A DNA stretch of 64,000 nt, taken from the NCBI RefSeq assembly GCF_004210295.1, contig NZ_SDAK01000001.1, positions 1,550,001 to 1,614,000 of the forward strand, given 5' to 3'. Positions 1 to 64,000 of the stretch are shown in pieces. The stretch comes from Lactococcus sp. S-13. Lineage in GTDB: Bacteria; Bacillota; Bacilli; Lactobacillales; Streptococcaceae. A program made the position numbers and the translations under genes. The first letter of the stretch is position 1; the number at the start of each line of letters is the position of its first letter. The notes under the pieces were generated by a model. That model did no database searches and had not been told where the DNA came from. It saw only the letters and a list, made by a program, of their open reading frames with translations.

Positions 1-46
1 CTCGAATTTCTTGACCTTTATTTGATGAAAGAAAGGATGTGATGTT

Positions 47-355
47 ATGGCTTTTTCTAATACACGGCGACGTTATGCGAGTTTTGACACGGTAGCGTCG
101 ATTCCCGGAGAGGTCATTGATGCCTTTTGGTTTATTATTGATTATCATCTCAAAGGGGTATTTTTGTTGGAGCCTGTGATCAATTTTGATCTTATCAATG
201 CTCAGGGCTTGCTCTCGATTCAATTTTCTCAAGGTAATAGTCCAACAAAGATTGTCGTTGATTTTGATTATCCTTTCAACCCAAAATGGCCAAGTGCCTA
301 TCGGGCGGTGGACAATATGGGCCGCGAAACAATCATGACGGCACGCGAAATGTGA
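47..355 (+). CDS. DUF960 family protein
   Basis: A 102-residue soluble protein of unknown function. The N-terminal block reading NTRRRYASFDTVASIPGEVI and the following Trp-rich stretch are characteristic of DUF960 proteins of staphylococci, streptococci and lactococci, and the length matches the family. There is no signal peptide or membrane segment. The start is supported by a GAAAGGATG-type ribosome site about 10 bases upstream. It is the only rightward gene here and converges on the metallophosphoesterase gene, sharing the bidirectional terminator between them. Family membership is by recognition; no biochemical role is known to me. Confidence 0.8.
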   Translation: MAFSNTRRRYASFDTVASIPGEVIDAFWFIIDYHLKGVFLLEPVINFDLINAQGLLSIQFSQGNSPTKIVVDFDYPFNPKWPSAYRAVDNMGRETIMTAREM

Positions 356-363
356 TTTTTGCC

Positions 364-379
364 AGAGAAAATGCTGACG
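364..379 (+). repeat. 16-bp interspersed repeat copy
   Basis: Exact copy of AGAGAAWWTRCTGACG just after the DUF960 stop. A partial opposite copy (CGTCAGTAAA) follows 9 bases later, so the pair could fold into a short hairpin ahead of the true terminator. Confidence 0.85.
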
Positions 380-407
380 TAAATTTTCGTCAGTAAAAAA
401 GTCAATA

Positions 408-442
408 AAAAAAGTCCGTCAGTAATTTTGACGGACTTTTTT
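408..442. terminator. Bidirectional intrinsic terminator
   Basis: Perfect 14-base arms (AAAAAAGTCCGTCA and its complement) around a 7-base loop. The A- and T-rich outer arms make it work in both directions, for the rightward DUF960 gene and the leftward phosphoesterase gene. It overlaps the phosphoesterase stop codon. Confidence 0.85.
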
Positions 443-1226
443 AAAGGTCATAATAAACAATTTCTGGTGGAACGCCAAAACGAATAGGCAAAAAGGTCAG
501 ACCAATGCCACAATTCACGTAAAGTCGCGTCCGCTCATTGAGCTGATAAATGCCTTTGTCAGCGCTGCTTGAACCATTATTGTGCAGGCGCCAATTACCC
601 AAACGAATCTGACCACCATGACTATGACCAGATAAAATCAAATCAAATTTGCTGACGGTTTTCATGTCCAAAACGGTGTCCGGCTCATGGATCAACAAGA
701 TTGAAAAATCTGATACTTCGGGTGCAAGTTCAAAATTGGGCTGACCTTCTCGCCAGTCATCCACGCCCGAAAGCGTGATTTTGCCTTGAGGAAGTTCCAG
801 CAAAACGCTGCTATTTTTCAAGACGACAAAGCCTGCTTTTTGCAAAAATTCTTCGACAAAAGCTGCCGATTTTTCTTCGTCAAAATCATGATTGCCCACG
901 ACCGCAAACTTGCCCAGCGGAGCGTCTAATGCTGACAATTGCGTCAGTAATTTCTCCCAATTTTTTCCCTTCGCCCAAGCCACCTTGTCAAACAAATCAC
1001 CAGAAAACACGATGATGTCTGGCTTTTCTAGCGTCATATTTTTGGCAAATTTTTTAAAACGACGATAAGTCGTGTGCCAAGTAAAATGTGTATCTGTAAA
1101 ATGAGCAATTTTCAGACCTTGCTGAGCGGTTATTTTGACTCGACGCACTTTCATCAAATGCGGCTCGACAAAAATGCCATACATCAGCAAAATCAAACCG
1201 ATTGCTCCTATCATCAATCCAATCAT
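441..1226 (-). CDS. Membrane-anchored metallophosphoesterase (YkuE/YaeI-like)
   Basis: A 261-residue calcineurin-type phosphoesterase. An N-terminal hydrophobic helix (about residues 1-20) is followed by the metal-binding blocks: DTHF (near 44-47), SGDLFDK, GNHDFDE and, near the C-terminus, GHSHGG. The family includes B. subtilis YkuE, a Tat-exported cell-wall-associated enzyme, and E. coli YaeI/LpxH-like phosphodiesterases; the substrate here is unknown. No twin-arginine motif is obvious, so the helix is probably a membrane anchor. The start has only a weak ribosome site (GGACAG). One copy of the interspersed 16-mer lies in the coding sequence at 942-957, read as the residues EKLLTQL. Confidence 0.85.
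   Translation of the reverse strand: MIGLMIGAIGLILLMYGIFVEPHLMKVRRVKITAQQGLKIAHFTDTHFTWHTTYRRFKKFAKNMTLEKPDIIVFSGDLFDKVAWAKGKNWEKLLTQLSALDAPLGKFAVVGNHDFDEEKSAAFVEEFLQKAGFVVLKNSSVLLELPQGKITLSGVDDWREGQPNFELAPEVSDFSILLIHEPDTVLDMKTVSKFDLILSGHSHGGQIRLGNWRLHNNGSSSADKGIYQLNERTRLYVNCGIGLTFLPIRFGVPPEIVYYDL
942..957 (-). repeat. 16-bp interspersed repeat copy inside a CDS
   Basis: CGTCAGTAATTTCTCC on the plus strand, 15 of 16 matches to the repeat. It lies within the phosphoesterase gene and is translated as EKLLT, between the GDLFDK and GNHD motifs. Confidence 0.75.
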
Positions 1227-1332
1227 CTGTCCATTTTAACATAAATTTACTGACAAAAACATCTTTTTCACTGACGAATCGCTCCGGACTCAACAAATCA
1301 ACAAACCCTTACGCTTACCACTGAAAAAAACG

Positions 1333-1348
1333 CGTCAGTAATTTCTCT
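1333..1348 (-). repeat. 16-bp interspersed repeat copy
   Basis: Exact copy (CGTCAGTAATTTCTCT on plus) in the gap between the phosphoesterase start and the rpsR terminator. Degenerate CTGAC-containing fragments lie near 1248 and 1271. I see no gene in 1227-1490. Confidence 0.85.
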
Positions 1349-1411
1349 ACAAAAAACCACCCCTCAAACTCGTGCAAAACAAGACCAGCTCACCAACGAA
1401 TAGAGCAAAAG

Positions 1412-1436
1412 AAAAAACCGCCTAGGCGGTTTTTTT
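1412..1436. terminator. Intrinsic terminator after rpsR
   Basis: AAAAAACCGCC and its exact complement around a 2-base centre, followed by a T run on both strands. It closes the leftward rpsF-ssb-rpsR operon. Confidence 0.85.
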
Positions 1437-1490
1437 ATATTCGCTTATGAACCCTACCGTAAGCGCCGAAGCACTAACGACTAGTGGTTT

Positions 1491-1736
1491 TTAGTTTTGG
1501 TCTTCAGCTACGAATGGAAGCAAAGCCATTACGCGCGCGCGTTTGATTGCGTTAACCACTTTACGTTGGTTTTTAGCAGATGTACCAGTCACGCGACGTG
1601 GCAAGATTTTACCACGTTCTGAGATGAAACGTTTCAAAAGTTCAGTGTCTTTGTAGTCAACGACTTCGATTTTGTTTGCAGCGATGAAGTCAACTTTTTT
1701 ACGGCGTTTGAAGCCGCCACGACGTTGTTGTGCCAT
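1491..1736 (-). CDS. rpsR: 30S ribosomal protein S18
   Basis: An 81-residue basic protein beginning [14 protein letters not shown]. It contains the S18 signature segment ([20 protein letters not shown], near residues 35-54) and the [12 protein letters not shown] helix. S18 binds S6 and the 16S rRNA platform in the small subunit. A longer reading frame exists upstream, but the start at 1736 is chosen because AAGGAG sits directly ahead of it and the N-terminus then matches the family. It is the last gene of rpsF-ssb-rpsR, 178 bases after ssb, and is followed by a strong terminator. Confidence 0.97.
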
Positions 1737-1914
1737 TTTATTTCTCCTTATATTATTTTTTAGATGTCCTATCAATTAAAGTTTTCTAGGATACGACGCT
1801 TTGTCGAAAAGCCAATTTTGCTTTTCTTAAAAAGCGAGTAAGACGTTAGGCAAAAGTTCCAAAGAATTTTGCCATCTTGTAATTAGGCGCTTTAGGGTCA
1901 ATTACAAGTACGTA

Positions 1915-2412
1915 TTAGAATGGAAGATCATCATCCGAAATTTCCATTGGTGAGCTGCCAAATGGGTCAGCATCACGCCCAAAATTATTCGGTGCTGCGT
2001 TAGTGTTCGCCTGCGGACGTGAATTGTTTGCAGATTGACTTGGTGCAGAATATGAACCAGTCGCTGCTCCACCACTCATACCGTCACGAGCAGACCGACT
2101 TTCCAACATTTGGAAACTCTCAGCCACAACCTCAGTCACATAAACACGTTGACCTTGTTGATTTTCATAGTTCCGCGTTTGAATACGCCCAGTAATTCCT
2201 ACCAACGCTCCTTTTTTAGCCCAATTTGCCAAATTTTCAGCTTGTTGGCGCCAAATCACACAGTTAATGAAATCAGCCTCACGCTCACCGTTCGCATTTT
2301 TAAATTGACGGTTAACCGCCAAAGAAAACGTAGCGACAGCTTGATTTTGAGGGGTATAACGAAGTTCAGGATCGCGAGTAATGCGTCCCACTAACACAAC
2401 ATTGTTTATCAT
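1915..2412 (-). CDS. ssb: Single-stranded DNA-binding protein
   Basis: A 165-residue SSB. The OB-fold domain covers about residues 1-105 ([20 protein letters not shown] at the start, later the block [20 protein letters not shown]). A flexible Ser/Asn/Gln-rich linker follows, and the protein ends in the acidic tip DDDLPF used to recruit repair and replication partners. The start has AGGAGAAG eight bases upstream. It sits between rpsF and rpsR, the standard Firmicutes order, and is cotranscribed with them. Confidence 0.97.
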
Positions 2413-2434
2413 AATGAACTTCTCCTAAAAGCTA

Positions 2435-2728
2435 TTAAGCTTCAACTTTAACGATCATGTGACGAAGAATGTCAAGATTGATCTTAGCAAGACGGTCAAA
2501 TTCGCTCAAAGCTTCTGAAGTTGTTTCAGCTTCAAAAGTAGCGATGTGGTACAAACCTTCGCGGAAATCGTTGATTTCGTAAGCGAGTTTACGTTTTTCC
2601 CAGTCTTTAGACTCAAGATTTACAGCACCGTTGTCAGTCAAGATTGCATCGAAACGTTCAACGAGGGCAGCTTTTGCTTCTTCTTCAATGTTTGGACGAA
2701 TAATGTAAAGAATTTCGTATTTTGTCAT
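2435..2728 (-). CDS. rpsF: 30S ribosomal protein S6
   Basis: A 97-residue protein starting [13 protein letters not shown]. It carries the S6 features: the [14 protein letters not shown] helix, [20 protein letters not shown] in the middle, and the terminal [11 protein letters not shown] strand. S6 pairs with S18 on the 16S platform. An in-frame extension upstream is not used, because an excellent AAAGGAGGAAAAATCAATG context marks 2728 as the start. It is first in the rpsF-ssb-rpsR operon, 22 bases before ssb. A GC-rich hairpin lies directly upstream in its leader. Confidence 0.97.
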
Positions 2729-2749
2729 TGATTTTTCCTCCTTTTGGAC

Positions 2750-2800
2750 TAATGACGCAGGTCGAGCCCTGCGTAAGTTGTGAGTTTTTCCCACAGAGTT
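2750..2800 (-). promoter_or_regulatory. rpsF leader hairpins, possible S6:S18 autoregulatory leader
   Basis: The leader of rpsF contains a stable stem (ACGCAGG/CCTGCGT, 2755-2774 with a 6-base loop) and a second weaker stem just upstream (TGTGGG/CTCACA). Many bacteria have an rpsF leader that binds the S6:S18 complex and represses the operon. The position and stem fit that idea, but I did not recognise the full consensus, so this is a tentative call. Confidence 0.35.
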
Positions 2801-2830
2801 ATATTCTATCACTTTTTTTCATTTTTAGCA

Positions 2831-2870
2831 AGAGAATTTACTGACGAAAATTTCCGTCAGCATTTTCTCT
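2831..2870. repeat. Inverted pair of the 16-bp repeat
   Basis: AGAGAATTTACTGACG at 2831-2846 and CGTCAGCATTTTCTCT at 2855-2870, both exact, with an 8-base loop. The near-palindrome lies between the rpsF promoter region and the end of uppP. Confidence 0.9.
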
Positions 2871-2876
2871 GTAATG

Positions 2877-2910
2877 AAAAAAGTACCAAACTTTTCGTCA
2901 GTACTTTTTC
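2877..2910. terminator. Probable terminator after uppP
   Basis: AAAAAAGTAC pairs with GTACTTTTT across a 14-base loop and gives T runs on both strands. It follows the uppP stop on the minus strand by about 12 bases. Confidence 0.55.
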
Positions 2911-2921
2911 TTATCTCACGC

Positions 2922-3773
2922 TTAGAAAATCGCTTTGATTGCCGCATAGACGAGCAAAAGCGCGCCCAGAACAATCCGATATTTCCCAAAGAAAGTAAAA
3001 TCATGTTTTTTGACATAATCCATCAACCAGCGAATAGCCAGCATGGACACGAGAAAGGCCACCACAAAAGCGACAAGCAAAATCCCAAACTGACCAAAAT
3101 TCAAACCATTCCCATCTTTAAAGAAATGAACCAGCTTGATGAAACTCGCTCCAAACATAATCGGAATTCCAAGGAAGAAAGTAAACTCAGCCGCAACAGC
3201 CCGACTTACCCCAATCAAAAGCGCCCCAACAATCGTCGCTCCAGACCGTGACGTCCCAGGAATCAGCGACAAGACTTGGAAAAGTCCAATATACAGCGCC
3301 ATTTTATAAGGCAAGCGATCAATATTCGTAATTGAAAGTTCGTGATTTGGCACCCATTTGCGTTCGATGACAATGAAAGCCACCCCATAAATAATCAACA
3401 TTACCGCTACCGGTACAAACTGTTGAAAATGTGCCTCCAACCAATTATTCAAAGGCAAACCAATGATTGCCGCAGGCAAACAAGCAATCAAAACCTTGAC
3501 CCACAAGCGCCAAGTTAACTGAATTTCTCGTGGTGTTTTTTGTTTATTGGCTGGATTTAACTTATTAAAAGGATTCAATTTGTGGAAATACAGCACCACC
3601 ACAGACAAAATCGCCCCCAGCTGAATCACCACATTGAACATATCCTTGAAAGCTTGCGATTGATTGAGCTTGATAAATTCTTCAGCGATAATCAAATGCC
3701 CCGTTGACGAAATCGGCAGCCACTCTGTAATTCCTTCAATGATACCTAAAATAATTGCACGAATAAAATCCAT
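2922..3773 (-). CDS. uppP: Undecaprenyl-diphosphatase (BacA/UppP)
   Basis: A 283-residue polytopic membrane protein that dephosphorylates undecaprenyl pyrophosphate, recycling the lipid carrier of cell-wall synthesis and giving bacitracin tolerance. The two family signatures are present: [14 protein letters not shown] (near residues 14-27) and [10 protein letters not shown] (near 172-181), along with about eight hydrophobic helices. The start is preceded by CGAGGAG. The length is normal for the BacA family. It is a single gene between the rpsF leader and the lysine riboswitch. Confidence 0.97.
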
Positions 3774-3923
3774 TAGTTACTCCTCGAAATTTCCAGTAAA
3801 AGCATCAAAACCATGACACCATCCTGTTGATATTTTGTCGTTCTTTTATAAGTATATCATAAAAAATCATCGAATAAAGCTCTAAAAAAGCCTGAATTAT
3901 TAGGAAAATCTGCATTTTTATTC

Positions 3924-3952
3924 TTGACATCTTTATATTTTTGCGCTAAAAT
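3924..3952 (+). promoter_or_regulatory. Promoter of the lysP leader
   Basis: TTGACA and TAAAAT separated by exactly 17 bases, about 15 bases upstream of the riboswitch aptamer. Confidence 0.8.
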
Positions 3953-3965
3953 TGCAATTAACACA

Positions 3966-4150
3966 TCGATAGAGGTCGCAACCAATATGAACCTACGCTG
4001 AGTTTGAGCAAAACACAGACGCGTACTTGGGGAGGAGAGGTTGCCGAAAGGGTTTTGTTGCTCAGCAAAATTCTTGGGCTAGTGAGGAAGACTCACTAGA
4101 CTGTCGCAAAGGATTATACTATGCGGGGGGCTATTCGTTCAGGAAAATCT
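3966..4150 (+). ncRNA. Lysine riboswitch (L box)
   Basis: The leader upstream of the lysine permease has the recognisable L-box landmarks in order: AGAGGTCGC near the 5' end, GGAGAGGTTGCCGAAAGG in the middle, the stem GCTAGTGAGGAAGACTCACTAG, and CTGTCGCAAAGGATTATAC near the 3' end. Lysine binding is expected to favour the terminator that follows, switching off uptake when lysine is plentiful. Boundaries are approximate. Confidence 0.9.
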
Positions 4151-4168
4151 TAAATTTTTCGTGCGTTT

Positions 4169-4197
4169 AGCAATCTACTGATAAGATTGCTTTTTTT
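4169..4197 (+). terminator. Riboswitch expression-platform terminator
   Basis: AGCAATCT pairs with AGATTGCT over a 7-base loop, followed by seven or more T. It lies between the L-box aptamer and the lysP ribosome site, so it is the likely regulated terminator. Confidence 0.85.
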
Positions 4198-4260
4198 GTT
4201 TTTTGCGGAATTATTTTTCAAGAAACAATCGGTGTTGAATAAAATTTAAGGAGTGAGAAA

Positions 4261-5745
4261 TTGGAAAATTCTCCACAAACAGAAAATACTCAAGTTAAAC
4301 GTAGCTTGAAACAGCGCCATCTCTCAATGATTGCGCTTGGAGGGACGATTGGTACAGGACTGTTCGTTGCTTCTGGAGCAACGATTTCACAAGCAGGGCC
4401 ATTTGGTTCACTCGTCGCTTACGCCGCGATTGGGATTATGGTTTATTTCTTGATGACTTCCCTTGGTGAAATGGCAAGCTACTTGCCAATCTCTGGCTCA
4501 TTTGCCACATTTGCTAGCCGTTATGTTGACAAAGCCTTTGGTTTTGCAATGGGGTGGAACTATTGGTTCAACTGTGCCATTACCGTTGCCGTCGAAATCG
4601 CCACCGTTGGTGTCGTCATGAAATTCTGGTTGCCTTCTGTTCCTACTTGGATCTGGTCAGCAATTGTCTTCACTCTTATTCTTGCCATCAACTTGACCTC
4701 AGCCCGCGCTTATGGCGAATGGGAATTTTGGATGGCACTTGTTAAAGTCGTGACCGTCATTGTCTTTCTTGCCATTGGTGTCCTTACAATTCTTGGCATT
4801 TTCTTCCACCAACCACACCTTAACGTGGCTCACAACCTTTCAGCCGGCGGAAACAATGGTTTCGTTGGTGGTGCAGGTGGAATGCTTGCCGTTCTCATGA
4901 TTGCAGGATTTTCTTTCCAAGGAACAGAAATCGTTGGTGTGACAGCTGGTGAAGCTGAAAATCCAGAAAAAACTGTTCCCCAAGCCATCAAATCCGTTTT
5001 CTGGCGTATCCTCATCTTCTACTTTGCAACAATTTTCATCATCGGTGCATTGATTTGGTATAAAGATCCAAACTTGCTCGCTGCTTCTACTGAAAACATC
5101 GCTGTTTCTCCATTCACTTTAGTTTTCCGTGACGCAGGACTTGCCGCTGCCGCCTCTGTCATGAACGCCGTAATCTTAACTTCTGTTATCTCAGCAGGTA
5201 ACTCTTGGCTCTACTCTGCATCACGTATGCTTTACAGCCTCTCTCTTGAAGGCTTCGCACCAAAAGTCTTTGGTAAAACGCATAAAGGAAATGGTATTCC
5301 TACGGCCGCTGTTTTAGTTACGGCTATCCTCGGACTGGCTGCCTTTATCACAAGTTTCTTTGGCCCTGAAGTATACCTCTACCTCGTTGCCGCTTCTGGA
5401 CTTTCTGGTTTCCTTGCTTGGGTCGGCATTGCCATCGCCCACTTCCGTTTCCGTCGTGCTTTTGTCAAACAGGGACATCACATTGACGAACTCGGGTACA
5501 AAGCACGTTGGTTCCCAGTTGGCCCAATCATTGCTCTCGTTATGTCAATCCTTATCATGCTTGGACAAAGTTATGGTACTACAAACTTCCATGGCACTAT
5601 CGCTCATTGGAACTGGACAGCCATTATCACAACTTACCTCGCTGTCCCACTCTTTCTCATCTTGTATTTTGGCTATAAACTGGTCAAACATTCAAAACTC
5701 ATCCCACTCGAAGAGGTTGATTTGGATCGCACTTACAATAAATAA
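4261..5745 (+). CDS. lysP: Lysine-specific permease
   Basis: A 494-residue APC-superfamily amino-acid permease with 12 predicted membrane helices. The family opening is visible: LKQRHLSMIALGGTIGTGLF near residues 16-35, then SLGEMASYLPISGSFATFA in the third helix and the FSFQGTEIVGVTAGEAENPE block near 220-239. Assignment to lysine rests on these motifs plus the lysine riboswitch upstream. The start codon is TTG, with AAGGAG seven bases ahead; no ATG in a suitable place has a better ribosome site. A terminator follows directly. Confidence 0.95.
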   Translation: MENSPQTENTQVKRSLKQRHLSMIALGGTIGTGLFVASGATISQAGPFGSLVAYAAIGIMVYFLMTSLGEMASYLPISGSFATFASRYVDKAFGFAMGWNYWFNCAITVAVEIATVGVVMKFWLPSVPTWIWSAIVFTLILAINLTSARAYGEWEFWMALVKVVTVIVFLAIGVLTILGIFFHQPHLNVAHNLSAGGNNGFVGGAGGMLAVLMIAGFSFQGTEIVGVTAGEAENPEKTVPQAIKSVFWRILIFYFATIFIIGALIWYKDPNLLAASTENIAVSPFTLVFRDAGLAAAASVMNAVILTSVISAGNSWLYSASRMLYSLSLEGFAPKVFGKTHKGNGIPTAAVLVTAILGLAAFITSFFGPEVYLYLVAASGLSGFLAWVGIAIAHFRFRRAFVKQGHHIDELGYKARWFPVGPIIALVMSILIMLGQSYGTTNFHGTIAHWNWTAIITTYLAVPLFLILYFGYKLVKHSKLIPLEEVDLDRTYNK

Positions 5746-5750
5746 AATAA

Positions 5751-5777
5751 AAAAACTGCTCTCTGAGCAGCTTTTTT
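5751..5777. terminator. Terminator between lysP and the leftward gene
   Basis: CTGCTC/GAGCAG stem with a 3-base loop, flanked by A5 and T6, so it can act in both directions. Confidence 0.8.
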
Positions 5778-6210
5778 ATTTTTCGATTTTTAAATCACGT
5801 TTGAATTTCTTTTCCGAATAAACCTCAAGAACTCCTAGGGGTGAAAGGACAAGATATTCGCCAATTTGCCCTACTGCTGGTACCCGAGCTTGGTTGACAA
5901 AGAGATAGATATTGTAAGGATAGGCTTTAGTAAAATTATCTGGTGCCGTATAAAGAAAGAGCCAAGATGTCGCTGGATTTGTGATGAGGTTTTCGACATT
6001 TGTCTTGTCCTCATCGTAAGTCACCGTGCTAGGCTTCGCTGCCATCCCCTCCTTGCGCAACTTGACTCTTTGGGCCAATTCCATGACTAGCTTACCACTC
6101 CATGAGAGTTGTTCATGTTCAAATGCTTCTAAAACCCAAGGTTCGTTTTCGGGCTTCTCAGTGGAAATTTGCCAGTAATTAACGATTGTGTCCCCTAATT
6201 TTGCTTTCAT
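5776..6210 (-). CDS. Hypothetical protein (144 aa)
   Basis: A soluble 144-residue protein I do not recognise. There is no signal peptide, membrane segment or cysteine motif. It has two Trp-containing segments (PENEPWVLEAFEHEQLSWSG near the N-terminus and TSWLFLYT in the middle) and a C-terminal half that looks beta-rich. The start has AAAGGA about 10 bases upstream. It follows a small membrane-protein gene by 34 bases on the same strand, and the two probably form a unit. Confidence 0.7.
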   Translation of the reverse strand: MKAKLGDTIVNYWQISTEKPENEPWVLEAFEHEQLSWSGKLVMELAQRVKLRKEGMAAKPSTVTYDEDKTNVENLITNPATSWLFLYTAPDNFTKAYPYNIYLFVNQARVPAVGQIGEYLVLSPLGVLEVYSEKKFKRDLKIEK

Positions 6211-6244
6211 TTTGTTGTTTTCCTTTCATGAAAATCCATATTTC

Positions 6245-6649
6245 TTAATTAAAACCTGCTAATAATCCCCACAAAACAGCGAATGCCCAGAATCCCCCAA
6301 ACATTTTACCAAAAAACGTGCCTGTCAGGCCGTTATATCTCCTCCATCTGGAGCTGCTACCATCCTTACGATTTGGCGGAGTCATAGTAAACCAAATGAC
6401 CCCGAAAGCCATAATGCAGCAAAAAGCAATCGCAAGAAGACTGATTCCCAGATGGAAAAAAGCGCCTTTGAAGAGAATAAAGCTACTTTCAAGGAGGTAG
6501 AGACCCAAAAAGCGAGTGGCAAATTTGCCTAGGTAATCATAAAGCGGAGCAAACTTTTTTTGAATGTTAAACAGCAAGAAAAGCGCAAAAAAGAAGAAAA
6601 ATAAGCTGACAATAGCGATAAGAAGAAATAAGAGAGAGAATTTAAACAT
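6245..6649 (-). CDS. Hypothetical membrane protein (134 aa)
   Basis: A 134-residue protein with about three hydrophobic segments: residues 3-27 (very Phe/Leu-rich), about 60-92, and 115-133. A basic, polar stretch containing PPNRKDGSSSRWRRYNG lies between the second and third. No family recognised. The start has an AAGGTAG-type site. It lies upstream of the 144-aa gene in the same direction. Nothing shows its role. Confidence 0.65.
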   Translation of the reverse strand: MFKFSLLFLLIAIVSLFFFFFALFLLFNIQKKFAPLYDYLGKFATRFLGLYLLESSFILFKGAFFHLGISLLAIAFCCIMAFGVIWFTMTPPNRKDGSSSRWRRYNGLTGTFFGKMFGGFWAFAVLWGLLAGFN

Positions 6650-6730
6650 GATTGCTCTACCTTTCTCAATAGACTGATTTTTCTGACAAGTTAGCGTTTT
6701 CTTTTTCTGGGATTATTATAGCACTCCAAA

Positions 6731-6763
6731 AATAAAAATGCAACATAAAATTGCATTTTTATT
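6731..6763. terminator. Terminator after dnaX
   Basis: AATAAAAATGCAA and its exact complement around a 7-base loop. The arms are AT-rich with T runs on both strands. It follows the dnaX stop on the minus strand. Confidence 0.75.
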
Positions 6764-6780
6764 ACTTTAATCTTGAGTTT

Positions 6781-8430
6781 TTAATCGTTTATTTCAATCA
6801 CTTTTTCTCCAAAGAGTTCCTTGGCTAGATTGATACTTTCATCAGCTGCTTCTGCTGGTTTTTCCTCTTCTTGAGGTTTTTCTGCTTTTAGGCTGGTGAC
6901 ATATTCACTACGTACCTCTTGCCAATCCGGCTCTGCCAAAGCAATGATTTCAGGGCTAAAGCCAACAATAGAGCTGAGGAGATTGCCACAAAAGAGTTGC
7001 AAATCTGCATTTTCACTGACTCTTTTGGCCAGATTTTCGTGTGGGAAAGTGACGACAACAAAATTTTCTGAGGCAGCCACTGGTGCTGTATTATTGAGCA
7101 GCGCGCGGTCTGCAGGTTTACTGACGGATGCGACAAGCTCTGGCCAAGCACTAAGGACTGCTTTTCGAGCGTCATTGGTCGCTTCAGCAAGCGCTTTGTA
7201 AATCAAATCTTTATTAAACACTGATTTTTTGCTGACGGAAATTTTCGTCAGCGTTTTTGGAGTTTGCGTCAGCATTTTCTCTGGTTGCGTCAGTGTTTGC
7301 GACTGATTTGAAGTGACTTGAGCTTTGAGTTGGGCGATTTCTGCTTTCAACTGCGCAATTTCTGCGCTCAATTGCGCTGGAATTTCTGCTGAACGAGCAG
7401 CTTGTAGTGGAGCTTCCTGTGCAAGGCGCATGGTCATTACATCTGCCGCAATTTTGGTCTGCGTCGTTTCTTTGATTGTTTTCAAACTTTCAATGGCAAT
7501 ATCAATCCATTTAAAAATCTGATTGCGGTCAAACGAAGTAGCTGTATCCAAAAGCAAATCACGGAAATAAGCCAGTAAATCCTCCGTGAAACGAAGCATA
7601 TTTTTACCCTCAGCAAAAATTTTATCCAGTTCAAGCAAAGCTTCGTTTTCATCATGTGCAGCAAGGGCTTGGACATAAGTCACCAAGGCGTCAGCCGCAA
7701 TTGACCCCGTCACCAACAAGGCATCTTCTTCTTGCAATTGACCTGCTGAAAAAGAGAGAGCTTGATCTAAAAGCGAGAGCGCATCGCGCATCCCCCCCTC
7801 AGCCGACTTGGCGATTACATCAAGGGCTTTTCCTTCAAAATCAACCTGTTCATCGGCTAAAACTTTTGCTAAATAGCCTCGAATATCTGCCGTCGTGATT
7901 GATTTGAATGCAAAACGTTGCACCCGCGAGATAATCGTCGCTGGGATTTTTTGCAGCTCTGTCGTTGCGAGAACAAAAACAACATTTTCTGTGGGTTCTT
8001 CGAGCGTTTTCAAGAGCGCATTAAAAGCACCCGTACTCAGCATATGCACCTCGTCGATGATGTAGACTTTATAGGTCGCTTGACTGGCGGCATAGGTGGA
8101 TTTATCACGAATTTCGCGAATTTCATCAACACCATTATTGGAGGCTGCATCAAGTTCAATCACGTCATCAAGGCTACCCTTGGTGATGGAATCACAAATA
8201 AAACAATTGTTACACGGCTCTCCGTCTACTTGATTAGGGCAGTTGATTGCTTTGGCAAATATTTTAGCTGCCGAGGTTTTTCCTGTCCCCCGTGGGCCTG
8301 AAAAGAGATAGGCGTGTGAGATTTGCTGATTGACAATCGCATTCTTCAACGTTGTCGCTACCACCTCTTGCCCAACCATTTCATCAAATCTTTGGCTGCG
8401 GTATTTTCTATATAATGCTTGGTATGCCAT
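6781..8430 (-). CDS. dnaX: DNA polymerase III subunit gamma/tau
   Basis: A 549-residue clamp-loader subunit that loads the beta clamp and bridges the polymerase cores. The N-terminal AAA+ module has Walker A GPRGTGKTS (near residues 45-53), the four-cysteine zinc region ending CNNCFIC, Walker B IIDEVHML, and the SRVQRF sensor/arginine-finger region. A linker rich in Gln and Lys (about 350-410) precedes the tau-specific C-terminal domain. The start at 8430 (MAYQALYRKYR) matches the family; the longer upstream frame has no support. One exact and several partial copies of the 16-bp repeat lie in the linker, translated as EKMLTQTPKTLTK. Confidence 0.97.
   Translation of the reverse strand: MAYQALYRKYRSQRFDEMVGQEVVATTLKNAIVNQQISHAYLFSGPRGTGKTSAAKIFAKAINCPNQVDGEPCNNCFICDSITKGSLDDVIELDAASNNGVDEIREIRDKSTYAASQATYKVYIIDEVHMLSTGAFNALLKTLEEPTENVVFVLATTELQKIPATIISRVQRFAFKSITTADIRGYLAKVLADEQVDFEGKALDVIAKSAEGGMRDALSLLDQALSFSAGQLQEEDALLVTGSIAADALVTYVQALAAHDENEALLELDKIFAEGKNMLRFTEDLLAYFRDLLLDTATSFDRNQIFKWIDIAIESLKTIKETTQTKIAADVMTMRLAQEAPLQAARSAEIPAQLSAEIAQLKAEIAQLKAQVTSNQSQTLTQPEKMLTQTPKTLTKISVSKKSVFNKDLIYKALAEATNDARKAVLSAWPELVASVSKPADRALLNNTAPVAASENFVVVTFPHENLAKRVSENADLQLFCGNLLSSIVGFSPEIIALAEPDWQEVRSEYVTSLKAEKPQEEEKPAEAADESINLAKELFGEKVIEIND
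7229..7282 (-). repeat. 16-bp repeat copies in the dnaX linker
   Basis: An exact copy (CGTCAGCATTTTCTCT on plus) at 7267-7282, with partial CTGACG/CGTCAG cores near 7231, 7247 and 7288. All fall in codons about 377-400 of dnaX, between the clamp-loader and tau domains. Confidence 0.85.
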
Positions 8431-8527
8431 ATTTTCTTTCTCTTTTTTGAATACTTGCTGATTTGCAACCTTCACTATATTTCGGTGCAAAAAGACAGCT
8501 GTTTCAAGTCTTTGGCTGCGGTATTTT
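8385..8527. repeat. 23-bp direct repeat at the dnaX 5' end
   Basis: A 23-base segment containing TCTTTGGCTGCGGTATTTT occurs at 8385-8407, inside dnaX codons about 8-15, and again at 8505-8527 upstream of the gene, exactly 120 bases away with one mismatch. The outer copy is not translated. It looks like a fragment duplicated from the gene start. Confidence 0.7.
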
Positions 8528-8604
8528 ATTTTTCGATATCGTAAGCTACGAGGCTAAAGCACGCGTGGCCTGACTTGCTCTTCACTGTGCGTTTTGCTGA
8601 AAAT

Positions 8605-9246
8605 TTAATACATATCCTGAGCCACTGTGTAGTTGAAATCTTTGAGAATCTCTGTCGAAGCGTCGCGCGACTGAATCAATTCGTCAATATCTGCAGATTG
8701 GTAATTTTTCAAAGCAGTCCGCAAGGCAAAAAATCTTGCCCGATCAATGGTTGAGGCGTCCGCTTCTGCCGCTGCAAAAAAGATTTTCCGGGCCTTTTCA
8801 TCAAAAAGAATCCAAGCAAGCGCCAAGTCACAAGCGGGATCACCAATGACTGCATTTTGCGTTCCTTCAACCGCTTGTAATTTTCCATCTGAAACGAGCA
8901 ACTGACGAGCAGCGAGATTTCCAAGTACCCAAACTGGTGCTTTTTCCCACTTGGTTTTCGCCGCTTTTTCAAATTTTTCTTCCAACAAATCCGCTGGAAC
9001 AAGTTGTTTATATTGCGCCAAAAGCTCCAAGATTTCGGCTTCAAAAACAATCAGATCCGAGCCAGCAAAAGCATTGTCCAGACTTGGTTTTGGTGCATCT
9101 GTCGTTTGCAAACGATGTAACTGATAGAAAAAATTGCCTAATTGGCGGGCAAATTCATGCGTCTCCCCGATATTTCCAGGATTAACCGCTTGTCCGACTG
9201 GATTGGTGAATTTTTCATTGATAAAATTTTTAATTATTTCGCTCAT
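8605..9246 (-). CDS. Degenerate APH-like phosphotransferase-fold protein
   Basis: A 213-residue protein whose C-terminal half follows the aminoglycoside/choline phosphotransferase pattern: an LGNLAARQLLVSDGKLQAVE segment where active enzymes have HGD...N, then GDPACDLALAW where they have the GDP-D-A motif. The catalytic HGD is replaced by LGN and the second DFG-like Asp is also absent (AVEGTQN). The N-terminal ATP-binding lobe is missing or very short. I infer a non-catalytic or repurposed relative. It lies between the methionine-sulfoxide reductase gene and dnaX on the same strand. Confidence 0.65.
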   Translation of the reverse strand: MSEIIKNFINEKFTNPVGQAVNPGNIGETHEFARQLGNFFYQLHRLQTTDAPKPSLDNAFAGSDLIVFEAEILELLAQYKQLVPADLLEEKFEKAAKTKWEKAPVWVLGNLAARQLLVSDGKLQAVEGTQNAVIGDPACDLALAWILFDEKARKIFFAAAEADASTIDRARFFALRTALKNYQSADIDELIQSRDASTEILKDFNYTVAQDMY

Positions 9247-9275
9247 TTTTTCTCCAATACTTTTTCAATTTCTCA

Positions 9276-9764
9276 TTATCCAATTTCAAAGAACTTAAAG
9301 TCCGTCATTTCGCACAAAATTTCCGCAAATTCTTCCAGATATTTCTGGTCAATTTCATCGTAAGCACCGATTTCTGAGCTGTCCAAATCAAGTACACCAA
9401 CGAGTTTGCCGTCTTTGACGAGCGGCACAACAATTTCTGACATGGCCCGACCGTCACAAGAAATATAATTTTTATGCTCTTTGACATTTTCTACAATCAA
9501 AGTTTCACGTTTTTCAGCAGATTCACCACAAACACCCTTGCCCATGATGATTTCCACACACGAAACTGAACCTTGAAACGGCCCTAGAATCAATTTTTCC
9601 CCGTTGTAAAGATAAAAGCCGGTGTAAACCTGCTCTGGCAAGGTATTCCAAAGCAAACTACTTGCATTTGCCAAGTTAGAAATGGTGTAATTTTGCTCGC
9701 TCAATAGTCCTTTAAGTTGTAAATTTAACATTTCATAAGCTTCGATTTTCTCTTCTTTTGTCAT
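9276..9764 (-). CDS. msrC: Free methionine-(R)-sulfoxide reductase (GAF domain)
   Basis: A 162-residue single GAF-domain protein. It keeps the cysteines expected of fRMsr enzymes in the blocks VSCVEIIMGKGVCGESA (near residues 75-91) and ISCDGRAMSEIVVPL (near 108-122), followed by the GVLDLDS strand. These enzymes reduce free Met-R-sulfoxide using thioredoxin. The start has GAGGAG about 7 bases ahead. It is immediately upstream of the degenerate phosphotransferase-like gene with a 29-base gap, and divergent from the chorismate mutase gene. Confidence 0.9.
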   Translation of the reverse strand: MTKEEKIEAYEMLNLQLKGLLSEQNYTISNLANASSLLWNTLPEQVYTGFYLYNGEKLILGPFQGSVSCVEIIMGKGVCGESAEKRETLIVENVKEHKNYISCDGRAMSEIVVPLVKDGKLVGVLDLDSSEIGAYDEIDQKYLEEFAEILCEMTDFKFFEIG

Positions 9765-9830
9765 CGCGCTCTCCTCAAAAATAAGATATTATAATTATAT
9801 CATTTTTAAAGGCATTTTTTCGATTAGTTT

Positions 9831-9847
9831 TGATATAATAAAAACCA
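9831..9847 (+). promoter_or_regulatory. Extended -10 promoter giving a probable leaderless mRNA
   Basis: TGATATAAT ends at 9839 and the chorismate mutase ATG is at 9847. The expected transcription start therefore falls at or next to the A of the ATG. There is no purine-rich ribosome site in between. Confidence 0.65.
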
Positions 9848-10116
9848 TGAACCTTACAGAACTTCGCAAAGAAATTGACCAAGTCGATCAAGAAATCGTT
9901 CGTCTACTGGAAGAACGAATGAATATTGTCCAAAAAATCGGTCAAGCAAAACAAGCCCAACAAATCACAATTCTTGATTCTTCCCGAGAAGAAACCGTTT
10001 TGAACCAAGCGCGACAAAATGTGAAAAATCCCGCCTATCAAGAAACCATCGTTAACACTTACAAAGACATCATGAAAAATTCTCGCCTTTATCAAAAAGA
10101 AGCTCGAGAAAAATGA
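9847..10116 (+). CDS. Chorismate mutase (AroQ class, monofunctional)
   Basis: An 89-residue all-helical protein. The opening LTELRKEIDQVDQEIVRLLE, followed by ERMNIVQKIGQAK, is the AroQ-type chorismate mutase signature. The Arg of LRKEID, the Lys of the IGQAK helix and the Arg of SSREE near residue 55 fit known active-site positions. It converts chorismate to prephenate for Phe/Tyr synthesis. No ribosome site precedes the ATG, and the -10 box is so close that the mRNA is likely leaderless. A strong terminator follows immediately. Confidence 0.88.
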   Translation: MNLTELRKEIDQVDQEIVRLLEERMNIVQKIGQAKQAQQITILDSSREETVLNQARQNVKNPAYQETIVNTYKDIMKNSRLYQKEAREK

Positions 10117-10153
10117 AAAAAAGTTACTGCATTTTTTGTCAGTAACTTTTTTT
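10116..10153 (+). terminator. Terminator after chorismate mutase
   Basis: AAAAAAAGTTACTG pairs perfectly with CAGTAACTTTTTTT across a 10-base loop, overlapping the stop codon. Confidence 0.9.
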
Positions 10154-10158
10154 CATTA

Positions 10159-10246
10159 CGTCAGCATTTTCTCTGACTATTGAACAGCCCCTATCTTTTG
10201 CGTCAGCATTTTCTCTTCTGACGCAAAATCCGTCAGTAATTTCTCT
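10159..10246 (-). repeat. Three same-orientation 16-bp repeat copies
   Basis: Exact copies at 10159-10174, 10201-10216 and 10231-10246, all in the CGTCAG...TTCTCT orientation. A free CTGACG core at 10218 can pair with the third. They fill the gap between two convergent genes. Confidence 0.9.
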
Positions 10247-10706
10247 ACAAATCAACCACACCAGCAAGGCTATCTTTGAGCATCATGTATTCTAATTGCG
10301 GCAAATCTAGCAAAATCAGTTTGCTCGTTCCCAAAACATCTCGATTTTTCAAGGTATTCAAAAAACCTTTAATTTCCGTCGTCCCCAGATACAAACATTC
10401 GACAAAAATGATATGCTTTTCGGCTTGGAGCTGATCAATGAACCGCTCAAAATCGGCTTGTTCAAGCGCCACATCAATATCAATCCGATCCACAACCGTC
10501 AAATCTTCATTTTCTTTTTTATCCGCCATTGCCAGACTTTTTAGAATTTCGGCCCCTTTTTTTGAACCAGCCGGCACACTACCAACCGCTTGATCTGTCA
10601 CATCTTCCTCGGACTCTGCATAAGCCCCACGATCAACCATTGCAACCGTCGCAATTTCACCATATTTCAAACTTTTCAGCGAAATTTTCCAATCATTAAG
10701 TTCCAT
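10245..10706 (-). CDS. Hypothetical protein (153 aa)
   Basis: A soluble 153-residue protein of no family I know. The N-terminal part (ELNDWKISLKSLKYGE) is followed by an acidic and Gly-rich middle. The C-terminal half alternates hydrophobic strands (HIIFVECLYL, SKLILLDLPQ) in a Rossmann-like way. The start is set at 10706, where AAAAGGAGG precedes ATG; an upstream ATG lacks such a site. The gene reads into the triple repeat and converges with chorismate mutase. Confidence 0.7.
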   Translation of the reverse strand: MELNDWKISLKSLKYGEIATVAMVDRGAYAESEEDVTDQAVGSVPAGSKKGAEILKSLAMADKKENEDLTVVDRIDIDVALEQADFERFIDQLQAEKHIIFVECLYLGTTEIKGFLNTLKNRDVLGTSKLILLDLPQLEYMMLKDSLAGVVDL

Positions 10707-10871
10707 TTTGCCTCCTTTTGTCAAGTCCTATCTCCAGTTTACACTGACTTTGTGAATTTTTCAAAAAATCTGGTTATTTTTGTGAAATCTCAACTGCCGA
10801 ATCATTTAATTTTATAAAATATTTTAGCTTTGTTATAATGAAAAGAGAACAAAATGAAAGGAAATCTCATT

Positions 10872-11072
10872 ATGAAATTTAAATTCAAAGGAATTGCCGC
10901 CTACGAGGAAACTGAAAACAATTATATTGGTGCAAACCGCGATTTTTCACTCGTCAAAGAATTTGACAGCTTTGAATCTGCCATTGATTACGTTGCTGCA
11001 CACAAAGGGTTTCTCCTTTCCGAAGACGGAAAATCAGCCTTCAACGTTTTGACCATCAGTGAAATTAATTAA
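10872..11072 (+). CDS. Small conserved protein (66 aa), paralogue of the gene at 48265
   Basis: A 66-residue protein starting MKFKFKGIAAYEE. It aligns along its whole length with the protein at 48265-48468: shared MKF.FKG....YEE, then NY.G, then AI.YV....GF...EDGK.AF.V..IS. No known family comes to mind. The start is the ATG at 10872, with AAAGGA eight bases upstream; the earlier in-frame ATG lacks a site. Rightward transcription is followed by an inverted pair of the 16-bp repeat. Confidence 0.75.
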   Translation: MKFKFKGIAAYEETENNYIGANRDFSLVKEFDSFESAIDYVAAHKGFLLSEDGKSAFNVLTISEIN

Positions 11073-11088
11073 TAATAAGTAAAATTCC

Positions 11089-11128
11089 AGAAAAAATGCT
11101 GACGTAAATTTGCGTCAGCATTTTCTCT
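11089..11128. repeat. Inverted pair of the 16-bp repeat, likely terminator
   Basis: AGAAAAAATGCTGACG at 11089-11104 (15/16) and CGTCAGCATTTTCTCT at 11113-11128 (exact) with an 8-base loop. The long stem with a T-rich 3' arm lies between the convergent small gene and glnA and probably terminates both. Confidence 0.85.
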
Positions 11129-11147
11129 TTATATTTCCACTATTTTC

Positions 11148-12488
11148 TTAGTAAAGTTCCAAATAGTTATCAATTTCCCATTGTGAAACGTATTGTGCAT
11201 AACTTGCCCACTCGATACGTTTAGCTTCGACAAAGTTAACCAAAACGTGTTCTCCAAGTGCCTCAGTTACCACCTTGTCCTCACGCAAAGCTTTCACAGC
11301 ATTGTGCAAAGTAGAAGGCAAATCAGTGATACCATGCGCTTTACGTTCTTCTTCAGTCATCACATAGATGTTTGACTCAATCGCTTCTGGCGCTTCCAAT
11401 TTATTTTCCACCCCATCAAGACCAGCAGCCAAGAGGACAGCTAAAGCAAGATATGGATTGGCAGTTGGGTCAACGGCGCGAAGTTCCACACGAGTTGACA
11501 AGCCACGTGAAGCAGGTACACGAATCAAAGGTGAACGGTTACGTCCAGCCCAAGCCACGTAAACGGGTGCTTCATAACCAGGCACCAAACGTTTGTATGA
11601 GTTTACTGTTGGATTTGTAATCGCTGTAAAGTTATACGCGTGTTTCAACAAACCAGCGATGAAGCTGTGTGCCACATCAGAAAGTCCCATATCACCCGCT
11701 GGGTCAGCAAACGCATTTTTGCCATCTTCAGTGAAAAGTGACATATTGCAGTGCATTCCAGAACCGTTAATGCCGTGAACAGGTTTCGCCATGAATGTCG
11801 CGTGCAAGCCATGCTTACGAGCAATCGTCTTAACCACAAGTTTGAAAATTTGGATATTATCACAAGCCTTCAAAGCATTAGCGTATTTGAAGTCAATTTC
11901 ATGTTGACCAATAGCAACTTCGTGGTGAGAAGCTTCCACTTCAAAACCAAGATCAGTCAAAACATTGACAATTTCACGACGCGTATTGCCCGCAAGGTCA
12001 GTAGGCGCAAGGTCAAAATAGCCACCTTTGTCGTTCACTTCAAGCGTTGGTTCATCATTTTCATTGAGTTTGAAAAGGAAAAATTCAGGTTCTGGCCCAA
12101 GGTTGAAGCTCTTATAACCCAAACGTTCCATTTTTTTCAAATTACGTTTCAAGACACCACGTGGGTCACCGGCAAACGGTTCTCCTTCTGGCGTGTAAAC
12201 ATCACAAATCACACCTGCAACTTTACCATACTCATCTCCCCAAGGAAAAACAATCCAAGTGTCAAGATCTGGATAAAGGTACATATCTGATTCATTGATC
12301 CGTACAAAACCTTCGATTGATGAACCATCAAACATCATTTTGTTTTCAAACAATTTGTCCAATTGTTCATCAGTTGCTGGAACTTCAACATTTTTCAAAG
12401 TTCCGAGAATGTCTGTGAACATCAAACGCAAGAACTTGATGTCTTTTTCTTTGACGTCACGACGAATGTCCGCTGCTGTAATTGTCAT
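11148..12488 (-). CDS. glnA: Glutamine synthetase, type I
   Basis: A 446-residue GSI-alpha enzyme that makes glutamine from glutamate, ammonia and ATP. Recognisable blocks are [19 protein letters not shown] (near residue 53), the metal-binding segment [12 protein letters not shown] (near 240), the ATP-site region [20 protein letters not shown], and the [18 protein letters not shown] stretch. No adenylylation-loop insertion is evident, as expected for Firmicutes. AGGAGAGC precedes the start. It lies downstream of glnR with a GlnR box between them, so transcription is from the glnR promoter and possibly from this internal region too. Confidence 0.98.
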
Positions 12489-12537
12489 ACTTTGCTCTCC
12501 TAGTTAAATGCACGCTGTAAACCTATTTGACACTAAG

Positions 12538-12554
12538 TGTAAACCAGATTTACA
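12538..12554 (-). promoter_or_regulatory. GlnR box upstream of glnA
   Basis: TGTAAACCAGATTTACA on the plus strand, a perfect fit to TGTNAN7TNACA. It overlaps the last codons of glnR, 50 bases upstream of the glnA start. Confidence 0.85.
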
Positions 12555-12915
12555 TTCGTGGTTGGGTAAAATGAGTTGGGCTGGAAGTTCCAAAACGGCC
12601 TTGCTGAGCAAATTCACGTTCGAGTGCATGATGCACTTCACTAATTGAAAGAGTTTGAGCTTTTTTAGCATCCCTTTTGGCATAAATCTCCCTGATATCT
12701 GCAATATTATTGCCTTCTTGCAACAAATCGAAAATATCGAAAAGGACATCAATGTCATTGAGCGAATACATTCGACGATTCCCGTCGTTTCGCTCTGGAA
12801 AAATCAGCTCTTGCTCCTCGTAGTAACGAATCTGCCGAGCGCTTAGGTCAGTGAGTTTCATGACAGTTCCAATCGGAAGTACTGCCATTGAGCGTCTTAA
12901 TTCACGTTCTTTCAC
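12550..12915 (-). CDS. glnR: Transcriptional repressor GlnR (MerR family)
   Basis: A 121-residue MerR-type regulator. The N-terminal winged helix reads RRSMAVLPIGTVMKLTDLSA, then RQIRYYEEQELIFPERN, as in known GlnR proteins. The C-terminal tail (from about residue 80) is the region that senses feedback-inhibited glutamine synthetase in this family. The start codon is GTG with GGAGG nine bases upstream. It is first in glnR-glnA and has a GlnR box just above its own promoter, so it is likely autoregulated. Confidence 0.96.
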   Translation of the reverse strand: MKERELRRSMAVLPIGTVMKLTDLSARQIRYYEEQELIFPERNDGNRRMYSLNDIDVLFDIFDLLQEGNNIADIREIYAKRDAKKAQTLSISEVHHALEREFAQQGRFGTSSPTHFTQPRM

Positions 12916-12938
12916 TAAATCTCGCCTCCATATTTTTT

Positions 12939-12967
12939 ATTATAGACCTTGTTTTTAGCAAAGTCAA
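12939..12967 (-). promoter_or_regulatory. glnR promoter
   Basis: TTGACT and TATAAT with a 17-base spacer on the minus strand, 24 bases upstream of the GTG start. Confidence 0.88.
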
Positions 12968-12974
12968 GAGTTAA

Positions 12975-12991
12975 TGTGAGATTTCCTCACA
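12975..12991 (-). promoter_or_regulatory. GlnR box upstream of glnR
   Basis: TGTGAGATTTCCTCACA, a perfect TGTNAN7TNACA site, 7 bases above the -35 of the glnR promoter. The rest of 12992-13249 holds a GGTGG...CCACC inverted repeat near 13022-13050 but no gene that I can support. Confidence 0.9.
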
Positions 12992-13249
12992 TCTATTTGT
13001 ATTGTTCGGAAAATACCGAACATTTAATCCAAAAAAACGTGGTGGCTCACTCTAGCTTGTGCACCACCAAACCCTATTTCCCACTTGTCCCCCACAAATT
13101 GAGCTACAGATAAAATTCTTTAGATTCCATTGCTTCTATTATACCTTATTTTATCCAATAATTCCGAGCGCCTCCTCTACTGGTCACCATAAAAATTTTT
13201 CCACGCAAGTTTCATCCATAAAGCCTCACGTTTTCACCTCCGACATAAG

Positions 13250-13273
13250 AAAAAAACGGCTCATTTGCCGTTC
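13250..13273 (-). terminator. Terminator after the kinase-like gene
   Basis: AACGGC/GCCGTT stem with a 6-base loop and seven T on the minus strand. It follows the frameshifted kinase-like gene. Confidence 0.8.
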
Positions 13274-13824
13274 TTTAACTATTATTCATCAATAAATCTA
13301 AAATTTCTGTCGCCGTTTCTATACTAGTTTTTACAGAATTATCCACAAACGCTAATGATTTTTCAAATGTAGGCACACCCTCTTTATACATCTCACTAAT
13401 CCGCTGGCGTTCCCAAGCATCTAACACTCGATTCCCGCGGTTCGTCAAACAAACTTCCAAGGGGGGGGCAGAGTGTAATCACGAAAAAACTTGCCCGCTT
13501 ACAAATCCTCTCCGTAATTTTAGAATAAAGCTGCGGATACATCGGATAGGCGAAAATTAAGAAATCGACTTGCTGCTCAGAAAGTGCAGTCTCAATCTTT
13601 TCAAATAAACGACGCAATCGTTCCGCAATACGTGCTTCAAAATTCGGAAAATAACGTTCATTTTCTTCATCCGTCGTCAACTCATCAACCTCAACAAATA
13701 AACTATTAGGTAAATTTTCAGCGATAATTTTGGAAATTGTGGTCTTGCCCGAATTTATCGGCCCATTGATATTGATTATTTTCATCGTCGCCTCTACATC
13801 ATAGCTCTTCTTTAACTATTATTC
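13271..13824. repeat. 17-bp direct repeats bracketing the kinase-like gene
   Basis: TTCTTTAACTATTATTC occurs identically at 13271-13287 and 13808-13824. Each copy contains or adjoins the stop codon of a gene, the kinase-like gene and ruvB respectively, in different reading frames. This suggests the kinase-like gene was added behind ruvB with a short duplication. Confidence 0.6.
13275..13785 (-). pseudogene. P-loop kinase-like gene, frameshifted at a G8 tract
   Basis: The first 108 or so residues begin MKIININGPINSGKTTISKI, with a P-loop (GPINSGKT) followed by a DELTTDEEN acidic segment as in small nucleotide or antibiotic kinases. The frame breaks at eight consecutive G (plus strand 13461-13468). 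With seven G the protein would continue through LEVCLTNRGNRVLDAWERQR to a stop at 13275, giving about 169 residues. The substrate is unknown. It lies 33 bases downstream of ruvB on the same strand. The break may be a real mutation, phase variation by slippage, or a sequencing error. Confidence 0.75.
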
Positions 13825-14816
13825 CTCATCAAACGAATAGCCCAGATGTTCATAGGCTTGACGTGTTGCTTTACGCCCTTGTTTCGTCCGAATCAAAAAA
13901 CCTTTTTGAATCAGATAAGGCTCATACATATCTTCAACCGTCTCACGATCTTCAGCAATATTAACCGCCAAAGTACCAATACCGACAGGCCCCCTTGATA
14001 CATCTCAATCATCGTTTTCAAGATTTTTTGGTCAATATAATCCAAACCAGCATTGTCCACATCAAGGATAGTCAAAGCCTTGTCCGTGATGACTTTGTCC
14101 ACTCTGCCGTCTCCCATGATTTGAGCAAAATCACGCACGCGCTTGAGCAGACGGTTGGCAATCCGAGGCGTTCCCCGACTGCGCAAAGCAATCTCTAGCG
14201 CCGCATCATCAACCACTTCCACATCAAAAATATCCGCTGTCCGATTGACAATCTCCTCCAAATCTCGCTCTTTGTAATATTCCATATGGCTAGAGATACC
14301 AAAACGCGCCCGTAAAGGATTGGACAACATCCCTGCTCGTGTCGTCGCCCCAACCAAAGTGAACGGCGGCAGATCCAAATGCACAGAGCGCGACCCATCA
14401 CCAGCCCCCAGCATAATATCGATGTAAAAATCCTCCATCGCACTATACAAGATTTCCTCAACCTGCATCGGCAAACGGTGGATTTCATCAATAAAAAGCA
14501 CATCGCCCGGCTCAAGCTCATTCAAAATCGCCACTAAATCACCAGGCTTTTCAATAGCTGGCCCCGCGGTTTGTTTGATGTGAACCCCTAATTCGTTGGC
14601 AATAACGAAGGCCATCGTCGTTTTTCCAAGCCCCGGAGGCCCAAAAAGCAAAACATGATCCAATACTTCTTCACGCATTTTTGCCGCTTTAATAAAAATT
14701 TCTAATTGTTCTTTGACTTTATCTTGGCCAATATATTGATTGAAAAATTGTGGGCGCAGTGATTTCTCAATGCTGTATTCCTCTTCCATTGGCTCTTTAT
14801 TTAAAATATCGTTCAT
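13819..14816 (-). pseudogene. ruvB: Holliday junction helicase RuvB, frameshifted near the C-terminus
   Basis: RuvB is the hexameric AAA+ motor that drives branch migration with RuvA. Walker [10 protein letters not shown], Walker B IDEIHRL, sensor GATTRAGML and the arginine-finger region LRARFG are intact, as is the wing up to MYQGG. There the frame shifts: the sequence has five G (plus strand C at 13990-13994) where six would restore the conserved continuation [15 protein letters not shown] and run to a stop at 13819, giving a normal length of about 332 residues. As written the product ends after 301 residues with an unrelated tail. A single-base homopolymer error is a serious alternative, since ruvB is rarely lost. 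Confidence 0.9.
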
Positions 14817-14845
14817 CTTAAGTTTAATTATAACAGAAAATCAAA

Positions 14846-14868
14846 AGAAAAGACCAGTAGTCTTTTCT
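14846..14868. terminator. Terminator between the 54-aa gene and ruvB
   Basis: AGAAAAGAC/GTCTTTTCT stem with a 5-base loop and T-rich flanks on both strands. It separates the ABC-transporter unit from ruvB. Confidence 0.65.
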
Positions 14869-14885
14869 ATTTTTTTACCCTTAAC

Positions 14886-15050
14886 TCAATCTTTCTGCTG
14901 AGCTTTGTTCTTTTTTTCTTTTAATTTTTTGTAATCTTTGTTGGTATCAATCCACGCGCTACTGGTATTATTTTTTAAAGCCTTTTGCATTTGTTCGACT
15001 TCTCTAAAAATATCGCTCTTGGGTTGAGGGGCAGGGGTAATAACGACCAT
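14886..15050 (-). CDS. Small hydrophilic protein (54 aa)
   Basis: An open frame of 54 residues starting MVVITPAPQPKSDIFREVEQ. The second half is very Lys-rich (DYKKLKEKKNKAQQKD). It has AGGAGAAATT directly before its ATG and lies 11 bases after the ABC ATPase stop, so it is probably the last gene of that unit. There is no signal peptide or membrane segment. The function is unknown; an immunity or accessory role is only a guess from position. Confidence 0.6.
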   Translation of the reverse strand: MVVITPAPQPKSDIFREVEQMQKALKNNTSSAWIDTNKDYKKLKEKKNKAQQKD

Positions 15051-15061
15051 AATTTCTCCTT

Positions 15062-15679
15062 TCAAAAAAAGATATCCATGTAACCAATTTCTTGAGCTGC
15101 GGCATCAAAATCTGTGACTAAACTCAAACCTCCTTCTGACAAAAGGTAAGTTTTATCACAAAAATGCTCAATTTCTTTGAGATTGTGTGAGGTCAAAAGC
15201 ACGGTTTTTTCCCGAGCTACTTTTTCTATTTCTTTATAAACTAAGGCTTTCTTGGAAACATCAAGCCCACTGAATAACTCGTCAATGATGAGGACATCAC
15301 ACTCAATCGAAAAAGAGAGGATTGTGGCAAAGAGTTCTTTCATACCGAGAGAAAATTGTCCGATGCGTTTCTTTTGGAACTTGTCTGCGCCGAAAGTAGT
15401 GAGTAATTCTTGCGCTTTTTTGCGTTCTACGGGAGTTAGAATGCTGAAATAGTCTTTCATTTTCAGATTCTCATCAAAAGATTCAACGTCAGGGAGATAG
15501 GCCACGCGACCGCTAATGATTTGTGCAGTTGAACTGCCCACTCCTCCTGCCAGTACTCCAAAGAGGGTACTTTTTCCAATCCCATTTCGCCCAATAAGAC
15601 CATAAAGTCCATTATCCTTCAGCTCAAAGTCAAAGGGAGGAATATCGGGTAATTTTATATTTTGCACTTTTAAGACCAT
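15062..15679 (-). CDS. ABC transporter ATP-binding protein
   Basis: A 205-residue ATPase subunit. Walker A is GRNGIGKST (near residues 33-41), the signature is FSLGMKE (near 113) and Walker B is CDVLIIDELFSGLD; an H-loop lies in LLTSHNLKE. It is shorter than most importers' ATPases and resembles drug or peptide export modules. Its start overlaps the stop of the permease gene, so the two are coupled. With the secreted small protein upstream it probably exports, or protects against, that product. Confidence 0.88.
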   Translation of the reverse strand: MVLKVQNIKLPDIPPFDFELKDNGLYGLIGRNGIGKSTLFGVLAGGVGSSTAQIISGRVAYLPDVESFDENLKMKDYFSILTPVERKKAQELLTTFGADKFQKKRIGQFSLGMKELFATILSFSIECDVLIIDELFSGLDVSKKALVYKEIEKVAREKTVLLTSHNLKEIEHFCDKTYLLSEGGLSLVTDFDAAAQEIGYMDIFF

Positions 15680-16833
15680 TATATCCTCCTTACTTTGCTC
15701 TTGCTTAAAAGCAAGCTAGCTAGTGCCATAAATAGAATGCTTAAGCCCGCAAGATAAATTATTCCAACCAACAGAGAATTTGCGCCAAAGAGATAGTTCG
15801 GTTTACACAAAAGCTCAATGGGGTTGAAATAACTCATGGGTACAAACTTTCTGACGCTTTGGAGATTAGGGTTGTTGATGACCATGAGCCAACCAACCAC
15901 TGAAACCGACAAAATCCCGATGACCACCATACTCTTTTTGAGCAGAACGGATAGGAACGCACCGATACTGGCGAAAAAGACTAACATGATGAAGATGTAG
16001 AAGAACGAAATCAAGATAGTTTCTCCTACCGGAATGCCCATGTTGGTCGGTGTCGTATTCGTTTGGTCTGTCCCCCAATAATTAACCAAATAAGAGGGGT
16101 AGCGCCAAGAGCCAAAGCCGTTTTTTATACCGATGACGATGATGTTGAAAGCCGAAATACCTATAAGCCAGACCATGACTGCCGTCACGGCGGAAAATAC
16201 TTTGGAGATAACGTTTTTCGCTGGAGAAATCGCTGCAAAGCGGAAATAATTATCCTCGCGATTTTCATAAAAGTAAGCTAGGCTAGTCGAGACTAAGAGA
16301 ATGAAACCAATGAGGTAAAGGTTGGTGAAGAGATTTTGCTTTAAAGTAAAATCAACGAAGTTTCCGAAAGCAAAAAACTGTATTTCGGGTTCAATTTCAA
16401 AGTCTATTTTTCTTTTTTGGACGAGTTGAATGTATTGATTTTCAGTTTTTAAGATTTCTGAAAGTTCTACGCCAAGAAACTCAGGATTTTTTTCTTGTTT
16501 TGCCAAATCTAACTTGTTCATTTTTAAAACGTAGTTGAAATAAGAATTTACATTATTTTGCTTTAAGGCATTCAGTTGGTTTTGAAGTAATTCATTTTCC
16601 CTTGTGTAATAAGCTTTGTCTGGATTTTTACTTGCGCTCTCCGCTTCCTTTGAAGAAGATATTCTCTGCTCTACCATAGATATCTTTTGATTAACAAGGT
16701 TTTCTCTTTTATATCCGCCTTGAAAATTTACGAAATATAAGCTCGAAAGCAAGAGAAAGGTCAGAGCAACACAAAGCGAAGCATTTCTTTTGTTAATGAT
16801 GAATTTTTTTAATTCAAAGAAGTAATTTTTCAT
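15679..16833 (-). CDS. ABC transporter permease (ABC-2-like)
   Basis: A 384-residue membrane protein. A first helix (about residues 17-35) is followed by a roughly 130-residue, Lys/Glu/Gln-rich extracytoplasmic region with heptad-like stretches, and then about five more helices from residue 165 to the end. This one-plus-five layout fits permeases paired with single ATPase subunits in bacteriocin and lantibiotic self-protection systems. It lies 35 bases after the secreted-protein gene and overlaps the ATPase gene by one base. Confidence 0.8.
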   Translation of the reverse strand: MKNYFFELKKFIINKRNASLCVALTFLLLSSLYFVNFQGGYKRENLVNQKISMVEQRISSSKEAESASKNPDKAYYTRENELLQNQLNALKQNNVNSYFNYVLKMNKLDLAKQEKNPEFLGVELSEILKTENQYIQLVQKRKIDFEIEPEIQFFAFGNFVDFTLKQNLFTNLYLIGFILLVSTSLAYFYENREDNYFRFAAISPAKNVISKVFSAVTAVMVWLIGISAFNIIVIGIKNGFGSWRYPSYLVNYWGTDQTNTTPTNMGIPVGETILISFFYIFIMLVFFASIGAFLSVLLKKSMVVIGILSVSVVGWLMVINNPNLQSVRKFVPMSYFNPIELLCKPNYLFGANSLLVGIIYLAGLSILFMALASLLLSKSKVRRI

Positions 16834-16868
16834 TAAAGAACTCTACCTTTCTGATATTTTTTGTACTC

Positions 16869-17177
16869 TTAGCGAAGAACGTACCAATCATAAATTATCA
16901 CGGATAATGGTGTCGCGTTGGATTGAGTTGTTTTAAGGAAAACAAGAGTGTACCCAGCATTTGCCAATTGAGGAGTATCCCAATAATTACTGATAATATC
17001 CCAATTAGGTCCGACTCCATTATGCAGAGCCTCTGCTTTGACATGACGTGTATTAACATAGCCCTGTGCAACTGCAGAGGCTTTTGGTGGATTGGCTAAT
17101 GCGGCAAGTCCAAAGCAGGAAATTCCTGCGGCAGCTAACAATAGTTGATTTTTTAAATTTAATTTTGTTGTTTTCAT
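16869..17177 (-). CDS. Small secreted protein, candidate bacteriocin or signalling product
   Basis: A 102-residue precursor with a clear Sec signal peptide: a basic N-terminus, the hydrophobic core LLLAAAGISCFGLAALA, and a probable cut after KASA (residue 35). The mature part of about 67 residues is rich in Tyr and Trp and ends in YDWYVLR. It is followed by an ABC permease and ATPase and preceded by an Rgg-type regulator, an arrangement typical of secreted-bacteriocin loci such as the lactococcin 972 type. The sequence does not show the lactococcin 972 motif, so the class is open. A 12-bp hairpin lies directly ahead of its ribosome site. Confidence 0.7.
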   Translation of the reverse strand: MKTTKLNLKNQLLLAAAGISCFGLAALANPPKASAVAQGYVNTRHVKAEALHNGVGPNWDIISNYWDTPQLANAGYTLVFLKTTQSNATPLSVIIYDWYVLR

Positions 17178-17192
17178 GATATACCTCTTTCT

Positions 17193-17223
17193 CCTAAGTC
17201 AGAAAGAAGCGTTCTGACTTAGG
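17193..17223 (-). promoter_or_regulatory. Hairpin ahead of the secreted-protein gene, possible attenuator
   Basis: A perfect 12-base stem (CCTAAGTCAGAA and its complement) with a 7-base loop, ending right at the AGGAG/GAGG ribosome region of the secreted-protein gene. The stop codon of a 7-codon mini-frame lies in its 5' arm. Confidence 0.65.
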
Positions 17224-17242
17224 CTGATGATTGTCTTCTCAT
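17219..17242 (-). CDS. Seven-codon mini-frame MRRQSSA in the leader
   Basis: ATG-AGA-AGA-CAA-TCA-TCA-GCC-TAA with an AAAGGA ribosome site 10 bases upstream. Its stop lies within the stem at 17193-17223. It may be a leader peptide controlling the downstream gene, or chance. Confidence 0.35.
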   Translation of the reverse strand: MRRQSSA

Positions 17243-17284
17243 TTTTGAGATTTCCTTTCGTTTTTTGATTTTTTCCTGCTGCGC

Positions 17285-17308
17285 TCAGTAGCTTGCGTGG
17301 TTTTCCAT
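17285..17308 (-). CDS. Seven-codon mini-frame MENHASY in the leader
   Basis: ATG followed by six codons and TGA, with GAGG eight bases upstream. It is the first possible start in the transcript from the promoter at 17348. A translated product is unproven. Confidence 0.3.
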   Translation of the reverse strand: MENHASY

Positions 17309-17347
17309 TGGTTCTACCTCGTGTTTCTTTTTGTTTGATTTAATTTT

Positions 17348-17374
17348 ATTATAGCACCGATTTTTAGAAGTCAA
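17348..17374 (-). promoter_or_regulatory. Promoter of the secreted-protein operon
   Basis: Extended -10 TGCTATAAT and a TTGACT -35 with a short 15-base spacer on the minus strand. The sub-optimal spacer suggests activation by the upstream Rgg-type protein. The leader would be about 165 bases long. Confidence 0.65.
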
Positions 17375-17401
17375 AAAAAAGGTTCAATTTGAACCTTTTT
17401 T
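17375..17401. terminator. Terminator after the Rgg-type gene
   Basis: AAAAAAGGTTC/GAACCTTTTTT stem with a 5-base loop, overlapping the last codons of the regulator gene. Confidence 0.85.
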
Positions 17402-18268
17402 CAATAAATCGCTCAACCATAGGGGAAATTCGTGGTTGGTGATGTATTTGTCATAGAATTTTTGGTAGCGTCTAGCAAGATTTTTACTGCCTTCCCAATC
17501 AAAAATCGCAATGACTTTTCGCATAGTTTCTAGTCCTTCACGGCGCTCTCCTCCTTGACCATAATAGATGTCGTAATAACCTTTTGCAAAGCGGTAGATT
17601 AGTCTGGAGTAACTGTCTTTTTCATGGCAGTAGTTTTCGGCGAGCGTTAGGCACTCTAGTGCTTCTTTTTGACTTTCTTGCTGAACGCACGCAGTAGCGC
17701 CACGACAGGCAATCTGGCAGATGATTCTGCGATAGCGGGAGCGATTGGCTAGGATTTTGTGGTGATGTTTCAAGTCTTGAACGACACTTTTTATCATGGC
17801 TGGTGAAAAGTAGCGAATGGTATCTGAGAGAATGACCAGCTCATAAAAACTAAAGATTTCAATTCCAAAGATAAAATCACTCAGCTCAAAAATATCCTTT
17901 TCTGTGAGTTGGGTGAAGTGCGATTTGGCACAAAGTGCAAGGAAATGCTCACCAGCCGCGTCGCATTGTTCTTGGATTTCTTGAAGTGCTTGGCTGTCGT
18001 TTGCCATGGCTGCCTGCTCAATCTTGCCAAAGCACATCTCATAAAAGCCATGTTTAAATGCGTTGAGGTAGTAGTCATACTCAGAAAGTTCAACGTGGAT
18101 ATACTCCAAAACTGTATCGAGTTGATCAAGGGTCAGGTAGCCTTCACCATTGAAAAAGCGGGTGAGGCTAGTCTTGGGAACGCCTGTATTTTTGATGATG
18201 TCAATAGTTTTGATCTCTTTAGCTCGACAGAGCTCTTGTAATTTCAATCCGTAGTATTGGTTAATCAT
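17384..18268 (-). CDS. Rgg/MutR-type transcriptional regulator
   Basis: A 294-residue protein with an N-terminal XRE helix-turn-helix (about residues 8-60, including SLTRFFNGEGYLTLDQL) and a long all-helical C-terminal region built of repeated hairpins, as in Rgg, GadR and MutR proteins that bind short hydrophobic peptides. I searched the flanks for a short hydrophobic pheromone gene and found none convincing. It has its own 17-spaced promoter and AAAGGG ribosome site. The secreted-protein operon starts just behind it and is its likely target. Confidence 0.85.
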   Translation of the reverse strand: MINQYYGLKLQELCRAKEIKTIDIIKNTGVPKTSLTRFFNGEGYLTLDQLDTVLEYIHVELSEYDYYLNAFKHGFYEMCFGKIEQAAMANDSQALQEIQEQCDAAGEHFLALCAKSHFTQLTEKDIFELSDFIFGIEIFSFYELVILSDTIRYFSPAMIKSVVQDLKHHHKILANRSRYRRIICQIACRGATACVQQESQKEALECLTLAENYCHEKDSYSRLIYRFAKGYYDIYYGQGGERREGLETMRKVIAIFDWEGSKNLARRYQKFYDKYITNHEFPLWLSDLLKKGSN

Positions 18269-18297
18269 TGCAAATCCCTTTCGCTGAGTTTTCTTAG

Positions 18298-18326
18298 ATT
18301 ATACAACTTTTTACGTAAAGTTACAA
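18298..18326 (-). promoter_or_regulatory. Promoter of the Rgg-type gene
   Basis: TTGTAA and TATAAT with a 17-base spacer on the minus strand. The spacer contains the imperfect inverted repeat AACTTT-ACGT-AAAAAGTT, a candidate operator. Confidence 0.75.
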
Positions 18327-18343
18327 CGGTACGACAGAAATAT

Positions 18344-18365
18344 AAAAAAGCGGTCTCCCGCTTTT
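18344..18365. terminator. Terminator after ruvA
   Basis: AAAAGCGG/CCGCTTTT stem with a TCTC loop and T runs on both strands, 24 bases after the ruvA stop. Confidence 0.8.
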
Positions 18366-18388
18366 TCTTTTGGTCTCTTTTTTGACGT

Positions 18389-18985
18389 TTATTTCATCAT
18401 GAGTTTTAGGGCTGCTTTGATGTAAGCCTCGCTGGTCAACCCTGTTTCTTGGGCTAATTTTTTCTCGATTTTCTTTAATTCGGTTGCTTTGTAGCCTAAG
18501 GCTTGGAGGGCTTCTAGGGCTTCTTCCAATGCCAGATTTCCCGCAGGGGCCATGTTATCCAAGAGCGAGATGCCGACTGTGCCAGCCGCATCGAATTTGC
18601 CTGCCAAGTCAAGCACCATTTGCATCGCCGTTTTTTTGCCGACGCCTGGAAATTTCGTCAGATATTTGATGTCATTGTTGTCAATAGCAGTGATTAAGCC
18701 TTCATTGTCAGCCGCCGCAATGATGGCCAAAGCTGATTTTGGGCCGATTCCTGAGACGCTGATCAGACGCAAGAATAAGGCTTTTTCAGCCTCGTTAATA
18801 AAGCCATAGAGCGTGTGGGCGTCTTCTCGAATCACTTGGTGAACAAAAATTTTCGCTTCGTTATTGAGTAAAGTTGACCACGCATAAGGGTTGGCAACGC
18901 TGATGAGATAGCCGATTCCTGCGACATCAAGGACGATATTGGTTGGGGAAATTTTGACCAATTTCCCAGTAAGATATTCAAACAT
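18389..18985 (-). CDS. ruvA: Holliday junction DNA helicase RuvA
   Basis: A 198-residue protein that binds four-way junctions as a tetramer and holds RuvB rings. Domain I opens MFEYLTGKLVKISPTNIVLDV. Two helix-hairpin-helix motifs follow (SGIGPKSALAI near 77, FPGVGKKTAMQM near 112), and domain III is at the C-terminus (EEALEALQALGYKATEL). It is the last gene of the mutL-ruvA unit, with two repeat copies between them. An Rgg/secreted-protein module separates it from ruvB. Confidence 0.97.
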   Translation of the reverse strand: MFEYLTGKLVKISPTNIVLDVAGIGYLISVANPYAWSTLLNNEAKIFVHQVIREDAHTLYGFINEAEKALFLRLISVSGIGPKSALAIIAAADNEGLITAIDNNDIKYLTKFPGVGKKTAMQMVLDLAGKFDAAGTVGISLLDNMAPAGNLALEEALEALQALGYKATELKKIEKKLAQETGLTSEAYIKAALKLMMK

Positions 18986-19024
18986 TTTTTACTTTTCTAT
19001 TCTAAATTTGTGCTGGATAATTAC

Positions 19025-19081
19025 GTCAGCATTTTCTCTGGAAATTTTATGCGCTGGACAATTGCGTCAGCATTTTCTCTG
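19025..19081 (-). repeat. Two same-orientation 16-bp repeat copies
   Basis: Exact copies (CGTCAGCATTTTCTCT on plus) at 19025-19040 and 19066-19081 in the mutL-ruvA gap. Each follows a similar GCTGGA(C/T)AATT(A/G)CGTCAG context, so the local unit is a tandem duplication of about 41 bases. Confidence 0.9.
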
Positions 19082-19086
19082 GCTTT

Positions 19087-21015
19087 TTAATCAAAATTTT
19101 TCCAAGTTGCCGCTTTGGAACGATGAGTTTCTTGGATTCTGCGGAACATTTTCTGAATGTCTTCGCCTGAAAAATGAACAATCGTTGGTCGTCCATGCGC
19201 ACAACTGTATGGATTTTCGCAGGTCGCAAGTTCTTTGAGCAAGGCTCTCGCAGACTCCGCATCCAAGGGATGATTAGCCTTAATCGCAGATTTGCAAGCC
19301 ACCATTGCCGCCAAATCATGCCGATATTGCTTCAAAGAAAATTCTTTTGATGAGAGAATAATGTCAATCATCTCATTGATTGAGGACTCAATTTCATTTT
19401 CTTTTAACCAAATGGGATGTTCTCTCAGAATAAATTGATTTTCTCCATATTCTTCTAAAAAAACGCCCGCTTCATGGAGCAGTGCTTTCTTCTCAGCCAA
19501 AATCAAGAAATCATTTTTCGGCAGAGTAAAAAGATAGGGCGCCAGCAAAATTTGTTGCTCCATGCTGACCTCACCAATTTTGTCCTTCCAATATTCGTAG
19601 TTGACACGCTCCTGTGCGGCGTGTTGATCCACCAGATACAATCCATCTGGCGCTTGGCACAGCAAATAAGTCGCATGAAGCTGGGCTAAATATTCCAGCT
19701 GGCCAAAAAAATTGCTCGCGCAAACCATATCGGACTTTCCGTCAGCATTTTTTCTGTGATTTTCATTGGCGTCAGTATTTTCTCTGATGATTTGAATGAC
19801 GTCAGCATTTTCTCTGCCGTCCACTGAATCCGTCAGTATTTTCGGCGCTGATGGCTGGCTCGGTGGCGACATTTTGCCTGTTGGCACCTCTTCATTGACA
19901 AAGAAATCCTGACGAACCTTGTCGTAGTACAAAGGAAAATTCTGCAACGGTAGTTCCGTTTGAACAGCCTCCTTCACTTTTTCTTGCTTTCTTCCTTGCA
20001 AATTTTCCAAAGCTTCTGGAATCAAAACACCTTCTGAAAGTGTGCTGTTCACCGCTTTTCTAATCAAAGCCATCAATTCTGCTTCCTTTGACAGGCGCAC
20101 TTCTTGCTTGGTTGGATGAACATTGACATCTGCTAAATGAGGGTCAATCTTGATCGAAATAACCGCTAGCGGAAAACGTCCCACCATAATCCGGTTACCA
20201 TAAGCTTCCAGAATTGCTCGGTTTAGCGCAAAATTTTTGATAAATCGCCCATTGATGAGAAGCGTAATGTAATTTCGGTTTGCACGCGTCAATTCTGGCA
20301 GGCTCACATAACCACTCACTTCAAAGTCCAAATCAAAAGCCTTAATCTCACGCATCTTTTTCGCAGATGAAATCCCATAAATCGCCGCAATAACCTGCCG
20401 CAAATCGCCATTGCCGGCCGTTTGCAAAAAAGTCCGCCCTTCATTGATGAGCGTAAAAGAAATCTCAGGATGCGCCAGACTCAGACGATTGATAATATCC
20501 GTGATGTGCGACAGCTCCGCCTGTAAAGATTTGATGTACTTGAGTCGGGCTGGTGTATTATAAAAAAGATTAGCTACCGAGATCTTCGTTCCCAATCGCT
20601 TTGCCAAAGGTTCAAGACTTGTGATTTTTCCACCTTTGGCTATCAATTTTGTCCCTGACTCTTCCTTCGCGACACTCGTTTCAATGGTCAATTCACTCAC
20701 TGAAGCAATCGAAGGCAGGGCCTCTCCACGAAAACCTAACGTCCGAATCCGGAATAAATCTTCTGAAGATTTGATTTTGCTCGTAGCGTGCCGGCGCAAT
20801 GCCACCGTCACATCTTCTTTTTCTATCCCCGAGCCATCATCTGTCACTTCAATCAAACTCAAACCTGAATCAACAATGCGAACAACAATTTTATGACTTC
20901 CAGCATCAATCGCATTTTCAACCAGTTCTTTTACCACACTAGCCGGTCGCTCAACCACCTCTCCAGCAGCAATTTGATTAGCGAGCGCCTCGTTTAATTC
21001 AATAATTTTCCCCAC
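19087..21015 (-). CDS. mutL: DNA mismatch repair protein MutL
   Basis: A 642-residue GHKL ATPase. N-terminal motifs are [21 protein letters not shown] and [12 protein letters not shown]. The C-terminal domain has the endonuclease motif [14 protein letters not shown], plus ACKSAIKA and CAHGRPT, so it is a nicking MutL as in other bacteria without MutH. The linker (about residues 370-435) is Ser/Asn/Asp-rich and contains three in-frame copies of the 16-bp repeat at 30-base spacing, translated RENAD, RENTD and RKNAD. It sits in the order mutS, membrane-protein gene, mutL, ruvA. Confidence 0.97.
19740..19815 (-). repeat. Three 16-bp repeats in mutL at 30-base period
   Basis: Copies begin at 19740 (15/16), 19770 (exact) and 19800 (exact), in the same orientation and the same reading frame. 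A fourth partial copy starts at 19831, one base out of phase. All lie in the interdomain linker of MutL. Confidence 0.9.
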
Positions 21016-21061
21016 AATAACCTCGCTTTCTTCTCCTAGAAATTCCCTTTAATTATAGCAT

Positions 21062-21083
21062 AAAAAGCGGTTGCCCGCTTTTC
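21062..21083. terminator. Terminator after the Pro-rich membrane-protein gene
   Basis: AAAAGCGG/CCGCTTTT stem with T runs on the minus strand, just upstream of mutL. Confidence 0.7.
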
Positions 21084-21092
21084 TACTTTTCA

Positions 21093-21833
21093 TCAAAAAT
21101 TATTGAAATTCAGATAATTTTCTCTCATATGAATTGAATTAACCATAAAAATCACGAAAGCAACGAGTAAAAATGCAAGCAAGACAAAAGCAACAATTCC
21201 CACAATGAAAGCAATCAAGCCGGCACGATTCCAGCCATCCATAATTTTTCGAAATTCTTCCTCATCTCGATAATGGTTCGCCGTGTTTTCCAAAGCCCAT
21301 TTTTCCCCGTTTAACCCGAAAATAATCATCCAAACAAGCGCAAAAATCCAACCAATCCAAGGAATCAACCCCAAGAGGATCAATAAGCCCAGATAAGCAC
21401 GATGTGCAATCCCGAACCACATAGTAAAGGAGAAAGCTCCCCAATTCCATTTGGTTTTAATCTCAGATTGATGTTCAGCCACTGTCCGCTCAGGAGCATC
21501 CGCATAGCTCATTTTTGAAAGGGGGGCAAGCCTTGGCTCACCAGTCTGCGCAGCCTCTCCCTCTGCTTCAGAAGGAGCCTTCTCAAAAATCAATGGCTCA
21601 ACAACATCAGGATTTTTAGTCGCTGGCTCTTCTGGAAAGGGGTTGGGCTGAATTTCTGGAATCTTCGGAGGTTCTGGGACTTCCGGAGTAAGTTTAGGCT
21701 CAGGTTGCTCTGGTGCTTCAGGCACCGGAACTAAAGTCGGTTCTGGCGCAGGTGTTTCAGGTGCTGTGGTAGGCTCAGTCGCTGGCGTTTCTTTTGGCAC
21801 TTCCTGCTCTTGAAAATCATTTCCTTTTTCCAT
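21093..21833 (-). CDS. Pro/Glu-rich membrane protein
   Basis: A 246-residue protein. The first 100 or so residues are low-complexity Pro/Glu/Thr repeats (runs like PETPAPEPTLVPVPEAPEQP). A segment starting KTKWNWGAFSFTMWFGIAHR leads into two hydrophobic hairpins (about residues 145-180 and 205-235). The WNWGAF lead-in is common in small Firmicutes membrane proteins of unknown function. The start at 21833 has AAGGAGG ahead of it. It lies between mutS and mutL but has its own ribosome site and a terminator, so it is probably not part of mismatch repair. Confidence 0.75.
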   Translation of the reverse strand: MEKGNDFQEQEVPKETPATEPTTAPETPAPEPTLVPVPEAPEQPEPKLTPEVPEPPKIPEIQPNPFPEEPATKNPDVVEPLIFEKAPSEAEGEAAQTGEPRLAPLSKMSYADAPERTVAEHQSEIKTKWNWGAFSFTMWFGIAHRAYLGLLILLGLIPWIGWIFALVWMIIFGLNGEKWALENTANHYRDEEEFRKIMDGWNRAGLIAFIVGIVAFVLLAFLLVAFVIFMVNSIHMRENYLNFNNF

Positions 21834-21973
21834 TGGATTCCTCCTTCTTACTTGAAACTTCACCTCTCACAAGCAAAGTTTTTTGGCTTCTTTCTCATTA
21901 TTATAGCGTTTTTTCTCTTTTAATTTTAACAATTCAACTCAAAGATTCAAAATCATTACCAAAAAAATTGTCC

Positions 21974-24496
21974 TCAAAGTAAATCTTTCAGTTGCCACAA
22001 GAAATTCAAAGCTTCTCTGGCCGTCATATTATCGACATTTTGCCCTTTGAGTAATTCAATGACTTCTGAGTAATTTTCATCAAAATCAAACAAACTTAAT
22101 TGCTCTTCTGGCGCTTCTGTTTTCTTGGCAGGCACTGGTTTATTTTCCAACTTCTGCAAAATCAAATCTGCCCGTTCCAATAAATCCGCAGGTAATCCAG
22201 CAATTTTGGCCACATGAATCCCGTAAGACTTATCTGCTGGGCCTGGTGTAATCTTATGTAAGAAGGTCACGTTGCCATTTTGCTCAAGTGTGGCCACATG
22301 AACATTGGTCAAACCCTCTAATTCTTGCTCTAAATTCGTCAACTCATGGTAATGCGTTGCAAAAAGTGTTTTTGCCCCGATACGTTCATGGACGTACTCA
22401 ACAATCGCTTGCGCAAGGGCCATCCCATCATAAGTCGCCGTACCACGGCCCAATTCATCGAAAACAATCAAACTTCGGCGTGTTGCTTTTTGGATGGCAT
22501 GGTTGGCCTCAGACATTTCAACCATAAAAGTTGATTCACCAGAAATCAAATTATCACTCGCGCCAATACGCGTAAAAATCGCATCAAAAATAGGAAGTCC
22601 AGCACTCTGAGCTGGAACGAAAGAGCCTACCTGAGCCATGATGACCGTCAAGGCAAGTTGGCGCATATAGGTTGATTTACCTGACATATTCGGCCCTGTA
22701 ATCAGCTGAATGTCTGTCTCTTCTGGTAATTCAATGTCATTAGGAACATATTCTTGAGCGCCCATTACCGCTTCTACCACGGCATGACGCCCTTGCTTAA
22801 TTGTCACATTTCGTGAATTTTCCGTAAGCTTCGGCCGAACATAGCCATATTTTTCAGCCACCACAGCCAAACTTTGCAAGCAGTCAATTTCCGCAATCGT
22901 TTTTGCAAGCGCCTGTAAACGAGCAATATACTGCTCTGTCTGTGCACGAACAGTCATGAACAAATCATATTCTAACAAGCTTGATTTTTCACGCGCTTCT
23001 AACATAATTTCTTCGATTTCAGTCAATTCTTTCGAGCCAAAACGTTCAGAATTTTTTAAAGTTGCTTTACGATAAAAATAGTCTGGAACGCTTTCTAGCT
23101 GACTTTGTGTGACATGGAAAAAATAACCATCTTTGCGATTATAATCAATGCGCAGTGTAGAAATTCCTGTTTTAGCTTTCTCGTCTGCTTCTAATTTCGC
23201 AATCCAAGACGCACCATTTTGCAAAGCTTCACGATATTTATCAAGCTGCTCATCAAAACCAGCTTTGATAATGCCCCCCTCAGTGATTGTCCGCGATGCA
23301 GTATCACTAATGGCTTGATTGATAAGTTGAGCAAGCTCTGGAAGATGATCCAAGCGTTTTTCTAGATCTAAGAGCTGCTGATCGCCGAGGAGTCCCAAAA
23401 TATTTTTGATGGCAGGTACATTACTCAAGGAATTCGCCAGTTGCAAAAAATCAACAGGTACAGCCTTGCCAAATGATACTCGGGAAGCCAGACGTTCCAA
23501 GTCATAAACCCCTTTTAGAGCCTCAATCAAATCCGAGCGTTCAAAGAAATGATCCAAGAAAATTTGCACAATGGTCATGCGTTTTTCAATGGCCTGCGCA
23601 GAAACGAGTGGACGCTCAATCCAAGAGCGCAGCATACGCGTGCCCATCGCTGTCTTTGTCGCATCTAAAAGCCAATAAAGCGTCCCATGTTTCTTATTTT
23701 CACGCTTGTTTGTCGTGAGTTCGAGCGAGGATTTTGTCGCAAAATCCATTTGCAAAAAATCTTTGATTTCATAATGCTCAACTTCTTGTAAATGACTCAA
23801 ATCTCGCATCTGTGTGCGCTTGACATAGGCTAACAATTTTGAAGCAACTTGATTTTCAAGCCCTGTCAGTACGGACAAATCAATGAGTAAATTTTCCGGA
23901 AAATCATACTGTTTAGAAAGCAAAAGATTCATCTGCTTTTCGAGAATCTTGGCTTGATTTTCCTCTAGCTCAAATCCGACCACGATTTCACGCGCTTTAA
24001 GCGATGCAATCTCACCTACAACCGCAGAAAAATCAGGCAACTCAGTCACTCTAAACTCACCCGTTGACAAGTCCATATAAGCCAGGGTAAATTGATTTTT
24101 AGCACAATCAATAGCTACCAAGAAATTATTATCCACTGAATTTGAATGATCAATCGTTGTTCCTGGTGTGATGACTTGGGTCACCGCCCGTTTGACAATA
24201 CCGACTGCTTTTTTAGGATCTTCCATTTGCTCAGCAACGGCGACCTTGTAGCCCAAATCAACTAACTTATCAATATAGTCTGCCGCCGCATGATGAGGCA
24301 CGCCCGCCATTGGAATAGGATGTTCCGAATTTTTATTACGCGAAGTTAATGTCAGCTCTAAAATCTGCGCTGCATTCACCGCATCTTCATAGAAAAGTTC
24401 ATAAAAATCGCCCATCCGAAAGAGCAAGAAGGCATCTGGATAATCTTTTTTGATGTCCAAATACTGTTGCATTCCCGGTGATATTTTTTCAGCCAT
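21974..24496 (-). CDS. mutS: DNA mismatch repair protein MutS
   Basis: An 840-residue mismatch sensor. The mismatch-binding motif [11 protein letters not shown] lies near residue 28, with the connector and lever domains in the middle. The C-terminal ABC-type ATPase has [14 protein letters not shown] (Walker A, near 600), the [10 protein letters not shown] signature, [13 protein letters not shown] (Walker B) and THYHEL (switch). The C-terminal tail carries the beta-clamp-binding-like segment EEQLSLFDF. It follows the YlbF-like gene by 53 bases. Confidence 0.98.
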
Positions 24497-24549
24497 TTTT
24501 TCTCTCTTCTTTTCCTTATTTTTACTGACGAATAAATTCGTCAGTAAAT

Positions 24550-24897
24550 TTATTTATTGCTTTCCAACAAAGCATTTACTTTTTGCTCAATTTCACCAGT
24601 AATATGCTGAATCAAATCATTCACATTTTCTAATTTACTGACGTAATTTTCTACCAACGGATGCTGCTTCAGCTGCTTTTCAATTTTTTGAGCCGCTTGG
24701 GAAGTTGCTTTATAAGCTTCCATTTTCCCGATTTTTTGATACAAAACCGCCTCTTTTTGCAGTTTCTTCATTTCCTCTTGAGCCTCAAAAAGTGAACTTT
24801 CAGCTCTCAAAGCTGACTCCGCCTTTTGAAAATCTTGAACATAATCTAGACTTTCAATTTTTTTAACAAGCTGTTCAACCGTTTCATCATAGGTCAT
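24550..24897 (-). CDS. YlbF/YmcA-family protein
   Basis: A 115-residue helical protein of the Com_YlbF family, with two long helices ([20 protein letters not shown] and a central [23 protein letters not shown]). B. subtilis members form the RicAFT complex acting with RNase Y. The start at 24897 has GGGGA six bases ahead; an upstream ATG four codons earlier lacks one. It precedes mutS, and the gap carries CTGACG/CGTCAG cores that form a small hairpin (24524-24545). Confidence 0.8.
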
Positions 24898-24968
24898 AAG
24901 AGTCCCCATTTTCGCATATTCTAGCTCATATTATATCACTTTTCAGTCCAAGATTCACTTTGCACCAA

Positions 24969-24998
24969 AAAGGAACCTGAGTGTTTCAGATTCCTGTT
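24969..24998 (-). terminator. Terminator after the 32-aa gene
   Basis: AGGAATCTGA pairs with TCAGGTTCCT on the minus strand with one G-T pair, followed by TTTTT. Confidence 0.7.
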
Positions 24999-25000
24999 TT

Positions 25001-25099
25001 TCATTTTTCTTGTTTCTTTTCTTTAAATGCCGCAATAATTTGTTCAATCAGTGCCACTTGTGAGACTGTAAGCCCACTTACGTCAATAGATTTTTTCAT
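25001..25099 (-). CDS. Very small protein (32 aa)
   Basis: An open frame for MKKSIDVSGLTVSQVALIEQ and 12 more residues ending KEKKQEK. The DVSGLT...ALIEQII pattern resembles the N-terminal strand-helix of small antitoxin-like or plasmid-type proteins. AAAGGAG precedes the start. A perfect 10-base inverted repeat covers the ribosome site and start codon. It is followed by a terminator and sits behind an XRE regulator. The function is unknown. Confidence 0.6.
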   Translation of the reverse strand: MKKSIDVSGLTVSQVALIEQIIAAFKEKKQEK

Positions 25100-25120
25100 G
25101 ATGAAAGCTCCTTTCATCAT
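25098..25120 (-). promoter_or_regulatory. Inverted repeat sequestering the ribosome site
   Basis: ATGATGAAAG and its exact complement CTTTCATCAT around a 3-base centre. On the minus strand the 3' arm ends in the start codon of the 32-aa gene, and the AAAGGAG ribosome site lies at the loop. It could be an RNA switch or an operator. Confidence 0.6.
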
Positions 25121-25149
25121 AGGAGTTGTAAAACTTGCGGTTTCCATAT

Positions 25150-25240
25150 AGAAAAAATGCTGACGCAACCTATCAATCAACTGGGACTATTACGTCAGCA
25201 TTTTCTCTCTTTTATTTATCTATTCGTCAGTGTTTTCTCT
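25150..25240. repeat. Three 16-bp repeat copies
   Basis: AGAAAAAATGCTGACG at 25150-25165 (15/16) faces CGTCAGCATTTTCTCT at 25193-25208 (exact) across 27 bases. A further copy at 25225-25240 (15/16) covers the last codons of the XRE gene. Confidence 0.85.
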
Positions 25241-25537
25241 TAAAGCATTCAATTGTTCAAATTCACCAACTAAGCGCAAGACAATCTGAAGTTGTTCATC
25301 CGTCAAAGTCGCCGTATTAAAAGCTTTATCATCCGAAAAACCCAACAAATAGTCAGCAGAAACATCAAAAATCTGACAGATTTTAATCAAAATCTCAATA
25401 GACGGATATTTTCGGCTGATCTCATAAGAAGAAACCGAAGCACCAACCACGCCCAACAAAGTCGCCAACTCGTTTTGAGTCATCTTTTTTTCCATGCGTA
25501 AAGCCCGCAGCTTATCGCCAAAATACTCCATTCCCAT
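25220..25537 (-). CDS. XRE-family transcriptional regulator
   Basis: A 105-residue protein with a classic helix-turn-helix at residues 8-62 (MTQNELATLLGVVGASVSSY, then PSIEILIKICQIFDVSADYL) and a short C-terminal helix. AAGGAG precedes ATG. It is divergent from a rightward membrane-protein gene, which it may control. The last residues (ALRENTDE) are encoded by a copy of the interspersed repeat, so the gene end looks re-formed by it. Confidence 0.88.
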   Translation of the reverse strand: MGMEYFGDKLRALRMEKKMTQNELATLLGVVGASVSSYEISRKYPSIEILIKICQIFDVSADYLLGFSDDKAFNTATLTDEQLQIVLRLVGEFEQLNALRENTDE

Positions 25538-25670
25538 TTTTTCACTCCTTTTTTATTAAGAGTAACAAAGAAAAGTTGCCTTTTAGTTAAACAGTTGCCC
25601 TGAACTTGATTTTAACCTTGATTTAAAATATAATGAAAGTAGATACAAAATTAAATTTGGAGAAAATTTT

Positions 25671-26168
25671 ATGAAAAAACTCAATATGAACTATCTTTGC
25701 TTAGTAATCGGTATCTCATCGATGATTCTCAGCTTTTTCGACGGCATCCGTGCCCTTTCTTTACCACTTGGGATAATCGGTGTTCTTCTAGCGATTATCT
25801 TTATAACAAAAAATAAGCAAGGTGGGAAAACTCTGTTGATTCTAGCTCTTATTATCTCGTTTTTATCCGTTCCCCTAGCGTATAGCATGACCGCTCTCAG
25901 CCACCATACCGATTACCCTTCTGTAGAGACCTTTCAAAAAGCCCTAGATGACAACGAAAACCTCACAGGAAAAACCGTCCGTTTTAAAGTAACTGATGTT
26001 TCAGCTGCTTCTGGATTTTACTCAGTCCGTGCAGGAGATGATATCGCTTTCTACATCAGTAAAACTGATATTAAAGGTATCCAAAAAGGCGATACGGTAA
26101 CGATTAAAGTTAAAAGTAAAGCTGCAGATGTACTCGGGATTTATCTCATGAATGGCAAAGTTGAATAA
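25671..26168 (+). CDS. Membrane protein with an OB-like extracellular domain
   Basis: A 165-residue protein with three hydrophobic helices in the first 80 residues and an extracytoplasmic C-terminal domain (about 85-165) whose pattern, LTGKTVRFKVTDVSA then GDTVTIKVKSKAADVLG, resembles small OB-fold/tRNA_anti-like domains. The start has TTTGGAG ahead. It is the first of four rightward genes for small envelope proteins. No function is recognised. Confidence 0.7.
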   Translation: MKKLNMNYLCLVIGISSMILSFFDGIRALSLPLGIIGVLLAIIFITKNKQGGKTLLILALIISFLSVPLAYSMTALSHHTDYPSVETFQKALDDNENLTGKTVRFKVTDVSAASGFYSVRAGDDIAFYISKTDIKGIQKGDTVTIKVKSKAADVLGIYLMNGKVE

Positions 26169-26187
26169 CAATTTCAAGGAGAATAAA

Positions 26188-27168
26188 ATGAAAAAATTTT
26201 TACTAGTTGGCACAACACTGCTATCGCTAAGTTTACTTGTCGCTTGCGGAAATACTTCATCAAAAAACACTGTGAAATCTAGTTCTTACAAGACTAGTGC
26301 CGTGGAAAAGACTAAAAATTATACTTTACACAATACAGACTTTAAAGTTCCAGCTTCTTGGAAAGAAAAAGACGGAAAAGATGGTAGCGCCGTAAAATAC
26401 TTCTATCCAAAAGAAGGCATGATGTTAACTCGATTCGCAAAAACTGATGAAACTATTATGGACCAAAGCTCACGTGAAGCCTATATTTCTGGTTTGAAAT
26501 CCACCCCTGATTTTAAAAACTTCAAGGCTACAGGTGAAAACAAGTCTTCTGATAATAACTATGCTTGGAATATTTCTTTCACAATGGACGAGAAAGATTA
26601 TCAAGGCGAACTTGTTGTAGCCGATGTCGCTGAAGGTCTACTAAGCTTTATGATAGCTACGCCAAACAATACTTACAAAAATTATCAGTCTGATTTCGCA
26701 AAAATCTGTCAATCTATTAATTTTTTATCACGAGATACAAATTATGATGATTCGGGTACAGACAGCTTATCTAGTGATAGTGGCTGGGATGATTCGACAC
26801 ATACCTTCACAAGTGATGACGGTATATTGAAAATTGACAAAACCGAAATCACTAATGATTACAATGGAAAACCTGCTTTTTGCGTCTACTTCACATTGAC
26901 TAACAAGGGCGATGACACTGCAGTTTCTCAAATTCTCTTTCAGCAATTAGCACGCGTTCAACAACTCTCAACAAATACCTCTAACGATTTGGACTTCGCC
27001 ATGATGTCACTTGACGCCCCTGAAAATCACCTGCAAGATAATATCAATCCCAATGGCACAATTTCTGGCTATTATCCTTTTGAACTCGAAAATACAAGTG
27101 ACCCTGTTGCTATACAGTTGCAAAGAGATTTTCAAACGGTTGATACGTATAAAGTTCCTTTGCAGTAG
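26188..27168 (+). CDS. Lipoprotein with DUF5067-like domain
   Basis: A 326-residue lipoprotein: the signal MKKFLLVGTTLLSLSLLVAC ends in a lipobox with Cys20. A first domain (about 45-190) resembles surface lipoproteins of the PsbP/DUF1795-like type. A Ser/Asp-rich linker follows, and the C-terminal region from DDGILKIDKTEITNDYNG matches the DUF5067 pattern found in bacterial secreted proteins. The start at 26188 has CAAGGAG upstream. The gene follows the OB-like protein by 19 bases. Confidence 0.75.
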   Translation: MKKFLLVGTTLLSLSLLVACGNTSSKNTVKSSSYKTSAVEKTKNYTLHNTDFKVPASWKEKDGKDGSAVKYFYPKEGMMLTRFAKTDETIMDQSSREAYISGLKSTPDFKNFKATGENKSSDNNYAWNISFTMDEKDYQGELVVADVAEGLLSFMIATPNNTYKNYQSDFAKICQSINFLSRDTNYDDSGTDSLSSDSGWDDSTHTFTSDDGILKIDKTEITNDYNGKPAFCVYFTLTNKGDDTAVSQILFQQLARVQQLSTNTSNDLDFAMMSLDAPENHLQDNINPNGTISGYYPFELENTSDPVAIQLQRDFQTVDTYKVPLQ

Positions 27169-27250
27169 TTCACAAGCTCCCGTTTGACTAGAAAAATAGT
27201 TTAGGTTACAATAAAATCTGTTACTAAATTTATTTTCTAGGAGAATTAAT

Positions 27251-27370
27251 GTGAAAAATATTTTGCTAATCATTGCAATTTTGATTATGATAGGACTTTT
27301 ATTCCTAAATCCTATTTTAGCTATAGTCGTTGGAATTATAGCATTTATAGGAATGAGGAAAATAAAATGA
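27251..27370 (+). CDS. Small membrane protein (39 aa)
   Basis: A GTG-started frame of 39 residues, almost entirely hydrophobic: KNILLIIAILIMIGLLFLNP, then a second helix, ending MRKIK. TAGGAG lies nine bases upstream. It sits between the lipoprotein gene and the next membrane-protein gene on the same strand. No homologue comes to mind. Confidence 0.6.
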   Translation: MKNILLIIAILIMIGLLFLNPILAIVVGIIAFIGMRKIK

Positions 27371-27409
27371 AGTCTAGCAACCAACATTTGAAAGTAAAAC
27401 GGAGATCCT

Positions 27410-28039
27410 ATGAAAAAATTACCCTTGTTTAAATTTTTGTCCTTGCGAGTTTACCTCTGGATTGTCATCCTCATCTTTATGGGTGGTGTCGCTGCCTATT
27501 GGGTTGGTCGCACCACAACAAAAAATGAGTCACAAAATGCCTCATATTCTACGGTAAAATACATCAAACAAGAAGATGAAACAGTTTTTCTTGCTGTTGG
27601 TATTCAAAATGTTGAAACTCAAAAAAATAATACAAAAATTCCTTGGACCGAAATTGGAGTCCCTCTGACCGAAAAAAAGGCAATCATCATTTTAAACTAT
27701 GAAGCAAAGTTAGGGATTAGTTCACCGGCAAAAATTAAATCCACTGGTAAAACGAGCTATGAAATTACAATTCCAAGGTACTCCTTTATCGGTACTAAGT
27801 TAGACAAAAAGCACCCTTACAATCTTTATGATTCGAGTGGTGAACTCCTTAGTTATTCAACCCAAAACATTGATACTGGTGCACTTGTAACGAAGGCTTT
27901 GTCGACTAGTAAACAGGAAAGATATCTTAAACAGTATACCTCTTCCCTAGATAGCGCAGCTCAAAAATATTATACTACGATTTTCAAGGCTGTTGACCCT
28001 AAAATCAAGCTAACTTTCAAATTTTCTAGAAACTCATAA
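27410..28039 (+). CDS. Membrane-anchored extracellular protein (209 aa)
   Basis: One N-terminal helix (about residues 13-33) and a 175-residue hydrophilic domain outside the membrane, with a high Lys/Thr content and no recognised motifs. CGGAGAT precedes the ATG. It is the last of the four-gene rightward group. The CIRCE palindrome behind it has a T run and may also act as its terminator. Confidence 0.7.
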   Translation: MKKLPLFKFLSLRVYLWIVILIFMGGVAAYWVGRTTTKNESQNASYSTVKYIKQEDETVFLAVGIQNVETQKNNTKIPWTEIGVPLTEKKAIIILNYEAKLGISSPAKIKSTGKTSYEITIPRYSFIGTKLDKKHPYNLYDSSGELLSYSTQNIDTGALVTKALSTSKQERYLKQYTSSLDSAAQKYYTTIFKAVDPKIKLTFKFSRNS

Positions 28040-28044
28040 TCAAA

Positions 28045-28071
28045 TTAGCACTCTTTTAGTCAGAGTGCTAA
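28045..28071. promoter_or_regulatory. CIRCE element (HrcA operator) upstream of hsp20
   Basis: TTAGCACTC-N9-GAGTGCTAA, a perfect CIRCE. It ends 17 bases before the -35 of the hsp20 promoter rather than overlapping the transcription start. A T run follows, so it may double as a terminator. Confidence 0.95.
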
Positions 28072-28088
28072 TTTTTTGAGCTTTTCTT

Positions 28089-28117
28089 TTGACACTCTGA
28101 CCAATACTGACTATAAT
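28089..28117 (+). promoter_or_regulatory. hsp20 promoter
   Basis: Perfect TTGACA and TATAAT with a 17-base spacer. The transcript has a leader of about 165 bases before the start codon. Confidence 0.9.
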
Positions 28118-28288
28118 AGATAATGTAGGGTTGAGATAAGAAAACCCAAAAGATAATTTGAGTTTGTTCGCCTCAAAGCAAGGAAACAAAGTCAATTGAA
28201 AGCTTCACTTTTTGTTTGGAGCTACAATTTTCTCAATTTCTAAGTTTAAAGCAATCAGGCTCATCTTAAAATTAGAGGAGGTATTACA

Positions 28289-28735
28289 ATGTCAAACGAT
28301 TTGATGAACAATCAAAACAACTTGATGGATTTTGGAGATGATTTCTTTAATCATTTCGGTCGAAATCTCTTCAAACATGGCTTTGATTTTCCTGCTTCTA
28401 ACCGTCAAATGACGATGAAAACTGATGTTTCCGAATCAGATACGGCTTACAGCGTGAAAATTGATTTGCCTGGTTTGAAAAAAGAAAATATCAACATTGA
28501 ATATGAAAATGGAATGTTGAGTGTTTCAGGTAAACAAGAACAAGCGACCGAAGAAAAAAACGATGCGGGTGAAATCATTCACAGCGAACGTTACTATGGC
28601 TCTTACAGTCGTTCTTACCACTTACCAAATGTTGAACGCGATAATATTACAGCTAAATATGACGGTGGTGTTTTGACGCTCAACCTGCCAAAAACAGTAC
28701 AATCCGAAAATAATCGTCGAATTGAAATCCAATAA
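28289..28735 (+). CDS. Small heat-shock protein, Hsp20/alpha-crystallin family
   Basis: A 148-residue holdase chaperone. The alpha-crystallin domain runs from about residue 43 (MKTDVSESDTAYSVKIDLPG) to the GVLTLNLPK strand near 135, and the C-terminal tail has the IEI-type anchor (RIEIQ). The N-terminal Phe/Asn-rich arm is typical. AGAGGAGG precedes the start. A CIRCE site upstream places it under HrcA. The long leader could carry thermosensing structure. It has its own terminator. Confidence 0.95.
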   Translation: MSNDLMNNQNNLMDFGDDFFNHFGRNLFKHGFDFPASNRQMTMKTDVSESDTAYSVKIDLPGLKKENINIEYENGMLSVSGKQEQATEEKNDAGEIIHSERYYGSYSRSYHLPNVERDNITAKYDGGVLTLNLPKTVQSENNRRIEIQ

Positions 28736-28739
28736 GATA

Positions 28740-28769
28740 AAAAAACGTAGCTCTAGGGCTACGTTTTTT
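28740..28769 (+). terminator. hsp20 terminator
   Basis: AAAAACGTAGC/GCTACGTTTTT stem with a 6-base loop and a T run. Confidence 0.9.
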
Positions 28770-28818
28770 ATTATTGAAAATGACTGATGGAGTTACCAGT
28801 AACTTTCTTTACTTCTTT

Positions 28819-29700
28819 TTATTTAGGACGCGCACCGTCTTGCCACCAAAGTTTAATAAGTGCTTGGGTGCCATCATTCTCAAAGCCCTTATCAGCAAGT
28901 TGATCATAGAGTTTTTTAGCACCAGCTGTTGCGGGCAACTCTAATCCCATTTTTTCAGCTTCTGCAAGAGCAATTCCTAAATCTTTGATAAAGTGCTTGA
29001 CGAAAAATCCTGGGCTATAATCTTCTTTCAAAATCCGTGGTGCATAGTTCGTCAGCGACCAAGTTGATGCGCCACCTCCGCCAAGGGTAACGAGGACTTT
29101 TTCCATATCGAGTCCCGCTTTATCAGCATAGACCATCAGCTCAGACATTGCTGTCATGGTGCCTGCAATCCCGATTTGATTGGCCATTTTGGTGTGTTGA
29201 CCGGAGCCAGCAGAACCTTGTAGCATAATGGTTTTACCCATTTTTTCAAATAAAGGGAGAGCTTTTTGGAAAGCAGCGTCATCTCCACCAACCATAATAG
29301 TCAGCGTACCATTTTTTGCTCCCAAATCCCCACCAGATACCGGGGCGTCAAGCGCTTGTGCACCAACTTTTTGAGCTTTTTCATAAATTTCTTTGGCCAA
29401 TGTTGGCTCTGTCGTCGTCATATCGATCAATATTTTGCCAGAAAGGTCATTTTGGAAGATGCCGACCTCACCAAAATAGACTTCGCGGACATCTTTGGGA
29501 TAGCCGACAATGGTAATGACAAAATCAGCCGCTGTTGCCGCTGCTTGTGGCGTTTCAGCATACACTGCGCCACGCGCAACTAATGCGTCAGTTTTTGATT
29601 TTGTACGATTATAAACGGTCAATTCGTGACCTGCGTCTAACAAGTGTCCTGCCATAGCAGCACCCATAACCCCTGTTCCGATAAATGCAATTTTAGACAT
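28819..29700 (-). CDS. Beta-hydroxyacid dehydrogenase (HIBADH/GarR-like)
   Basis: A 293-residue NAD(P)-dependent enzyme of the 3-hydroxyisobutyrate dehydrogenase / tartronate semialdehyde reductase family. The Rossmann motif is IAFIGTGVMGAAMAGHL at the N-terminus; the substrate block DAPVSGGDLGAKNGTL lies near residue 119 and the catalytic Lys is in GSGQHTKMANQ near 170. The start at 29700 has AAGGAGAC; upstream in-frame codons are not used. The exact substrate cannot be read from sequence. It follows a small HTH-like gene. Confidence 0.9.
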   Translation of the reverse strand: MSKIAFIGTGVMGAAMAGHLLDAGHELTVYNRTKSKTDALVARGAVYAETPQAAATAADFVITIVGYPKDVREVYFGEVGIFQNDLSGKILIDMTTTEPTLAKEIYEKAQKVGAQALDAPVSGGDLGAKNGTLTIMVGGDDAAFQKALPLFEKMGKTIMLQGSAGSGQHTKMANQIGIAGTMTAMSELMVYADKAGLDMEKVLVTLGGGGASTWSLTNYAPRILKEDYSPGFFVKHFIKDLGIALAEAEKMGLELPATAGAKKLYDQLADKGFENDGTQALIKLWWQDGARPK

Positions 29701-29752
29701 CTTTGTCTCCTTAATTTGTGATTTTAGTGGAAAGCTCGCTTGCTGATAGAAA

Positions 29753-29959
29753 TTAGTTTTGGTAATCTCGACGCTTTCGAGCTTTTTCACCCCGTAATCG
29801 TTTGATTTTTTGATTGCGGTAAGCGTCCAATTGATAGGTTTTTAATAATTTTTCAATGGCAACTCGAGAATTTCCTGTTGCCTCGCCAATACTTGATAAA
29901 GATTGTAATGGATTTTCATCAATCATTTTTTGTAATTCATCTTTTGTTAATCTCGTCAT
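29753..29959 (-). CDS. Small HTH-like basic protein (68 aa)
   Basis: A 68-residue protein with a helix-turn-helix-like core (SLSSIGEATGNSRVAIEKLL) and a strongly basic tail (KIKRLRGEKARKRRDYQN). ATGGAGAG precedes its ATG. It lies 52 bases upstream of the dehydrogenase gene on the same strand. It may be a small DNA-binding regulator, but no family is recognised. Confidence 0.65.
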   Translation of the reverse strand: MTRLTKDELQKMIDENPLQSLSSIGEATGNSRVAIEKLLKTYQLDAYRNQKIKRLRGEKARKRRDYQN

Positions 29960-30032
29960 TATCTCTCCATTGCTTTTAAAAAATACAAAAAACGACTAGC
30001 AACCTGCCAACCGCCCTTTTATTTATTCGTTA

Positions 30033-30115
30033 TGGGGAAGAAGGGATTTGAACCCTCACGCGATTTCTCGCACATGCACCTGAAGCATGCGTGTCTGCCA
30101 TTCCACCACTTCCCC
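30033..30115 (-). tRNA. tRNA-Leu (anticodon CAG)
   Basis: An 83-base class II tRNA on the minus strand. The acceptor stem is GGGGAAG/CTTCCCC, with discriminator A and CCA not encoded. The anticodon loop reads CTTCAGGT with anticodon CAG. The long variable arm and the GGTTCAAATCC T-loop are clear. It stands alone between the HTH-like gene and the DUF1634 gene. Confidence 0.95.
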
Positions 30116-30254
30116 ATGCTGCACTCAGCCAAACAAAAATTTTAATGGTGCTTAGCTAATCTTTTTCTATGATAACAGTTTCATGCTAAAATTGCAAGTT
30201 TCAAAGTAGGCTTTTGCCTCTGGTTTTTTTCTCAATATTTAGAGATTTAGGTGA

Positions 30255-30287
30255 TAAAAAAACTGACAATTCGTCAGTTCTTTTTTT
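30255..30287. terminator. Terminator after the TauE/DUF1634 pair
   Basis: AAAAAAACTGAC with GTCAGTTCTTTTTTT, 5-base loop; T run on both strands. It overlaps the DUF1634 stop codon. Confidence 0.8.
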
Positions 30288-30663
30288 ATGCACCACCGTG
30301 ACCGATAATCATGGCGATGATTAAGATGATGAGTACCAAGCTTGTGATGATGACATAAAGTTTATCTCCTTCTTTAGTAAAGGAAATGATCGAGGCAACA
30401 ACCCGCAAGACTGGTGTTAGAATGAGTAAAAAGAGACCAGCCATCAGCCAAGCTAACGCTCTAAATTCGACTAAACCAGTCAAAATTTCGTTAAATTTGT
30501 CCGGCCAGATGCCTTCTGGGTAACCAGAGTGGCCGCTCACAACAAACATAAGGATACCGATAATAATGACAACGGCACTGATAAAAACACCTACGCGGAG
30601 AATTTTTCCGATATTTCGCTCAATTTGGAGCAGTTCTTCTTTGGTCATTTCTTTATTTTTCAT
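30286..30663 (-). CDS. DUF1634 membrane protein
   Basis: A 125-residue protein with three membrane helices. The opening ERNIGKILRVGVFISAVVII and the middle FRALAWLMAGLFLLILTPVLRV fit DUF1634, a family nearly always encoded beside a TauE/SafE-type transporter, as here. It starts immediately after the TauE stop, so the two are translationally coupled. It is probably an accessory subunit; its function is unknown. Confidence 0.85.
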   Translation of the reverse strand: MKNKEMTKEELLQIERNIGKILRVGVFISAVVIIIGILMFVVSGHSGYPEGIWPDKFNEILTGLVEFRALAWLMAGLFLLILTPVLRVVASIISFTKEGDKLYVIITSLVLIILIIAMIIGHGGA

Positions 30664-31515
30664 TTAAAGCGAAACCCCCAATCCTTTGAGTAACATTTGA
30701 ATAGCCATAATCAAAATCACAGGAATAAAGATGATTCGAATGGTTTTAGCAGGTAATTTGGGCATAATTTTTGAGCCAACCGCAGCACCAGCAACGATTC
30801 CGATGGCAAGAGGGCCAGCTAAGCTGGGATTAACGTAGCCATTGAAAAAATAAACCGTGGCGGAGGCAGCTGCAGTGACGCCAATCATCAGGTTTGAGGT
30901 TGCTGTGGAAGCTTTGAGTGGCATTTTCATCATTGAATCCATGGCCAAAACTTTGAAAGCTCCTGAGCCGATACCCAAAAGTCCTGAAGCAACGCCCGCT
31001 CCGAGCATGATTGCTGCACCACCGGGTACTTTTTCGACTTGATAGGGAATCTCTTTGTTCAACTGTTTGTCGTAGTAACTCGAATTGAGCTTGAGTTTTT
31101 CTGAGATTTTGTCAGCCTGGGCATTCTGAAGGACTTCCTCACCTTTATGCAGTTTTTTCCACATATTGTAGCCTTGGAAAATCAGGAGACAGCCAAATAA
31201 GACGTTTAAAACGGTACCGTCAAAAAATCCAGCCAGCACAGCGCCAATCAATCCTCCAACGGTCGTGAAAATTTCCAAAAACATGGCTGCACGAACGTTA
31301 ATCATATCGTCTTTCAGATAAGAAATCGCAGCCCCCGAACTTGTCGCAATCACAGCGACAATACTTGCGCCAATTGCATATTTGATGTCAACGCCAAAGA
31401 AGGTCGTAATAATCGGCGTGATAATAATTCCACCGCCAAGCCCCAAAATAGAGCCAAATGTCCCTGCTACGAAGCCCAAAAGCAACATAGAGAGCGTAAA
31501 AGCTAATAAAGACAT
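30664..31515 (-). CDS. TauE/SafE-family transporter
   Basis: A 283-residue protein with about eight membrane helices arranged in two related halves. The first opens LLGFVAGTFGSILGLGGGII (near residue 12) and the second has GVASGLLGIGSGAFKVLAMD near 177. The family exports sulfite, sulfoacetate or other small organic anions; the substrate here is unknown. Its DUF1634 partner follows without a gap. Confidence 0.9.
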   Translation of the reverse strand: MSLLAFTLSMLLLGFVAGTFGSILGLGGGIIITPIITTFFGVDIKYAIGASIVAVIATSSGAAISYLKDDMINVRAAMFLEIFTTVGGLIGAVLAGFFDGTVLNVLFGCLLIFQGYNMWKKLHKGEEVLQNAQADKISEKLKLNSSYYDKQLNKEIPYQVEKVPGGAAIMLGAGVASGLLGIGSGAFKVLAMDSMMKMPLKASTATSNLMIGVTAAASATVYFFNGYVNPSLAGPLAIGIVAGAAVGSKIMPKLPAKTIRIIFIPVILIMAIQMLLKGLGVSL

Positions 31516-31684
31516 AATAATTTCTCCAATCTTCCTCTATTTTACCAAATTCTGCTCAATGCTGCACTCTCCTTTGATTAAGTCTTGGAGGTTCTCTTCT
31601 TTATCCGCCCGGATTTTATGATATAATTTTACTAAAGATTGATGTTTCACAAAAATTTACGAAGCATTTTTACGGAGGAAAAAA

Positions 31685-31864
31685 ATGAATAGACAAGAAC
31701 TTGAACAACGTCTGCGTAGTGAATTAGCGATTCCTTTTTATAATGCTAAAATTGCAGAGCGTGATTATAGCGAAGCTGAATTTCAAGAGATGAAAGCTCA
31801 ACTTCAAGCTGACATTGAGCAGTACGCTCATGATTATGTCAATGAAAGTAACGCCAACGGCTAG
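31685..31864 (+). CDS. Small hydrophilic protein (59 aa)
   Basis: A 59-residue frame, MNRQELEQRLRSELAIPFYN and onward, rich in Glu, Gln and Ala and probably two helices. An excellent ACGGAGG lies before the ATG, and a TATAAT box lies near 31620. The stop codon overlaps the first base pairs of a copy of the 16-bp repeat. It is 91 bases upstream of zwf; the repeat pair between them may separate transcription. No known family. Confidence 0.7.
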   Translation: MNRQELEQRLRSELAIPFYNAKIAERDYSEAEFQEMKAQLQADIEQYAHDYVNESNANG

Positions 31865-31922
31865 AGAATTTGCTGACGAAAATTTTTTGGCAGATCGTCA
31901 GCATTTCGTCAGTAAATTCTCT
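31863..31922. repeat. Inverted pair of the 16-bp repeat
   Basis: AGAGAATTTGCTGACG at 31863-31878 and CGTCAGTAAATTCTCT at 31907-31922, both exact, with a third CGTCAG core at 31896. They stand between the 59-aa gene and zwf. Confidence 0.9.
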
Positions 31923-31955
31923 GCTTCCAAAATTTTTTAGAATCAGGAAAAATAA

Positions 31956-33467
31956 ATGACCGAACAAAAACAAGTCCTTTTCACCATTTTTGGAGCAACT
32001 GGTGATTTGGCAAAACGTAAGCTCTATCCTTCTCTTTTTCGTCTTTTCAAAAAGGGCGAATTGGCTGAAAATTTTGCGGTGATTGGTACTGCCAGAAGAC
32101 CCTGGACAGATGAATTTTATCGGGAAGTCGTTTTTGATTCCATCAAAGATTTGATGAGTTCAAAAACGCAAGCGCAGGATTTTGCCAATCATTTTTATTA
32201 TCAAAGTCACGATGTGGGCGACAGCTCGCACTATATCAATTTGAAAAATTTGGGCGAAAAATTGCGTCAGCAGTATAAGACTGCGGGAAATCAGGTTTTC
32301 TTTTTGGCGATGGCCCCTCAATTTTTTGGAACAATTGCTGAGCATCTTAAGAGTCAAGACATCTTAACTGGCGAAGGTTTCGAACGTATTGTCATCGAGA
32401 AACCTTTTGGGACAAGCTTTGACAGTGCTAAAGCACTCAATGACAGTTTGGCCAAGGTCTTCAGTGAAGAACAAATTTTCCGAATTGACCATTATTTAGG
32501 TAAGGAAATGATTCAGGCTGTTTCTGCCGTGCGCTTTGCTAATCCAATTTTTGAATCGCTGTGGAATAATCAACATATTGATAATGTGCAGATTACCTTT
32601 GCTGAATTTATCGGCGTAGAAGATCGGGGTGGCTACTACGAAACTTCTGGTGCTTTGAAAGACATGATTCAAAACCACGTGCTGCAAGTGCTAAGTTTGA
32701 TTGCCATGGAAAAACCTGAAAAATTTGACGAAAATCATATTGTCACTGAAAAAGTCAAAGCACTCAAGGCAATGCGTCAATATTCTCCAGAAGAAGCCTT
32801 GGAAAATTTTGTGCGTGGTCAATATGTCGCTGGAAATTTTGACGGTGAAGCTTACGCCGCTTACCGGGCTGAAGATTCTGTGGCGGTAGATAGTCGGACA
32901 GAAACTTTCGCTGCTGGAAAGTTCTTGATTGACAACGAACGCTGGTCTGGCGTCCCTTTTTACGTGCGTTCTGGCAAACGAATGACGGAAAAGGGCACGC
33001 GCATCAACATTGTGTTTAAACAAGATTCAGAAAATTTATTCGCTGGCAATTGCGACGATGAGCCTGCTCAAAATGTTCTGACCATTTACATTCAACCGAC
33101 CGAAGGCTTCTCTCTTTCAGTCAATGGTAAAGCCGCAGGACAAGGTTTCCACTTAGAGCCTTTGCGCCTAAGTTTCCGCCACGATAGCGAATTTTTAGGA
33201 AATTCTCCAGAAGCTTATGAGAAACTTTTCCTTGATGTTCTCAATGGTGACGGGACAAACTTCTCCCACTGGGAAGAAGCCGCTCGTGCGTGGGAATTGA
33301 TTGACGTGATTCGCAACGCTTGGGATGAGGACAATGCGCCTTTGCCAACTTATGCTGCGCGTACTATGGGGCCTGATGCCGCCTTCGATTTACTCGCCAA
33401 AGACGGTCGCAAATGGGCGTGGCAGCCTGATTTGTGGTATCGCGAACGAGGCTATTACGAAAAATAA
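31956..33467 (+). CDS. zwf: Glucose-6-phosphate 1-dehydrogenase
   Basis: A 503-residue NADP-dependent enzyme, the first step of the oxidative pentose phosphate path. The nucleotide motif FGATGDLAKRKLYPSLFRL lies at residues 10-28, the substrate block RIDHYLGKE near 174, and the C-terminal region has GVPFYVRSGKRM. The length is normal. The ribosome site is weak (AGGAAAAATAA). rpiA, another pentose-phosphate gene, is 11 kb away. Confidence 0.97.
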   Translation: MTEQKQVLFTIFGATGDLAKRKLYPSLFRLFKKGELAENFAVIGTARRPWTDEFYREVVFDSIKDLMSSKTQAQDFANHFYYQSHDVGDSSHYINLKNLGEKLRQQYKTAGNQVFFLAMAPQFFGTIAEHLKSQDILTGEGFERIVIEKPFGTSFDSAKALNDSLAKVFSEEQIFRIDHYLGKEMIQAVSAVRFANPIFESLWNNQHIDNVQITFAEFIGVEDRGGYYETSGALKDMIQNHVLQVLSLIAMEKPEKFDENHIVTEKVKALKAMRQYSPEEALENFVRGQYVAGNFDGEAYAAYRAEDSVAVDSRTETFAAGKFLIDNERWSGVPFYVRSGKRMTEKGTRINIVFKQDSENLFAGNCDDEPAQNVLTIYIQPTEGFSLSVNGKAAGQGFHLEPLRLSFRHDSEFLGNSPEAYEKLFLDVLNGDGTNFSHWEEAARAWELIDVIRNAWDEDNAPLPTYAARTMGPDAAFDLLAKDGRKWAWQPDLWYRERGYYEK

Positions 33468-33473
33468 GATGGA

Positions 33474-33501
33474 AAAGCTGACTTTTGGAGTCAGTTTTTT
33501 T
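33474..33501. terminator. zwf terminator
   Basis: CTGACT/AGTCAG stem flanked by AAAAG and a seven-T run. Confidence 0.8.
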
Positions 33502-33526
33502 ATTTTCACTTAAGTTTTCCCCAGAC

Positions 33527-33645
33527 TTTTACACAGTTTTCCACAAATTTGTGGAAAGGACTGCTGGTTTTGTGGAAAACTTTGCAAAAAAATCAGGACG
33601 ATCCCGATAAATTCAAGCATTTTGCTGTGAATTAGTTTTTCCACA
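33527..33645. promoter_or_regulatory. Cluster of DnaA-box-like sites
   Basis: Four exact matches to TTWTNCACA: 33527-33535, 33537-33545, 33571-33579 (minus) and 33637-33645. Near matches lie at 33515-33523 and 33550-33558. The intergenic space between the convergent zwf and yqeG-like genes carries no gene. This density is unusual outside an origin. Confidence 0.6.
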
Positions 33646-33647
33646 GT

Positions 33648-33697
33648 GGAGAATTTACTGACGTAAACCGCGCTAACATTCCGTCAGCATTTTCTCT
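33648..33697. repeat. Inverted pair of the 16-bp repeat
   Basis: GGAGAATTTACTGACG at 33648-33663 (15/16) and CGTCAGCATTTTCTCT at 33682-33697 (exact), 18 bases apart, ahead of a T-rich end of the yqeG-like gene. Confidence 0.88.
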
Positions 33698-33732
33698 AAC
33701 AAAAAAAGCCTCCTATGGAGACTTAGTTGATT

Positions 33733-34260
33733 TTACAGCCCTTTTTTCCAGATTGGGGCTCCATCACGTGCGATTATTTTTTTCCACACCCGCCGCTCAC
33801 GCCAACGATTGACTTGCGTACTCCAAGCATCGGATTCAACCAAAGGCTTCACCAAAATGCTGCGCACACCCGCACGATGAGCCGCACGAACATCCGTCAT
33901 CAGCTGATCCCCGACCATGACTGCATTTTCAGGACGTTCATCAAACCGTTTGAGCGCTTTTTTGATGCCCCAAGAAAAAGGCTTCAGGGCGCGCCAGATG
34001 TACTCCACACCAAACTTTTCCACAGCGCGTGCCACACGCTCCCGCTTATTATTAGATACCACAATCACTTTTAAACCATTTTCGCGCATCTCAGAAAGCC
34101 AAGCCAAAAGTTCTGGCGTGCCATCTGGATTATTCCAAGCAATCAAAGTATTGTCCAAATCCACCATTACCGTACGAATCCCTAAATCTTTCAAACGCTG
34201 TGGATGTAATTGATAGACAGCTTCTACCAAAAAATCAGGCTTATAATTATCAATTTTCAT
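33733..34260 (-). CDS. YqeG-family HAD phosphatase
   Basis: A 175-residue HAD-superfamily protein of the YqeG type (subfamily IIIA). Motif I is MVDLDNTLIAWNN (near residue 27), motif II VVSNNKRER, and motif III/IV is MVGDQLMTDVRAA. The start at 34260 is MKIDNYKPDF, as in the family; the upstream in-frame extension runs through repeat sequence and is not used. The -10 box TATAAT lies six bases before the ATG, so the message is probably leaderless. In Bacillus the gene leads the yqeGH-aroE group, but here it stands alone. Confidence 0.88.
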   Translation of the reverse strand: MKIDNYKPDFLVEAVYQLHPQRLKDLGIRTVMVDLDNTLIAWNNPDGTPELLAWLSEMRENGLKVIVVSNNKRERVARAVEKFGVEYIWRALKPFSWGIKKALKRFDERPENAVMVGDQLMTDVRAAHRAGVRSILVKPLVESDAWSTQVNRWRERRVWKKIIARDGAPIWKKGL

Positions 34261-34274
34261 GCCCTTATTATACC
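34258..34274 (-). promoter_or_regulatory. Extended -10 promoter of the yqeG-like gene, probable leaderless mRNA
   Basis: On the minus strand TGGTATAAT is followed by AAGGGC and then ATG. The expected start of transcription falls at the ATG. The AAGGG could also act as a very close ribosome site, so this case is less certain than chorismate mutase. Confidence 0.5.
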
Positions 34275-34326
34275 AAAATATCAGCAAAAAACCTGTTTTT
34301 TTCCTTAAAACCTCAGCAGAGCATTC

Positions 34327-34411
34327 CGTCAGCATTTTCTCTTGGGAGAATTTACTGACGTAAATCAATTTTGCCCCAGACAAACAAAAATGCTCAGAGA
34401 ATTTGCTGACG
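34327..34411. repeat. Three 16-bp repeat copies
   Basis: CGTCAGCATTTTCTCT at 34327-34342 (exact), GGAGAATTTACTGACG at 34345-34360 (15/16) and AGAGAATTTGCTGACG at 34396-34411 (exact). The first two diverge, the only such pair in the window. Confidence 0.9.
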
Positions 34412-34433
34412 TAACCAACATTGTCAGCAAAAA

Positions 34434-34456
34434 AAGCCGCCAAAGCGACTTTTTAC
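34434..34456 (-). terminator. dnaJ terminator
   Basis: AAAAAGTCGC with GCGGCTTTTT on the minus strand (one G-T pair) and a seven-T run, directly after the dnaJ stop. Confidence 0.75.
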
Positions 34457-35593
34457 TTATTTGAATTTATCAAAGAATCCTTTTTTACCTGAACCAGCGA
34501 CTTCAATTCCGCTAGCCTTGGCGAAAGCTTGCAAAGCCTCTTTTTGCGCTGTATTCAAGCTCTTAGGCGTCACAATATTGATGATAACATATTGGTCGCC
34601 ATTGCCAGAACCACGCAATTTTGGTGCTCCTTTACCTTTCAAACGGAAATTAGCCCCAGTTTGCGTACCAGCAGGAATTTTCAGTTTGACATTGCCATGT
34701 ACCGTTGGTACTTCCACTTCATCACCAAGCGCCGCTTGCACAAAGTCCATCGGCATCTTGTAGTAAATTTCTGAGCCATCACGCTCAAATTTATCCGAAG
34801 CTTCCACTTGGAAGACCACATACAAATCACCGTAAGGGCCACCATTAACCCCTGCATCACCTTGACCTTGCAGACGCATTTTTTGTCCAGTTTCCACACC
34901 AGCAGGCACTGTCACCTTAACTGTGTGCGCCACTTTTTCATGACCAGATCCATGACAAGTTGTACATTTTTCCTTAATTTCTTTACCAGTTCCTTGGCAG
35001 ACATCACAAACCGCTTGTGTTTGCATCCGACCCAAAGGTGTATCACGGACAATATTAATTTGGCCACGGCCGCCACATTTGTGACAAGTTTCAGCATGAG
35101 TACCCGCCTTGGCACCAGATCCCGCACAAGTGTGACACAATTCTTCACGAGTGTATTTCACTTGTTTTTCCACACCAAAAATAGCTTCTTCAAACTTCAG
35201 ATTGATGCGATATTGCAAATCATCCCCCTGCCGTGGAGCATTCGGATTGACCTGTGCGCCACCACCGCCAAAGAAGCTTGAGAAAATATCCTCAAAGCCA
35301 CCAAAACCACCAGCTCCGCCGAAGCCAGAAAATCCACTGCCCCCACCGAAACCGCCGCCGCCAAAGCCACCATTGGCTCCAGCTTCGCCATATTGGTCAT
35401 AAGCCGCCCGTTTTTGCTCATCAGATAGCGTTTCGTAAGCTTCTTGAACCTCTTTATATTTATCCTCAGCCCCCGCATCCTTATTCAAATCAGGGTGATA
35501 CTTTTTGGACATTTTACGATAGGCTTTTTTAATTTCATCTTGGCTCGCATTTTTGTCAACGCCCAGACGTTCATAATATTCAGTATTATTCAT
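34457..35593 (-). CDS. dnaJ: Chaperone protein DnaJ
   Basis: A 378-residue co-chaperone of DnaK. It has a J domain with HPD ([10 protein letters not shown] near residue 34), a Gly/Phe-rich region (about 75-125), four CXXCXGXG zinc motifs ([32 protein letters not shown]) and C-terminal substrate-binding domains. The start at 35593 has GAGG nine bases ahead. A CIRCE element sits upstream of its promoter. The upstream neighbour, a C39-like gene, is interrupted by ISS1, so read-through from the cell-wall genes is now unlikely. Confidence 0.98.
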
Positions 35594-35640
35594 TTCTAAA
35601 TTCCTCACTTCCTTTACACAATCAATTTTTCAATAGCACT

Positions 35641-35669
35641 ATTTTACCACGTTTTTTCCCTTTTAGCAA
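35641..35669 (-). promoter_or_regulatory. dnaJ promoter
   Basis: TTGCTA and TGGTAAAAT (extended -10) with a 17-base spacer on the minus strand, about 48 bases before the start codon. Confidence 0.65.
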
Positions 35670-35674
35670 AAAAA

Positions 35675-35701
35675 TTAGCACTCTTTTTACAAGAGTGCTA
35701 A
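35675..35701. promoter_or_regulatory. CIRCE element (HrcA operator) upstream of dnaJ
   Basis: Perfect TTAGCACTC-N9-GAGTGCTAA, ending 5 bases upstream of the -35 of the dnaJ promoter, in the same upstream position as at hsp20. It lies 2 bases after the ancestral stop codon of the C39-like gene. Confidence 0.95.
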
Positions 35702-35750
35702 TTTCATCCTAAAAACTCAAGTGCAAACTGATTTGTCCCTTGATAAATCG

Positions 35751-36559
35751 GGTTCTGTTGCGAAGTTTCCAAGTTTTCTAGATTTATTATAAAATGGAAG
35801 GGAAAAGAGAGCGAGGGGTTCCAAATGAATCATTTTAAGGGCAAACAATTCCAAAAAGATGTGATTATTGTCGCAGTAGGTTACTACCTCCGTTACAATC
35901 TGAGCTATCGTGAAGTTCAGGAATTGCTTTATGACCGTGGAATAAATGTTTGTCACACTACGATTTATCGTTGGGTTCAAGAATACAGTAAAGTGCTCTA
36001 TCATCTCTGGAAAAAGAAAAATAGACAGTCCTTCTATTCGTGGAAAATGGATGAAACCTATATTAAAATCAAAGGTCGTTGGCATTATCTCTATCGAGCA
36101 ATTGATGCGGACGGTTTAACCTTAGATATCTGGTTACGAAAGAAACGAGACACGCAGGCGGCGTATGCTTTCTTAAAAAGGCTCCATAAACAGTTTGGAC
36201 AACCTAGAGTCATCGTAACTGATAAAGCACCCTCTATTGGCTCTGCATTTAGAAAGTTACAGAGAAATGGGTTATACACCAAAACAGAGCATCGAACCGT
36301 GAAATATCTCAATAACTTAATTGAGCAAGATCATAGACCAGTCAAACGTCGCAATAAATTTTATCGAAGTCTCCGGACTGCCTCAACCACGATTAAGGGC
36401 ATGGAGACCATTCGAGGAATATACAAAAAGAACCGAAGAAATGGAACGCTCTTCGGCTTTTCGGTCTCTACTGAAATAAAAATTTTAATGGGAATAACAG
36501 CTTAAGAGGAACACGGGGCAGAAACGTTATTTTAAAATTTCAAACTTTGCAACAGAACC
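35751..36559 (+). mobile_element. ISS1-type insertion sequence (IS6 family)
   Basis: An 809-base element bounded by 18-base inverted repeats GGTTCTGTTGCGAAGTTT and (complemented) GGTTCTGTTGCAAAGTTT, with one mismatch, flanked by an 8-base target duplication. One transposase gene fills it. It is inserted in the last codons of a C39-like peptidase gene, 50 bases from the CIRCE of dnaJ. IS6 elements move by replicative cointegration or by homologous recombination with a donor copy. Confidence 0.97.
35825..36505 (+). CDS. ISS1 transposase (IS6 family)
   Basis: A 226-residue DDE transposase. An N-terminal helix-turn-helix region (LSYREVQELLYDRGINVCHT, near residues 29-48) is followed by the catalytic Asp in WKMDETYIKI (near 79), the second Asp in IVTDKAPS (near 137) and the Glu in NNLIEQDHRPVK (near 172). 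The length is standard for ISS1 and the frame is intact, so the element should be active. Confidence 0.97.
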   Translation: MNHFKGKQFQKDVIIVAVGYYLRYNLSYREVQELLYDRGINVCHTTIYRWVQEYSKVLYHLWKKKNRQSFYSWKMDETYIKIKGRWHYLYRAIDADGLTLDIWLRKKRDTQAAYAFLKRLHKQFGQPRVIVTDKAPSIGSAFRKLQRNGLYTKTEHRTVKYLNNLIEQDHRPVKRRNKFYRSLRTASTTIKGMETIRGIYKKNRRNGTLFGFSVSTEIKILMGITA

Positions 36560-37276
36560 ATAAATCGCACCCACAGTCGCTTCATCCAACCAATATTTTC
36601 CCTTAATCGGATCTGTCACATGAAATTCTTTTTTCTTGACATCATAGCCATCCAAAAGCACCGCGTGCGTATTCGCTACAACCTCATGCCCATAATAATC
36701 CGTATAAGTAATAGCTGGCGTTGCAAAATCAATTGTGACCCACATCTCAACGATATGTTCCTTCAAGACGCTCGCCTTAATCACATCCAAACTTTGCCCC
36801 GAAAGATTAGCAACCGTAAGCCCTTTAGATTGCGCAAAAGCCATCAATGCCTCCGGCCAAATCGTAGGAAATCCACCATCAGGAATATCCTCATTAGCCG
36901 TCCACGGATCTCCCGCATAACCACTATCCGGATCTCCACCCCAGCCAACTAAAGGCAAATCATTGATTAAATCCTCCGCAGATTGCCCCTGAGTTTTCCC
37001 GAAGTAAACGAGTGCATTATAAAGAGAAACCGTCTCACAAGCCTGATAAGCCCCAATCTTTATCTGATTGATATTTCCCGTTTTCATCAAAACATAATCA
37101 CATTTTCCCGAATTATCCGTCTTAGTGAAAGTTTTTGAAGCTATTGTTGTCTTATCATTCCCATCATTTTTAGGATTAAAAACAAATTCTAATACGATAA
37201 AAACCGCAAGAAAACCGATAAATAAAAGAATGAGACTATACTTTTTCTTTAAACGTTTTTTCTTATTTGTGCTCAT
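36527..37276 (-). CDS. C39-like cysteine peptidase, 3' end replaced by ISS1
   Basis: A 249-residue protein with an N-terminal membrane anchor (about residues 14-33) and an extracellular C39_2-type papain-fold domain: catalytic Cys in YQACETVSLYNAL (near 79), His in NTHAVLLDGYD (near 203) and Asp in HVTDPIKG. The last 10 residues (GSVAKFEILK) are encoded by the IS end. Without the IS the frame would finish QGTNQFALEFLG and stop at 35704. The catalytic residues remain, so activity may survive. Its start overlaps racD by 14 bases, linking it to the cross-bridge genes. Confidence 0.85.
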   Translation of the reverse strand: MSTNKKKRLKKKYSLILLFIGFLAVFIVLEFVFNPKNDGNDKTTIASKTFTKTDNSGKCDYVLMKTGNINQIKIGAYQACETVSLYNALVYFGKTQGQSAEDLINDLPLVGWGGDPDSGYAGDPWTANEDIPDGGFPTIWPEALMAFAQSKGLTVANLSGQSLDVIKASVLKEHIVEMWVTIDFATPAITYTDYYGHEVVANTHAVLLDGYDVKKKEFHVTDPIKGKYWLDEATVGAIYGSVAKFEILK

Positions 37277-37988
37277 CTAGTAAATCTTCTTTCCCCATCA
37301 TCAACAAGGTACGATGCACCGTTTCAGCCTGCGCATCAATAATATTAAACTCCCCTGCCAAATCATAAGTTTCATACAAGACTGACAACTCTGTACACCC
37401 TAAAATTGTTACTTCACAGTCCATTTTCAACGCTACATCGGCCAAAATTTCATGATAAAGCTCAAAATTCAAGTTTTTATTTTCTTTTACCTCTTGATAA
37501 ATCAAGCGATTCACTTTTTCTTGCAATGCCTCATCAGGAATGACCCCCTCATAGCCCTGAGCTTCCAATTCTTCACGATAAACACCCGTCAAAATCGTTC
37601 CTTCAGTTGCTAATACAGCAATTCGCTTAGCCGTTGGAAAATTCTCCCCAATTGCTTCCACTGCAATTCTTGGCATATGCAAAATCGGAATCTTTGTTGA
37701 CTTTTGCATCTCCTCAAAATAATAATGAGCCGTATTACAAGGAATCACAAAGAATTCCGGAGCCAATTGGCTATGAATCTTAATATCCTCAATCAACTTC
37801 TCTTCTGGATTTTCCAAAGAAGGATTCTTGATAAATTCCGTCCGATCAGGAATCGTCGCATGATTAACGACAATATAATTCAAATAATCCTGATCCCGAT
37901 GAGCATCCGTTCGTCGATTTAACGTATGAACAAAACTCTCTGTTGCAAGAGTCCCCATTCCTCCCAAGATTGTAAAGAAATTTTCCAT
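37263..37988 (-). CDS. racD: Aspartate racemase
   Basis: A 241-residue Asp/Glu/hydantoin racemase-fold enzyme. The two catalytic cysteines are in VIPCNTAHYYFEEM (near residue 82) and ILGCTELSVL (near 197), and GGMGTLATE lies at the start. It supplies D-aspartate for the lactococcal peptidoglycan cross-bridge, as its position directly after aslA suggests. It overlaps the C39-like gene and follows aslA by 33 bases. Confidence 0.92.
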   Translation of the reverse strand: MENFFTILGGMGTLATESFVHTLNRRTDAHRDQDYLNYIVVNHATIPDRTEFIKNPSLENPEEKLIEDIKIHSQLAPEFFVIPCNTAHYYFEEMQKSTKIPILHMPRIAVEAIGENFPTAKRIAVLATEGTILTGVYREELEAQGYEGVIPDEALQEKVNRLIYQEVKENKNLNFELYHEILADVALKMDCEVTILGCTELSVLYETYDLAGEFNIIDAQAETVHRTLLMMGKEDLLDEHK

Positions 37989-38021
37989 CAGGCTTCCCTC
38001 TTCTCATCTTTTTATTTTTTA

Positions 38022-39248
38022 TTATTTACGAAAATATTCCTTAAAAGCCCCAATATAGCGATGAAAAGCATATTTCATCAAAAGATAACGCTTAGGCGAG
38101 TTATCCTTACTGTAAAATAAGGTCGTCCCATGATTACCTGTCCGGATAAAGCGACGAATTTCAGCTTTAAAATCAGGGTTAACATATTTAAGTAATACTT
38201 TTTTTGGCACACCTAGCCAAAGTTTTGAACCTTTACCATAAATTGTCTCTGTGAAAGGTTCATTGAAGATACGATCCGCCACCAAATAACGTGTCAGATT
38301 ATAACCGTTCAAAGTCACATAAAACGAGCTTCGTCCTTGGCGCAAGTTGATTTCAAATAGCTTATAAGAACCATCACGCGGGTCATATTTCATGTCAAAA
38401 TTAGCAAAGCCAGTATATTCAATCTTTTCCAAAAAATCTTGAATTTGTTGATAAACAGCTTCATTATAGTCCGGCAAAATCGCCACGTAATTCCCAATAG
38501 ACTTAGGACTTGGGTCTTCCAGCAAAGGATGTCCCAGACACATCATCCGCACCTTGTGATTTTTATCCACATAAGCATTGAGCACGCGCATATTTTCATC
38601 GCCACCAGGGATAAAGTCCTGAATAATCATCTCATCAGGGTAACCCGCTTCATAACAACGATGAAGCATGAGCTTCATTTCATCACTGTCCGCAATCGTG
38701 AAAGCTTTCTTTTGCCCTTCAAACTGCACTTCCAAATAAGAAATTGAATTTCCTGGTTTCAAAATCATTGGGTAAGAAAAAGTTAATCCATCAACTAAAA
38801 CATCAATTTCTGACTCAGGAGTGACCAAAACTGTTTTAGGATAAGGCAGATGATACTGTTCACAAATCTCGTAAAAATCAGGTTTATTTTCTAATTTTCG
38901 GTAAAGTGAATAGTCAATGTATGGGACTTCAAAAAACTCAGATAATTCTTCCCGATGTTTGGAAGTCATCAAAGCATAGCCATCGCCACAAGCAACCAAA
39001 AGATATTTTGTCTTATCATTTTGATGACTCGCCGCAAAATCACGCAACACTTTAATAAAAGTTTCCTCTTGATCAAAATGCGGATGACTTTGCACAGCAA
39101 CAATTTTTGAAAATTTAGTGGGTGCCAACTCAGAAGCACTCAAAGCAATCGAAGTGACACCAAATTCTTCATGAAATGACCGCGCCATTCCATAAACGTT
39201 GATATCAGATCCTAGTAAAATCGGTTGAAACTCTATATTGTGAGACAC
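38022..39248 (-). CDS. aslA: D-aspartate ligase (ATP-grasp)
   Basis: A 408-residue ATP-grasp enzyme. Lys and acidic motifs are seen in FSYPMILKPGNSISYLEV, FIPGGDENMRVLNAYVD, and the metal site FEINLRQGRSSFYVT near residue 301. In Lactococcus and Enterococcus faecium this family (AslA/Asl-fm) adds D-Asp to the Lys side chain of UDP-MurNAc-pentapeptide. The neighbours racD (substrate supply) and asnH (amidation) strongly support that role. It is 11 bases after asnH on the same strand. Confidence 0.92.
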   Translation of the reverse strand: MSHNIEFQPILLGSDINVYGMARSFHEEFGVTSIALSASELAPTKFSKIVAVQSHPHFDQEETFIKVLRDFAASHQNDKTKYLLVACGDGYALMTSKHREELSEFFEVPYIDYSLYRKLENKPDFYEICEQYHLPYPKTVLVTPESEIDVLVDGLTFSYPMILKPGNSISYLEVQFEGQKKAFTIADSDEMKLMLHRCYEAGYPDEMIIQDFIPGGDENMRVLNAYVDKNHKVRMMCLGHPLLEDPSPKSIGNYVAILPDYNEAVYQQIQDFLEKIEYTGFANFDMKYDPRDGSYKLFEINLRQGRSSFYVTLNGYNLTRYLVADRIFNEPFTETIYGKGSKLWLGVPKKVLLKYVNPDFKAEIRRFIRTGNHGTTLFYSKDNSPKRYLLMKYAFHRYIGAFKEYFRK

Positions 39249-39259
39249 AAAAAACTCCT

Positions 39260-41137
39260 CTAAAAATTAACTACTGCAGGTTTCTCGCCATTATGGATAA
39301 AGTAAACATCATACCACGTCAAAAATGAATAAATGGTCCAAAGGTGGCGACGGGCATCATTTTTGCCCGCAAAATTATCGTCCAACATTTTCAAGATTTT
39401 ATCTTGTTCAAAGAACTCAGACACGAATTCTTGTTCAAATAATTGACGAACTACTTTATAATACTTTTCTTCTCTCAACCAATCTTTGATTGGTACTGGG
39501 AAGCCAAGTTTTTTACGGTTTGACCATTCTTCAGGCAAATGACGACGGGCAGCTTGACGGAAAGCATATTTCGTATTATGTTCATTCAATAGATATTTTG
39601 AAGGAATTTGCTCCGCCGTATGCATCAACTCAATATCCAAGAGTGGCACACGCAATTCCAGCGAGTGAGCCATTGACATCTTATCTGCTTTGAGCAAAAT
39701 ATCTCCCGGCATCCATTGGTGCATATCAAGATACTGCATTTTACGCAACTCAGAGCCTTCTGGGGCATTTTTATAAGTTTTACCAACAATCTCTTTCACT
39801 GTTGGTGCAGATTTGAATTCGTCTTTTAAAAGTTGAACAGATTCAGCTTCATCAAAAACTTTAGCTTGTCCAATGAAGAAATCTTCCGCAGGCGCTAGAG
39901 ATTCGTACAGATGTTTTTGACCTTTAAAATGTTTATGTTCAATCCCACGAGCAATTGAAAAACGCATGGCTTTAGGTAATTTTTTCAAGCCTTCAGCAAG
40001 AACCCGGACAGCACGAGAATTTGTACTGAATCCGTATGACTCATAGCCCGCAAAAAGTTCATCTGCACCTTCACCAGACATCACCACGCGTACATCACGC
40101 GCTGCAAGTTCTGCAAGGAAGAACAAAGGGACACAAGATGGATTTGAATCTGGCTCATCCAAATAATATTGAATTTGTGGAAAATGTCTGAAGGCCTCAT
40201 CCCCATGAATTTCACGAGAAGTATTATTCAAACCAATCATGTCTGTCAATTGTTTAGCTTGTTTTGATTCATTGAAAGTCCCTTGACCAAAACCAATCGA
40301 GTAAGTGTGTTCTGGACGCAATGTAGAAGCCACGTAGCTTGAGTCCACCCCACTTGATACAAATGCCCCGACTTCCACATCAGCAAACTTATGAGCCTCA
40401 ACAGAGCCTACAACAGTCTTGTCAATCAAATCAATAGATTGATCTAAGCTAATATTTTTTTCATCCACCTTCATATCCCAATAAGGTTGAATGTCTAAAA
40501 CGCCATCTTTGTAGGTAAAGTAATGCCCTTCTTTAATGCGGAAAACACCTTTAAAGAACGTTTCATCCAAGGCTGAATATTGGAAAGTCATGTAAGGTTT
40601 GAGCGCTTCCTTATTCAGCTCTTTTTTGAAATTGGGGTGCTTCAAAAAGCTCTTAATTTCTGAGCCATACATGAAAGTCCCATTCATTTGAGCATAGTAA
40701 AGTGGTTTGATGCCAAAATGGTCACGAGCACCAAACAGTTCTTGTTTTTCTCTATCCCAAATAACGAAAGCAAACATCCCACGTAGTTTTTGCAGGAGTT
40801 CAACACCATATTCTTCGTAGCCATGTAAAAGCACTTCCGTATCAGCGTGCGTTGTAAATTCGTGACCTTTAGCCAACAAATCTTCACGCAATTCACGGAA
40901 ATTATAAATTTCACCGTTAAAAGTAATCAGTTTTGTTTTATCTTCATTAAAAATGGGCTGATCGCCACCTTCAAGGTCAATGATACTCAAACGACGAAAA
41001 CCAATCGCAGCACCTTGATCTACAAATTCACCTGAACTACTTGGTCCACGGTGAATAATAGTATCCATCATTTCCTTCAAAGTTTTTGATTTATCAGTTT
41101 GTTCCATTCGGTCAATAAAGCCGACAATTCCACACAT
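39260..41137 (-). CDS. asnH: Asparagine synthetase-like amidotransferase (AsnH)
   Basis: A 625-residue class II glutamine amidotransferase. Cys2 (MCGIVGFID) is the glutaminase nucleophile, the N-terminal domain has TFNGEIYNFRELR, and the C-terminal synthetase has the PP-loop-like SSGVDSSYVAS and GEGADELFAGYES. In L. lactis AsnH amidates D-Asp of the cross-bridge to D-Asn, affecting lysozyme and bacteriocin sensitivity. Its position just ahead of aslA and racD argues for that role rather than free asparagine synthesis. AGGGGATAC precedes the ATG. Confidence 0.92.
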   Translation of the reverse strand: MCGIVGFIDRMEQTDKSKTLKEMMDTIIHRGPSSSGEFVDQGAAIGFRRLSIIDLEGGDQPIFNEDKTKLITFNGEIYNFRELREDLLAKGHEFTTHADTEVLLHGYEEYGVELLQKLRGMFAFVIWDREKQELFGARDHFGIKPLYYAQMNGTFMYGSEIKSFLKHPNFKKELNKEALKPYMTFQYSALDETFFKGVFRIKEGHYFTYKDGVLDIQPYWDMKVDEKNISLDQSIDLIDKTVVGSVEAHKFADVEVGAFVSSGVDSSYVASTLRPEHTYSIGFGQGTFNESKQAKQLTDMIGLNNTSREIHGDEAFRHFPQIQYYLDEPDSNPSCVPLFFLAELAARDVRVVMSGEGADELFAGYESYGFSTNSRAVRVLAEGLKKLPKAMRFSIARGIEHKHFKGQKHLYESLAPAEDFFIGQAKVFDEAESVQLLKDEFKSAPTVKEIVGKTYKNAPEGSELRKMQYLDMHQWMPGDILLKADKMSMAHSLELRVPLLDIELMHTAEQIPSKYLLNEHNTKYAFRQAARRHLPEEWSNRKKLGFPVPIKDWLREEKYYKVVRQLFEQEFVSEFFEQDKILKMLDDNFAGKNDARRHLWTIYSFLTWYDVYFIHNGEKPAVVNF

Positions 41138-41256
41138 TTATTGTATCCCCTTATGATTTTTCCTTATTATTATACCATAATAATAAAAAATGATTTGATA
41201 AAAGGAAAAATTGTCCCCTTTACCAAATCACTATTTTTTATTTTGAAAATTGTAGC

Positions 41257-42585
41257 CTAGTTTGGCATCAAGAAAGTAACACCAGCTGCACTTACGTGTG
41301 AACGAGTGTGACCCCATCCAAATCCAGAGCCGCCTTCGATGACGTTGATTGTTCCATCAGAGTTAACACCAGTTACGATAGCAACGTGACCATATGGTGA
41401 GCCAGCATAACCAACAAAGTCAGTAGAGAATCCTGAAGCAATAACACCAGGGGCAGCTCCTACAACGTGGAGAACTCCTTGTGCAGGTCCATTGCTAGCC
41501 CATTGTCCACCATTACCAGGCATGATGTTGCGGATATAGATACCTTGGGCAGCAAAATGTTGCCATACGTAGTCTGTACATCCACCACCAGCATAAGGGT
41601 TACCGATAGGAGTACTATTGATTCCTGAGCTTCCACCAGATGATGGAGGCGTTACAACAGTTGTATTGTTATTGTTGTTGTTGTTTGAATTAGAATTAGA
41701 ATTTGAGCTTGATGAGCTATTGCTGCTTGAACTTGATGAACTACTGCTGTTTGAGCTTGAGCTAGAAGAGTTGCTGCTTGAGCTTGAGCTGCTTGTAGCT
41801 TGTTCAACTGCCTTAGTGGTCGCAGCTGTTGATGCCGCTTGAGCTTGAGCAGCTTGCTTTTGTTGTGCTTCATAAGCTGCTTGTTTCGCTGCTGCTTCTT
41901 GAGCTGCTTTTTGAGCTGCTGCTTTTTCCGCCAACAATGAATCTTTCTTATCTTGAGCTGTCGCAATTGTTGCTTGATAGTTCAAAGTTGCTACTTTAAG
42001 TTCAGCTTGTTGTGAAGTCAATTCTTGAGCTTGTGAGTTCAAACTTTGTGAGAGGGCTACGAACTGGTTGTAGTTCTTTTTAACCGTTTCTGATTTTTGT
42101 TTGAGTTCTTTTTGCTCTTGTTCTTGTTGTTCAAGCATTTGTTTGTTAGCGCTTGAAACAGTAGCGATAGCTGTTACTTTTTGAATAACGTCAGTCAAAG
42201 ATTTTGAGTTGACCACTGCGTCCAAATAGTTTGTTGCTGAACTGTTCACTTGGGCGCTACGTGCTTGAGCTTCCAAGGTTTTTGTCCGTTGTGCAATGCT
42301 CTCTGTCAATGCTTGAATTTGAGCATTGAGTGCTTTAGCTTCATTTTCAATCTTAGTGATTTCAGCTTTTGTACTCGCTTGTTTTTGTTGTAAACTGTTA
42401 ACTTTTGCTTGCAAGCTATCAACTTGTGCTTGGGCTTGGGCCTTTGCTGATTGAGCGCTTGAAATCGTCGCATCTTGTGCTGCAATATCTGAGTCAGTAT
42501 CTGCAAATACGTTTGATACCGGAGCTGCTGCAGCAGTTAATACTACTGTTGACAGTAAGATTGCTGATATAATCCTTTTTTTCAT
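41257..42585 (-). CDS. usp45: Usp45-like secreted peptidoglycan hydrolase (PcsB-like, CHAP domain)
   Basis: A 442-residue secreted protein. The signal peptide ends ...VSNVFA before DTDSD. A long coiled coil (about residues 30-230, Gln/Ala/Lys-rich) is followed by a Ser/Asn low-complexity linker (about 265-310) and a C-terminal CHAP domain with catalytic Cys in GGCTDYVWQ and His in YGHVAIV. The sequence closely resembles Usp45, the main secreted protein of L. lactis and a PcsB relative that splits septal peptidoglycan. It sits between mreD and asnH, within a cell-wall block. Confidence 0.96.
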   Translation of the reverse strand: MKKRIISAILLSTVVLTAAAAPVSNVFADTDSDIAAQDATISSAQSAKAQAQAQVDSLQAKVNSLQQKQASTKAEITKIENEAKALNAQIQALTESIAQRTKTLEAQARSAQVNSSATNYLDAVVNSKSLTDVIQKVTAIATVSSANKQMLEQQEQEQKELKQKSETVKKNYNQFVALSQSLNSQAQELTSQQAELKVATLNYQATIATAQDKKDSLLAEKAAAQKAAQEAAAKQAAYEAQQKQAAQAQAASTAATTKAVEQATSSSSSSSNSSSSSSNSSSSSSSSSNSSSSSNSNSNSNNNNNNNTTVVTPPSSGGSSGINSTPIGNPYAGGGCTDYVWQHFAAQGIYIRNIMPGNGGQWASNGPAQGVLHVVGAAPGVIASGFSTDFVGYAGSPYGHVAIVTGVNSDGTINVIEGGSGFGWGHTRSHVSAAGVTFLMPN

Positions 42586-42700
42586 AACTATAATTTTTAC
42601 TTCTCCTCCTGATAGAGTTCGGTTGAATGACTATATTATACTATTCTTAATGGCGCTTACTGTTTCTCTTTTGTTACAATGCAGTTTCCGTTTGTGTTTT

Positions 42701-43216
42701 TTAGTGACTTTTCTTTAACTTGTAGAAAGTTTCTAGTGGAAATTGCAGGATGACTGCAAGAACAATATTAAGAAAAAGTGTTGGCGCTAATTGGTAGACC
42801 ACGAAATTAACAAAATCAAGTTTTGAAAACCCGAAAGCTGCGGTGATAGCCGCGCTGAAAACTTCAAAAGCACTTACAATGATAATGACTGTGAAAAGTC
42901 GGGTCCAACGATTTGTAAATATAGTACTTTGTATATTATAAACGAAAAGGGCGATAAGCGGAAACAATAAGGTTGCGATTCCGTAAATTCCTAGATAATA
43001 ACTATCATAAATGATGCCCAAAAAGGCAGCCAGAATCAAGATATAGCTTGGTCGATGTTGAGTCACGCTATACAAAAGGAAAATTAAAAATAAATGACTG
43101 ACCGGTGTCCAAATCCCTGCACTAAAACTGGTCAAGATATGGGTTATTTGTCCATCTAATATAAGAAGAACAAATAGAATAATCGGCGATGCAAACTGGA
43201 AACTAAAGCGGCTCAT
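42701..43216 (-). CDS. mreD: Rod shape-determining protein MreD
   Basis: A 171-residue membrane protein with about five helices, matching MreD in size, hydrophobicity and position directly behind mreC, whose stop it overlaps by one base. MreD works with MreC to position wall synthesis at the division site in ovococci. Downstream comes usp45, the same order as mreC-mreD-pcsB in streptococci. Confidence 0.92.
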   Translation of the reverse strand: MSRFSFQFASPIILFVLLILDGQITHILTSFSAGIWTPVSHLFLIFLLYSVTQHRPSYILILAAFLGIIYDSYYLGIYGIATLLFPLIALFVYNIQSTIFTNRWTRLFTVIIIVSAFEVFSAAITAAFGFSKLDFVNFVVYQLAPTLFLNIVLAVILQFPLETFYKLKKSH

Positions 43217-44082
43217 CAGTTGCCCCCAATCATGCGTTGGATAACAAAAACGAAACGAACGTCATAAAGATTGCTGGCAGGTTTCACATAGATTTGGCGA
43301 TTCAAACCTTGTTCATCTTCTTTTTCACCAAGAACTGTACCAATCAATAGATCACGAGGACTTTCTCCGCTTCCGAGTCCACTCGTAAAGACTTGACTTC
43401 CTTTGGCAAATTTATCTTGTGTGGTTAACTGACTAATGATATAAGCTTTTTGTTGGCTATCATAGCCTGCAAGAATTCCGTATGTGGCTTCATCTGCATC
43501 TCCATTTCCTAATCTTACAGGGATTTTATCTTCAATTCCTTTAGAAGAGCTTAATAATGAAACTTTGGAGCTATTTTTATTAGCTTGTGTCACTCGACCA
43601 ATAACACCACCATTGGCCATGACAAGCATGCCTGTTTTTAAGCCATCATTACTTCCACGATCAATCACTAAGGTGTCATTCCAAGAAGTCGGATTCCTTG
43701 TGATAACATTGGCAGCGACAGTTTGATAATCCGTCAGTGTTTCTTGAAGTTTGAGCGCTTTTTTCAACTCTGCATTTTCTGATTCAAGTCCCTTGACTTT
43801 ATTGGCGTCATCTTTGGATTGGGAAAGTTGTGTTTTTAGGCTGGCATTTTGTTTATAAGTTGCCAGTAAATTTCCAACTTGATTTGCTCGGTCTTGAACA
43901 AAATGGATGGGAGCAGCAAGTACTCGGTCAACAAAGCCCGTCCCGTCATTAATTGTTTGAGTCATTGCTGACGGCTCGCGATCTGATTTAAAATTTTTGG
44001 CTGAAATGACAATTGCTGACATCGCTGCGATAATGATAATAAGGGCGATAATAATCAGTTTACTTAAGTTAAATTTTTTCAA
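43216..44082 (-). CDS. mreC: Cell shape-determining protein MreC
   Basis: A 288-residue bitopic protein. One membrane helix (about residues 8-30) is followed by a coiled coil (KTQLSQSKDDANKVKGLESE region) and beta-rich domains with the MreC blocks VITRNPTSWNDTLVIDRGSN and DGLKTGMLVMANGGVIGRV. I place the start at the TTG at 44082, with AAGGGA 9 bases ahead and KKFNLSKLIII following, as usual for the family. A longer GTG-started frame back to 44175 is open but looks unlike MreC. Confidence 0.92.
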   Translation of the reverse strand: MKKFNLSKLIIIALIIIIAAMSAIVISAKNFKSDREPSAMTQTINDGTGFVDRVLAAPIHFVQDRANQVGNLLATYKQNASLKTQLSQSKDDANKVKGLESENAELKKALKLQETLTDYQTVAANVITRNPTSWNDTLVIDRGSNDGLKTGMLVMANGGVIGRVTQANKNSSKVSLLSSSKGIEDKIPVRLGNGDADEATYGILAGYDSQQKAYIISQLTTQDKFAKGSQVFTSGLGSGESPRDLLIGTVLGEKEDEQGLNRQIYVKPASNLYDVRFVFVIQRMIGGN

Positions 44083-44378
44083 TGTTCTTGTTCCCTTCGG
44101 TAATGCTGCTTCAAGCTCTGGTCTGAAACTTGAGAATGACGATGAGTAAGTGTCTGCAGTCTTTTGACTTATCACAAGAGCAGTCTTACTTTATTCATTA
44201 TAAATATGAAATTTTCCAATAAATCATGTGATAAACTCTTCGTACTCGTACCTTATTTTATCAAATTTGACAGAATTTTGATAGAATAGTGATAAGAAAT
44301 TTTTGTAAGCGATTTTCGTCAGTATCAGTGGATTTTTTGGCTCCTTTTTTACTGACGAAATGAGGAGGAACTTTTTTT

Positions 44379-44840
44379 ATGACTGATATTCCCGTTTTTG
44401 GTGAAAAAATCGAAGGAAAAAATTATCAAGCAAGATATGGTGTGTATGCTATTGTGGCAAAAAGTTTGACCGAGGTTTGCTTGGTACAAGCACCAAACGG
44501 CGCTTTTTTGCTACCTGGTGGTGAGATTGAAGTTGGCGAAAATCATGAAGTCGCCCTCAAACGTGAACTCATTGAAGAGCTGGGAGCAACTGCTCAAATT
44601 GGTGATTTTTTGGGACAGGCTGATGAATACTTTTATAGCTCGCATCGGGATAAATATTTTTATAATCCTGCTTATATTTATGAAATCACTGATGTCCACT
44701 TTGACTCCGCTCCTTTGGAAGATTTCAATAATATCTTCTGGTGCAGCCCCGATGAAGCCCTAGCTAAACTCAAACGCGGCTCACATCAATGGGGCCTCCG
44801 TGCATGGTTGAAAAAGCAAAAATCATCATCAATGGACTGA
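44379..44840 (+). CDS. NUDIX hydrolase
   Basis: A 153-residue protein with the NUDIX box GGEIEVGENHEVALKRELIE followed by ELG (near residues 47-69), matching GX5EX7REUXEEXGU. It hydrolyses some nucleoside diphosphate derivative; the substrate cannot be read from sequence. GAGGAGG precedes the ATG at a slightly long spacing. CTGACG cores of the interspersed repeat lie just upstream (44351) and downstream. Confidence 0.92.
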   Translation: MTDIPVFGEKIEGKNYQARYGVYAIVAKSLTEVCLVQAPNGAFLLPGGEIEVGENHEVALKRELIEELGATAQIGDFLGQADEYFYSSHRDKYFYNPAYIYEITDVHFDSAPLEDFNNIFWCSPDEALAKLKRGSHQWGLRAWLKKQKSSSMD

Positions 44841-44906
44841 CAATGATCTTACCTAAAGCCGTCAGTATTTCTGACTGCTTTTTTTCTGTCCAATTTACTG
44901 ACGAAA

Positions 44907-45581
44907 TTATTTTTCGATTATTTTGATTCCGTCAGCACCAGCAACAATAACTTTTTTTACCATATTATTAAAAAGACCATGTTCGACCACACCAACGGTC
45001 AAATCAAGCGTTCTTGCAAGTTCCTCTGGCTCAGAGATTTTACTGATGTGAAGGTCAATAATCCAATGATGCATATCCGTCAGTAATTTCTCTGCGGTAT
45101 CCGTCAGGCGCCAAGTCGGAGCATATCCCGCCGCCTCAAACTTACGAAAAATTTGTTCCGCTCCATAGGGAATCACTTCCACAGGCACCATGAAAGAACC
45201 AAGCTTTTCGGATAATTTACTCTCATCAACAATCCAGATATAATCTTTTGAATAGGTCGCCACAATTTTTTCCATCAGTAATGCGGCACCGCCCCCTTTA
45301 ATCCCATTCAACTGGGCGTCAATTTCGTCAGCTCCATCCACAGTCAAATCAACATGGTCTACCTCGTCAATCGAGCGTAATGGAATTCCCAAAGCCTTAG
45401 CCTGCTCGCTGGTCACATTTGAAGTTGTCACTCCAATAATTTCTAGTTTTTCTTCACGAACCCTGCGCCCAAGTTCTTCGACAAAAAAAGCAGCCGTTGA
45501 ACCCGTTCCCAAGCCAACAATCATTCCTGATTTCACAAATTCAGCCGCTTTTATTCCAACTTGTTTTTTCAGATTTTCCAT
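44907..45581 (-). CDS. rpiA: Ribose-5-phosphate isomerase A
   Basis: A 224-residue enzyme interconverting ribose-5-P and ribulose-5-P. Motifs are [15 protein letters not shown] (near residue 23), the catalytic region DGADEID (near 80) and [12 protein letters not shown]. The start at 45581 (MENLKKQVG) has GAGGAG ahead; the longer frame upstream is unsupported. One exact copy of the 16-bp repeat lies at 45078-45093 and is translated EKLLTD in a surface segment just before HHWIID. Confidence 0.96.
45078..45093 (-). repeat. 16-bp repeat copy inside rpiA
   Basis: Exact copy (CGTCAGTAATTTCTCT on plus) in coding sequence, same reading frame as in the phosphoesterase gene (EKLLT). A second CGTCAG core follows at 45102. 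Confidence 0.88.
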
Positions 45582-45677
45582 TTTTTCTCCTCGCGTGAAT
45601 CTTGCTCTTATTATAGCAAAATTCCTTAGGATTTTGGCTAAGAGAATGCAAGCCATTCAAACGAGAATTACGAAAGT

Positions 45678-45708
45678 AAAAAAGGAGCATGAAACTGCTC
45701 CTTTTTTT
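45678..45708. terminator. Terminator between rpiA and the Crp/Fnr-type gene
   Basis: AAAAAAGGAGCA/TGCTCCTTTTTT stem, 6-base loop. It follows the leftward regulator gene. Confidence 0.88.
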
Positions 45709-45720
45709 ATTTTGCCACGA

Positions 45721-46410
45721 TTAACTGACGTAATCTTCCAGGTATTGTGGATTATAAACCATGATTTTATTGTCCACCACATCAATCACCTGTTCTTCTT
45801 TCAAATCGTGAAGAATCCGATTGACACTATTTCGAGTTGAGATACCACAAAAACCTGCTATATCTTCATTCGTCACTGGAAAATCAATTAAAATTCCTTC
45901 TTTTTTACGAATACCAAAATCGTCAATCAGTGTGTTAATACAAGCGCAAACCGCTCCCTTTTTCCCATTGATTGTCATTTTTTGAAGAATTTCAAGATTG
46001 AGCGCTAATCTTCGCTTATAAAAATCATCGACGACCTTGAATAAACTTAAATCATTTTTTACCCAAGTCCAAAAATCATTACGTGAAATTTTGTAAAAAC
46101 TCGCCGTATCTGTTTCAATTCTGACATTAAATAGGGCTGAAATCCCATCATTTTGTTTTTCTTCTAGGAGCGACACAAAATCAGGTTCTGCAACATAAGC
46201 GATATTAAACTCACGGCCATCTCTCAAAATATTGCTAATCTTTGCAACGCCCTCTTTAAGAACATAGATATATTCAGATTCAATTCCTTGATACATGATA
46301 TAACTATGTTTCTTACGCGTTACGACACTCACATGATTTTTTTCAAGGATTTCTATCAAATAGTCAATATTCGCGTTTGCCATTTCTTTCATTTTGCTAT
46401 AATTCATCAC
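45721..46410 (-). CDS. Crp/Fnr-family transcriptional regulator (Flp-like)
   Basis: A 229-residue protein with an N-terminal cyclic-nucleotide-like beta-barrel (about residues 20-125), a dimer helix and a C-terminal winged helix (TNEDIAGFCGISTRNSVNRI near residue 180). It resembles lactococcal Flp and listerial PrfA-type proteins. Cys residues occur at the DNA-binding end (VCACIN and GFCG), not in an N-terminal iron-sulfur cluster pattern, so a classical Fnr cluster is unlikely. The start is uncertain: three in-frame ATGs lie within 10 codons and none has a strong ribosome site. It heads a leftward cluster boundary beside an MFS gene. Confidence 0.85.
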   Translation of the reverse strand: MMNYSKMKEMANANIDYLIEILEKNHVSVVTRKKHSYIMYQGIESEYIYVLKEGVAKISNILRDGREFNIAYVAEPDFVSLLEEKQNDGISALFNVRIETDTASFYKISRNDFWTWVKNDLSLFKVVDDFYKRRLALNLEILQKMTINGKKGAVCACINTLIDDFGIRKKEGILIDFPVTNEDIAGFCGISTRNSVNRILHDLKEEQVIDVVDNKIMVYNPQYLEDYVS

Positions 46411-46504
46411 TTACTAAAATTTATATTTCATTTTCTTTGCCTTCATGATAAAGATGAAAGCTATCTTTCATTATAACATCCTCTGAGCAGATATACCATT
46501 TTTT

Positions 46505-47725
46505 TTAAACTTTTGTACTCATTTTTTGATATTTCCCATGAATCAAGTAATAAATAATCCACACAACAATGACCGCTGGAGCACTATAAAGATAGAGGTT
46601 ACGGAAACCAAGCATTCCTTTACCAAGCATTGGGATAATCGCTCCCAAAACAATCGGTCCGCCACCAACACCAAGGTCAAGGAAACCAAAGAATGTTGAA
46701 GTCGCCACACCAATCCGGTCTTTACTTGAATCCCGAATAGCCACAGCTTGCCCAAATGGAGCAACGCCACCATAGCCAAGTCCAAAAGCACCACCAGCAA
46801 TCAATAAAACAACAAAGCCAGTTCCTGAGTTGAAGAAGCCAGCAATCCCAACAAGCAACATCGCCACAGCAAAGAAGACAAATGTTGGATTAAAAATCCA
46901 GTTATCCCCTTTGGTATCAAACAAACGACCTGTAAACGGACGTGAAAGGAAGATAAAAATAGCATACATTGTGAAGAAAAGTGAACCAGCCAGTGGAATA
47001 TTAAGATCCGTTGAGAATGAACCCATTCCTGTCAAGATAGCAGAGTCGATAAAGCCCGCCAGAAAAGCAATGATTGAGATTGGAAGGGCTGATTTTTCGA
47101 TGTAGCGTTCGATTCCTTTAGGCTGATGAGCCAGCGCAGTTGCCCGTTCTTCTGCTGAAAATTCTTTCACACGAACAAAGAAAATCATCACGAAAGTCAA
47201 GACCAATAAAATAAGTGCTAATCCCAAAAGCGATCCAAAACCAAACGATGAATAAATCATGATTGAGAGCGCTGGTCCAACCGCAGCAGCAAGAGTAACA
47301 GATAAAGCGTAGTAACCAATTCCTTCACCACGACGTGAAGCTGGGACAACGTGACCCGCAATAGTTCCTGATGCTGTTGCACCAATCCCAAATCCTGCCC
47401 CTTGAATAATTCGAATAATAAAAAGTAAAGGGATATTAGTCGTCACATAATAACCCAAAGTCAAAATAAGAAAGATTAAGCCGCCAATATAAAGCAGTTT
47501 TTTCATTCCAAGCTTAGTGATATTAATCCCTGTCCATACTCGACCAATCAAAGCCCCAATAACAAAGACACTTGATAAAGAAAGGCTGACAACGGTAGAT
47601 TGATGTAATTGTTGAAGCGCATAAGTCCCAATTGATGAAGTTAAAACATAAAATACGATATAAAATAAAAAACTAATAAGTGTGTTGATGATGAAAGTAG
47701 GGGTAAAGATACTTTCTTTTTTCAT
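46505..47725 (-). CDS. MFS transporter
   Basis: A 406-residue major-facilitator protein with 12 predicted helices. The loop 2-3 signature appears as GALIGRVWTGINITKLGMKK (near residue 56) and the second half repeats it as FLSRPFTGRLFDTKGDN. It resembles drug/sugar efflux members; the substrate is unknown. The start at 47725 has GGAAAG ahead. It lies between a Crp/Fnr-type regulator and a universal stress protein gene, all leftward. Confidence 0.88.
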   Translation of the reverse strand: MKKESIFTPTFIINTLISFLFYIVFYVLTSSIGTYALQQLHQSTVVSLSLSSVFVIGALIGRVWTGINITKLGMKKLLYIGGLIFLILTLGYYVTTNIPLLFIIRIIQGAGFGIGATASGTIAGHVVPASRRGEGIGYYALSVTLAAAVGPALSIMIYSSFGFGSLLGLALILLVLTFVMIFFVRVKEFSAEERATALAHQPKGIERYIEKSALPISIIAFLAGFIDSAILTGMGSFSTDLNIPLAGSLFFTMYAIFIFLSRPFTGRLFDTKGDNWIFNPTFVFFAVAMLLVGIAGFFNSGTGFVVLLIAGGAFGLGYGGVAPFGQAVAIRDSSKDRIGVATSTFFGFLDLGVGGGPIVLGAIIPMLGKGMLGFRNLYLYSAPAVIVVWIIYYLIHGKYQKMSTKV

Positions 47726-47781
47726 GATTCTTTCCATTTCTATATTAACGACTCTGGGCCGTTTTTTTGTAGTCTAAGCAA

Positions 47782-48219
47782 CTATTTTCTGACAATAAGC
47801 GTGTTGCAAGCGGCATGAGTGACAATATAAGAAGCAACTGACCCAACGATAACACGTTCAATATAACTAATTCCTGTGGCACCTACGACAATCAAATCTA
47901 TTTTTTCTTCTTTAGGAATTTTTGTTGCCATCATAATTTTTGGTGAACCGTACTCTAGCACTGTGCGAACTTTAGCTACTCCTGCAACTTTGGCTTCTTC
48001 AGCAAATTGTTTAAGCAGTATCTTTGTCCCTTTTTCATGGCGTTCTTCCGCCAACGTATCATAAGTATTGACCGCTAAAAATGAACGTTGCTCAATGACA
48101 TTTGCCAAAATAAGTTCGGCATCATTGCGTTTTGCAATTCTAACAGCTTCATCAAACGCTTTGAGAGATTCCGCTGAACCGTCCATTCCGACTAAGATTC
48201 TTGAATATTTATTTTCCAT
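47782..48219 (-). CDS. Universal stress protein (UspA family)
   Basis: A 145-residue UspA-domain protein. It begins MENKYSRILVGMDGSAESLK and carries the ATP-binding motif VVGATGISYIERVIVGSVAS near the C-terminus, so it is likely an ATP-binding type. AGGAAC precedes the start at 48219. It sits behind the 67-aa gene with a 45-base gap and may share its transcript. It is commonly induced by starvation or low oxygen. Confidence 0.92.
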   Translation of the reverse strand: MENKYSRILVGMDGSAESLKAFDEAVRIAKRNDAELILANVIEQRSFLAVNTYDTLAEERHEKGTKILLKQFAEEAKVAGVAKVRTVLEYGSPKIMMATKIPKEEKIDLIVVGATGISYIERVIVGSVASYIVTHAACNTLIVRK

Positions 48220-48264
48220 AATTTTGTTCCTGTATAAAAGGCACAAGAGAAACCTCGTGCCGAC

Positions 48265-48468
48265 TTAGCCAACTGCTGAAATATTTCTTACTTCAAAAGC
48301 AAATTTGCCGTCCTCTGTTTTAACAAAGCCGTGTTGATGAGAAACATACTCAATAGCTTCATCCATATCAGCAAAGTCTTGAACGACACTGCGGATTTTT
48401 ACGTCACCTACATAATTAGGCATTGAGTCTTCTTCGTATGAAGAGAGTCCTTTAAATTCGAATTTCAT
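48265..48468 (-). CDS. Small conserved protein (67 aa), paralogue of the gene at 10872
   Basis: A 67-residue protein opening MKFEFKGLSSYEED, matching the 10872 protein along its length with most identity at MKF.FKG, NY.GD/A, the AI.YV helix and EDGK.AF. AGAAAGGAA precedes the ATG. Its upstream region carries three tandem 13-bp repeats. It lies between the activase gene (with terminator) and the universal stress gene. Function unknown; the family seems to have no membrane or metal-binding features. Confidence 0.75.
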   Translation of the reverse strand: MKFEFKGLSSYEEDSMPNYVGDVKIRSVVQDFADMDEAIEYVSHQHGFVKTEDGKFAFEVRNISAVG

Positions 48469-48578
48469 CTTGAAATTCCTTTCTGATTGAGATTTTTTGA
48501 TATTGGCAGCAAGTCTTTGTTGTCCAATGTTTAAAACTTACTCACTTATTCTAAACAAAAGTTCAACGTCTTGCGCTA

Positions 48579-48617
48579 ACAATTTTTGATACCAAATTTT
48601 GATAACAATTTTTGATA
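48579..48617. repeat. Three tandem 13-bp repeats upstream of the 67-aa gene
   Basis: ACAATTTTTGATA at 48579-48591, CCAAATTTTGATA at 48592-48604 (11 of 13) and ACAATTTTTGATA at 48605-48617. They lie about 110-150 bases upstream of the 67-aa start and look like direct-repeat regulator sites. Confidence 0.75.
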
Positions 48618-48641
48618 ACATTTGTTACTATTAATGTAATT

Positions 48642-48673
48642 AAAAAATACTGACCTGTTGAGTCAGTATTTTT
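48642..48673. terminator. Terminator after the activase gene
   Basis: AAAAATACTGAC/GTCAGTATTTTT stem, 7-base loop, T runs on both strands. Confidence 0.85.
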
Positions 48674-48684
48674 CATTTTCACTA

Positions 48685-51600
48685 TCAGTATCCGTGCGCA
48701 CCCATAGGGAGGATTTCGATACTTTCTTGTTCTTTATTTTGGCGTTTCTTGGCCGTTGCCATCATCAAACGAATGCGGTTAAGCTGGTTGACCGCAGAAA
48801 CTCCTGGATCGTAATCAATAGGTGCTAAATTAGCTCCTGGATATTGACGACGCAACTCTTTAAGCATTCCCTTACCTACAATATGGTTAGGCAAGCAGCC
48901 AAAAGGTTGAAGGCAGACAATATTCATCACTTTCTTTTGCAAAAGCTCAATCATCTCCCCAGTTAAAAACCACCCTTCTCCCGTATGATTGCCCACGGAG
49001 ATGATTTCTTCAGTATTTGCCGCAATTTCATAAATACTCTCAATGCCATCAAATCGTTCTGAAGCACGCAGGGCCTTATCCATCGGTTTTTCCATCATGT
49101 TGATGATGCCTAAGAGTGTTTTGGCCATGAGTTTATTTTTCTTAGCAAATTCTAATTCGTCTGTTTTCCAGATTTGATTGTAGAGGCTGTAGTTCATAAA
49201 GCCAATCAAGTCAAGGACAACCGCTTCGCCTCCTTCTTCTTCGATGATTGACACAATATCGTTATTGGCTGTTTTGCTGTATTTCACAAGGATTTCACCG
49301 ACGACTCCAACACGGGGTTTTTGAATCTTCAATAGAGGAATTTGATCAAATTCACGAATAATTTGTTTCATGTTTCGGTTAAATTCAAAAATTGAGGCTG
49401 TTTTAACATTATGCTGTGCTTTTTCTAGCCATTTGGCGTGTAAAGCATTGACTGAACCTTCAATTGCCTCGTAAGGACGTGTCCGATAAACCACGCGCTC
49501 GAACAAATCGCCATAAAGCACGGCAATCATAAAACGTGTCAAGAGCGGTACGGTGAACTTAAAGCCTTTTTCCGTTCCTTGATTACCCATAGAGAGTGAA
49601 ACGACTGGTACTTGAGGGAAGCCAGCATCAACCAACGCTTTTCGCAAGAGAGGAATATAGTTTGTTGCCCGGCAACCTCCACCAGTCTGGGTCATCATAA
49701 CCGAGGTGTTATTGACATCGTATTCACCAGATTGGAGGGCTTCAATGAGCTGACCAATGGTAATAATGGCTGGGTAACAAGAGTCATTATTAACAAATTT
49801 TAGACCGTTGTTGACTGAGCTTTGCGTCTCGGGTAAACAAACCACATGATAGCCTGAGGCTGCAAAGGCAGTGTCAAGCAAGCCTTCTTGATGAATTGGA
49901 CTAAGCATTGGCATTAAGAGGGTATGTTTTTTCATCGTCTTACTGTCAAAAATCGGTGCTTGCGGTGCAATTTCTTTGATTTCAGCCCCATCGGTTGCTT
50001 CGATATTGTGACGAGTGCGTTCTAAAACAGCTGCTTTTAAACTGCGCAAACGAATACGAACCGCTCCCATATTACTTCCTTCATCGATTTTGAGGACGGT
50101 ATAGAGTTTGTTATGCGCGCGCATGACTTCTTCTACCTGGTCGGTTGTCACCGCATCGAGTCCACAACCAAAACTGTTGAGCTGAACGAGTTCAAGATTT
50201 TTATTTTTACAAACAACTTGAGCAGCTGCATAAAGGCGAGAGTGGTAAACCCATTGGTTAACAACGCGCAGCCCGTTGACTTCTTCAAGATGCGAAATAG
50301 AGTCTTCGGTCAGGACATGAAATCCTTCTTGAGTGATGATATCAGCGATACCATGATTAATCTCAGGATCCAAATGATAGGGGCGACCAGCTAAAACAAT
50401 CGCTTTTTCTTTATTCAGGTTGATCTTAACCAGCAGGTCTTCAGCTTTTTCACGAAGGTCATTTTTGAAAGCTTCCAATTCTTCAAATCCATGATTGATG
50501 GCTTGCTCCACCTTCGCTTTGTCAAATTCAAAGCCTTGTTCTTTCAGCGCTTTATAGATATTATTGACTACGCTTGTGCGATTGGCAAGGTTGAGGTAAG
50601 GGTGTAGATAGTTGACTTGCCCTTCACGAATTTCGTCAATATTATTTTTGATGACTTCTGGATAAGATTGAACGATTGGACAATTATAATGATTTTGAGC
50701 ATTTTTTTGTTCTTCTTGTTCATAGAGAACTGCTGGATAGAAAATGTTAGGCACTTCTTGTTTAATCAGCGCCATGATATGTCCGTGCGCCATTTTTGCT
50801 GGATAACAAACGGTGTCGGAAGGAATGGTTTCAATGCCTCCTTCAAAGAGTTCCTTGTCTGAGCGAGGACTGAGTACAACACGAAAACCAAGGTCGGTAA
50901 ACATGGTGTGCCAAAGGGGATAATTTTCGTACATATTAAGTACGCGTGGAATACCAATTTCGCCCTGTGTTTGTTTTTTCTTGGATAAGCTGTGGTAACG
51001 GAAAAGTTTTTTGTATTTGTAATCAACAAGGTTTATTTTCTTATCTTGGCGATCGATTTTTACCTTGGTTGCTTTTTCTGCACCACGTTCACAGCGATTT
51101 CCTGTGACAAATTTACTCCCGTCATTGAAAACTGTTAAGGTCATTTTACAGTTGTTTTCACAAAGTCCACAGACCATAAATTCTTTGTGTGTTTGAAAGC
51201 TTTCAAGCTCATCAAGAGTGAGTAATTCTGAGGATTTGCCGACTTCTTCATTATCCAAAGAAATCAAAGCACAGCCGTAAGCGCCCATGAGTCCTGCGAT
51301 GGAAGGACGGACAACTTGGCGTTCAGAAATTTTTTCAAAGGCACGCAAAACGGCTTCGTTGTAGAACGTTCCACCTTGAACGACGATTTTTTCACCTAAT
51401 TCTTCGGGACGTTTGACTTTGATGACTTTGTAGAGGGCGTTTTTGATGACCGAATAAGACAGGCCAGCAGAAATATCACCTACTGTGGCACCTTCTTTTT
51501 GAACTTGCTTGACTTTTGAATTCATAAAAACGGTACAACGCGAGCCAAGATTGACTGGATGTTCAGCAAGCAAGGCTTTGCTGGCAAAATCACGGACATC

Positions 51601-53031
51601 GTGCTTGAGCGAATTGGCAAAAGTTTCGATAAAAGAGCCGCAACCTGACGAGCAAGCTTCGTTAAGGGAAATCGAGCTAAGCGCACCATCGTTTATCCGC
51701 ATGGCTTTCATATCTTGCCCACCAATATCAAGGATAAAATCAACTCCTGGGTTGAAATAATCAGCGGCTTTGTAGTGCGCCATTGTTTCTACTTCACCGT
51801 AGTCCACATGAAGTCCTGCTTTAATCAAGTGTTCGCCGTAACCTGTCACGGTTGATTTAGCGATGTAGACTTCTGCGGGCATTTTACCATAAAGGTCTTT
51901 GAGGACAGTAATGACTGACTCCAGTGGTTCACCGTTGTTGGAGCCATAGTGGTCGTAAAGAATATTTCCTTCATCATCAATGAGGACAATTTTTGTGGTT
52001 GTTGAACCTGCATCTATGCCTAAAAAAGCTGCGCCAGAGTGTTCGGCTAAATTTTTATAATGAGCGGTGGCTTTGGCATGACGAGCACGAAATTCGTCAA
52101 GTTCAGCTTGATTTTCAAAGAGTTTATCCATGGTGTCTTGCGGAATGAGGCTATCAGAATGGTCATTTTCAAGACTATGAATCAATTCGGCTGCTGTTTT
52201 TTGGGTGGTTTCGTCGTAGAGAGCAGCACCCATTGCGACAAAAAGTTGTGGATTTTCAGGAAAAATGACTTGCTCTGGCGTGAGATTGAGCGTTTCGATG
52301 AAACGTTTGCGCAGTTCGCTCATGAAAAAGAGCGGGCCTCCAAGAAAAGCGATGTTCCCTTTGACTTTACGGCCTGATGCCAGTCCAGCAATGGTTTGAT
52401 TGACTACGGCTTGGAAGATACTGGCTGCAATGTCTTCACGGCGGACGCCTTCATTGAGCAAGGGTTGAACGTCGGTCTTAGCAAATACGCCACAACGTGA
52501 GGCGATGGGATAGAGTTTTTCATAGCCTTTGGCCAGTTCGTTAACTCCGTTAGCATCAACTTTGAGGAGGGCAGCCATTTGGTCAATGAATGCCCCTGTC
52601 CCGCCAGCACAAGTGCCGTTCATGCGCAATTCTTGGGTGCCATTGTCAAAGAATGTCATCTTGGCATCTTCGCCACCCAGCTCAATCATAACGTCGGTTT
52701 GGGGGATAAATTTTTCAATGGTGATGCTACTTGCAATCACTTCTTGAACGAACGGAACGCCAATGACTTCAGCAAGTCCCATACCGCCTGAACCTGTAAT
52801 GGCAAGCGCCAAGGGGAGATTACCATGTTCTTCAATGAAGTCTTTTAAAACTTTGATTGTGGCGGCTTTGACATCGGAAAAATGGCGCTCGTAACGAGAA
52901 AAAATGAGCTGGGGTGACTGCTCGTCTGCGGAGAGTGAAGGGTTCTCTGATAGACTTTCAGTATCAAAAACGACGAGTTTGACCGTGGTCGAACCGACGT
53001 CGATACCGGCTTTATATGTAAAATTTGGCAT
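48685..53031 (-). CDS. Giant CoA-substrate-specific enzyme activase (HgdC/DUF2229-type)
   Basis: A 1448-residue protein. Two ASKHA ATPase domains lie in tandem: the first opens GIDVGSTTVKLVVFD with ELGGEDAKMTFF and CAGGTGAFID, the second opens FLGIDAGSTTTKIVLID (near residue 334) with DIGGQDMKAM and ACSSGCGSFIE. Each has an SRC-type cysteine for a bridging [4Fe-4S] cluster. A CGLCENNCKMT motif (near 645) leads into a DUF2229 domain and a C-terminal HgdB-like part. Related activators inject electrons into 2-hydroxyacyl-CoA dehydratases, but no dehydratase gene is nearby. Its real partner is unknown. It is probably oxygen-sensitive. Confidence 0.9.
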   Translation of the reverse strand: MPNFTYKAGIDVGSTTVKLVVFDTESLSENPSLSADEQSPQLIFSRYERHFSDVKAATIKVLKDFIEEHGNLPLALAITGSGGMGLAEVIGVPFVQEVIASSITIEKFIPQTDVMIELGGEDAKMTFFDNGTQELRMNGTCAGGTGAFIDQMAALLKVDANGVNELAKGYEKLYPIASRCGVFAKTDVQPLLNEGVRREDIAASIFQAVVNQTIAGLASGRKVKGNIAFLGGPLFFMSELRKRFIETLNLTPEQVIFPENPQLFVAMGAALYDETTQKTAAELIHSLENDHSDSLIPQDTMDKLFENQAELDEFRARHAKATAHYKNLAEHSGAAFLGIDAGSTTTKIVLIDDEGNILYDHYGSNNGEPLESVITVLKDLYGKMPAEVYIAKSTVTGYGEHLIKAGLHVDYGEVETMAHYKAADYFNPGVDFILDIGGQDMKAMRINDGALSSISLNEACSSGCGSFIETFANSLKHDVRDFASKALLAEHPVNLGSRCTVFMNSKVKQVQKEGATVGDISAGLSYSVIKNALYKVIKVKRPEELGEKIVVQGGTFYNEAVLRAFEKISERQVVRPSIAGLMGAYGCALISLDNEEVGKSSELLTLDELESFQTHKEFMVCGLCENNCKMTLTVFNDGSKFVTGNRCERGAEKATKVKIDRQDKKINLVDYKYKKLFRYHSLSKKKQTQGEIGIPRVLNMYENYPLWHTMFTDLGFRVVLSPRSDKELFEGGIETIPSDTVCYPAKMAHGHIMALIKQEVPNIFYPAVLYEQEEQKNAQNHYNCPIVQSYPEVIKNNIDEIREGQVNYLHPYLNLANRTSVVNNIYKALKEQGFEFDKAKVEQAINHGFEELEAFKNDLREKAEDLLVKINLNKEKAIVLAGRPYHLDPEINHGIADIITQEGFHVLTEDSISHLEEVNGLRVVNQWVYHSRLYAAAQVVCKNKNLELVQLNSFGCGLDAVTTDQVEEVMRAHNKLYTVLKIDEGSNMGAVRIRLRSLKAAVLERTRHNIEATDGAEIKEIAPQAPIFDSKTMKKHTLLMPMLSPIHQEGLLDTAFAASGYHVVCLPETQSSVNNGLKFVNNDSCYPAIITIGQLIEALQSGEYDVNNTSVMMTQTGGGCRATNYIPLLRKALVDAGFPQVPVVSLSMGNQGTEKGFKFTVPLLTRFMIAVLYGDLFERVVYRTRPYEAIEGSVNALHAKWLEKAQHNVKTASIFEFNRNMKQIIREFDQIPLLKIQKPRVGVVGEILVKYSKTANNDIVSIIEEEGGEAVVLDLIGFMNYSLYNQIWKTDELEFAKKNKLMAKTLLGIINMMEKPMDKALRASERFDGIESIYEIAANTEEIISVGNHTGEGWFLTGEMIELLQKKVMNIVCLQPFGCLPNHIVGKGMLKELRRQYPGANLAPIDYDPGVSAVNQLNRIRLMMATAKKRQNKEQESIEILPMGAHGY

Positions 53032-53082
53032 GATAGATGTCTCCTAGTTATGTGAGAAAAATCTGCTGTGTCCGCTCGAGCA

Positions 53083-53133
53083 AGAGAATTTGCTGACGGA
53101 AAGTATGAAATGATTTTCGTCAGTAATTTCTCT
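53083..53133. repeat. Inverted pair of the 16-bp repeat
   Basis: AGAGAATTTGCTGACG at 53083-53098 and CGTCAGTAATTTCTCT at 53118-53133, both exact, 19 bases apart, with another CTGACG at 53135. They lie just upstream of the activase start. The rest of 53140-53500 holds no gene I trust. Confidence 0.9.
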
Positions 53134-53462
53134 GCTGACGAAAATTGCGGAATGATAAGTGACATATTTTTGACGAATTTGACCCTTTTTTTCGGCAAAT
53201 TTGCAGTTTGTTTAGCAGCAAATTTATCTTTTGGACGCCAAAATTGGGGAAAGCTCGTTGATGCTGTCTTTTTCTATTTTATCAGCTCTTGGTGCTTTGC
53301 CAAAATGTTTTCTGACAGGATGTTGCTTATCTTATCTTATGTTTATTTTATCATGTCTGAAAATATTTTCAACCAGCAAAAAAGGCGTGGTTGTCACATA
53401 AACGACAGTTTTCCGAGAGCTGTTGATTATGTTAAAGTTGTTTGACATCAAATGACAAATAG

Positions 53463-53515
53463 TTTTGACTTCATTCGCAAATGACTTTAGTCTTTTTTTC
53501 GTCTATAATAGTACT
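53463..53515 (+). promoter_or_regulatory. Probable tetR promoter region
   Basis: TTTTGACTTCATTCGCAAATG is followed by TCTATAATAG near 53503-53512. The pair fits a -35/-10 with a long spacer, and the dyad CATT-CGCA-AATG between them is a candidate self-operator for the TetR protein. Confidence 0.4.
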
Positions 53516-53583
53516 AAAGGCCTGTTGTAAAATTTGGTAAAGCGCCACAGGCAAGTTTCACAAGATTAGAAAAGAATAATGCT

Positions 53584-54198
53584 ATGGTTAAAACCGATGA
53601 TTTGCGTGTCAAACGAACGAAAAAGTTAATCAATCAAGCTTTTTTCGCCCTTCTACGCAAGAAAAATTTTGAAAAGATTTCCATTCAAGAAATTGCCGAT
53701 TCGGCGATGATCAATCGGGCGACTTTTTATGCGCATTATGCGGACAAACAGGATCTTTATGACAGTTTGATTGACCAGTTTTTGGCGAATTTTACAGACA
53801 TTTTGGATGCTCAAAATTTGGTGGATGGCAACAACCTTCATGTCAAGGAAATTGAAGGAGTGCTGACGCGTTTTTACGATTTTGTGCGTGAAAATCCAGA
53901 GGTGGCGCAGGTGATTACCGACCGAGCGCACGACCAAAATTTGCTGGATCGGTTTTTGGAAATCTTGTCTGAGCGCTACACAGAGCTCTTTACCAAGCTT
54001 GAAGTGCGTGAAAAAGATGTGATTGTGCCAAATGATTTTGTGATTGCTTACATCAGTTCCATTTTGGTGGGAACACTCGATTGGTGGGTCACTTCTTCTA
54101 AAAAAATGTCTGCGAAAAATTATGCACATTTGATTATCAAATTGATTTCCAATGGTCATTTGACCGTGCTTGGGGTCAATATTAACCGCGAAAATTAA
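53584..54198 (+). CDS. TetR-family transcriptional regulator
   Basis: A 204-residue regulator. The N-terminal TetR helix-turn-helix is KISIQEIADSAMINRATFYA, continuing HYADKQDLYD (residues 30-59); the C-terminal ligand domain has a WWVTSSKKMSAKNYA segment as in YxaF/DhaS-like members (TetR_C_33 type). No target is evident: the adjacent genes are the activase (divergent) and rsuA (convergent). The ribosome site is weak. It ends at an inverted repeat pair and a shared terminator. Confidence 0.88.
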   Translation: MVKTDDLRVKRTKKLINQAFFALLRKKNFEKISIQEIADSAMINRATFYAHYADKQDLYDSLIDQFLANFTDILDAQNLVDGNNLHVKEIEGVLTRFYDFVRENPEVAQVITDRAHDQNLLDRFLEILSERYTELFTKLEVREKDVIVPNDFVIAYISSILVGTLDWWVTSSKKMSAKNYAHLIIKLISNGHLTVLGVNINREN

Positions 54199-54199
54199 G

Positions 54200-54238
54200 A
54201 GAGAATTTGCTGACGGAATTTTCGTCAGTAATTTCTCT
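54200..54238. repeat. Inverted pair of the 16-bp repeat
   Basis: AGAGAATTTGCTGACG at 54200-54215 and CGTCAGTAATTTCTCT at 54223-54238, both exact with a 7-base loop, directly after the tetR stop. Confidence 0.92.
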
Positions 54239-54243
54239 AAATA

Positions 54244-54268
54244 AAAAATCCCCGAAGGGATTTTTTTT
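54244..54268. terminator. Terminator between tetR and rsuA
   Basis: AAAAAATCCC-CGAA-GGGATTTTTT, a GNRA-type loop with T runs on both strands; it serves two convergent genes. Confidence 0.88.
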
Positions 54269-54278
54269 GATCAATGAC

Positions 54279-55010
54279 TCACTGCTTTTTCAACATTTCG
54301 ATTTCTGACAAATGCAAGGGGCGATAAGCCCCTAGTTCCAGCGTTTCATCCAGTGCAAGCTCCCCCATGCGAATGCGCTTGAGGTAGAGCACGTACATCT
54401 CGACAGCTTCAAACATTCTTTTGACTTGATGAAATTTTCCTTCATGGATAATGACGCGAATTTCACTCACCCAGCCTGATTGGCTGTCACTTTCATAACT
54501 TTTTTCCACAAAAAGTTCACCTGGGCGGGCTTTTTCGCCATTTTTCAGGGTCAAACCTGCAGCAAATTGGCGAATGATTTCCGCCGTTACTTGACCGTCA
54601 ATTTTAGCAAAATATTCTTTTTCAACGTGTTTTTTTGGCTGGGTCAAATCATGACCGAGCGCTCCATCATTGGTCAAAATGAGCAAACCTTCGGTGTTTT
54701 TGTCCAATCTTCCAACAGGAAAAATATCGCTGCGAAAATCTTTGTCCTCCAAAAGCTGCACTACTGTCTTAAAAAGATTATCTTTAGTCGCCGAAACCAC
54801 ACCCTGTGGCTTGTTGAGCAAGTAATAATAAAACTCTTGATAGCTCAAAACTTCCCCATCAAAAGCGACTTCGCGTGAATTTTTGTCGACCTGAAAACGA
54901 CCGTCACGCTGGACTGTTCCAGCCACCGTCACGCGCCCTTTTTTCAGTAAAACCTTGACTTCACTGCGGCTGCCAAGTCCTGCTTGCGCTAAAAATTTGT
55001 CTAATCTCAT
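54279..55010 (-). CDS. rsuA: 16S rRNA pseudouridine synthase (RsuA family)
   Basis: A 243-residue enzyme. An N-terminal S4 RNA-binding domain (MRLDKFLAQAGLGSRSEVKV) is followed by the catalytic domain with VGRLDKNTEGLLILTNDG, whose Asp is the catalytic residue (near residue 104). The family modifies U516 of 16S rRNA; close relatives modify 23S, so the exact site is inferred. It is a single leftward gene, convergent with tetR. Confidence 0.92.
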   Translation of the reverse strand: MRLDKFLAQAGLGSRSEVKVLLKKGRVTVAGTVQRDGRFQVDKNSREVAFDGEVLSYQEFYYYLLNKPQGVVSATKDNLFKTVVQLLEDKDFRSDIFPVGRLDKNTEGLLILTNDGALGHDLTQPKKHVEKEYFAKIDGQVTAEIIRQFAAGLTLKNGEKARPGELFVEKSYESDSQSGWVSEIRVIIHEGKFHQVKRMFEAVEMYVLYLKRIRMGELALDETLELGAYRPLHLSEIEMLKKQ

Positions 55011-55039
55011 GATTTCATTATATCAAAAAATTTTAGGAG

Positions 55040-55068
55040 TTGACATTGCGGAATATTAGTGCTATATT
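55040..55068 (+). promoter_or_regulatory. Promoter of the PadR operon
   Basis: TTGACA and TATATT with a 17-base spacer. A second TTGACATTATATAG follows 40 bases later and, with ATATTAGTGCTATAT, forms likely PadR operator sequence. Confidence 0.7.
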
Positions 55069-55120
55069 TGTCACAACAGCTAGTTGACATTATATAGTAG
55101 TGGAGAGGTAAGTATTTTAA

Positions 55121-55453
55121 ATGACTGAAATAAGTCCACAATTGCTCAAAGGACCCCTTGACGGTGCTCTTTTGCTTGTCATTTCGCAGAGTGAAACCTA
55201 CGGTTATGAAATTACTGAAAAGTTAGAGCAGTTAGGTTTTCTCTCCATTGCCGCAGGAACGATTTATCCGATTTTACAAAAATTAGAACGTGAAAAAATG
55301 ATCCAAGGTGAGATGCGAAAATCACAAGAAGGCCCCAAACGTAAATATTTTACCATCACAACCGCCGGTCAAAATCGACTCAAAACCTTTTTAGCGGACT
55401 GGCAAGCATTGACGCAAGCTATGCAAAATCTCATCAAGGAGGTTTCCAAATGA
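55121..55453 (+). CDS. PadR-family transcriptional regulator
   Basis: A 110-residue winged-helix regulator: LLKGPLDGALLLVISQSETYGYEI at the start, then AAGTIYPILQKLEREKMI and the wing KRKYFTITTAG. It lacks the long C-terminal helix region of PadR-s1 and is a PadR-s2 type. Its stop overlaps the next membrane-protein gene by four bases (ATGA), which marks an operon; such small PadR proteins usually repress their own operon. Confidence 0.9.
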   Translation: MTEISPQLLKGPLDGALLLVISQSETYGYEITEKLEQLGFLSIAAGTIYPILQKLEREKMIQGEMRKSQEGPKRKYFTITTAGQNRLKTFLADWQALTQAMQNLIKEVSK

Positions 55454-56004
55454 AAGTTTATCGTGAATTGAAAAATGGAATCAGAGAACACCAAGAAAAC
55501 AAATCTATTTTTTCCCAACTCAATAAAGATAACCAGAAATACTTGACCGATTTTATCCGATTTTCAACACAAAAAGCAGATGAATTGTGTAAAGACGACC
55601 GTGAGCTCACTATCTATTCCGATATTATTGAAGCGCAAAAAAATAATTTGAACGCCGAAAAATTCTTTGGGATAAGTGCCAAAGAATTAGCTGAACAAAT
55701 GGTTAAAGAATTACCTAATAAAAACATCTGGAAAACAATAATTATCTCTGGACTTCTGAATTTCATTGCCTTTAGCTTAATAAGCTTGCTCCTTTTCAGA
55801 AGCAACCTCAAATCAAGCGATTATTGGAGCTTTGTCCTTTTTGTTATCTTAGGAACATTTGTAAACAGCTTTCTTCGGATTTGGATTAGCCGATTATTGA
55901 TTGAAAAATCGCAAAAAGTAAGGAGAAATACTACTTTTGCGATTCAGATTCTAGTCGTCCTCCTCCTTATCGGTGGACTTTATCTTTTAATTGGTAAAAA
56001 ATAA
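55450..56004 (+). CDS. DUF1129-like membrane protein
   Basis: A 184-residue protein. The cytoplasmic N-terminal part (LNKDNQKYLTDFIRFSTQKA, then NLNAEKFFGISAKELAEQMV) fits the DUF1129 pattern of a helical domain ahead of membrane helices. Three to four helices fill residues 98-182. It starts within the PadR stop and has CAAGGAGG upstream. Function unknown; probably an envelope-stress target of the PadR. Confidence 0.75.
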   Translation: MKVYRELKNGIREHQENKSIFSQLNKDNQKYLTDFIRFSTQKADELCKDDRELTIYSDIIEAQKNNLNAEKFFGISAKELAEQMVKELPNKNIWKTIIISGLLNFIAFSLISLLLFRSNLKSSDYWSFVLFVILGTFVNSFLRIWISRLLIEKSQKVRRNTTFAIQILVVLLLIGGLYLLIGKK

Positions 56005-56025
56005 TCATTGCTAGAAAGGAATCTT

Positions 56026-56574
56026 ATGAAAATTTCTCAAAACCGCAAAGAAAGAAAAGCAGCCTTTCAATCAGACAACTTCCACCTGAATGCCCTTAGT
56101 CCTGAAAACAAAAGCTACTACCAAGAATTTCTCGGCTCTTATGCCAGCCAAGCGACCTTTGGCAATACCAAGAGAGGACTGCAACACGATAAGCTTCCTC
56201 GAAAAATTTTGAATGAAATCTGGCAAGCTCAACAAAATGGGATTTCCGCACACTCTCATTTTGGCCTTTCTGCAAATGAACTTGCCCTCACTATGGTCAA
56301 AGATACATCAAAAAGGGTACAAAAAGTCCAACTGATCATTATTTTTATTGCCTTACTCGTTGGCATTTTCTTCACAATCACACAAAAAGACTGGCAATAT
56401 TTGACCTTCTGGATTTTTGGTGTAGGCATTGCTGCCATCAATTATTTTAATCCTCAAATTTTTAACCGCCACCCGCAAAAAATCAGAAGAAAATGGCGCT
56501 ACTTTTTCTATTTAATCTGGTTTGTCATCTGCATGACCCTCAACTCACTGCTCTTTCATTTATCTGGTTGGTAA
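56026..56574 (+). CDS. DUF1129-like membrane protein, second copy
   Basis: A 182-residue protein of the same type as its upstream neighbour: LSPENKSYYQEFLGSYASQA, then QQNGISAHSHFGLSANELAL, followed by four hydrophobic segments. The two are distant paralogues, not recent duplicates. The start at 56026 has GAAAGGAA upstream. It is third in the PadR operon. Confidence 0.75.
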   Translation: MKISQNRKERKAAFQSDNFHLNALSPENKSYYQEFLGSYASQATFGNTKRGLQHDKLPRKILNEIWQAQQNGISAHSHFGLSANELALTMVKDTSKRVQKVQLIIIFIALLVGIFFTITQKDWQYLTFWIFGVGIAAINYFNPQIFNRHPQKIRRKWRYFFYLIWFVICMTLNSLLFHLSGW

Positions 56575-56585
56575 AGGAGAAATTT

Positions 56586-56741
56586 ATGAAAACTTCAGAT
56601 TTAATCAAAGAAAACAATGCTTTACGGGAACAACTTTCTTTGGATATACATCATTCATTTTTAAGGCAGTATCTGACAAAACTTTCTGATATAATGAGTT
56701 CAGTATTAAATGAAAGAGGAATTTTCAATGGGAATTTTTAG
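56586..56741 (+). CDS. Small protein (51 aa) at the end of the PadR operon
   Basis: A 51-residue frame (MKTSDLIKENNALREQLSLD at the start) with AAAGGAG seven bases ahead and an 11-base gap from the preceding gene. It is predicted to form one or two helices. It overlaps the next start by 14 bases, and its central codons also contain a TGATATAAT box, which looks like the promoter of the next gene. Confidence 0.55.
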   Translation: MKTSDLIKENNALREQLSLDIHHSFLRQYLTKLSDIMSSVLNERGIFNGNF

Positions 56742-57054
56742 TCCAAGCGCAGCCAATTTCAATGTTGGCGAAACTGCACTACTCGAGCAACTCATCAACT
56801 TAATTTTAAATCCTGAAACAACCAAAGATGAGCGTGCAGCCTTGACAACTGCCAAAAAAGCACTGGAGCAAAAAACCAGTGTGGCAAAAGTAGTCAATGA
56901 TTTATTGAACGAGCTTATGCTTGCTGCTGTCGGCTTAAAAATGTCTCCCGAAATGAAGAGTTTTTACAGCAAGCTCTACAATAACCGCTCAGCGCTCAAA
57001 GCGCTAGAAACTGGCGCTGCTGGCTCTACACTTTTGTTTTCTCTCTTTGGATAA
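56728..57054 (+). CDS. Bacteriocin immunity-like protein (EntA_Immun type)
   Basis: A 108-residue helical protein. The pattern LLEQLINLILNPETTKDERA, followed by a helix ending SVAKVVNDLLNELM and then SPEMKSFYSKLYNN, resembles the four-helix enterocin A/pediocin immunity family. These proteins protect cells from class IIa bacteriocins by acting at the mannose PTS. No bacteriocin structural gene is next to it, so it would be an orphan immunity gene. The ribosome site is GAGGAA; an internal TATAAT at 56691 may drive it alone. Confidence 0.65.
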   Translation: MGIFSPSAANFNVGETALLEQLINLILNPETTKDERAALTTAKKALEQKTSVAKVVNDLLNELMLAAVGLKMSPEMKSFYSKLYNNRSALKALETGAAGSTLLFSLFG

Positions 57055-57056
57055 GC

Positions 57057-57126
57057 AGAAAATTTACTGACGGATTGATTAAAAACAGAAAAAATGCTGA
57101 CGAAAATTTACGTCAGCATTTTTTCT
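57057..57126. repeat. Three 16-bp repeat copies
   Basis: AGAAAATTTACTGACG at 57057-57072, AGAAAAAATGCTGACG at 57087-57102 and CGTCAGCATTTTTTCT at 57111-57126, each 15/16. The last two form a hairpin with an 8-base loop between convergent genes, a probable terminator. Confidence 0.88.
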
Positions 57127-57127
57127 A

Positions 57128-57763
57128 TCATTCACCGTAAACATCAGCATCACTCAGTTTGAAAATCACTAAAGTTTCTGGTGGATAAGCCGAAAGTTGA
57201 TTGGCAAAAGTGTCGTCATCATCTTTTTTGACTTTTGCTTTGAGTGTAATGGTCACTTTTTGATGTTCTTCGACCAGTTGGTCGTAAATTGAACGCAAAT
57301 CAGCAATATCTTGACTGCTTGCTTTGGGCAAAACAGTGTATTTGGCGTAATCTTCATCAAACCAAGAACCTTCTTTTTCAAAATCAACTGACGAATTTTC
57401 CCGAATTTGCAGTTTCGCTGAAATGTCATAATCAAAGCCTTGTTGCTCAATGAGTTTGGCAATTTTGACCATGGCCTCATAATTTCCAGCAGCCTTAAGT
57501 TTAAGGGTTGCTTTATAAGGAATCCCCGCCAACTCAAAACGTCCAGCAATCGCAAAAGGATCAGCCTCTGCACCCTTGTCATCAAGGGCAGGGGGCGCAA
57601 AATTGACCCCAATCGAATATCCGCGTGTGAGCAGTTGTTCGTACTGGCTCACCACCTCTTCGAGTTCAAGTCCGTCAATAAATTCATTAAATGTGCGCTC
57701 AGTCAGCTTGTTATTTTCAGCAGCTTCTTCTTTAGGATAAATAATTTTTACTTGATAAGTCAT
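57128..57763 (-). CDS. Hypothetical protein (211 aa)
   Basis: A 211-residue soluble, acidic protein beginning MTYQVKIIYPKEEAAENNKL. It has an alternating strand/helix pattern in the middle (FELAGIPYKATLKLKAAGNY and later KVTITLKAKVKKDDDD). No domain is recognised; no signal peptide. The ATG at 57763 follows a TGTTATAAT box by six bases, so the message should be leaderless. The upstream region is the left copy of the 83-bp repeat that flanks the RiPP-like cluster. Confidence 0.7.
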   Translation of the reverse strand: MTYQVKIIYPKEEAAENNKLTERTFNEFIDGLELEEVVSQYEQLLTRGYSIGVNFAPPALDDKGAEADPFAIAGRFELAGIPYKATLKLKAAGNYEAMVKIAKLIEQQGFDYDISAKLQIRENSSVDFEKEGSWFDEDYAKYTVLPKASSQDIADLRSIYDQLVEEHQKVTITLKAKVKKDDDDTFANQLSAYPPETLVIFKLSDADVYGE

Positions 57764-57778
57764 AGAGCTATTATAACA
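57764..57778 (-). promoter_or_regulatory. Extended -10 promoter, probable leaderless mRNA
   Basis: On the minus strand TGTTATAAT, then AGCTCT, then ATG. No ribosome site can fit in between. Confidence 0.6.
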
Positions 57779-57861
57779 CATTTGACAAAGCGACGATACT
57801 TCGTTTATGTCCTGCCTTTGGTACAGTAATTCCTCTTGTCAGAAAAAAATCAACACTTAAT
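57779..57861. repeat. 83-bp direct repeat, left copy
   Basis: Matches 60493-60575 at 79 of 83 positions; the first 48 bases are identical. The two copies bracket the MFS, ThiF-like and peptide genes. This copy adjoins the -10 box of the 57.1-kb gene. Confidence 0.95.
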
Positions 57862-57890
57862 CAAAGTTAATTAGATTATAAATTTCTAAA

Positions 57891-59087
57891 TCATTTATTT
57901 TTAATAGCGTGTTGTTCTCGATTTAGCGGCGAACAGTAGCCGATTATTCCCGCAAAAACTCGTAGCAAGCCTGCAATTAAAATAATCACAAAAAGCGAAA
58001 TATTTTTTTCAACTAAAAAGCCTCCTAAAAATGCTCCGATTGGAATACTAACATATGAAATAGTTCGTGTCACACTAACAACTCGTCCTAATAAATTTTT
58101 TTCCACTACCCTTTGACGTAAGGTAAAATAAGCGACAACATTCAAATTACCAAAAACTCCAGTCAGAGCCAGAAAAGTAGCAATAATAGTAAAGTTTGTT
58201 GTGAAATAAATGCCAATCGTTGCCAACCCTGCAAGTAAAGTGGCATTTGCAATAATTTTTCCAGCAGAAATGCGCGAAATAACTCTTGGTGCAATCAGCA
58301 CACCCACTAATGCTCCTAACCCTATACTACTTATAATTAAACCATAGGTAGCTGAGCTTCCATGAAGGGTGTGTAAAACAAAAAAAGCAAGATTCGCTTG
58401 ATAAAGATTAATTGCAAAATTTGTAATCAAGAAGAGGAGAGAACCTGTCCAAACCACTTTATTTTTTCGAGCAGCTGAAAATCCTGTTGAAATATCTTTC
58501 CAAATTGAGTTTGATTTTTTAGTAATAACTGATTGATCTGGAATTCTGAGTGCCAGTAAACCTGCCAACAAAAAACTAAGTGCGTTAAACCATAAAAGGT
58601 AGATAGGCGACACAATCAAGATTAAAGTTCCTGCAATCATAGGCCCAACTAAACTTAGTGTATTATCAACACCTTCAATCCATGAATTAACCTGGGAGAG
58701 TTTCTTTTCCTCGACAACTTGAGGAATTAAACTATTAAATGCGGGGTGCGTTAAAGGTTCAACGGATGAGAGTAGAAAAGATGCCATATAAACAAGAATC
58801 ATATGGATTTGAGATTGGCTAAGTTCAAAAATAAGAAAAAATGAAAAAAAGAGTGAAGCAAAGTATCCCCAATAAATAATTTTTGTTTTTCTCATTTTAT
58901 CTGCAAGAACCCCACCATAAATTGTGAAAATAATCCAAGGAATAAAAGTTACACCATACAATGTCGCCATTTGATAGGCGGAGCCTGTTTTATTAAAAAT
59001 GATTACAGGGACTGCGATTTGCTGTAACCAATTACCAATTGCTGAAATCCCAAAAGCAGAAAGCAAAAAATAATAGGCTTTATCCAT
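57891..59087 (-). CDS. MFS exporter of the RiPP-like cluster
   Basis: A 398-residue major-facilitator protein with 12 helices. It belongs to the MFS_3/enterobactin-exporter-like group: AYYFLLSAFGISAIGNWLQQ at the start, then SLIPQVVEEKKLSQVNSWIE near residue 120. In microcin C-type loci an MFS pump (MccC) exports the product and protects the producer, and the same job is inferred here. The start at 59087 has GGAGG five bases ahead and overlaps the end of the ThiF-like gene by 8 bases, so they are translationally coupled. The DNA is more AT-rich than the neighbours. Confidence 0.85.
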   Translation of the reverse strand: MDKAYYFLLSAFGISAIGNWLQQIAVPVIIFNKTGSAYQMATLYGVTFIPWIIFTIYGGVLADKMRKTKIIYWGYFASLFFSFFLIFELSQSQIHMILVYMASFLLSSVEPLTHPAFNSLIPQVVEEKKLSQVNSWIEGVDNTLSLVGPMIAGTLILIVSPIYLLWFNALSFLLAGLLALRIPDQSVITKKSNSIWKDISTGFSAARKNKVVWTGSLLFLITNFAINLYQANLAFFVLHTLHGSSATYGLIISSIGLGALVGVLIAPRVISRISAGKIIANATLLAGLATIGIYFTTNFTIIATFLALTGVFGNLNVVAYFTLRQRVVEKNLLGRVVSVTRTISYVSIPIGAFLGGFLVEKNISLFVIILIAGLLRVFAGIIGYCSPLNREQHAIKNK

Positions 59088-60189
59088 GTCCACCTCCACA
59101 CACCTTACAGTTTTTATCCAGTCCCCAAGTCTCAGCTATACTTGTTTCCATCGTATTGAAGTTAATCGATTTTAATTTTCCAAGTGCTGTTAATTCTCCA
59201 ATTCCAGTGATATACTTAACTAATTCCACACATAAAAATCCTGTAATTGTGGATACAAGTGGTACCAAGGCGGTATTATCTCCAGTTAAATCAAGGCGTC
59301 GTCTTTCTTCTAAAATAGCGTAAGAAACAGGATTTTCATCTTTCACACTATTTTTCCAACATTCAATACAACCTGTTTGATGAGGAATAATTGTATAGTG
59401 CATTGCCCTTTGCGCCTCAAGTCCCGCACAAAATAGAGGAACATTTAGCTTTAGAATCGCTTCATTTACCCACCCTGCCAGTAACATTTTAGGGCGATCT
59501 GCGACTAAAATAAGAGCATCAAATCCTTTAAATTCTTCTTCAATATCCCTAGCGCTTCCAATTTTTTTCTCTGTAACTTCAAAATTGACCTCAGGATTAA
59601 ATGCCGCAATCCTTTTTTGTGCCAATTTTGCTTTACTCTTACCGATATCTTCAAAATTATAAAGAATTTGTCGATTAAGATTAGAAATATCAACCTTATC
59701 AAATTCTACAGCCTTTATTGTTCCAAATCCAAGCCCCGCTAGGTCATAAACAATATGAGAACCCAGCCCTCCGAGACCTATAATTCCAATTTTAGCGTTG
59801 CATATTTTCTTTTGGGCTAAAAATTTATTATCTGATAGTGTTGAAAATGAAGAGAAGAAATTAATATTTCTATGATATCTTTCTAATTCATAAGGAGTTA
59901 AAATATCTGAACCAATTAAGTTCACATCTTCTATAAAACCATCTTTACTTATGCTATCAATGGCTTCTCTGACATCTTTTTTAGAATATTGAGGAAAATC
60001 TAATGAGATTTGCTTTGCAATTTCCTCTACCGTTAACCTCCCATCAAGCAACTTTATCAGACGACTAATTGCTCCATCACTATCATCATATTTTGTGATT
60101 TCTCCAAATCCACCAACATAGACCTTTTTCTTCATAAACACAACAGGATACGCTTTTTTCATTTTAGGCTTCACTTTATTTATATCCAT
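59080..60189 (-). CDS. ThiF/E1-like adenylating enzyme (MccB/PaaA-like) of a RiPP-like cluster
   Basis: A 369-residue protein. Residues about 1-100 form a PqqD/RRE-like winged helix (GGFGEITKYDDSD, LIKLLDGRLTVEEIAKQ, then SKDGFIED) that usually grips a precursor peptide. The E1 domain has the nucleotide loop GIIGLGGLGSHIVYDL (near 136), NLNRQ with the conserved Arg (near 173), and two CXXC pairs for zinc (Cys274/277 and Cys361/364). Such enzymes adenylate a peptide terminus (MccB, microcin C) or a Glu side chain (PaaA, pantocin A). The start at 60189 has GAAGGA; an upstream ATG lies inside the terminator hairpin and is rejected. Confidence 0.88.
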   Translation of the reverse strand: MDINKVKPKMKKAYPVVFMKKKVYVGGFGEITKYDDSDGAISRLIKLLDGRLTVEEIAKQISLDFPQYSKKDVREAIDSISKDGFIEDVNLIGSDILTPYELERYHRNINFFSSFSTLSDNKFLAQKKICNAKIGIIGLGGLGSHIVYDLAGLGFGTIKAVEFDKVDISNLNRQILYNFEDIGKSKAKLAQKRIAAFNPEVNFEVTEKKIGSARDIEEEFKGFDALILVADRPKMLLAGWVNEAILKLNVPLFCAGLEAQRAMHYTIIPHQTGCIECWKNSVKDENPVSYAILEERRRLDLTGDNTALVPLVSTITGFLCVELVKYITGIGELTALGKLKSINFNTMETSIAETWGLDKNCKVCGGGHG

Positions 60190-60213
60190 AAATTTTCCTT
60201 CACTTTCAAAGAA

Positions 60214-60234
60214 AAAGTCTGCAAAGCAGACTTT
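60214..60234 (-). terminator. Hairpin between peptide gene and ThiF-like gene
   Basis: AAAGTCTGC and its exact complement with a 3-base loop, followed on the minus strand by TTTTTCTTT. It lies in the 85-base gap after the 18-codon gene. A partial terminator here would make far more peptide message than enzyme message, as described for mccA-mccB. Confidence 0.75.
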
Positions 60235-60274
60235 CATTAAATTGTCCTAGAGTGATGTTAATATCGCTCGAACC

Positions 60275-60331
60275 TTAACCTTCAAGTACTAAACCGGCAA
60301 CACTTGATTTCATGGTTTCTTTTTTAAGCAT
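60275..60331 (-). CDS. Candidate RiPP precursor peptide (18 aa)
   Basis: An 18-codon gene encoding MLKKETMKSSVAGLVLEG. It has a strong ribosome site (GAGGTGG, 6 bases before ATG) and lies behind a good promoter, with a terminator-like hairpin after it and the ThiF-like gene next. The basic N-terminus would be the leader and the C-terminal LVLEG the modified part. MccA peptides end in Asn; here the end is Glu-Gly. A C-terminal Gly suits classical E1 adenylation and an internal Glu suits PaaA-type chemistry. The product is unknown. Confidence 0.75.
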   Translation of the reverse strand: MLKKETMKSSVAGLVLEG

Positions 60332-60359
60332 AATGCCACCTCTTTCTTTGATAGATAGA

Positions 60360-60387
60360 GTAATGAAAGACCATGGATATTCATTAC
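60360..60387. promoter_or_regulatory. Dyad at the start of the cluster transcript
   Basis: GTAATGAA-N12-TTCATTAC, perfect arms, placed at about +1 to +28 of the predicted transcript. It could be an operator or an RNA stem; no regulator gene is in the cluster. Confidence 0.55.
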
Positions 60388-60394
60388 AAGAGTC

Positions 60395-60423
60395 ATTATA
60401 CTGCTATAATTCTGAAAAAACAA
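60395..60423 (-). promoter_or_regulatory. Promoter of the RiPP-like cluster
   Basis: TTGTTT and TATAAT with a 17-base spacer on the minus strand, in strongly AT-rich DNA. Confidence 0.75.
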
Positions 60424-60492
60424 TATATTGCGATTATATAATTTTTATAGTATCTATAAATTTTATTTATAGTAAATTTTACAAATAAATTT

Positions 60493-60575
60493 CATTTGAC
60501 AAAGCGACGATACTTCGTTTATGTCCTGCCTTTGGTACAGCAATTTCTCTTATCAGAAAAAAATCAGCACTTAAT
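60493..60575. repeat. 83-bp direct repeat, right copy
   Basis: Counterpart of 57779-57861 (79/83 identical). It lies upstream of the mnmE promoter. Before the cluster was gained, one copy presumably formed the intergenic region between mnmE and the 57.1-kb gene. Confidence 0.95.
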
Positions 60576-60615
60576 TGATAAATTTAGGCGTATCGACTAG
60601 GAAAATCAAGCTTTT

Positions 60616-60634
60616 TGCGTTAAAATAGTCTTTA
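60616..60634 (+). promoter_or_regulatory. mnmE promoter, probable leaderless mRNA
   Basis: GCGTTAAAAT ends at 60626, seven bases before the ATG at 60634, and the gap AGTCTTT has no ribosome site. Confidence 0.5.
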
Positions 60635-62001
60635 TGAGTTTAACACAAGAATTTGATACAATCGCGGCGATTTCAACGCCGCTTGGCGAAGGAGCTATTG
60701 CTATCGTTCGCCTGTCTGGAACGGATGCGCTAAAAATTGCGCAAAGCGTTTTTAAAGGAAAAGATTTGGCAAAAGTTGCCAGTCATACCATCAATTATGG
60801 CCACATTTTTGAAGCAGAACGCTTGGTTGACGAGGTCATGGTTTCGGTCATGCGCGCACCCAAAACGTTTACACGCGAAGATATTGTCGAGATTAACACC
60901 CACGGTGGGATTGCTGTGACGCAAGAAATCTTGCAACTTTTGTTGCGCTCTGGCGCACGTCTGGCCGAACCTGGTGAATTTACTAAACGGGCCTTTTTGA
61001 ATGGCCGTATTGACTTGGCCCAAGCCGAATCTGTCATGGATTTAATCCGGGCAAAAACAGACAAAGCCGCACACATTGCCGTCAAACAGCTTGATGGCTC
61101 CTTGTCCCACATGATTAACAACATCCGTCAAGAAATCCTTGAGAGCTTAGCCCAAGTTGAGGTCAATATTGACTATCCCGAATACGATGACGTGGAAACA
61201 ATGACTTCACAGATGTTGTTAGAGAAAACAAGCCATTTTGAGCAACTTTTAGAAACTTTGCTCGCCACTGCCAAAAGAGGAAAAATTCTCCGTGAAGGCT
61301 TGAAAACAGCCATTATCGGACGACCAAACGTCGGAAAATCCAGTCTTTTAAACCAACTTTTACGAGAAGAAAAAGCGATTGTCACAGATATTGCGGGTAC
61401 TACGCGCGACACCATCACTGAATTTGCCAATATCGGTGGCGTCCCTCTGGAATTGATTGATACAGCCGGTATTCGCGAAACTGATGATTTGGTTGAATCT
61501 ATCGGTGTGGAGCGTTCCAAAAAAGCACTGGCTGAGGCTGATTTAGTCCTTCTCGTCCTCGATGCCTCTAACGGCTTGACAGCAAAAGATATGGAGCTTT
61601 TAGAACTCTCCAAAAATTCCAACCGCATCATCTTGCTCAATAAAACAGACCTCCCTGAACAACTTGATGTCACTCAACTTTCGAGCGATTTCATTCGGAT
61701 TTCAGCCCTGAAAAATGAAAATCTGGAAGCCGTTGAGCAAAAAATCAATAGTATCTTCTTTGCCGGCGAGATTGAAGCCAAAGATGCGACCGTCCTCTCC
61801 AACGCTCGCCATATCGGCCTCGTTGAACAAGCACTGGAGGCGCTCAAAGAAGCCAACAATGCGTTGGCATTAGGATTGCCTGTCGACTTAGTCCAAGTAG
61901 ACATCACGCGCTGTTGGCAACTTCTGGGCGAAATCACTGGTGAAGCCGCTCCTGATGAGCTCATTACCCAACTTTTTTCACAATTTTGTCTTGGAAAATA
62001 A
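60634..62001 (+). CDS. mnmE: tRNA modification GTPase MnmE
   Basis: A 455-residue GTPase that, with MnmG, installs the cmnm5 group on wobble uridine. An N-terminal folate-binding domain ([20 protein letters not shown]) precedes the helical domain with an inserted G domain: GRPNVGKSS (near residue 230), [16 protein letters not shown] and NKTD. It ends in the catalytic CLGK motif. The start matches the family; no ribosome site is present. A terminator follows. Confidence 0.97.
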
Positions 62002-62027
62002 AAAGCGTTCTAACGAGCGCTTTTTTT
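62001..62027 (+). terminator. mnmE terminator
   Basis: AAAAGCGTTC with GAGCGCTTTT (one G-T pair), a TAAC loop and seven T. Confidence 0.85.
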
Positions 62028-62030
62028 CTA

Positions 62031-62080
62031 AGAGAAATTACTGACGGAAATAAATTTAAACTTACGTCAGCATTTTCTCT
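62031..62080. repeat. Inverted pair of the 16-bp repeat
   Basis: AGAGAAATTACTGACG at 62031-62046 and CGTCAGCATTTTCTCT at 62065-62080, both exact, 18 bases apart, between the convergent mnmE and recG. Confidence 0.92.
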
Positions 62081-62089
62081 GATTGAAAA

Positions 62090-64000
62090 TCAATCAAAAC
62101 CACCATCCACACTGACCTGAGCAATCAGTGCCTTAAAGTCATCAGCGTGCTTAAAAATTTCGACGGCTTCTTGTCTTGCCACTTCCAAAATATTATAATC
62201 ATTGACCAAATCTGCCGCAATAAATTCTGGTAAGCCTGATTGACGAACACCAAAGATTTCACCAGAACCCCGCATCTTCAAATCTTCTTCAGCCAAAACA
62301 AAACCATTTTGTGTTTCACACATGATTTTCATCCGCTGCTTCCCACTGTCCGATTTAGGATTTGCCACCAAAATGGTATAGGACTTCTTACTTCCACGTC
62401 CCACGCGGCCCCGCAACTGATGCAACTGGGACAAGCCAAAGCGATCAGCATCCATAATAACCATGATTGTGGCATTGGGCACATCGACTCCAACTTCAAT
62501 AACTGTTGTTGAGACCAGAATATCCAGTTTTTTCGCCTTGAAATCCTGCATAATTTGATCTTTTTCGTCATTTTTCATCTTTCCATGCAAAAGACCAATT
62601 TGAGCAAATAGACCAAAATAATCCGTCAATTCACTATAAAGTGCTTCCGCATTTTTTAGATCCAACGCTTCCGATTCCTCGATTAAGGGCGACACAAAAT
62701 AAACCTGTGGTGTTGAATCATCTTGAGCGCCCTGACTCAATTCCTTTTTGATCCATGCCAATACCTCGGAAAACTGTTCATGTTTAACCCAGCGCGTCGT
62801 GATGGGCTGACGTCCCTTCGGCAATTCATCAATAATAGAGACATCCATATCGCCAAAAGCTGTAATCGCAAGCGTTCGTGGAATCGGTGTCGCCGTCATC
62901 ATCAGTACATCTGGATTTTGCCCTTTTTCCCGCAAAATCTTCCGCTGATTGACCCCAAAGCGGTGCTGCTCATCCGTAATCACAAGACCAAGATTATAAA
63001 AATCAACCCCATCCTGAATCAAAGCGTGCGTCCCAACCACCATGTGCGTATGGCCACTCGCCAAATCCGCCAAAATATCTCGCCGTTGAGCCGCCTTCAA
63101 ACCAGAAACCAAAAGTGAAATCTTCAGCTCTGGAAAAAGTTGCCGCAAGTTGGCATAGTGCTGCCTCGCTAAAATTTCAGTAGGAACCATGATTGCTGCC
63201 TGAAAATTAGCCAAACAAGCAGCATACATCGCTAAAGAAGCCACCACCGTTTTCCCCGAACCCACATCCCCTTGGAGCAAACGATTCATGTGATAAGACG
63301 ACTTCATATCCACCAAAATTTCATCCAAAGCCCGTTTTTGCGCTCCGGTCAGTTCAAAAGGCAACTCAAAAATCTTATCTTCCACTTCTCGCTCATCAAA
63401 CTCCACTTGTAGACCAGCTCGACCAGATTTTTCTTTATGTTTCAATGCCTGAAGCTTAAGTTGAAACATGAAAAGTTCTTCAAATTTCACCCGGCGTAAG
63501 GCCTGTTTGTGTGCCGCCATGTCCTCAGGAAAATGCATGGCCCGCACTGCTTCTTGCCGGCCCATCAGTCGATATTTCGTCAGCAAAAACTCTGGCAAAT
63601 TTTCCGACAACTCTGCCAAAAGTCCCGAATCAAAAACTTGCTGAATCACTTTAACAAGGGTACTTTGCTTCATTCCAGCCGTCAAATGATAAACTGGCTC
63701 CAAACGTGCGCTAGAAGTTGCATCGACAGCCGGATCCAATTGTCCAACCACCTTCACCCCTAAAAGTTGCTGTTTAGCCCGTTCCCATTTGCCATAAACA
63801 GCAATCTCTTGACCCACTTCTACCTTGTCAGCCAAATAAGGCTGATTGAAAAAGCTGACGGCGACCACAGCTTCATCTTGTTTGATTTTAAAAGAAAGAC
63901 GATTACGCTTGAATCCATAATACTGTACATTTGCTGGGGTAACCACCTTACCGATGATCGTTGCCTTCTCCCCATCAAGTAATTCAAGTACCGATCGGCC
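62090..64000 (-). CDS. recG: ATP-dependent DNA helicase RecG (5' end beyond the window)
   Basis: The last 636 residues of RecG, the fork-reversal and branch-migration helicase. The open frame runs through the window edge, so about 35 N-terminal residues are missing. The wedge domain is at the start (GEKATIIGKVVTPANVQYYG). Helicase motifs are LLQGDVGSGKTVVA, the DEQHRFG box (motif II), MMTATPIPRTL, TTVIEVGVDVPNA and QLRGRVGRG. It converges with mnmE; the gap holds a terminator and a repeat pair. Confidence 0.97.
   Translation of the reverse strand, partial: GRSVLELLDGEKATIIGKVVTPANVQYYGFKRNRLSFKIKQDEAVVAVSFFNQPYLADKVEVGQEIAVYGKWERAKQQLLGVKVVGQLDPAVDATSSARLEPVYHLTAGMKQSTLVKVIQQVFDSGLLAELSENLPEFLLTKYRLMGRQEAVRAMHFPEDMAAHKQALRRVKFEELFMFQLKLQALKHKEKSGRAGLQVEFDEREVEDKIFELPFELTGAQKRALDEILVDMKSSYHMNRLLQGDVGSGKTVVASLAMYAACLANFQAAIMVPTEILARQHYANLRQLFPELKISLLVSGLKAAQRRDILADLASGHTHMVVGTHALIQDGVDFYNLGLVITDEQHRFGVNQRKILREKGQNPDVLMMTATPIPRTLAITAFGDMDVSIIDELPKGRQPITTRWVKHEQFSEVLAWIKKELSQGAQDDSTPQVYFVSPLIEESEALDLKNAEALYSELTDYFGLFAQIGLLHGKMKNDEKDQIMQDFKAKKLDILVSTTVIEVGVDVPNATIMVIMDADRFGLSQLHQLRGRVGRGSKKSYTILVANPKSDSGKQRMKIMCETQNGFVLAEEDLKMRGSGEIFGVRQSGLPEFIAADLVNDYNILEVARQEAVEIFKHADDFKALIAQVSVDGGFD

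What the first reader, a model, noticed from the sequence alone, without database searches (positions are those of the whole stretch)
57891..60423. A compact RiPP-like locus: 18-aa peptide, E1-like enzyme, MFS exporter
Directly seen: promoter, an 18-codon gene with a strong ribosome site, a hairpin, a ThiF-fold enzyme with an N-terminal RRE-like domain, and an overlapping MFS gene, all AT-rich and co-directional. This is the mccA-mccB-mccC layout of microcin C, but the peptide MLKKETMKSSVAGLVLEG is unlike MccA and there are no further tailoring genes. Inference: a cryptic, possibly undescribed peptide-nucleotide or cyclised peptide antibiotic.
Basis: partly seen in the sequence, partly recalled or inferred. 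Interest (0 to 1): 0.88.

Follow-up and report, generated by a model that had tools for sequence, protein, structure and literature searches.

The report
Glycine-tailed peptide with adenylating enzyme
A three-gene cassette makes a tiny 18-residue peptide ending in glycine, an enzyme built to activate such peptide ends, and a pump; related cassettes occur in distant bacteria, it is not microcin C, and the final molecule is unknown.

Summary
On the minus strand lie an 18-codon gene (60275-60331, MLKKETMKSSVAGLVLEG), a hairpin, an RRE-ThiF enzyme (59080-60189) and an overlapping MFS gene (57891-59087). In 14 of 14 distinct loci with a related MFS gene directly downstream (12 distinct peptides) the peptide ends in glycine. 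Microcin C chemistry needs a terminal asparagine, so this is not microcin C; it also fails the pantocin, enterofaecin, Ind and GRC tests. In nine of these peptides, from four divergent lineages, a serine stands exactly nine residues from the end. Best reading: a ThiF-like RiPP pathway whose enzyme adenylates the terminal glycine; ring closure on that serine (nine-residue macrolactone) is the most specific inference, about 0.3. The cassette sits between 83-bp direct repeats and is absent from the same site in the two relatives whose flanks aligned. RRE-ThiF RiPPs are known; I found this glycine-ended, MFS-linked variant undescribed in the passages I could read, but the main survey was not readable.

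The parts
60275..60331 (-). precursor peptide gene, MLKKETMKSSVAGLVLEG (18 aa); Ser10 is 9th from the C-terminus, Gly18 is the C-terminus
   Evidence: conserved in relatives, third-position bias
60336..60343 (-). ribosome binding site AGAGGTGG of the precursor gene
   Evidence: 20 nt before the ATG
60213..60235 (-). hairpin in the precursor-enzyme spacer, terminator/attenuator-like
   Evidence: hairpins predicted in the same spacer in 12 of 12 loci folded; not listed by the terminator scan
59080..60189 (-). RRE-ThiF (E1-like) adenylating enzyme, 369 aa
59920..60189 (-). N-terminal RRE-like winged-helix part (residues 1-90)
   Evidence: pLDDT 84-92 for residues 31-80; alignment with PaaA
59104..59874 (-). 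ThiF domain (residues 106-362), with D164, R173, Q174, K186, D231 and two CxxC pairs invariant in the 10 aligned sequences
57891..59087 (-). MFS exporter (398 aa from ATG 59087; GTG 59099 possible)
57779..57861 (+). left copy of the 83-bp direct repeat that brackets the cassette
60493..60575 (+). right copy of the 83-bp direct repeat (95% identical)

Best explanation
A minimal RiPP operon. The first 8 or 9 residues of the 18-mer act as leader and dock on the enzyme's RRE (inferred). [quoted passage not shown] The activated carboxyl is then attacked inside the peptide; the most specific candidate is the hydroxyl of the serine nine residues from the end (Ser10), closing a nine-residue macrolactone SVAGLVLEG with loss of water (inference, about 0.3). 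Host peptidases trim the leader and the MFS protein exports the product (inferred). The spacer hairpin keeps precursor transcripts in excess over enzyme (inferred by analogy with mcc). The cassette arrived by horizontal transfer (supported by patchy distribution and absence at the same site in two relatives). Whether the product is an antibiotic or a signal is undecided.
For: Enzyme family: ThiF 1.2e-46; best PDB matches are MccB and PaaA by sequence and by fold (Foldseek: MccB 8.2e-18, PaaA 8.1e-15), both RiPP adenylating enzymes. E1 positions D164, R173, Q174, K186, D231 invariant in 10 of 10 aligned sequences. Precursor: in 14 of 14 distinct loci with a related MFS gene directly downstream (above 100 bits) a short upstream ORF ends in Gly (12 distinct peptides); in the 46-row tree set 0 of 21 rows with a named peptide but no such MFS end in Gly, a 22nd (L116) does, and 10 rows have no named peptide. 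Third-position bias in the peptide gene. Ser 9th from the end in 9 of 9 peptides of the wider window group and 9 of 13 overall; with 10 representatives, some column with at least 6 Ser arose in 0.24% of shuffles. No conserved cysteine other than the two CxxC pairs, which argues against a ThiF-like thioester relay. MFS co-inheritance: of the 9 top-ranked plasmid matches of the window's MFS, 7 lie directly downstream of one of these enzymes, 4 of the 7 being Salmonella plasmids with the same cassette. Precedent for ThiF-like ring closure: GrcB thiolactone, IndF indolylamide, EnfB imide (PMC12250964, sections read; PMC12150305, parts 1-2 of 3 read; the latter says that the enterofaecin structure still needs detailed NMR).
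Against: No product or activity was tested. The Ser is missing at that place in four of 13 Gly-ended peptides (Macrococcus, G578, G535, G1315), so lactone formation cannot be the common reaction of all. The wider window group is weakly supported as one clade in the careful tree (71/22; its four-member core 100/100), and I chose that group after seeing the quick tree, so the serine statistics are lenient. The 100-bit MFS threshold was also set after looking. No protease gene in the cassette. An MFS gene alone does not predict Gly: three loci with a more distant MFS (19-22% identity) have peptides ending in Cys (L053; L120) and Arg (L129), and the Exiguobacterium locus L125 holds an MFS gene scoring 108 bits, divergent and not adjacent to the enzyme, with no peptide found by my script. 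For L059 I picked a TTG-start ORF among five candidates after reading the sequence.
Confidence: 0.65

Rival explanations
1. The enzyme adenylates the C-terminal Gly, but the nucleophile is something else: a backbone amide (imide, as reported for EnfB), a Lys amine, the N-terminus (head-to-tail), or an external amine giving a C-terminal amide or conjugate.
For: Four of 13 Gly-ended peptides lack the serine at that place; EnfB is reported to make imides and amides (PMC12250964); Lys or Arg lies near the N-terminus in most of the peptides.
Against: Besides the start Met only Gly is invariant in the 13 aligned peptides, and no Lys column in the C-terminal half is conserved. The serine at fixed distance has no explanation here except recognition.
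Confidence: 0.4
2. A microcin C-like peptide-nucleotide Trojan horse: the enzyme attaches a nucleotide to the peptide end, and the MFS pump exports it.
For: Same gene order and spacer hairpin as mccA-mccB-mccC; MccB is the best PDB match.
Against: No Asn at the C-terminus in 13 of 13 peptides, while MccB's N-P bond uses the Asn side chain (PMC6495379; that paper's rule that all precursors end in Asn is partly built in, since Asn was one of its search criteria). No MccD, MccE or MccF-like gene between the repeats. The MFS of the mcc locus L117 gives no tblastn match to the window's MFS at 1e-5. MccB lies on a long branch apart from the window group, its place unsure.
Confidence: 0.08
3. Pantocin-like chemistry on the glutamate side chain (Glu17), for example cyclisation onto the Gly amide.
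For: PaaA also aligns along the N-terminal RRE; Glu is next to Gly in six of 13 peptides.
Against: The residue before Gly is Lys, Val or Pro in seven of 13; no 2OG-Fe oxygenase or DMT transporter as in the PaaA-like loci.
Confidence: 0.07
4. The enzyme is a housekeeping or orphan E1 for ThiS/MoaD-like proteins and the short ORF is incidental.
For: ThiF fold.
Against: No ThiS/MoaD match in the genome; no conserved catalytic Cys; RRE domain; the ORF is conserved at codon level and by position in distant phyla.
Confidence: 0.02

Closest known systems
Microcin C (MccA/MccB/MccC)
   Same: Gene order short peptide, RRE-ThiF enzyme, MFS; hairpin/terminator between precursor and enzyme; 28% identity over 268 residues.
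   Different: Peptide ends in Gly, not Asn; 18-20 aa in the closest relatives instead of mostly 7; no nucleotide tailoring or immunity genes; MFS not detectably related at 1e-5.
Pantocin A (PaaP/PaaA/PaaB/PaaC)
   Same: RRE-ThiF enzyme aligning from its N-terminus (26.5% over 230 to the PaaA-like L118).
   Different: No EEN core, no 2OG-Fe(II) oxygenase, no DMT/EamA exporter; modification expected at the C-terminus.
Enterofaecin (EnfA/EnfB, WWIII group)
   Same: RRE-ThiF acting on the C-terminal carboxyl of a peptide of about 20 residues (PMC12250964); WWI-type loci found in the same order.
   Different: Precursor ends WIII/WIVI and the like; 28-32% identity for WWI-type enzymes; ABC transporters as described in the review; separate branch in the trees. 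EnfB itself was not compared.
Ind (IndA/IndF/IndP, NWYFI group)
   Same: ThiF-like macrocyclisation through the C-terminal carboxyl (PMC12150305).
   Different: Needs Trp and Ile (NWYFI), has an M16 protease; 23-26% identity for WYFI-type enzymes. IndF itself was not compared.
GBAP-type peptide lactones (Fsr, E. faecalis)
   Same: The proposed ring, Ser to C-terminus over nine residues, has the size of GBAP's Ser3-Met11 lactone (PMC7028047, passages read).
   Different: GBAP belongs to the FsrB (AgrB-like) membrane-protein system, not to an ATP-dependent E1; a product analogy only.

Membership tests
RRE-ThiF (ThiF-like adenylyltransferase) RiPPs | ThiF-fold adenylating domain with ATP-site residues | tested here: met
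   Pfam 1.2e-46; D164, R173, Q174, K186, D231 invariant in 10 of 10
RRE-ThiF (ThiF-like adenylyltransferase) RiPPs | N-terminal RRE (winged helix) | tested here: met
   Fold model with good local confidence and alignment to PaaA; the Pfam PqqD score alone is below cut-off
RRE-ThiF (ThiF-like adenylyltransferase) RiPPs | Adjacent conserved short precursor | tested here: met
RRE-ThiF (ThiF-like adenylyltransferase) RiPPs | ATP-dependent modification of the precursor | not testable with these tools
   needs the purified enzyme
Microcin C family | Precursor C-terminal Asn | tested here: not met
   Gly in 13 of 13; requirement from PMC6495379
Microcin C family | Nucleotide-modifying or immunity genes (MccD, MccE, MccF) | tested here: not met
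   Besides the three genes, the ORFs listed between the direct repeats are short frames inside or overlapping them or in the upstream region
Pantocin A | Glu-Glu-Asn core and 2OG-Fe(II) oxygenase | tested here: not met
   Peptide sequence and gene content; compare L118, L119
Enterofaecin / WWIII | C-terminal WWIII-type motif | tested here: not met
   Peptide ends VLEG; WWI-type enzymes form a separate group
Ind | NWYFI core and M16 protease | tested here: not met
GRC | 39-residue precursor ending in Cys, radical SAM enzymes | tested here: not met
   the GrcB sequence itself was not compared

The most novel reading that the evidence does not exclude
The window belongs to an uncharacterised group of RiPP enzymes that, like ubiquitin-type E1s, activate a C-terminal glycine, but on peptides of 17-23 residues, and in the window's lineage use it to close a nine-residue Ser-to-Gly macrolactone: an ATP-driven, soluble route to agr/GBAP-like peptide lactones exported by a dedicated MFS pump, shared across Bacillota, Actinomycetota and Pseudomonadota.
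Probability: 0.28. Interest if true: 0.7.

Novelty: new variant of a known kind. Interest (0 to 1): 0.5.

Why it matters
ThiF-like RiPP enzymes have given a different bond in each of the types reviewed (phosphoramidate, bicyclic core, thiolactone, imide, indolylamide; PMC12250964, PMC12150305). A group with an invariant C-terminal glycine and, here, only three genes and an 18-mer that can be synthesised can have its chemistry read in one in vitro assay. The conserved serine makes a definite prediction, a mass loss of 18 that Ser10Ala abolishes. If true it would be a new enzymatic route to peptide macrolactones and a possible new signal or antibiotic in lactic acid bacteria.

Tried and rejected
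Rejected: microcin C membership (no C-terminal Asn), pantocin membership, ThiS/MoaD partner, phage carriage (phage tblastn: 8 records, none covering 80% of the query, some annotated ThiF or MoeB). Viral-contig scan with the enzyme alignment: 3 distant loci, 28-34% over parts of the query. Promoter scan: not above chance. The idea 'an MFS neighbour predicts a Gly end' had to be narrowed to the related MFS group lying directly downstream, after L053, L120, L125 and L129. The quick tree gave strong support for the wider window group (99*, SH-aLRT only); the careful tree did not (71/22). For the careful tree I dropped six of 46 rows because of long branches: L035, L047, L053, L077, L085 and L116, the last being Gly-ended. 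More plasmid searches found no further cassette among the rows listed (25, 25 and 15 of 131, 451 and 334 records), and family-wide genome searches gave none (no peptide could be named for some of their loci). The AlphaFold model of the whole enzyme is only moderate (mean pLDDT 67.9; six rows given), so I drew nothing on the active site from it. The ACS Omega 2024 survey of ThiF-like clusters in lactic acid bacteria (PMC11256085), which may show this group, is not held; I read only the review's account of it.
Full report
WHAT IS THERE. The cassette lies on the minus strand: precursor gene 60275-60331 (MLKKETMKSSVAGLVLEG), spacer of 85 nt with a hairpin, RRE-ThiF gene 60189-59080, MFS gene 59087-57891. 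It is bracketed by two 83-bp direct repeats (95% identical); no other good copy lies in the window (next best 26 nt at 85%), and a search with the right-hand copy plus the start of the next gene listed no further repeat match in the host genome or 29 relatives. That next gene (60634-62001) I take for mnmE by eye. In relatives G001 and G015 both flanks align and only about 160-260 bp lie between them, without the cassette; in G009 only the mnmE side aligned (gene order of G001). So the cassette is an insertion relative to those two relatives; how it was inserted is not shown. The host is in the same family as Streptococcus but another genus (G965 of that genus has the coordinates of L022, Streptococcus sp. 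SPS1); I could not name it.

THE SHORT GENE IS REAL. Relatives fetched by the enzyme sequence showed a peptide at the same place: Bacillus MVRKTVIKSSVAGLGLEG, Streptococcus MLKQKRVHSASIAGIAVEG (three genomes: L022, L023, L106), Leuconostoc MIKKTTTPSSVAGSALEG, Gemella MLKEKKVYSASIAGISLEG, an alphaproteobacterial MAG MAMNIFSFKASSSSLSDEG. Differences between close copies fall at codon positions 1, 2, 3 as 4, 4, 14 (window/Bacillus), 3, 5, 9 (window/Leuconostoc) and 6, 1, 9 (Streptococcus/Gemella). Peptides were picked by me from the listed small ORFs.

WHAT IS CONSERVED. All 13 peptides end in Gly. Of these, 12 stand in loci with a related MFS gene directly downstream (tblastn above 100 bits): 14 of 14 distinct loci, the window counted once and L104, L105 dropped as copies of L022, L023. 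Of the 46 tree rows, 11 are such loci, 3 are MccB or PaaA-like, 10 have no peptide I could name, 21 have a named peptide not ending in Gly, and L116 has a Gly end without an MFS in the stretch held. Loci with a weaker MFS match end in Cys (L053, L120) and Arg (L129); L125 has a 108-bit MFS that is not adjacent and no peptide found. Counting from the end, Ser is at position 9 in 9 of 9 peptides of the wider window group and 0 of 4 of the others. Shuffling residues within peptides, four divergent lineages gave Ser throughout that column in 0.04% and any invariant inner column in 1.5% of 200,000 draws; over 10 representatives of all groups, some column with at least 6 Ser came up in 0.24% and some column with 6 equal residues in 2.5% of 20,000 draws. 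The group was defined after seeing a tree, so these are lenient.

THE ENZYME. PDB searches put MccB (3.6e-27) and PaaA (1.8e-26) first, and Foldseek on a moderate model (mean pLDDT 67.9) agrees. E1 positions and two CxxC pairs are invariant in the 10 aligned sequences; no other cysteine is. The nine best-scoring relatives in the 46-row set are all from Gly-ended, MFS-linked loci. In the careful tree the window, Bacillus, Streptococcus and Leuconostoc enzymes form a clade at 100/100, the Macrococcus/G535/G578 enzymes another at 100/100; the wider window group of eight has 71/22, and MccB and the two PaaA-like rows sit apart on long branches (six long rows dropped). GrcB, EnfB and IndF themselves were not in the tree; rows with WWI- and WYFI-ended precursors stood in for the last two.

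DISTRIBUTION. With the enzyme profile, 17 of 395 genomes of the order matched at 1e-40, 30 of 398 of the class at 1e-50, 13 of 284 of the genus of G099 at 1e-60, 3 of them at window-like scores, and 2 of 348 of the phylum at 1e-60, the window's included; most are other ThiF groups by their peptides. Window-like enzymes are thus rare and patchy. Three relatives are on plasmids (Macrococcus, Salmonella, Pantoea; the 11.9-Mb Nonomuraea record is listed as a plasmid but has a chromosome's size), and L024 lies on a 22.6-kb contig with a MobA/MobL relaxase and a ParA-like ATPase. This fits horizontal transfer.

REGULATION. The spacer between precursor and enzyme folds into a hairpin in 12 of 12 loci; 11 of 12 beat at least 192 of 200 shuffles, the Pantoea one 175 (for L060 only the hairpin-bearing part was folded). 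E. coli mcc has a terminator at that place (PMC6495379), so a precursor-rich transcript is a fair inference. One neighbour each of seven Gly-type loci was scanned: an Rgg in Leuconostoc, an RNPP-type in Macrococcus, an HTH-TPR protein in Bacillus, ArsR-like ones in Salmonella and Pantoea; the Streptococcus neighbour is an M13 peptidase and the Gemella one has no match above its cut-off. None lies within the window's cassette. Peptide-sensing regulators beside three loci leave a signalling role open.

MECHANISM. Known ThiF-like RiPP enzymes adenylate a carboxyl and let a nucleophile attack it (PMC12150305, PMC12250964). The C-terminus here is always Gly, as in ThiS and (from general knowledge) ubiquitin-like proteins, so C-terminal adenylation is likely. 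For the next step I weigh a Ser10-Gly18 macrolactone (about 0.3), another intramolecular or external nucleophile (about 0.4), nucleotide attachment (under 0.1) and Glu chemistry (under 0.1). None was shown here.

NOVELTY. The kind is known. I saw no description of a Gly-ended, MFS-linked group in what I read: sections of PMC12250964 (3, 4 part 1, 9 part 1, 14, 17, 26), parts 1-2 of 3 of PMC12150305, passages of PMC6495379, PMC13361665 and PMC12445099; search listings. The survey most likely to show it (PMC11256085) was not held, so this is weak evidence of absence.

Noticed in passing
window 56710-57054 (+): A 114-aa ORF matches the Enterocin A immunity family (PF08951, 2.2e-10), just beyond the gene downstream of the cassette; a PadR regulator (6.2e-23) and a weakly DUF1129-like protein lie at 55121-56004. 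In relative G001 the gene at 57128-57781 directly follows the pseudouridine-synthase-like gene (named by eye), so this stretch is absent there.
   Followed up: partly
window 57779-57861 and 60493-60575: The 83-bp direct repeats around the cassette had no match listed in 29 relatives; their origin is unexplained.
   Followed up: partly
L121 (Priestia koreensis plasmid), upstream of the enzyme at 2992: Three copies of one 21-aa precursor, MKKIVVRKLATVTVPQLRPGT, about 105 bp apart, a different ThiF-RiPP group.
   Followed up: no
L038, L112, L107 (genus of G099): Related enzymes with 16-aa peptides ending VEGR (MSIKKIATPATVVEGR, MKITKVIAAASTVEGR): the EG of the window's peptide followed by Arg; no related MFS in the stretch held.
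   Followed up: no
L026 (Gemella) near 1135: The enzyme frame is broken into two ORFs while the peptide and the MFS gene are intact: sequencing error or pseudogene.
   Followed up: no
L116 (G1315) 1405-3165: A Gly-ended peptide (MRLRPTNAGSVFGSVPG) beside an enzyme whose frame runs on into a long 3' extension; no MFS match in the stretch.
   Followed up: partly
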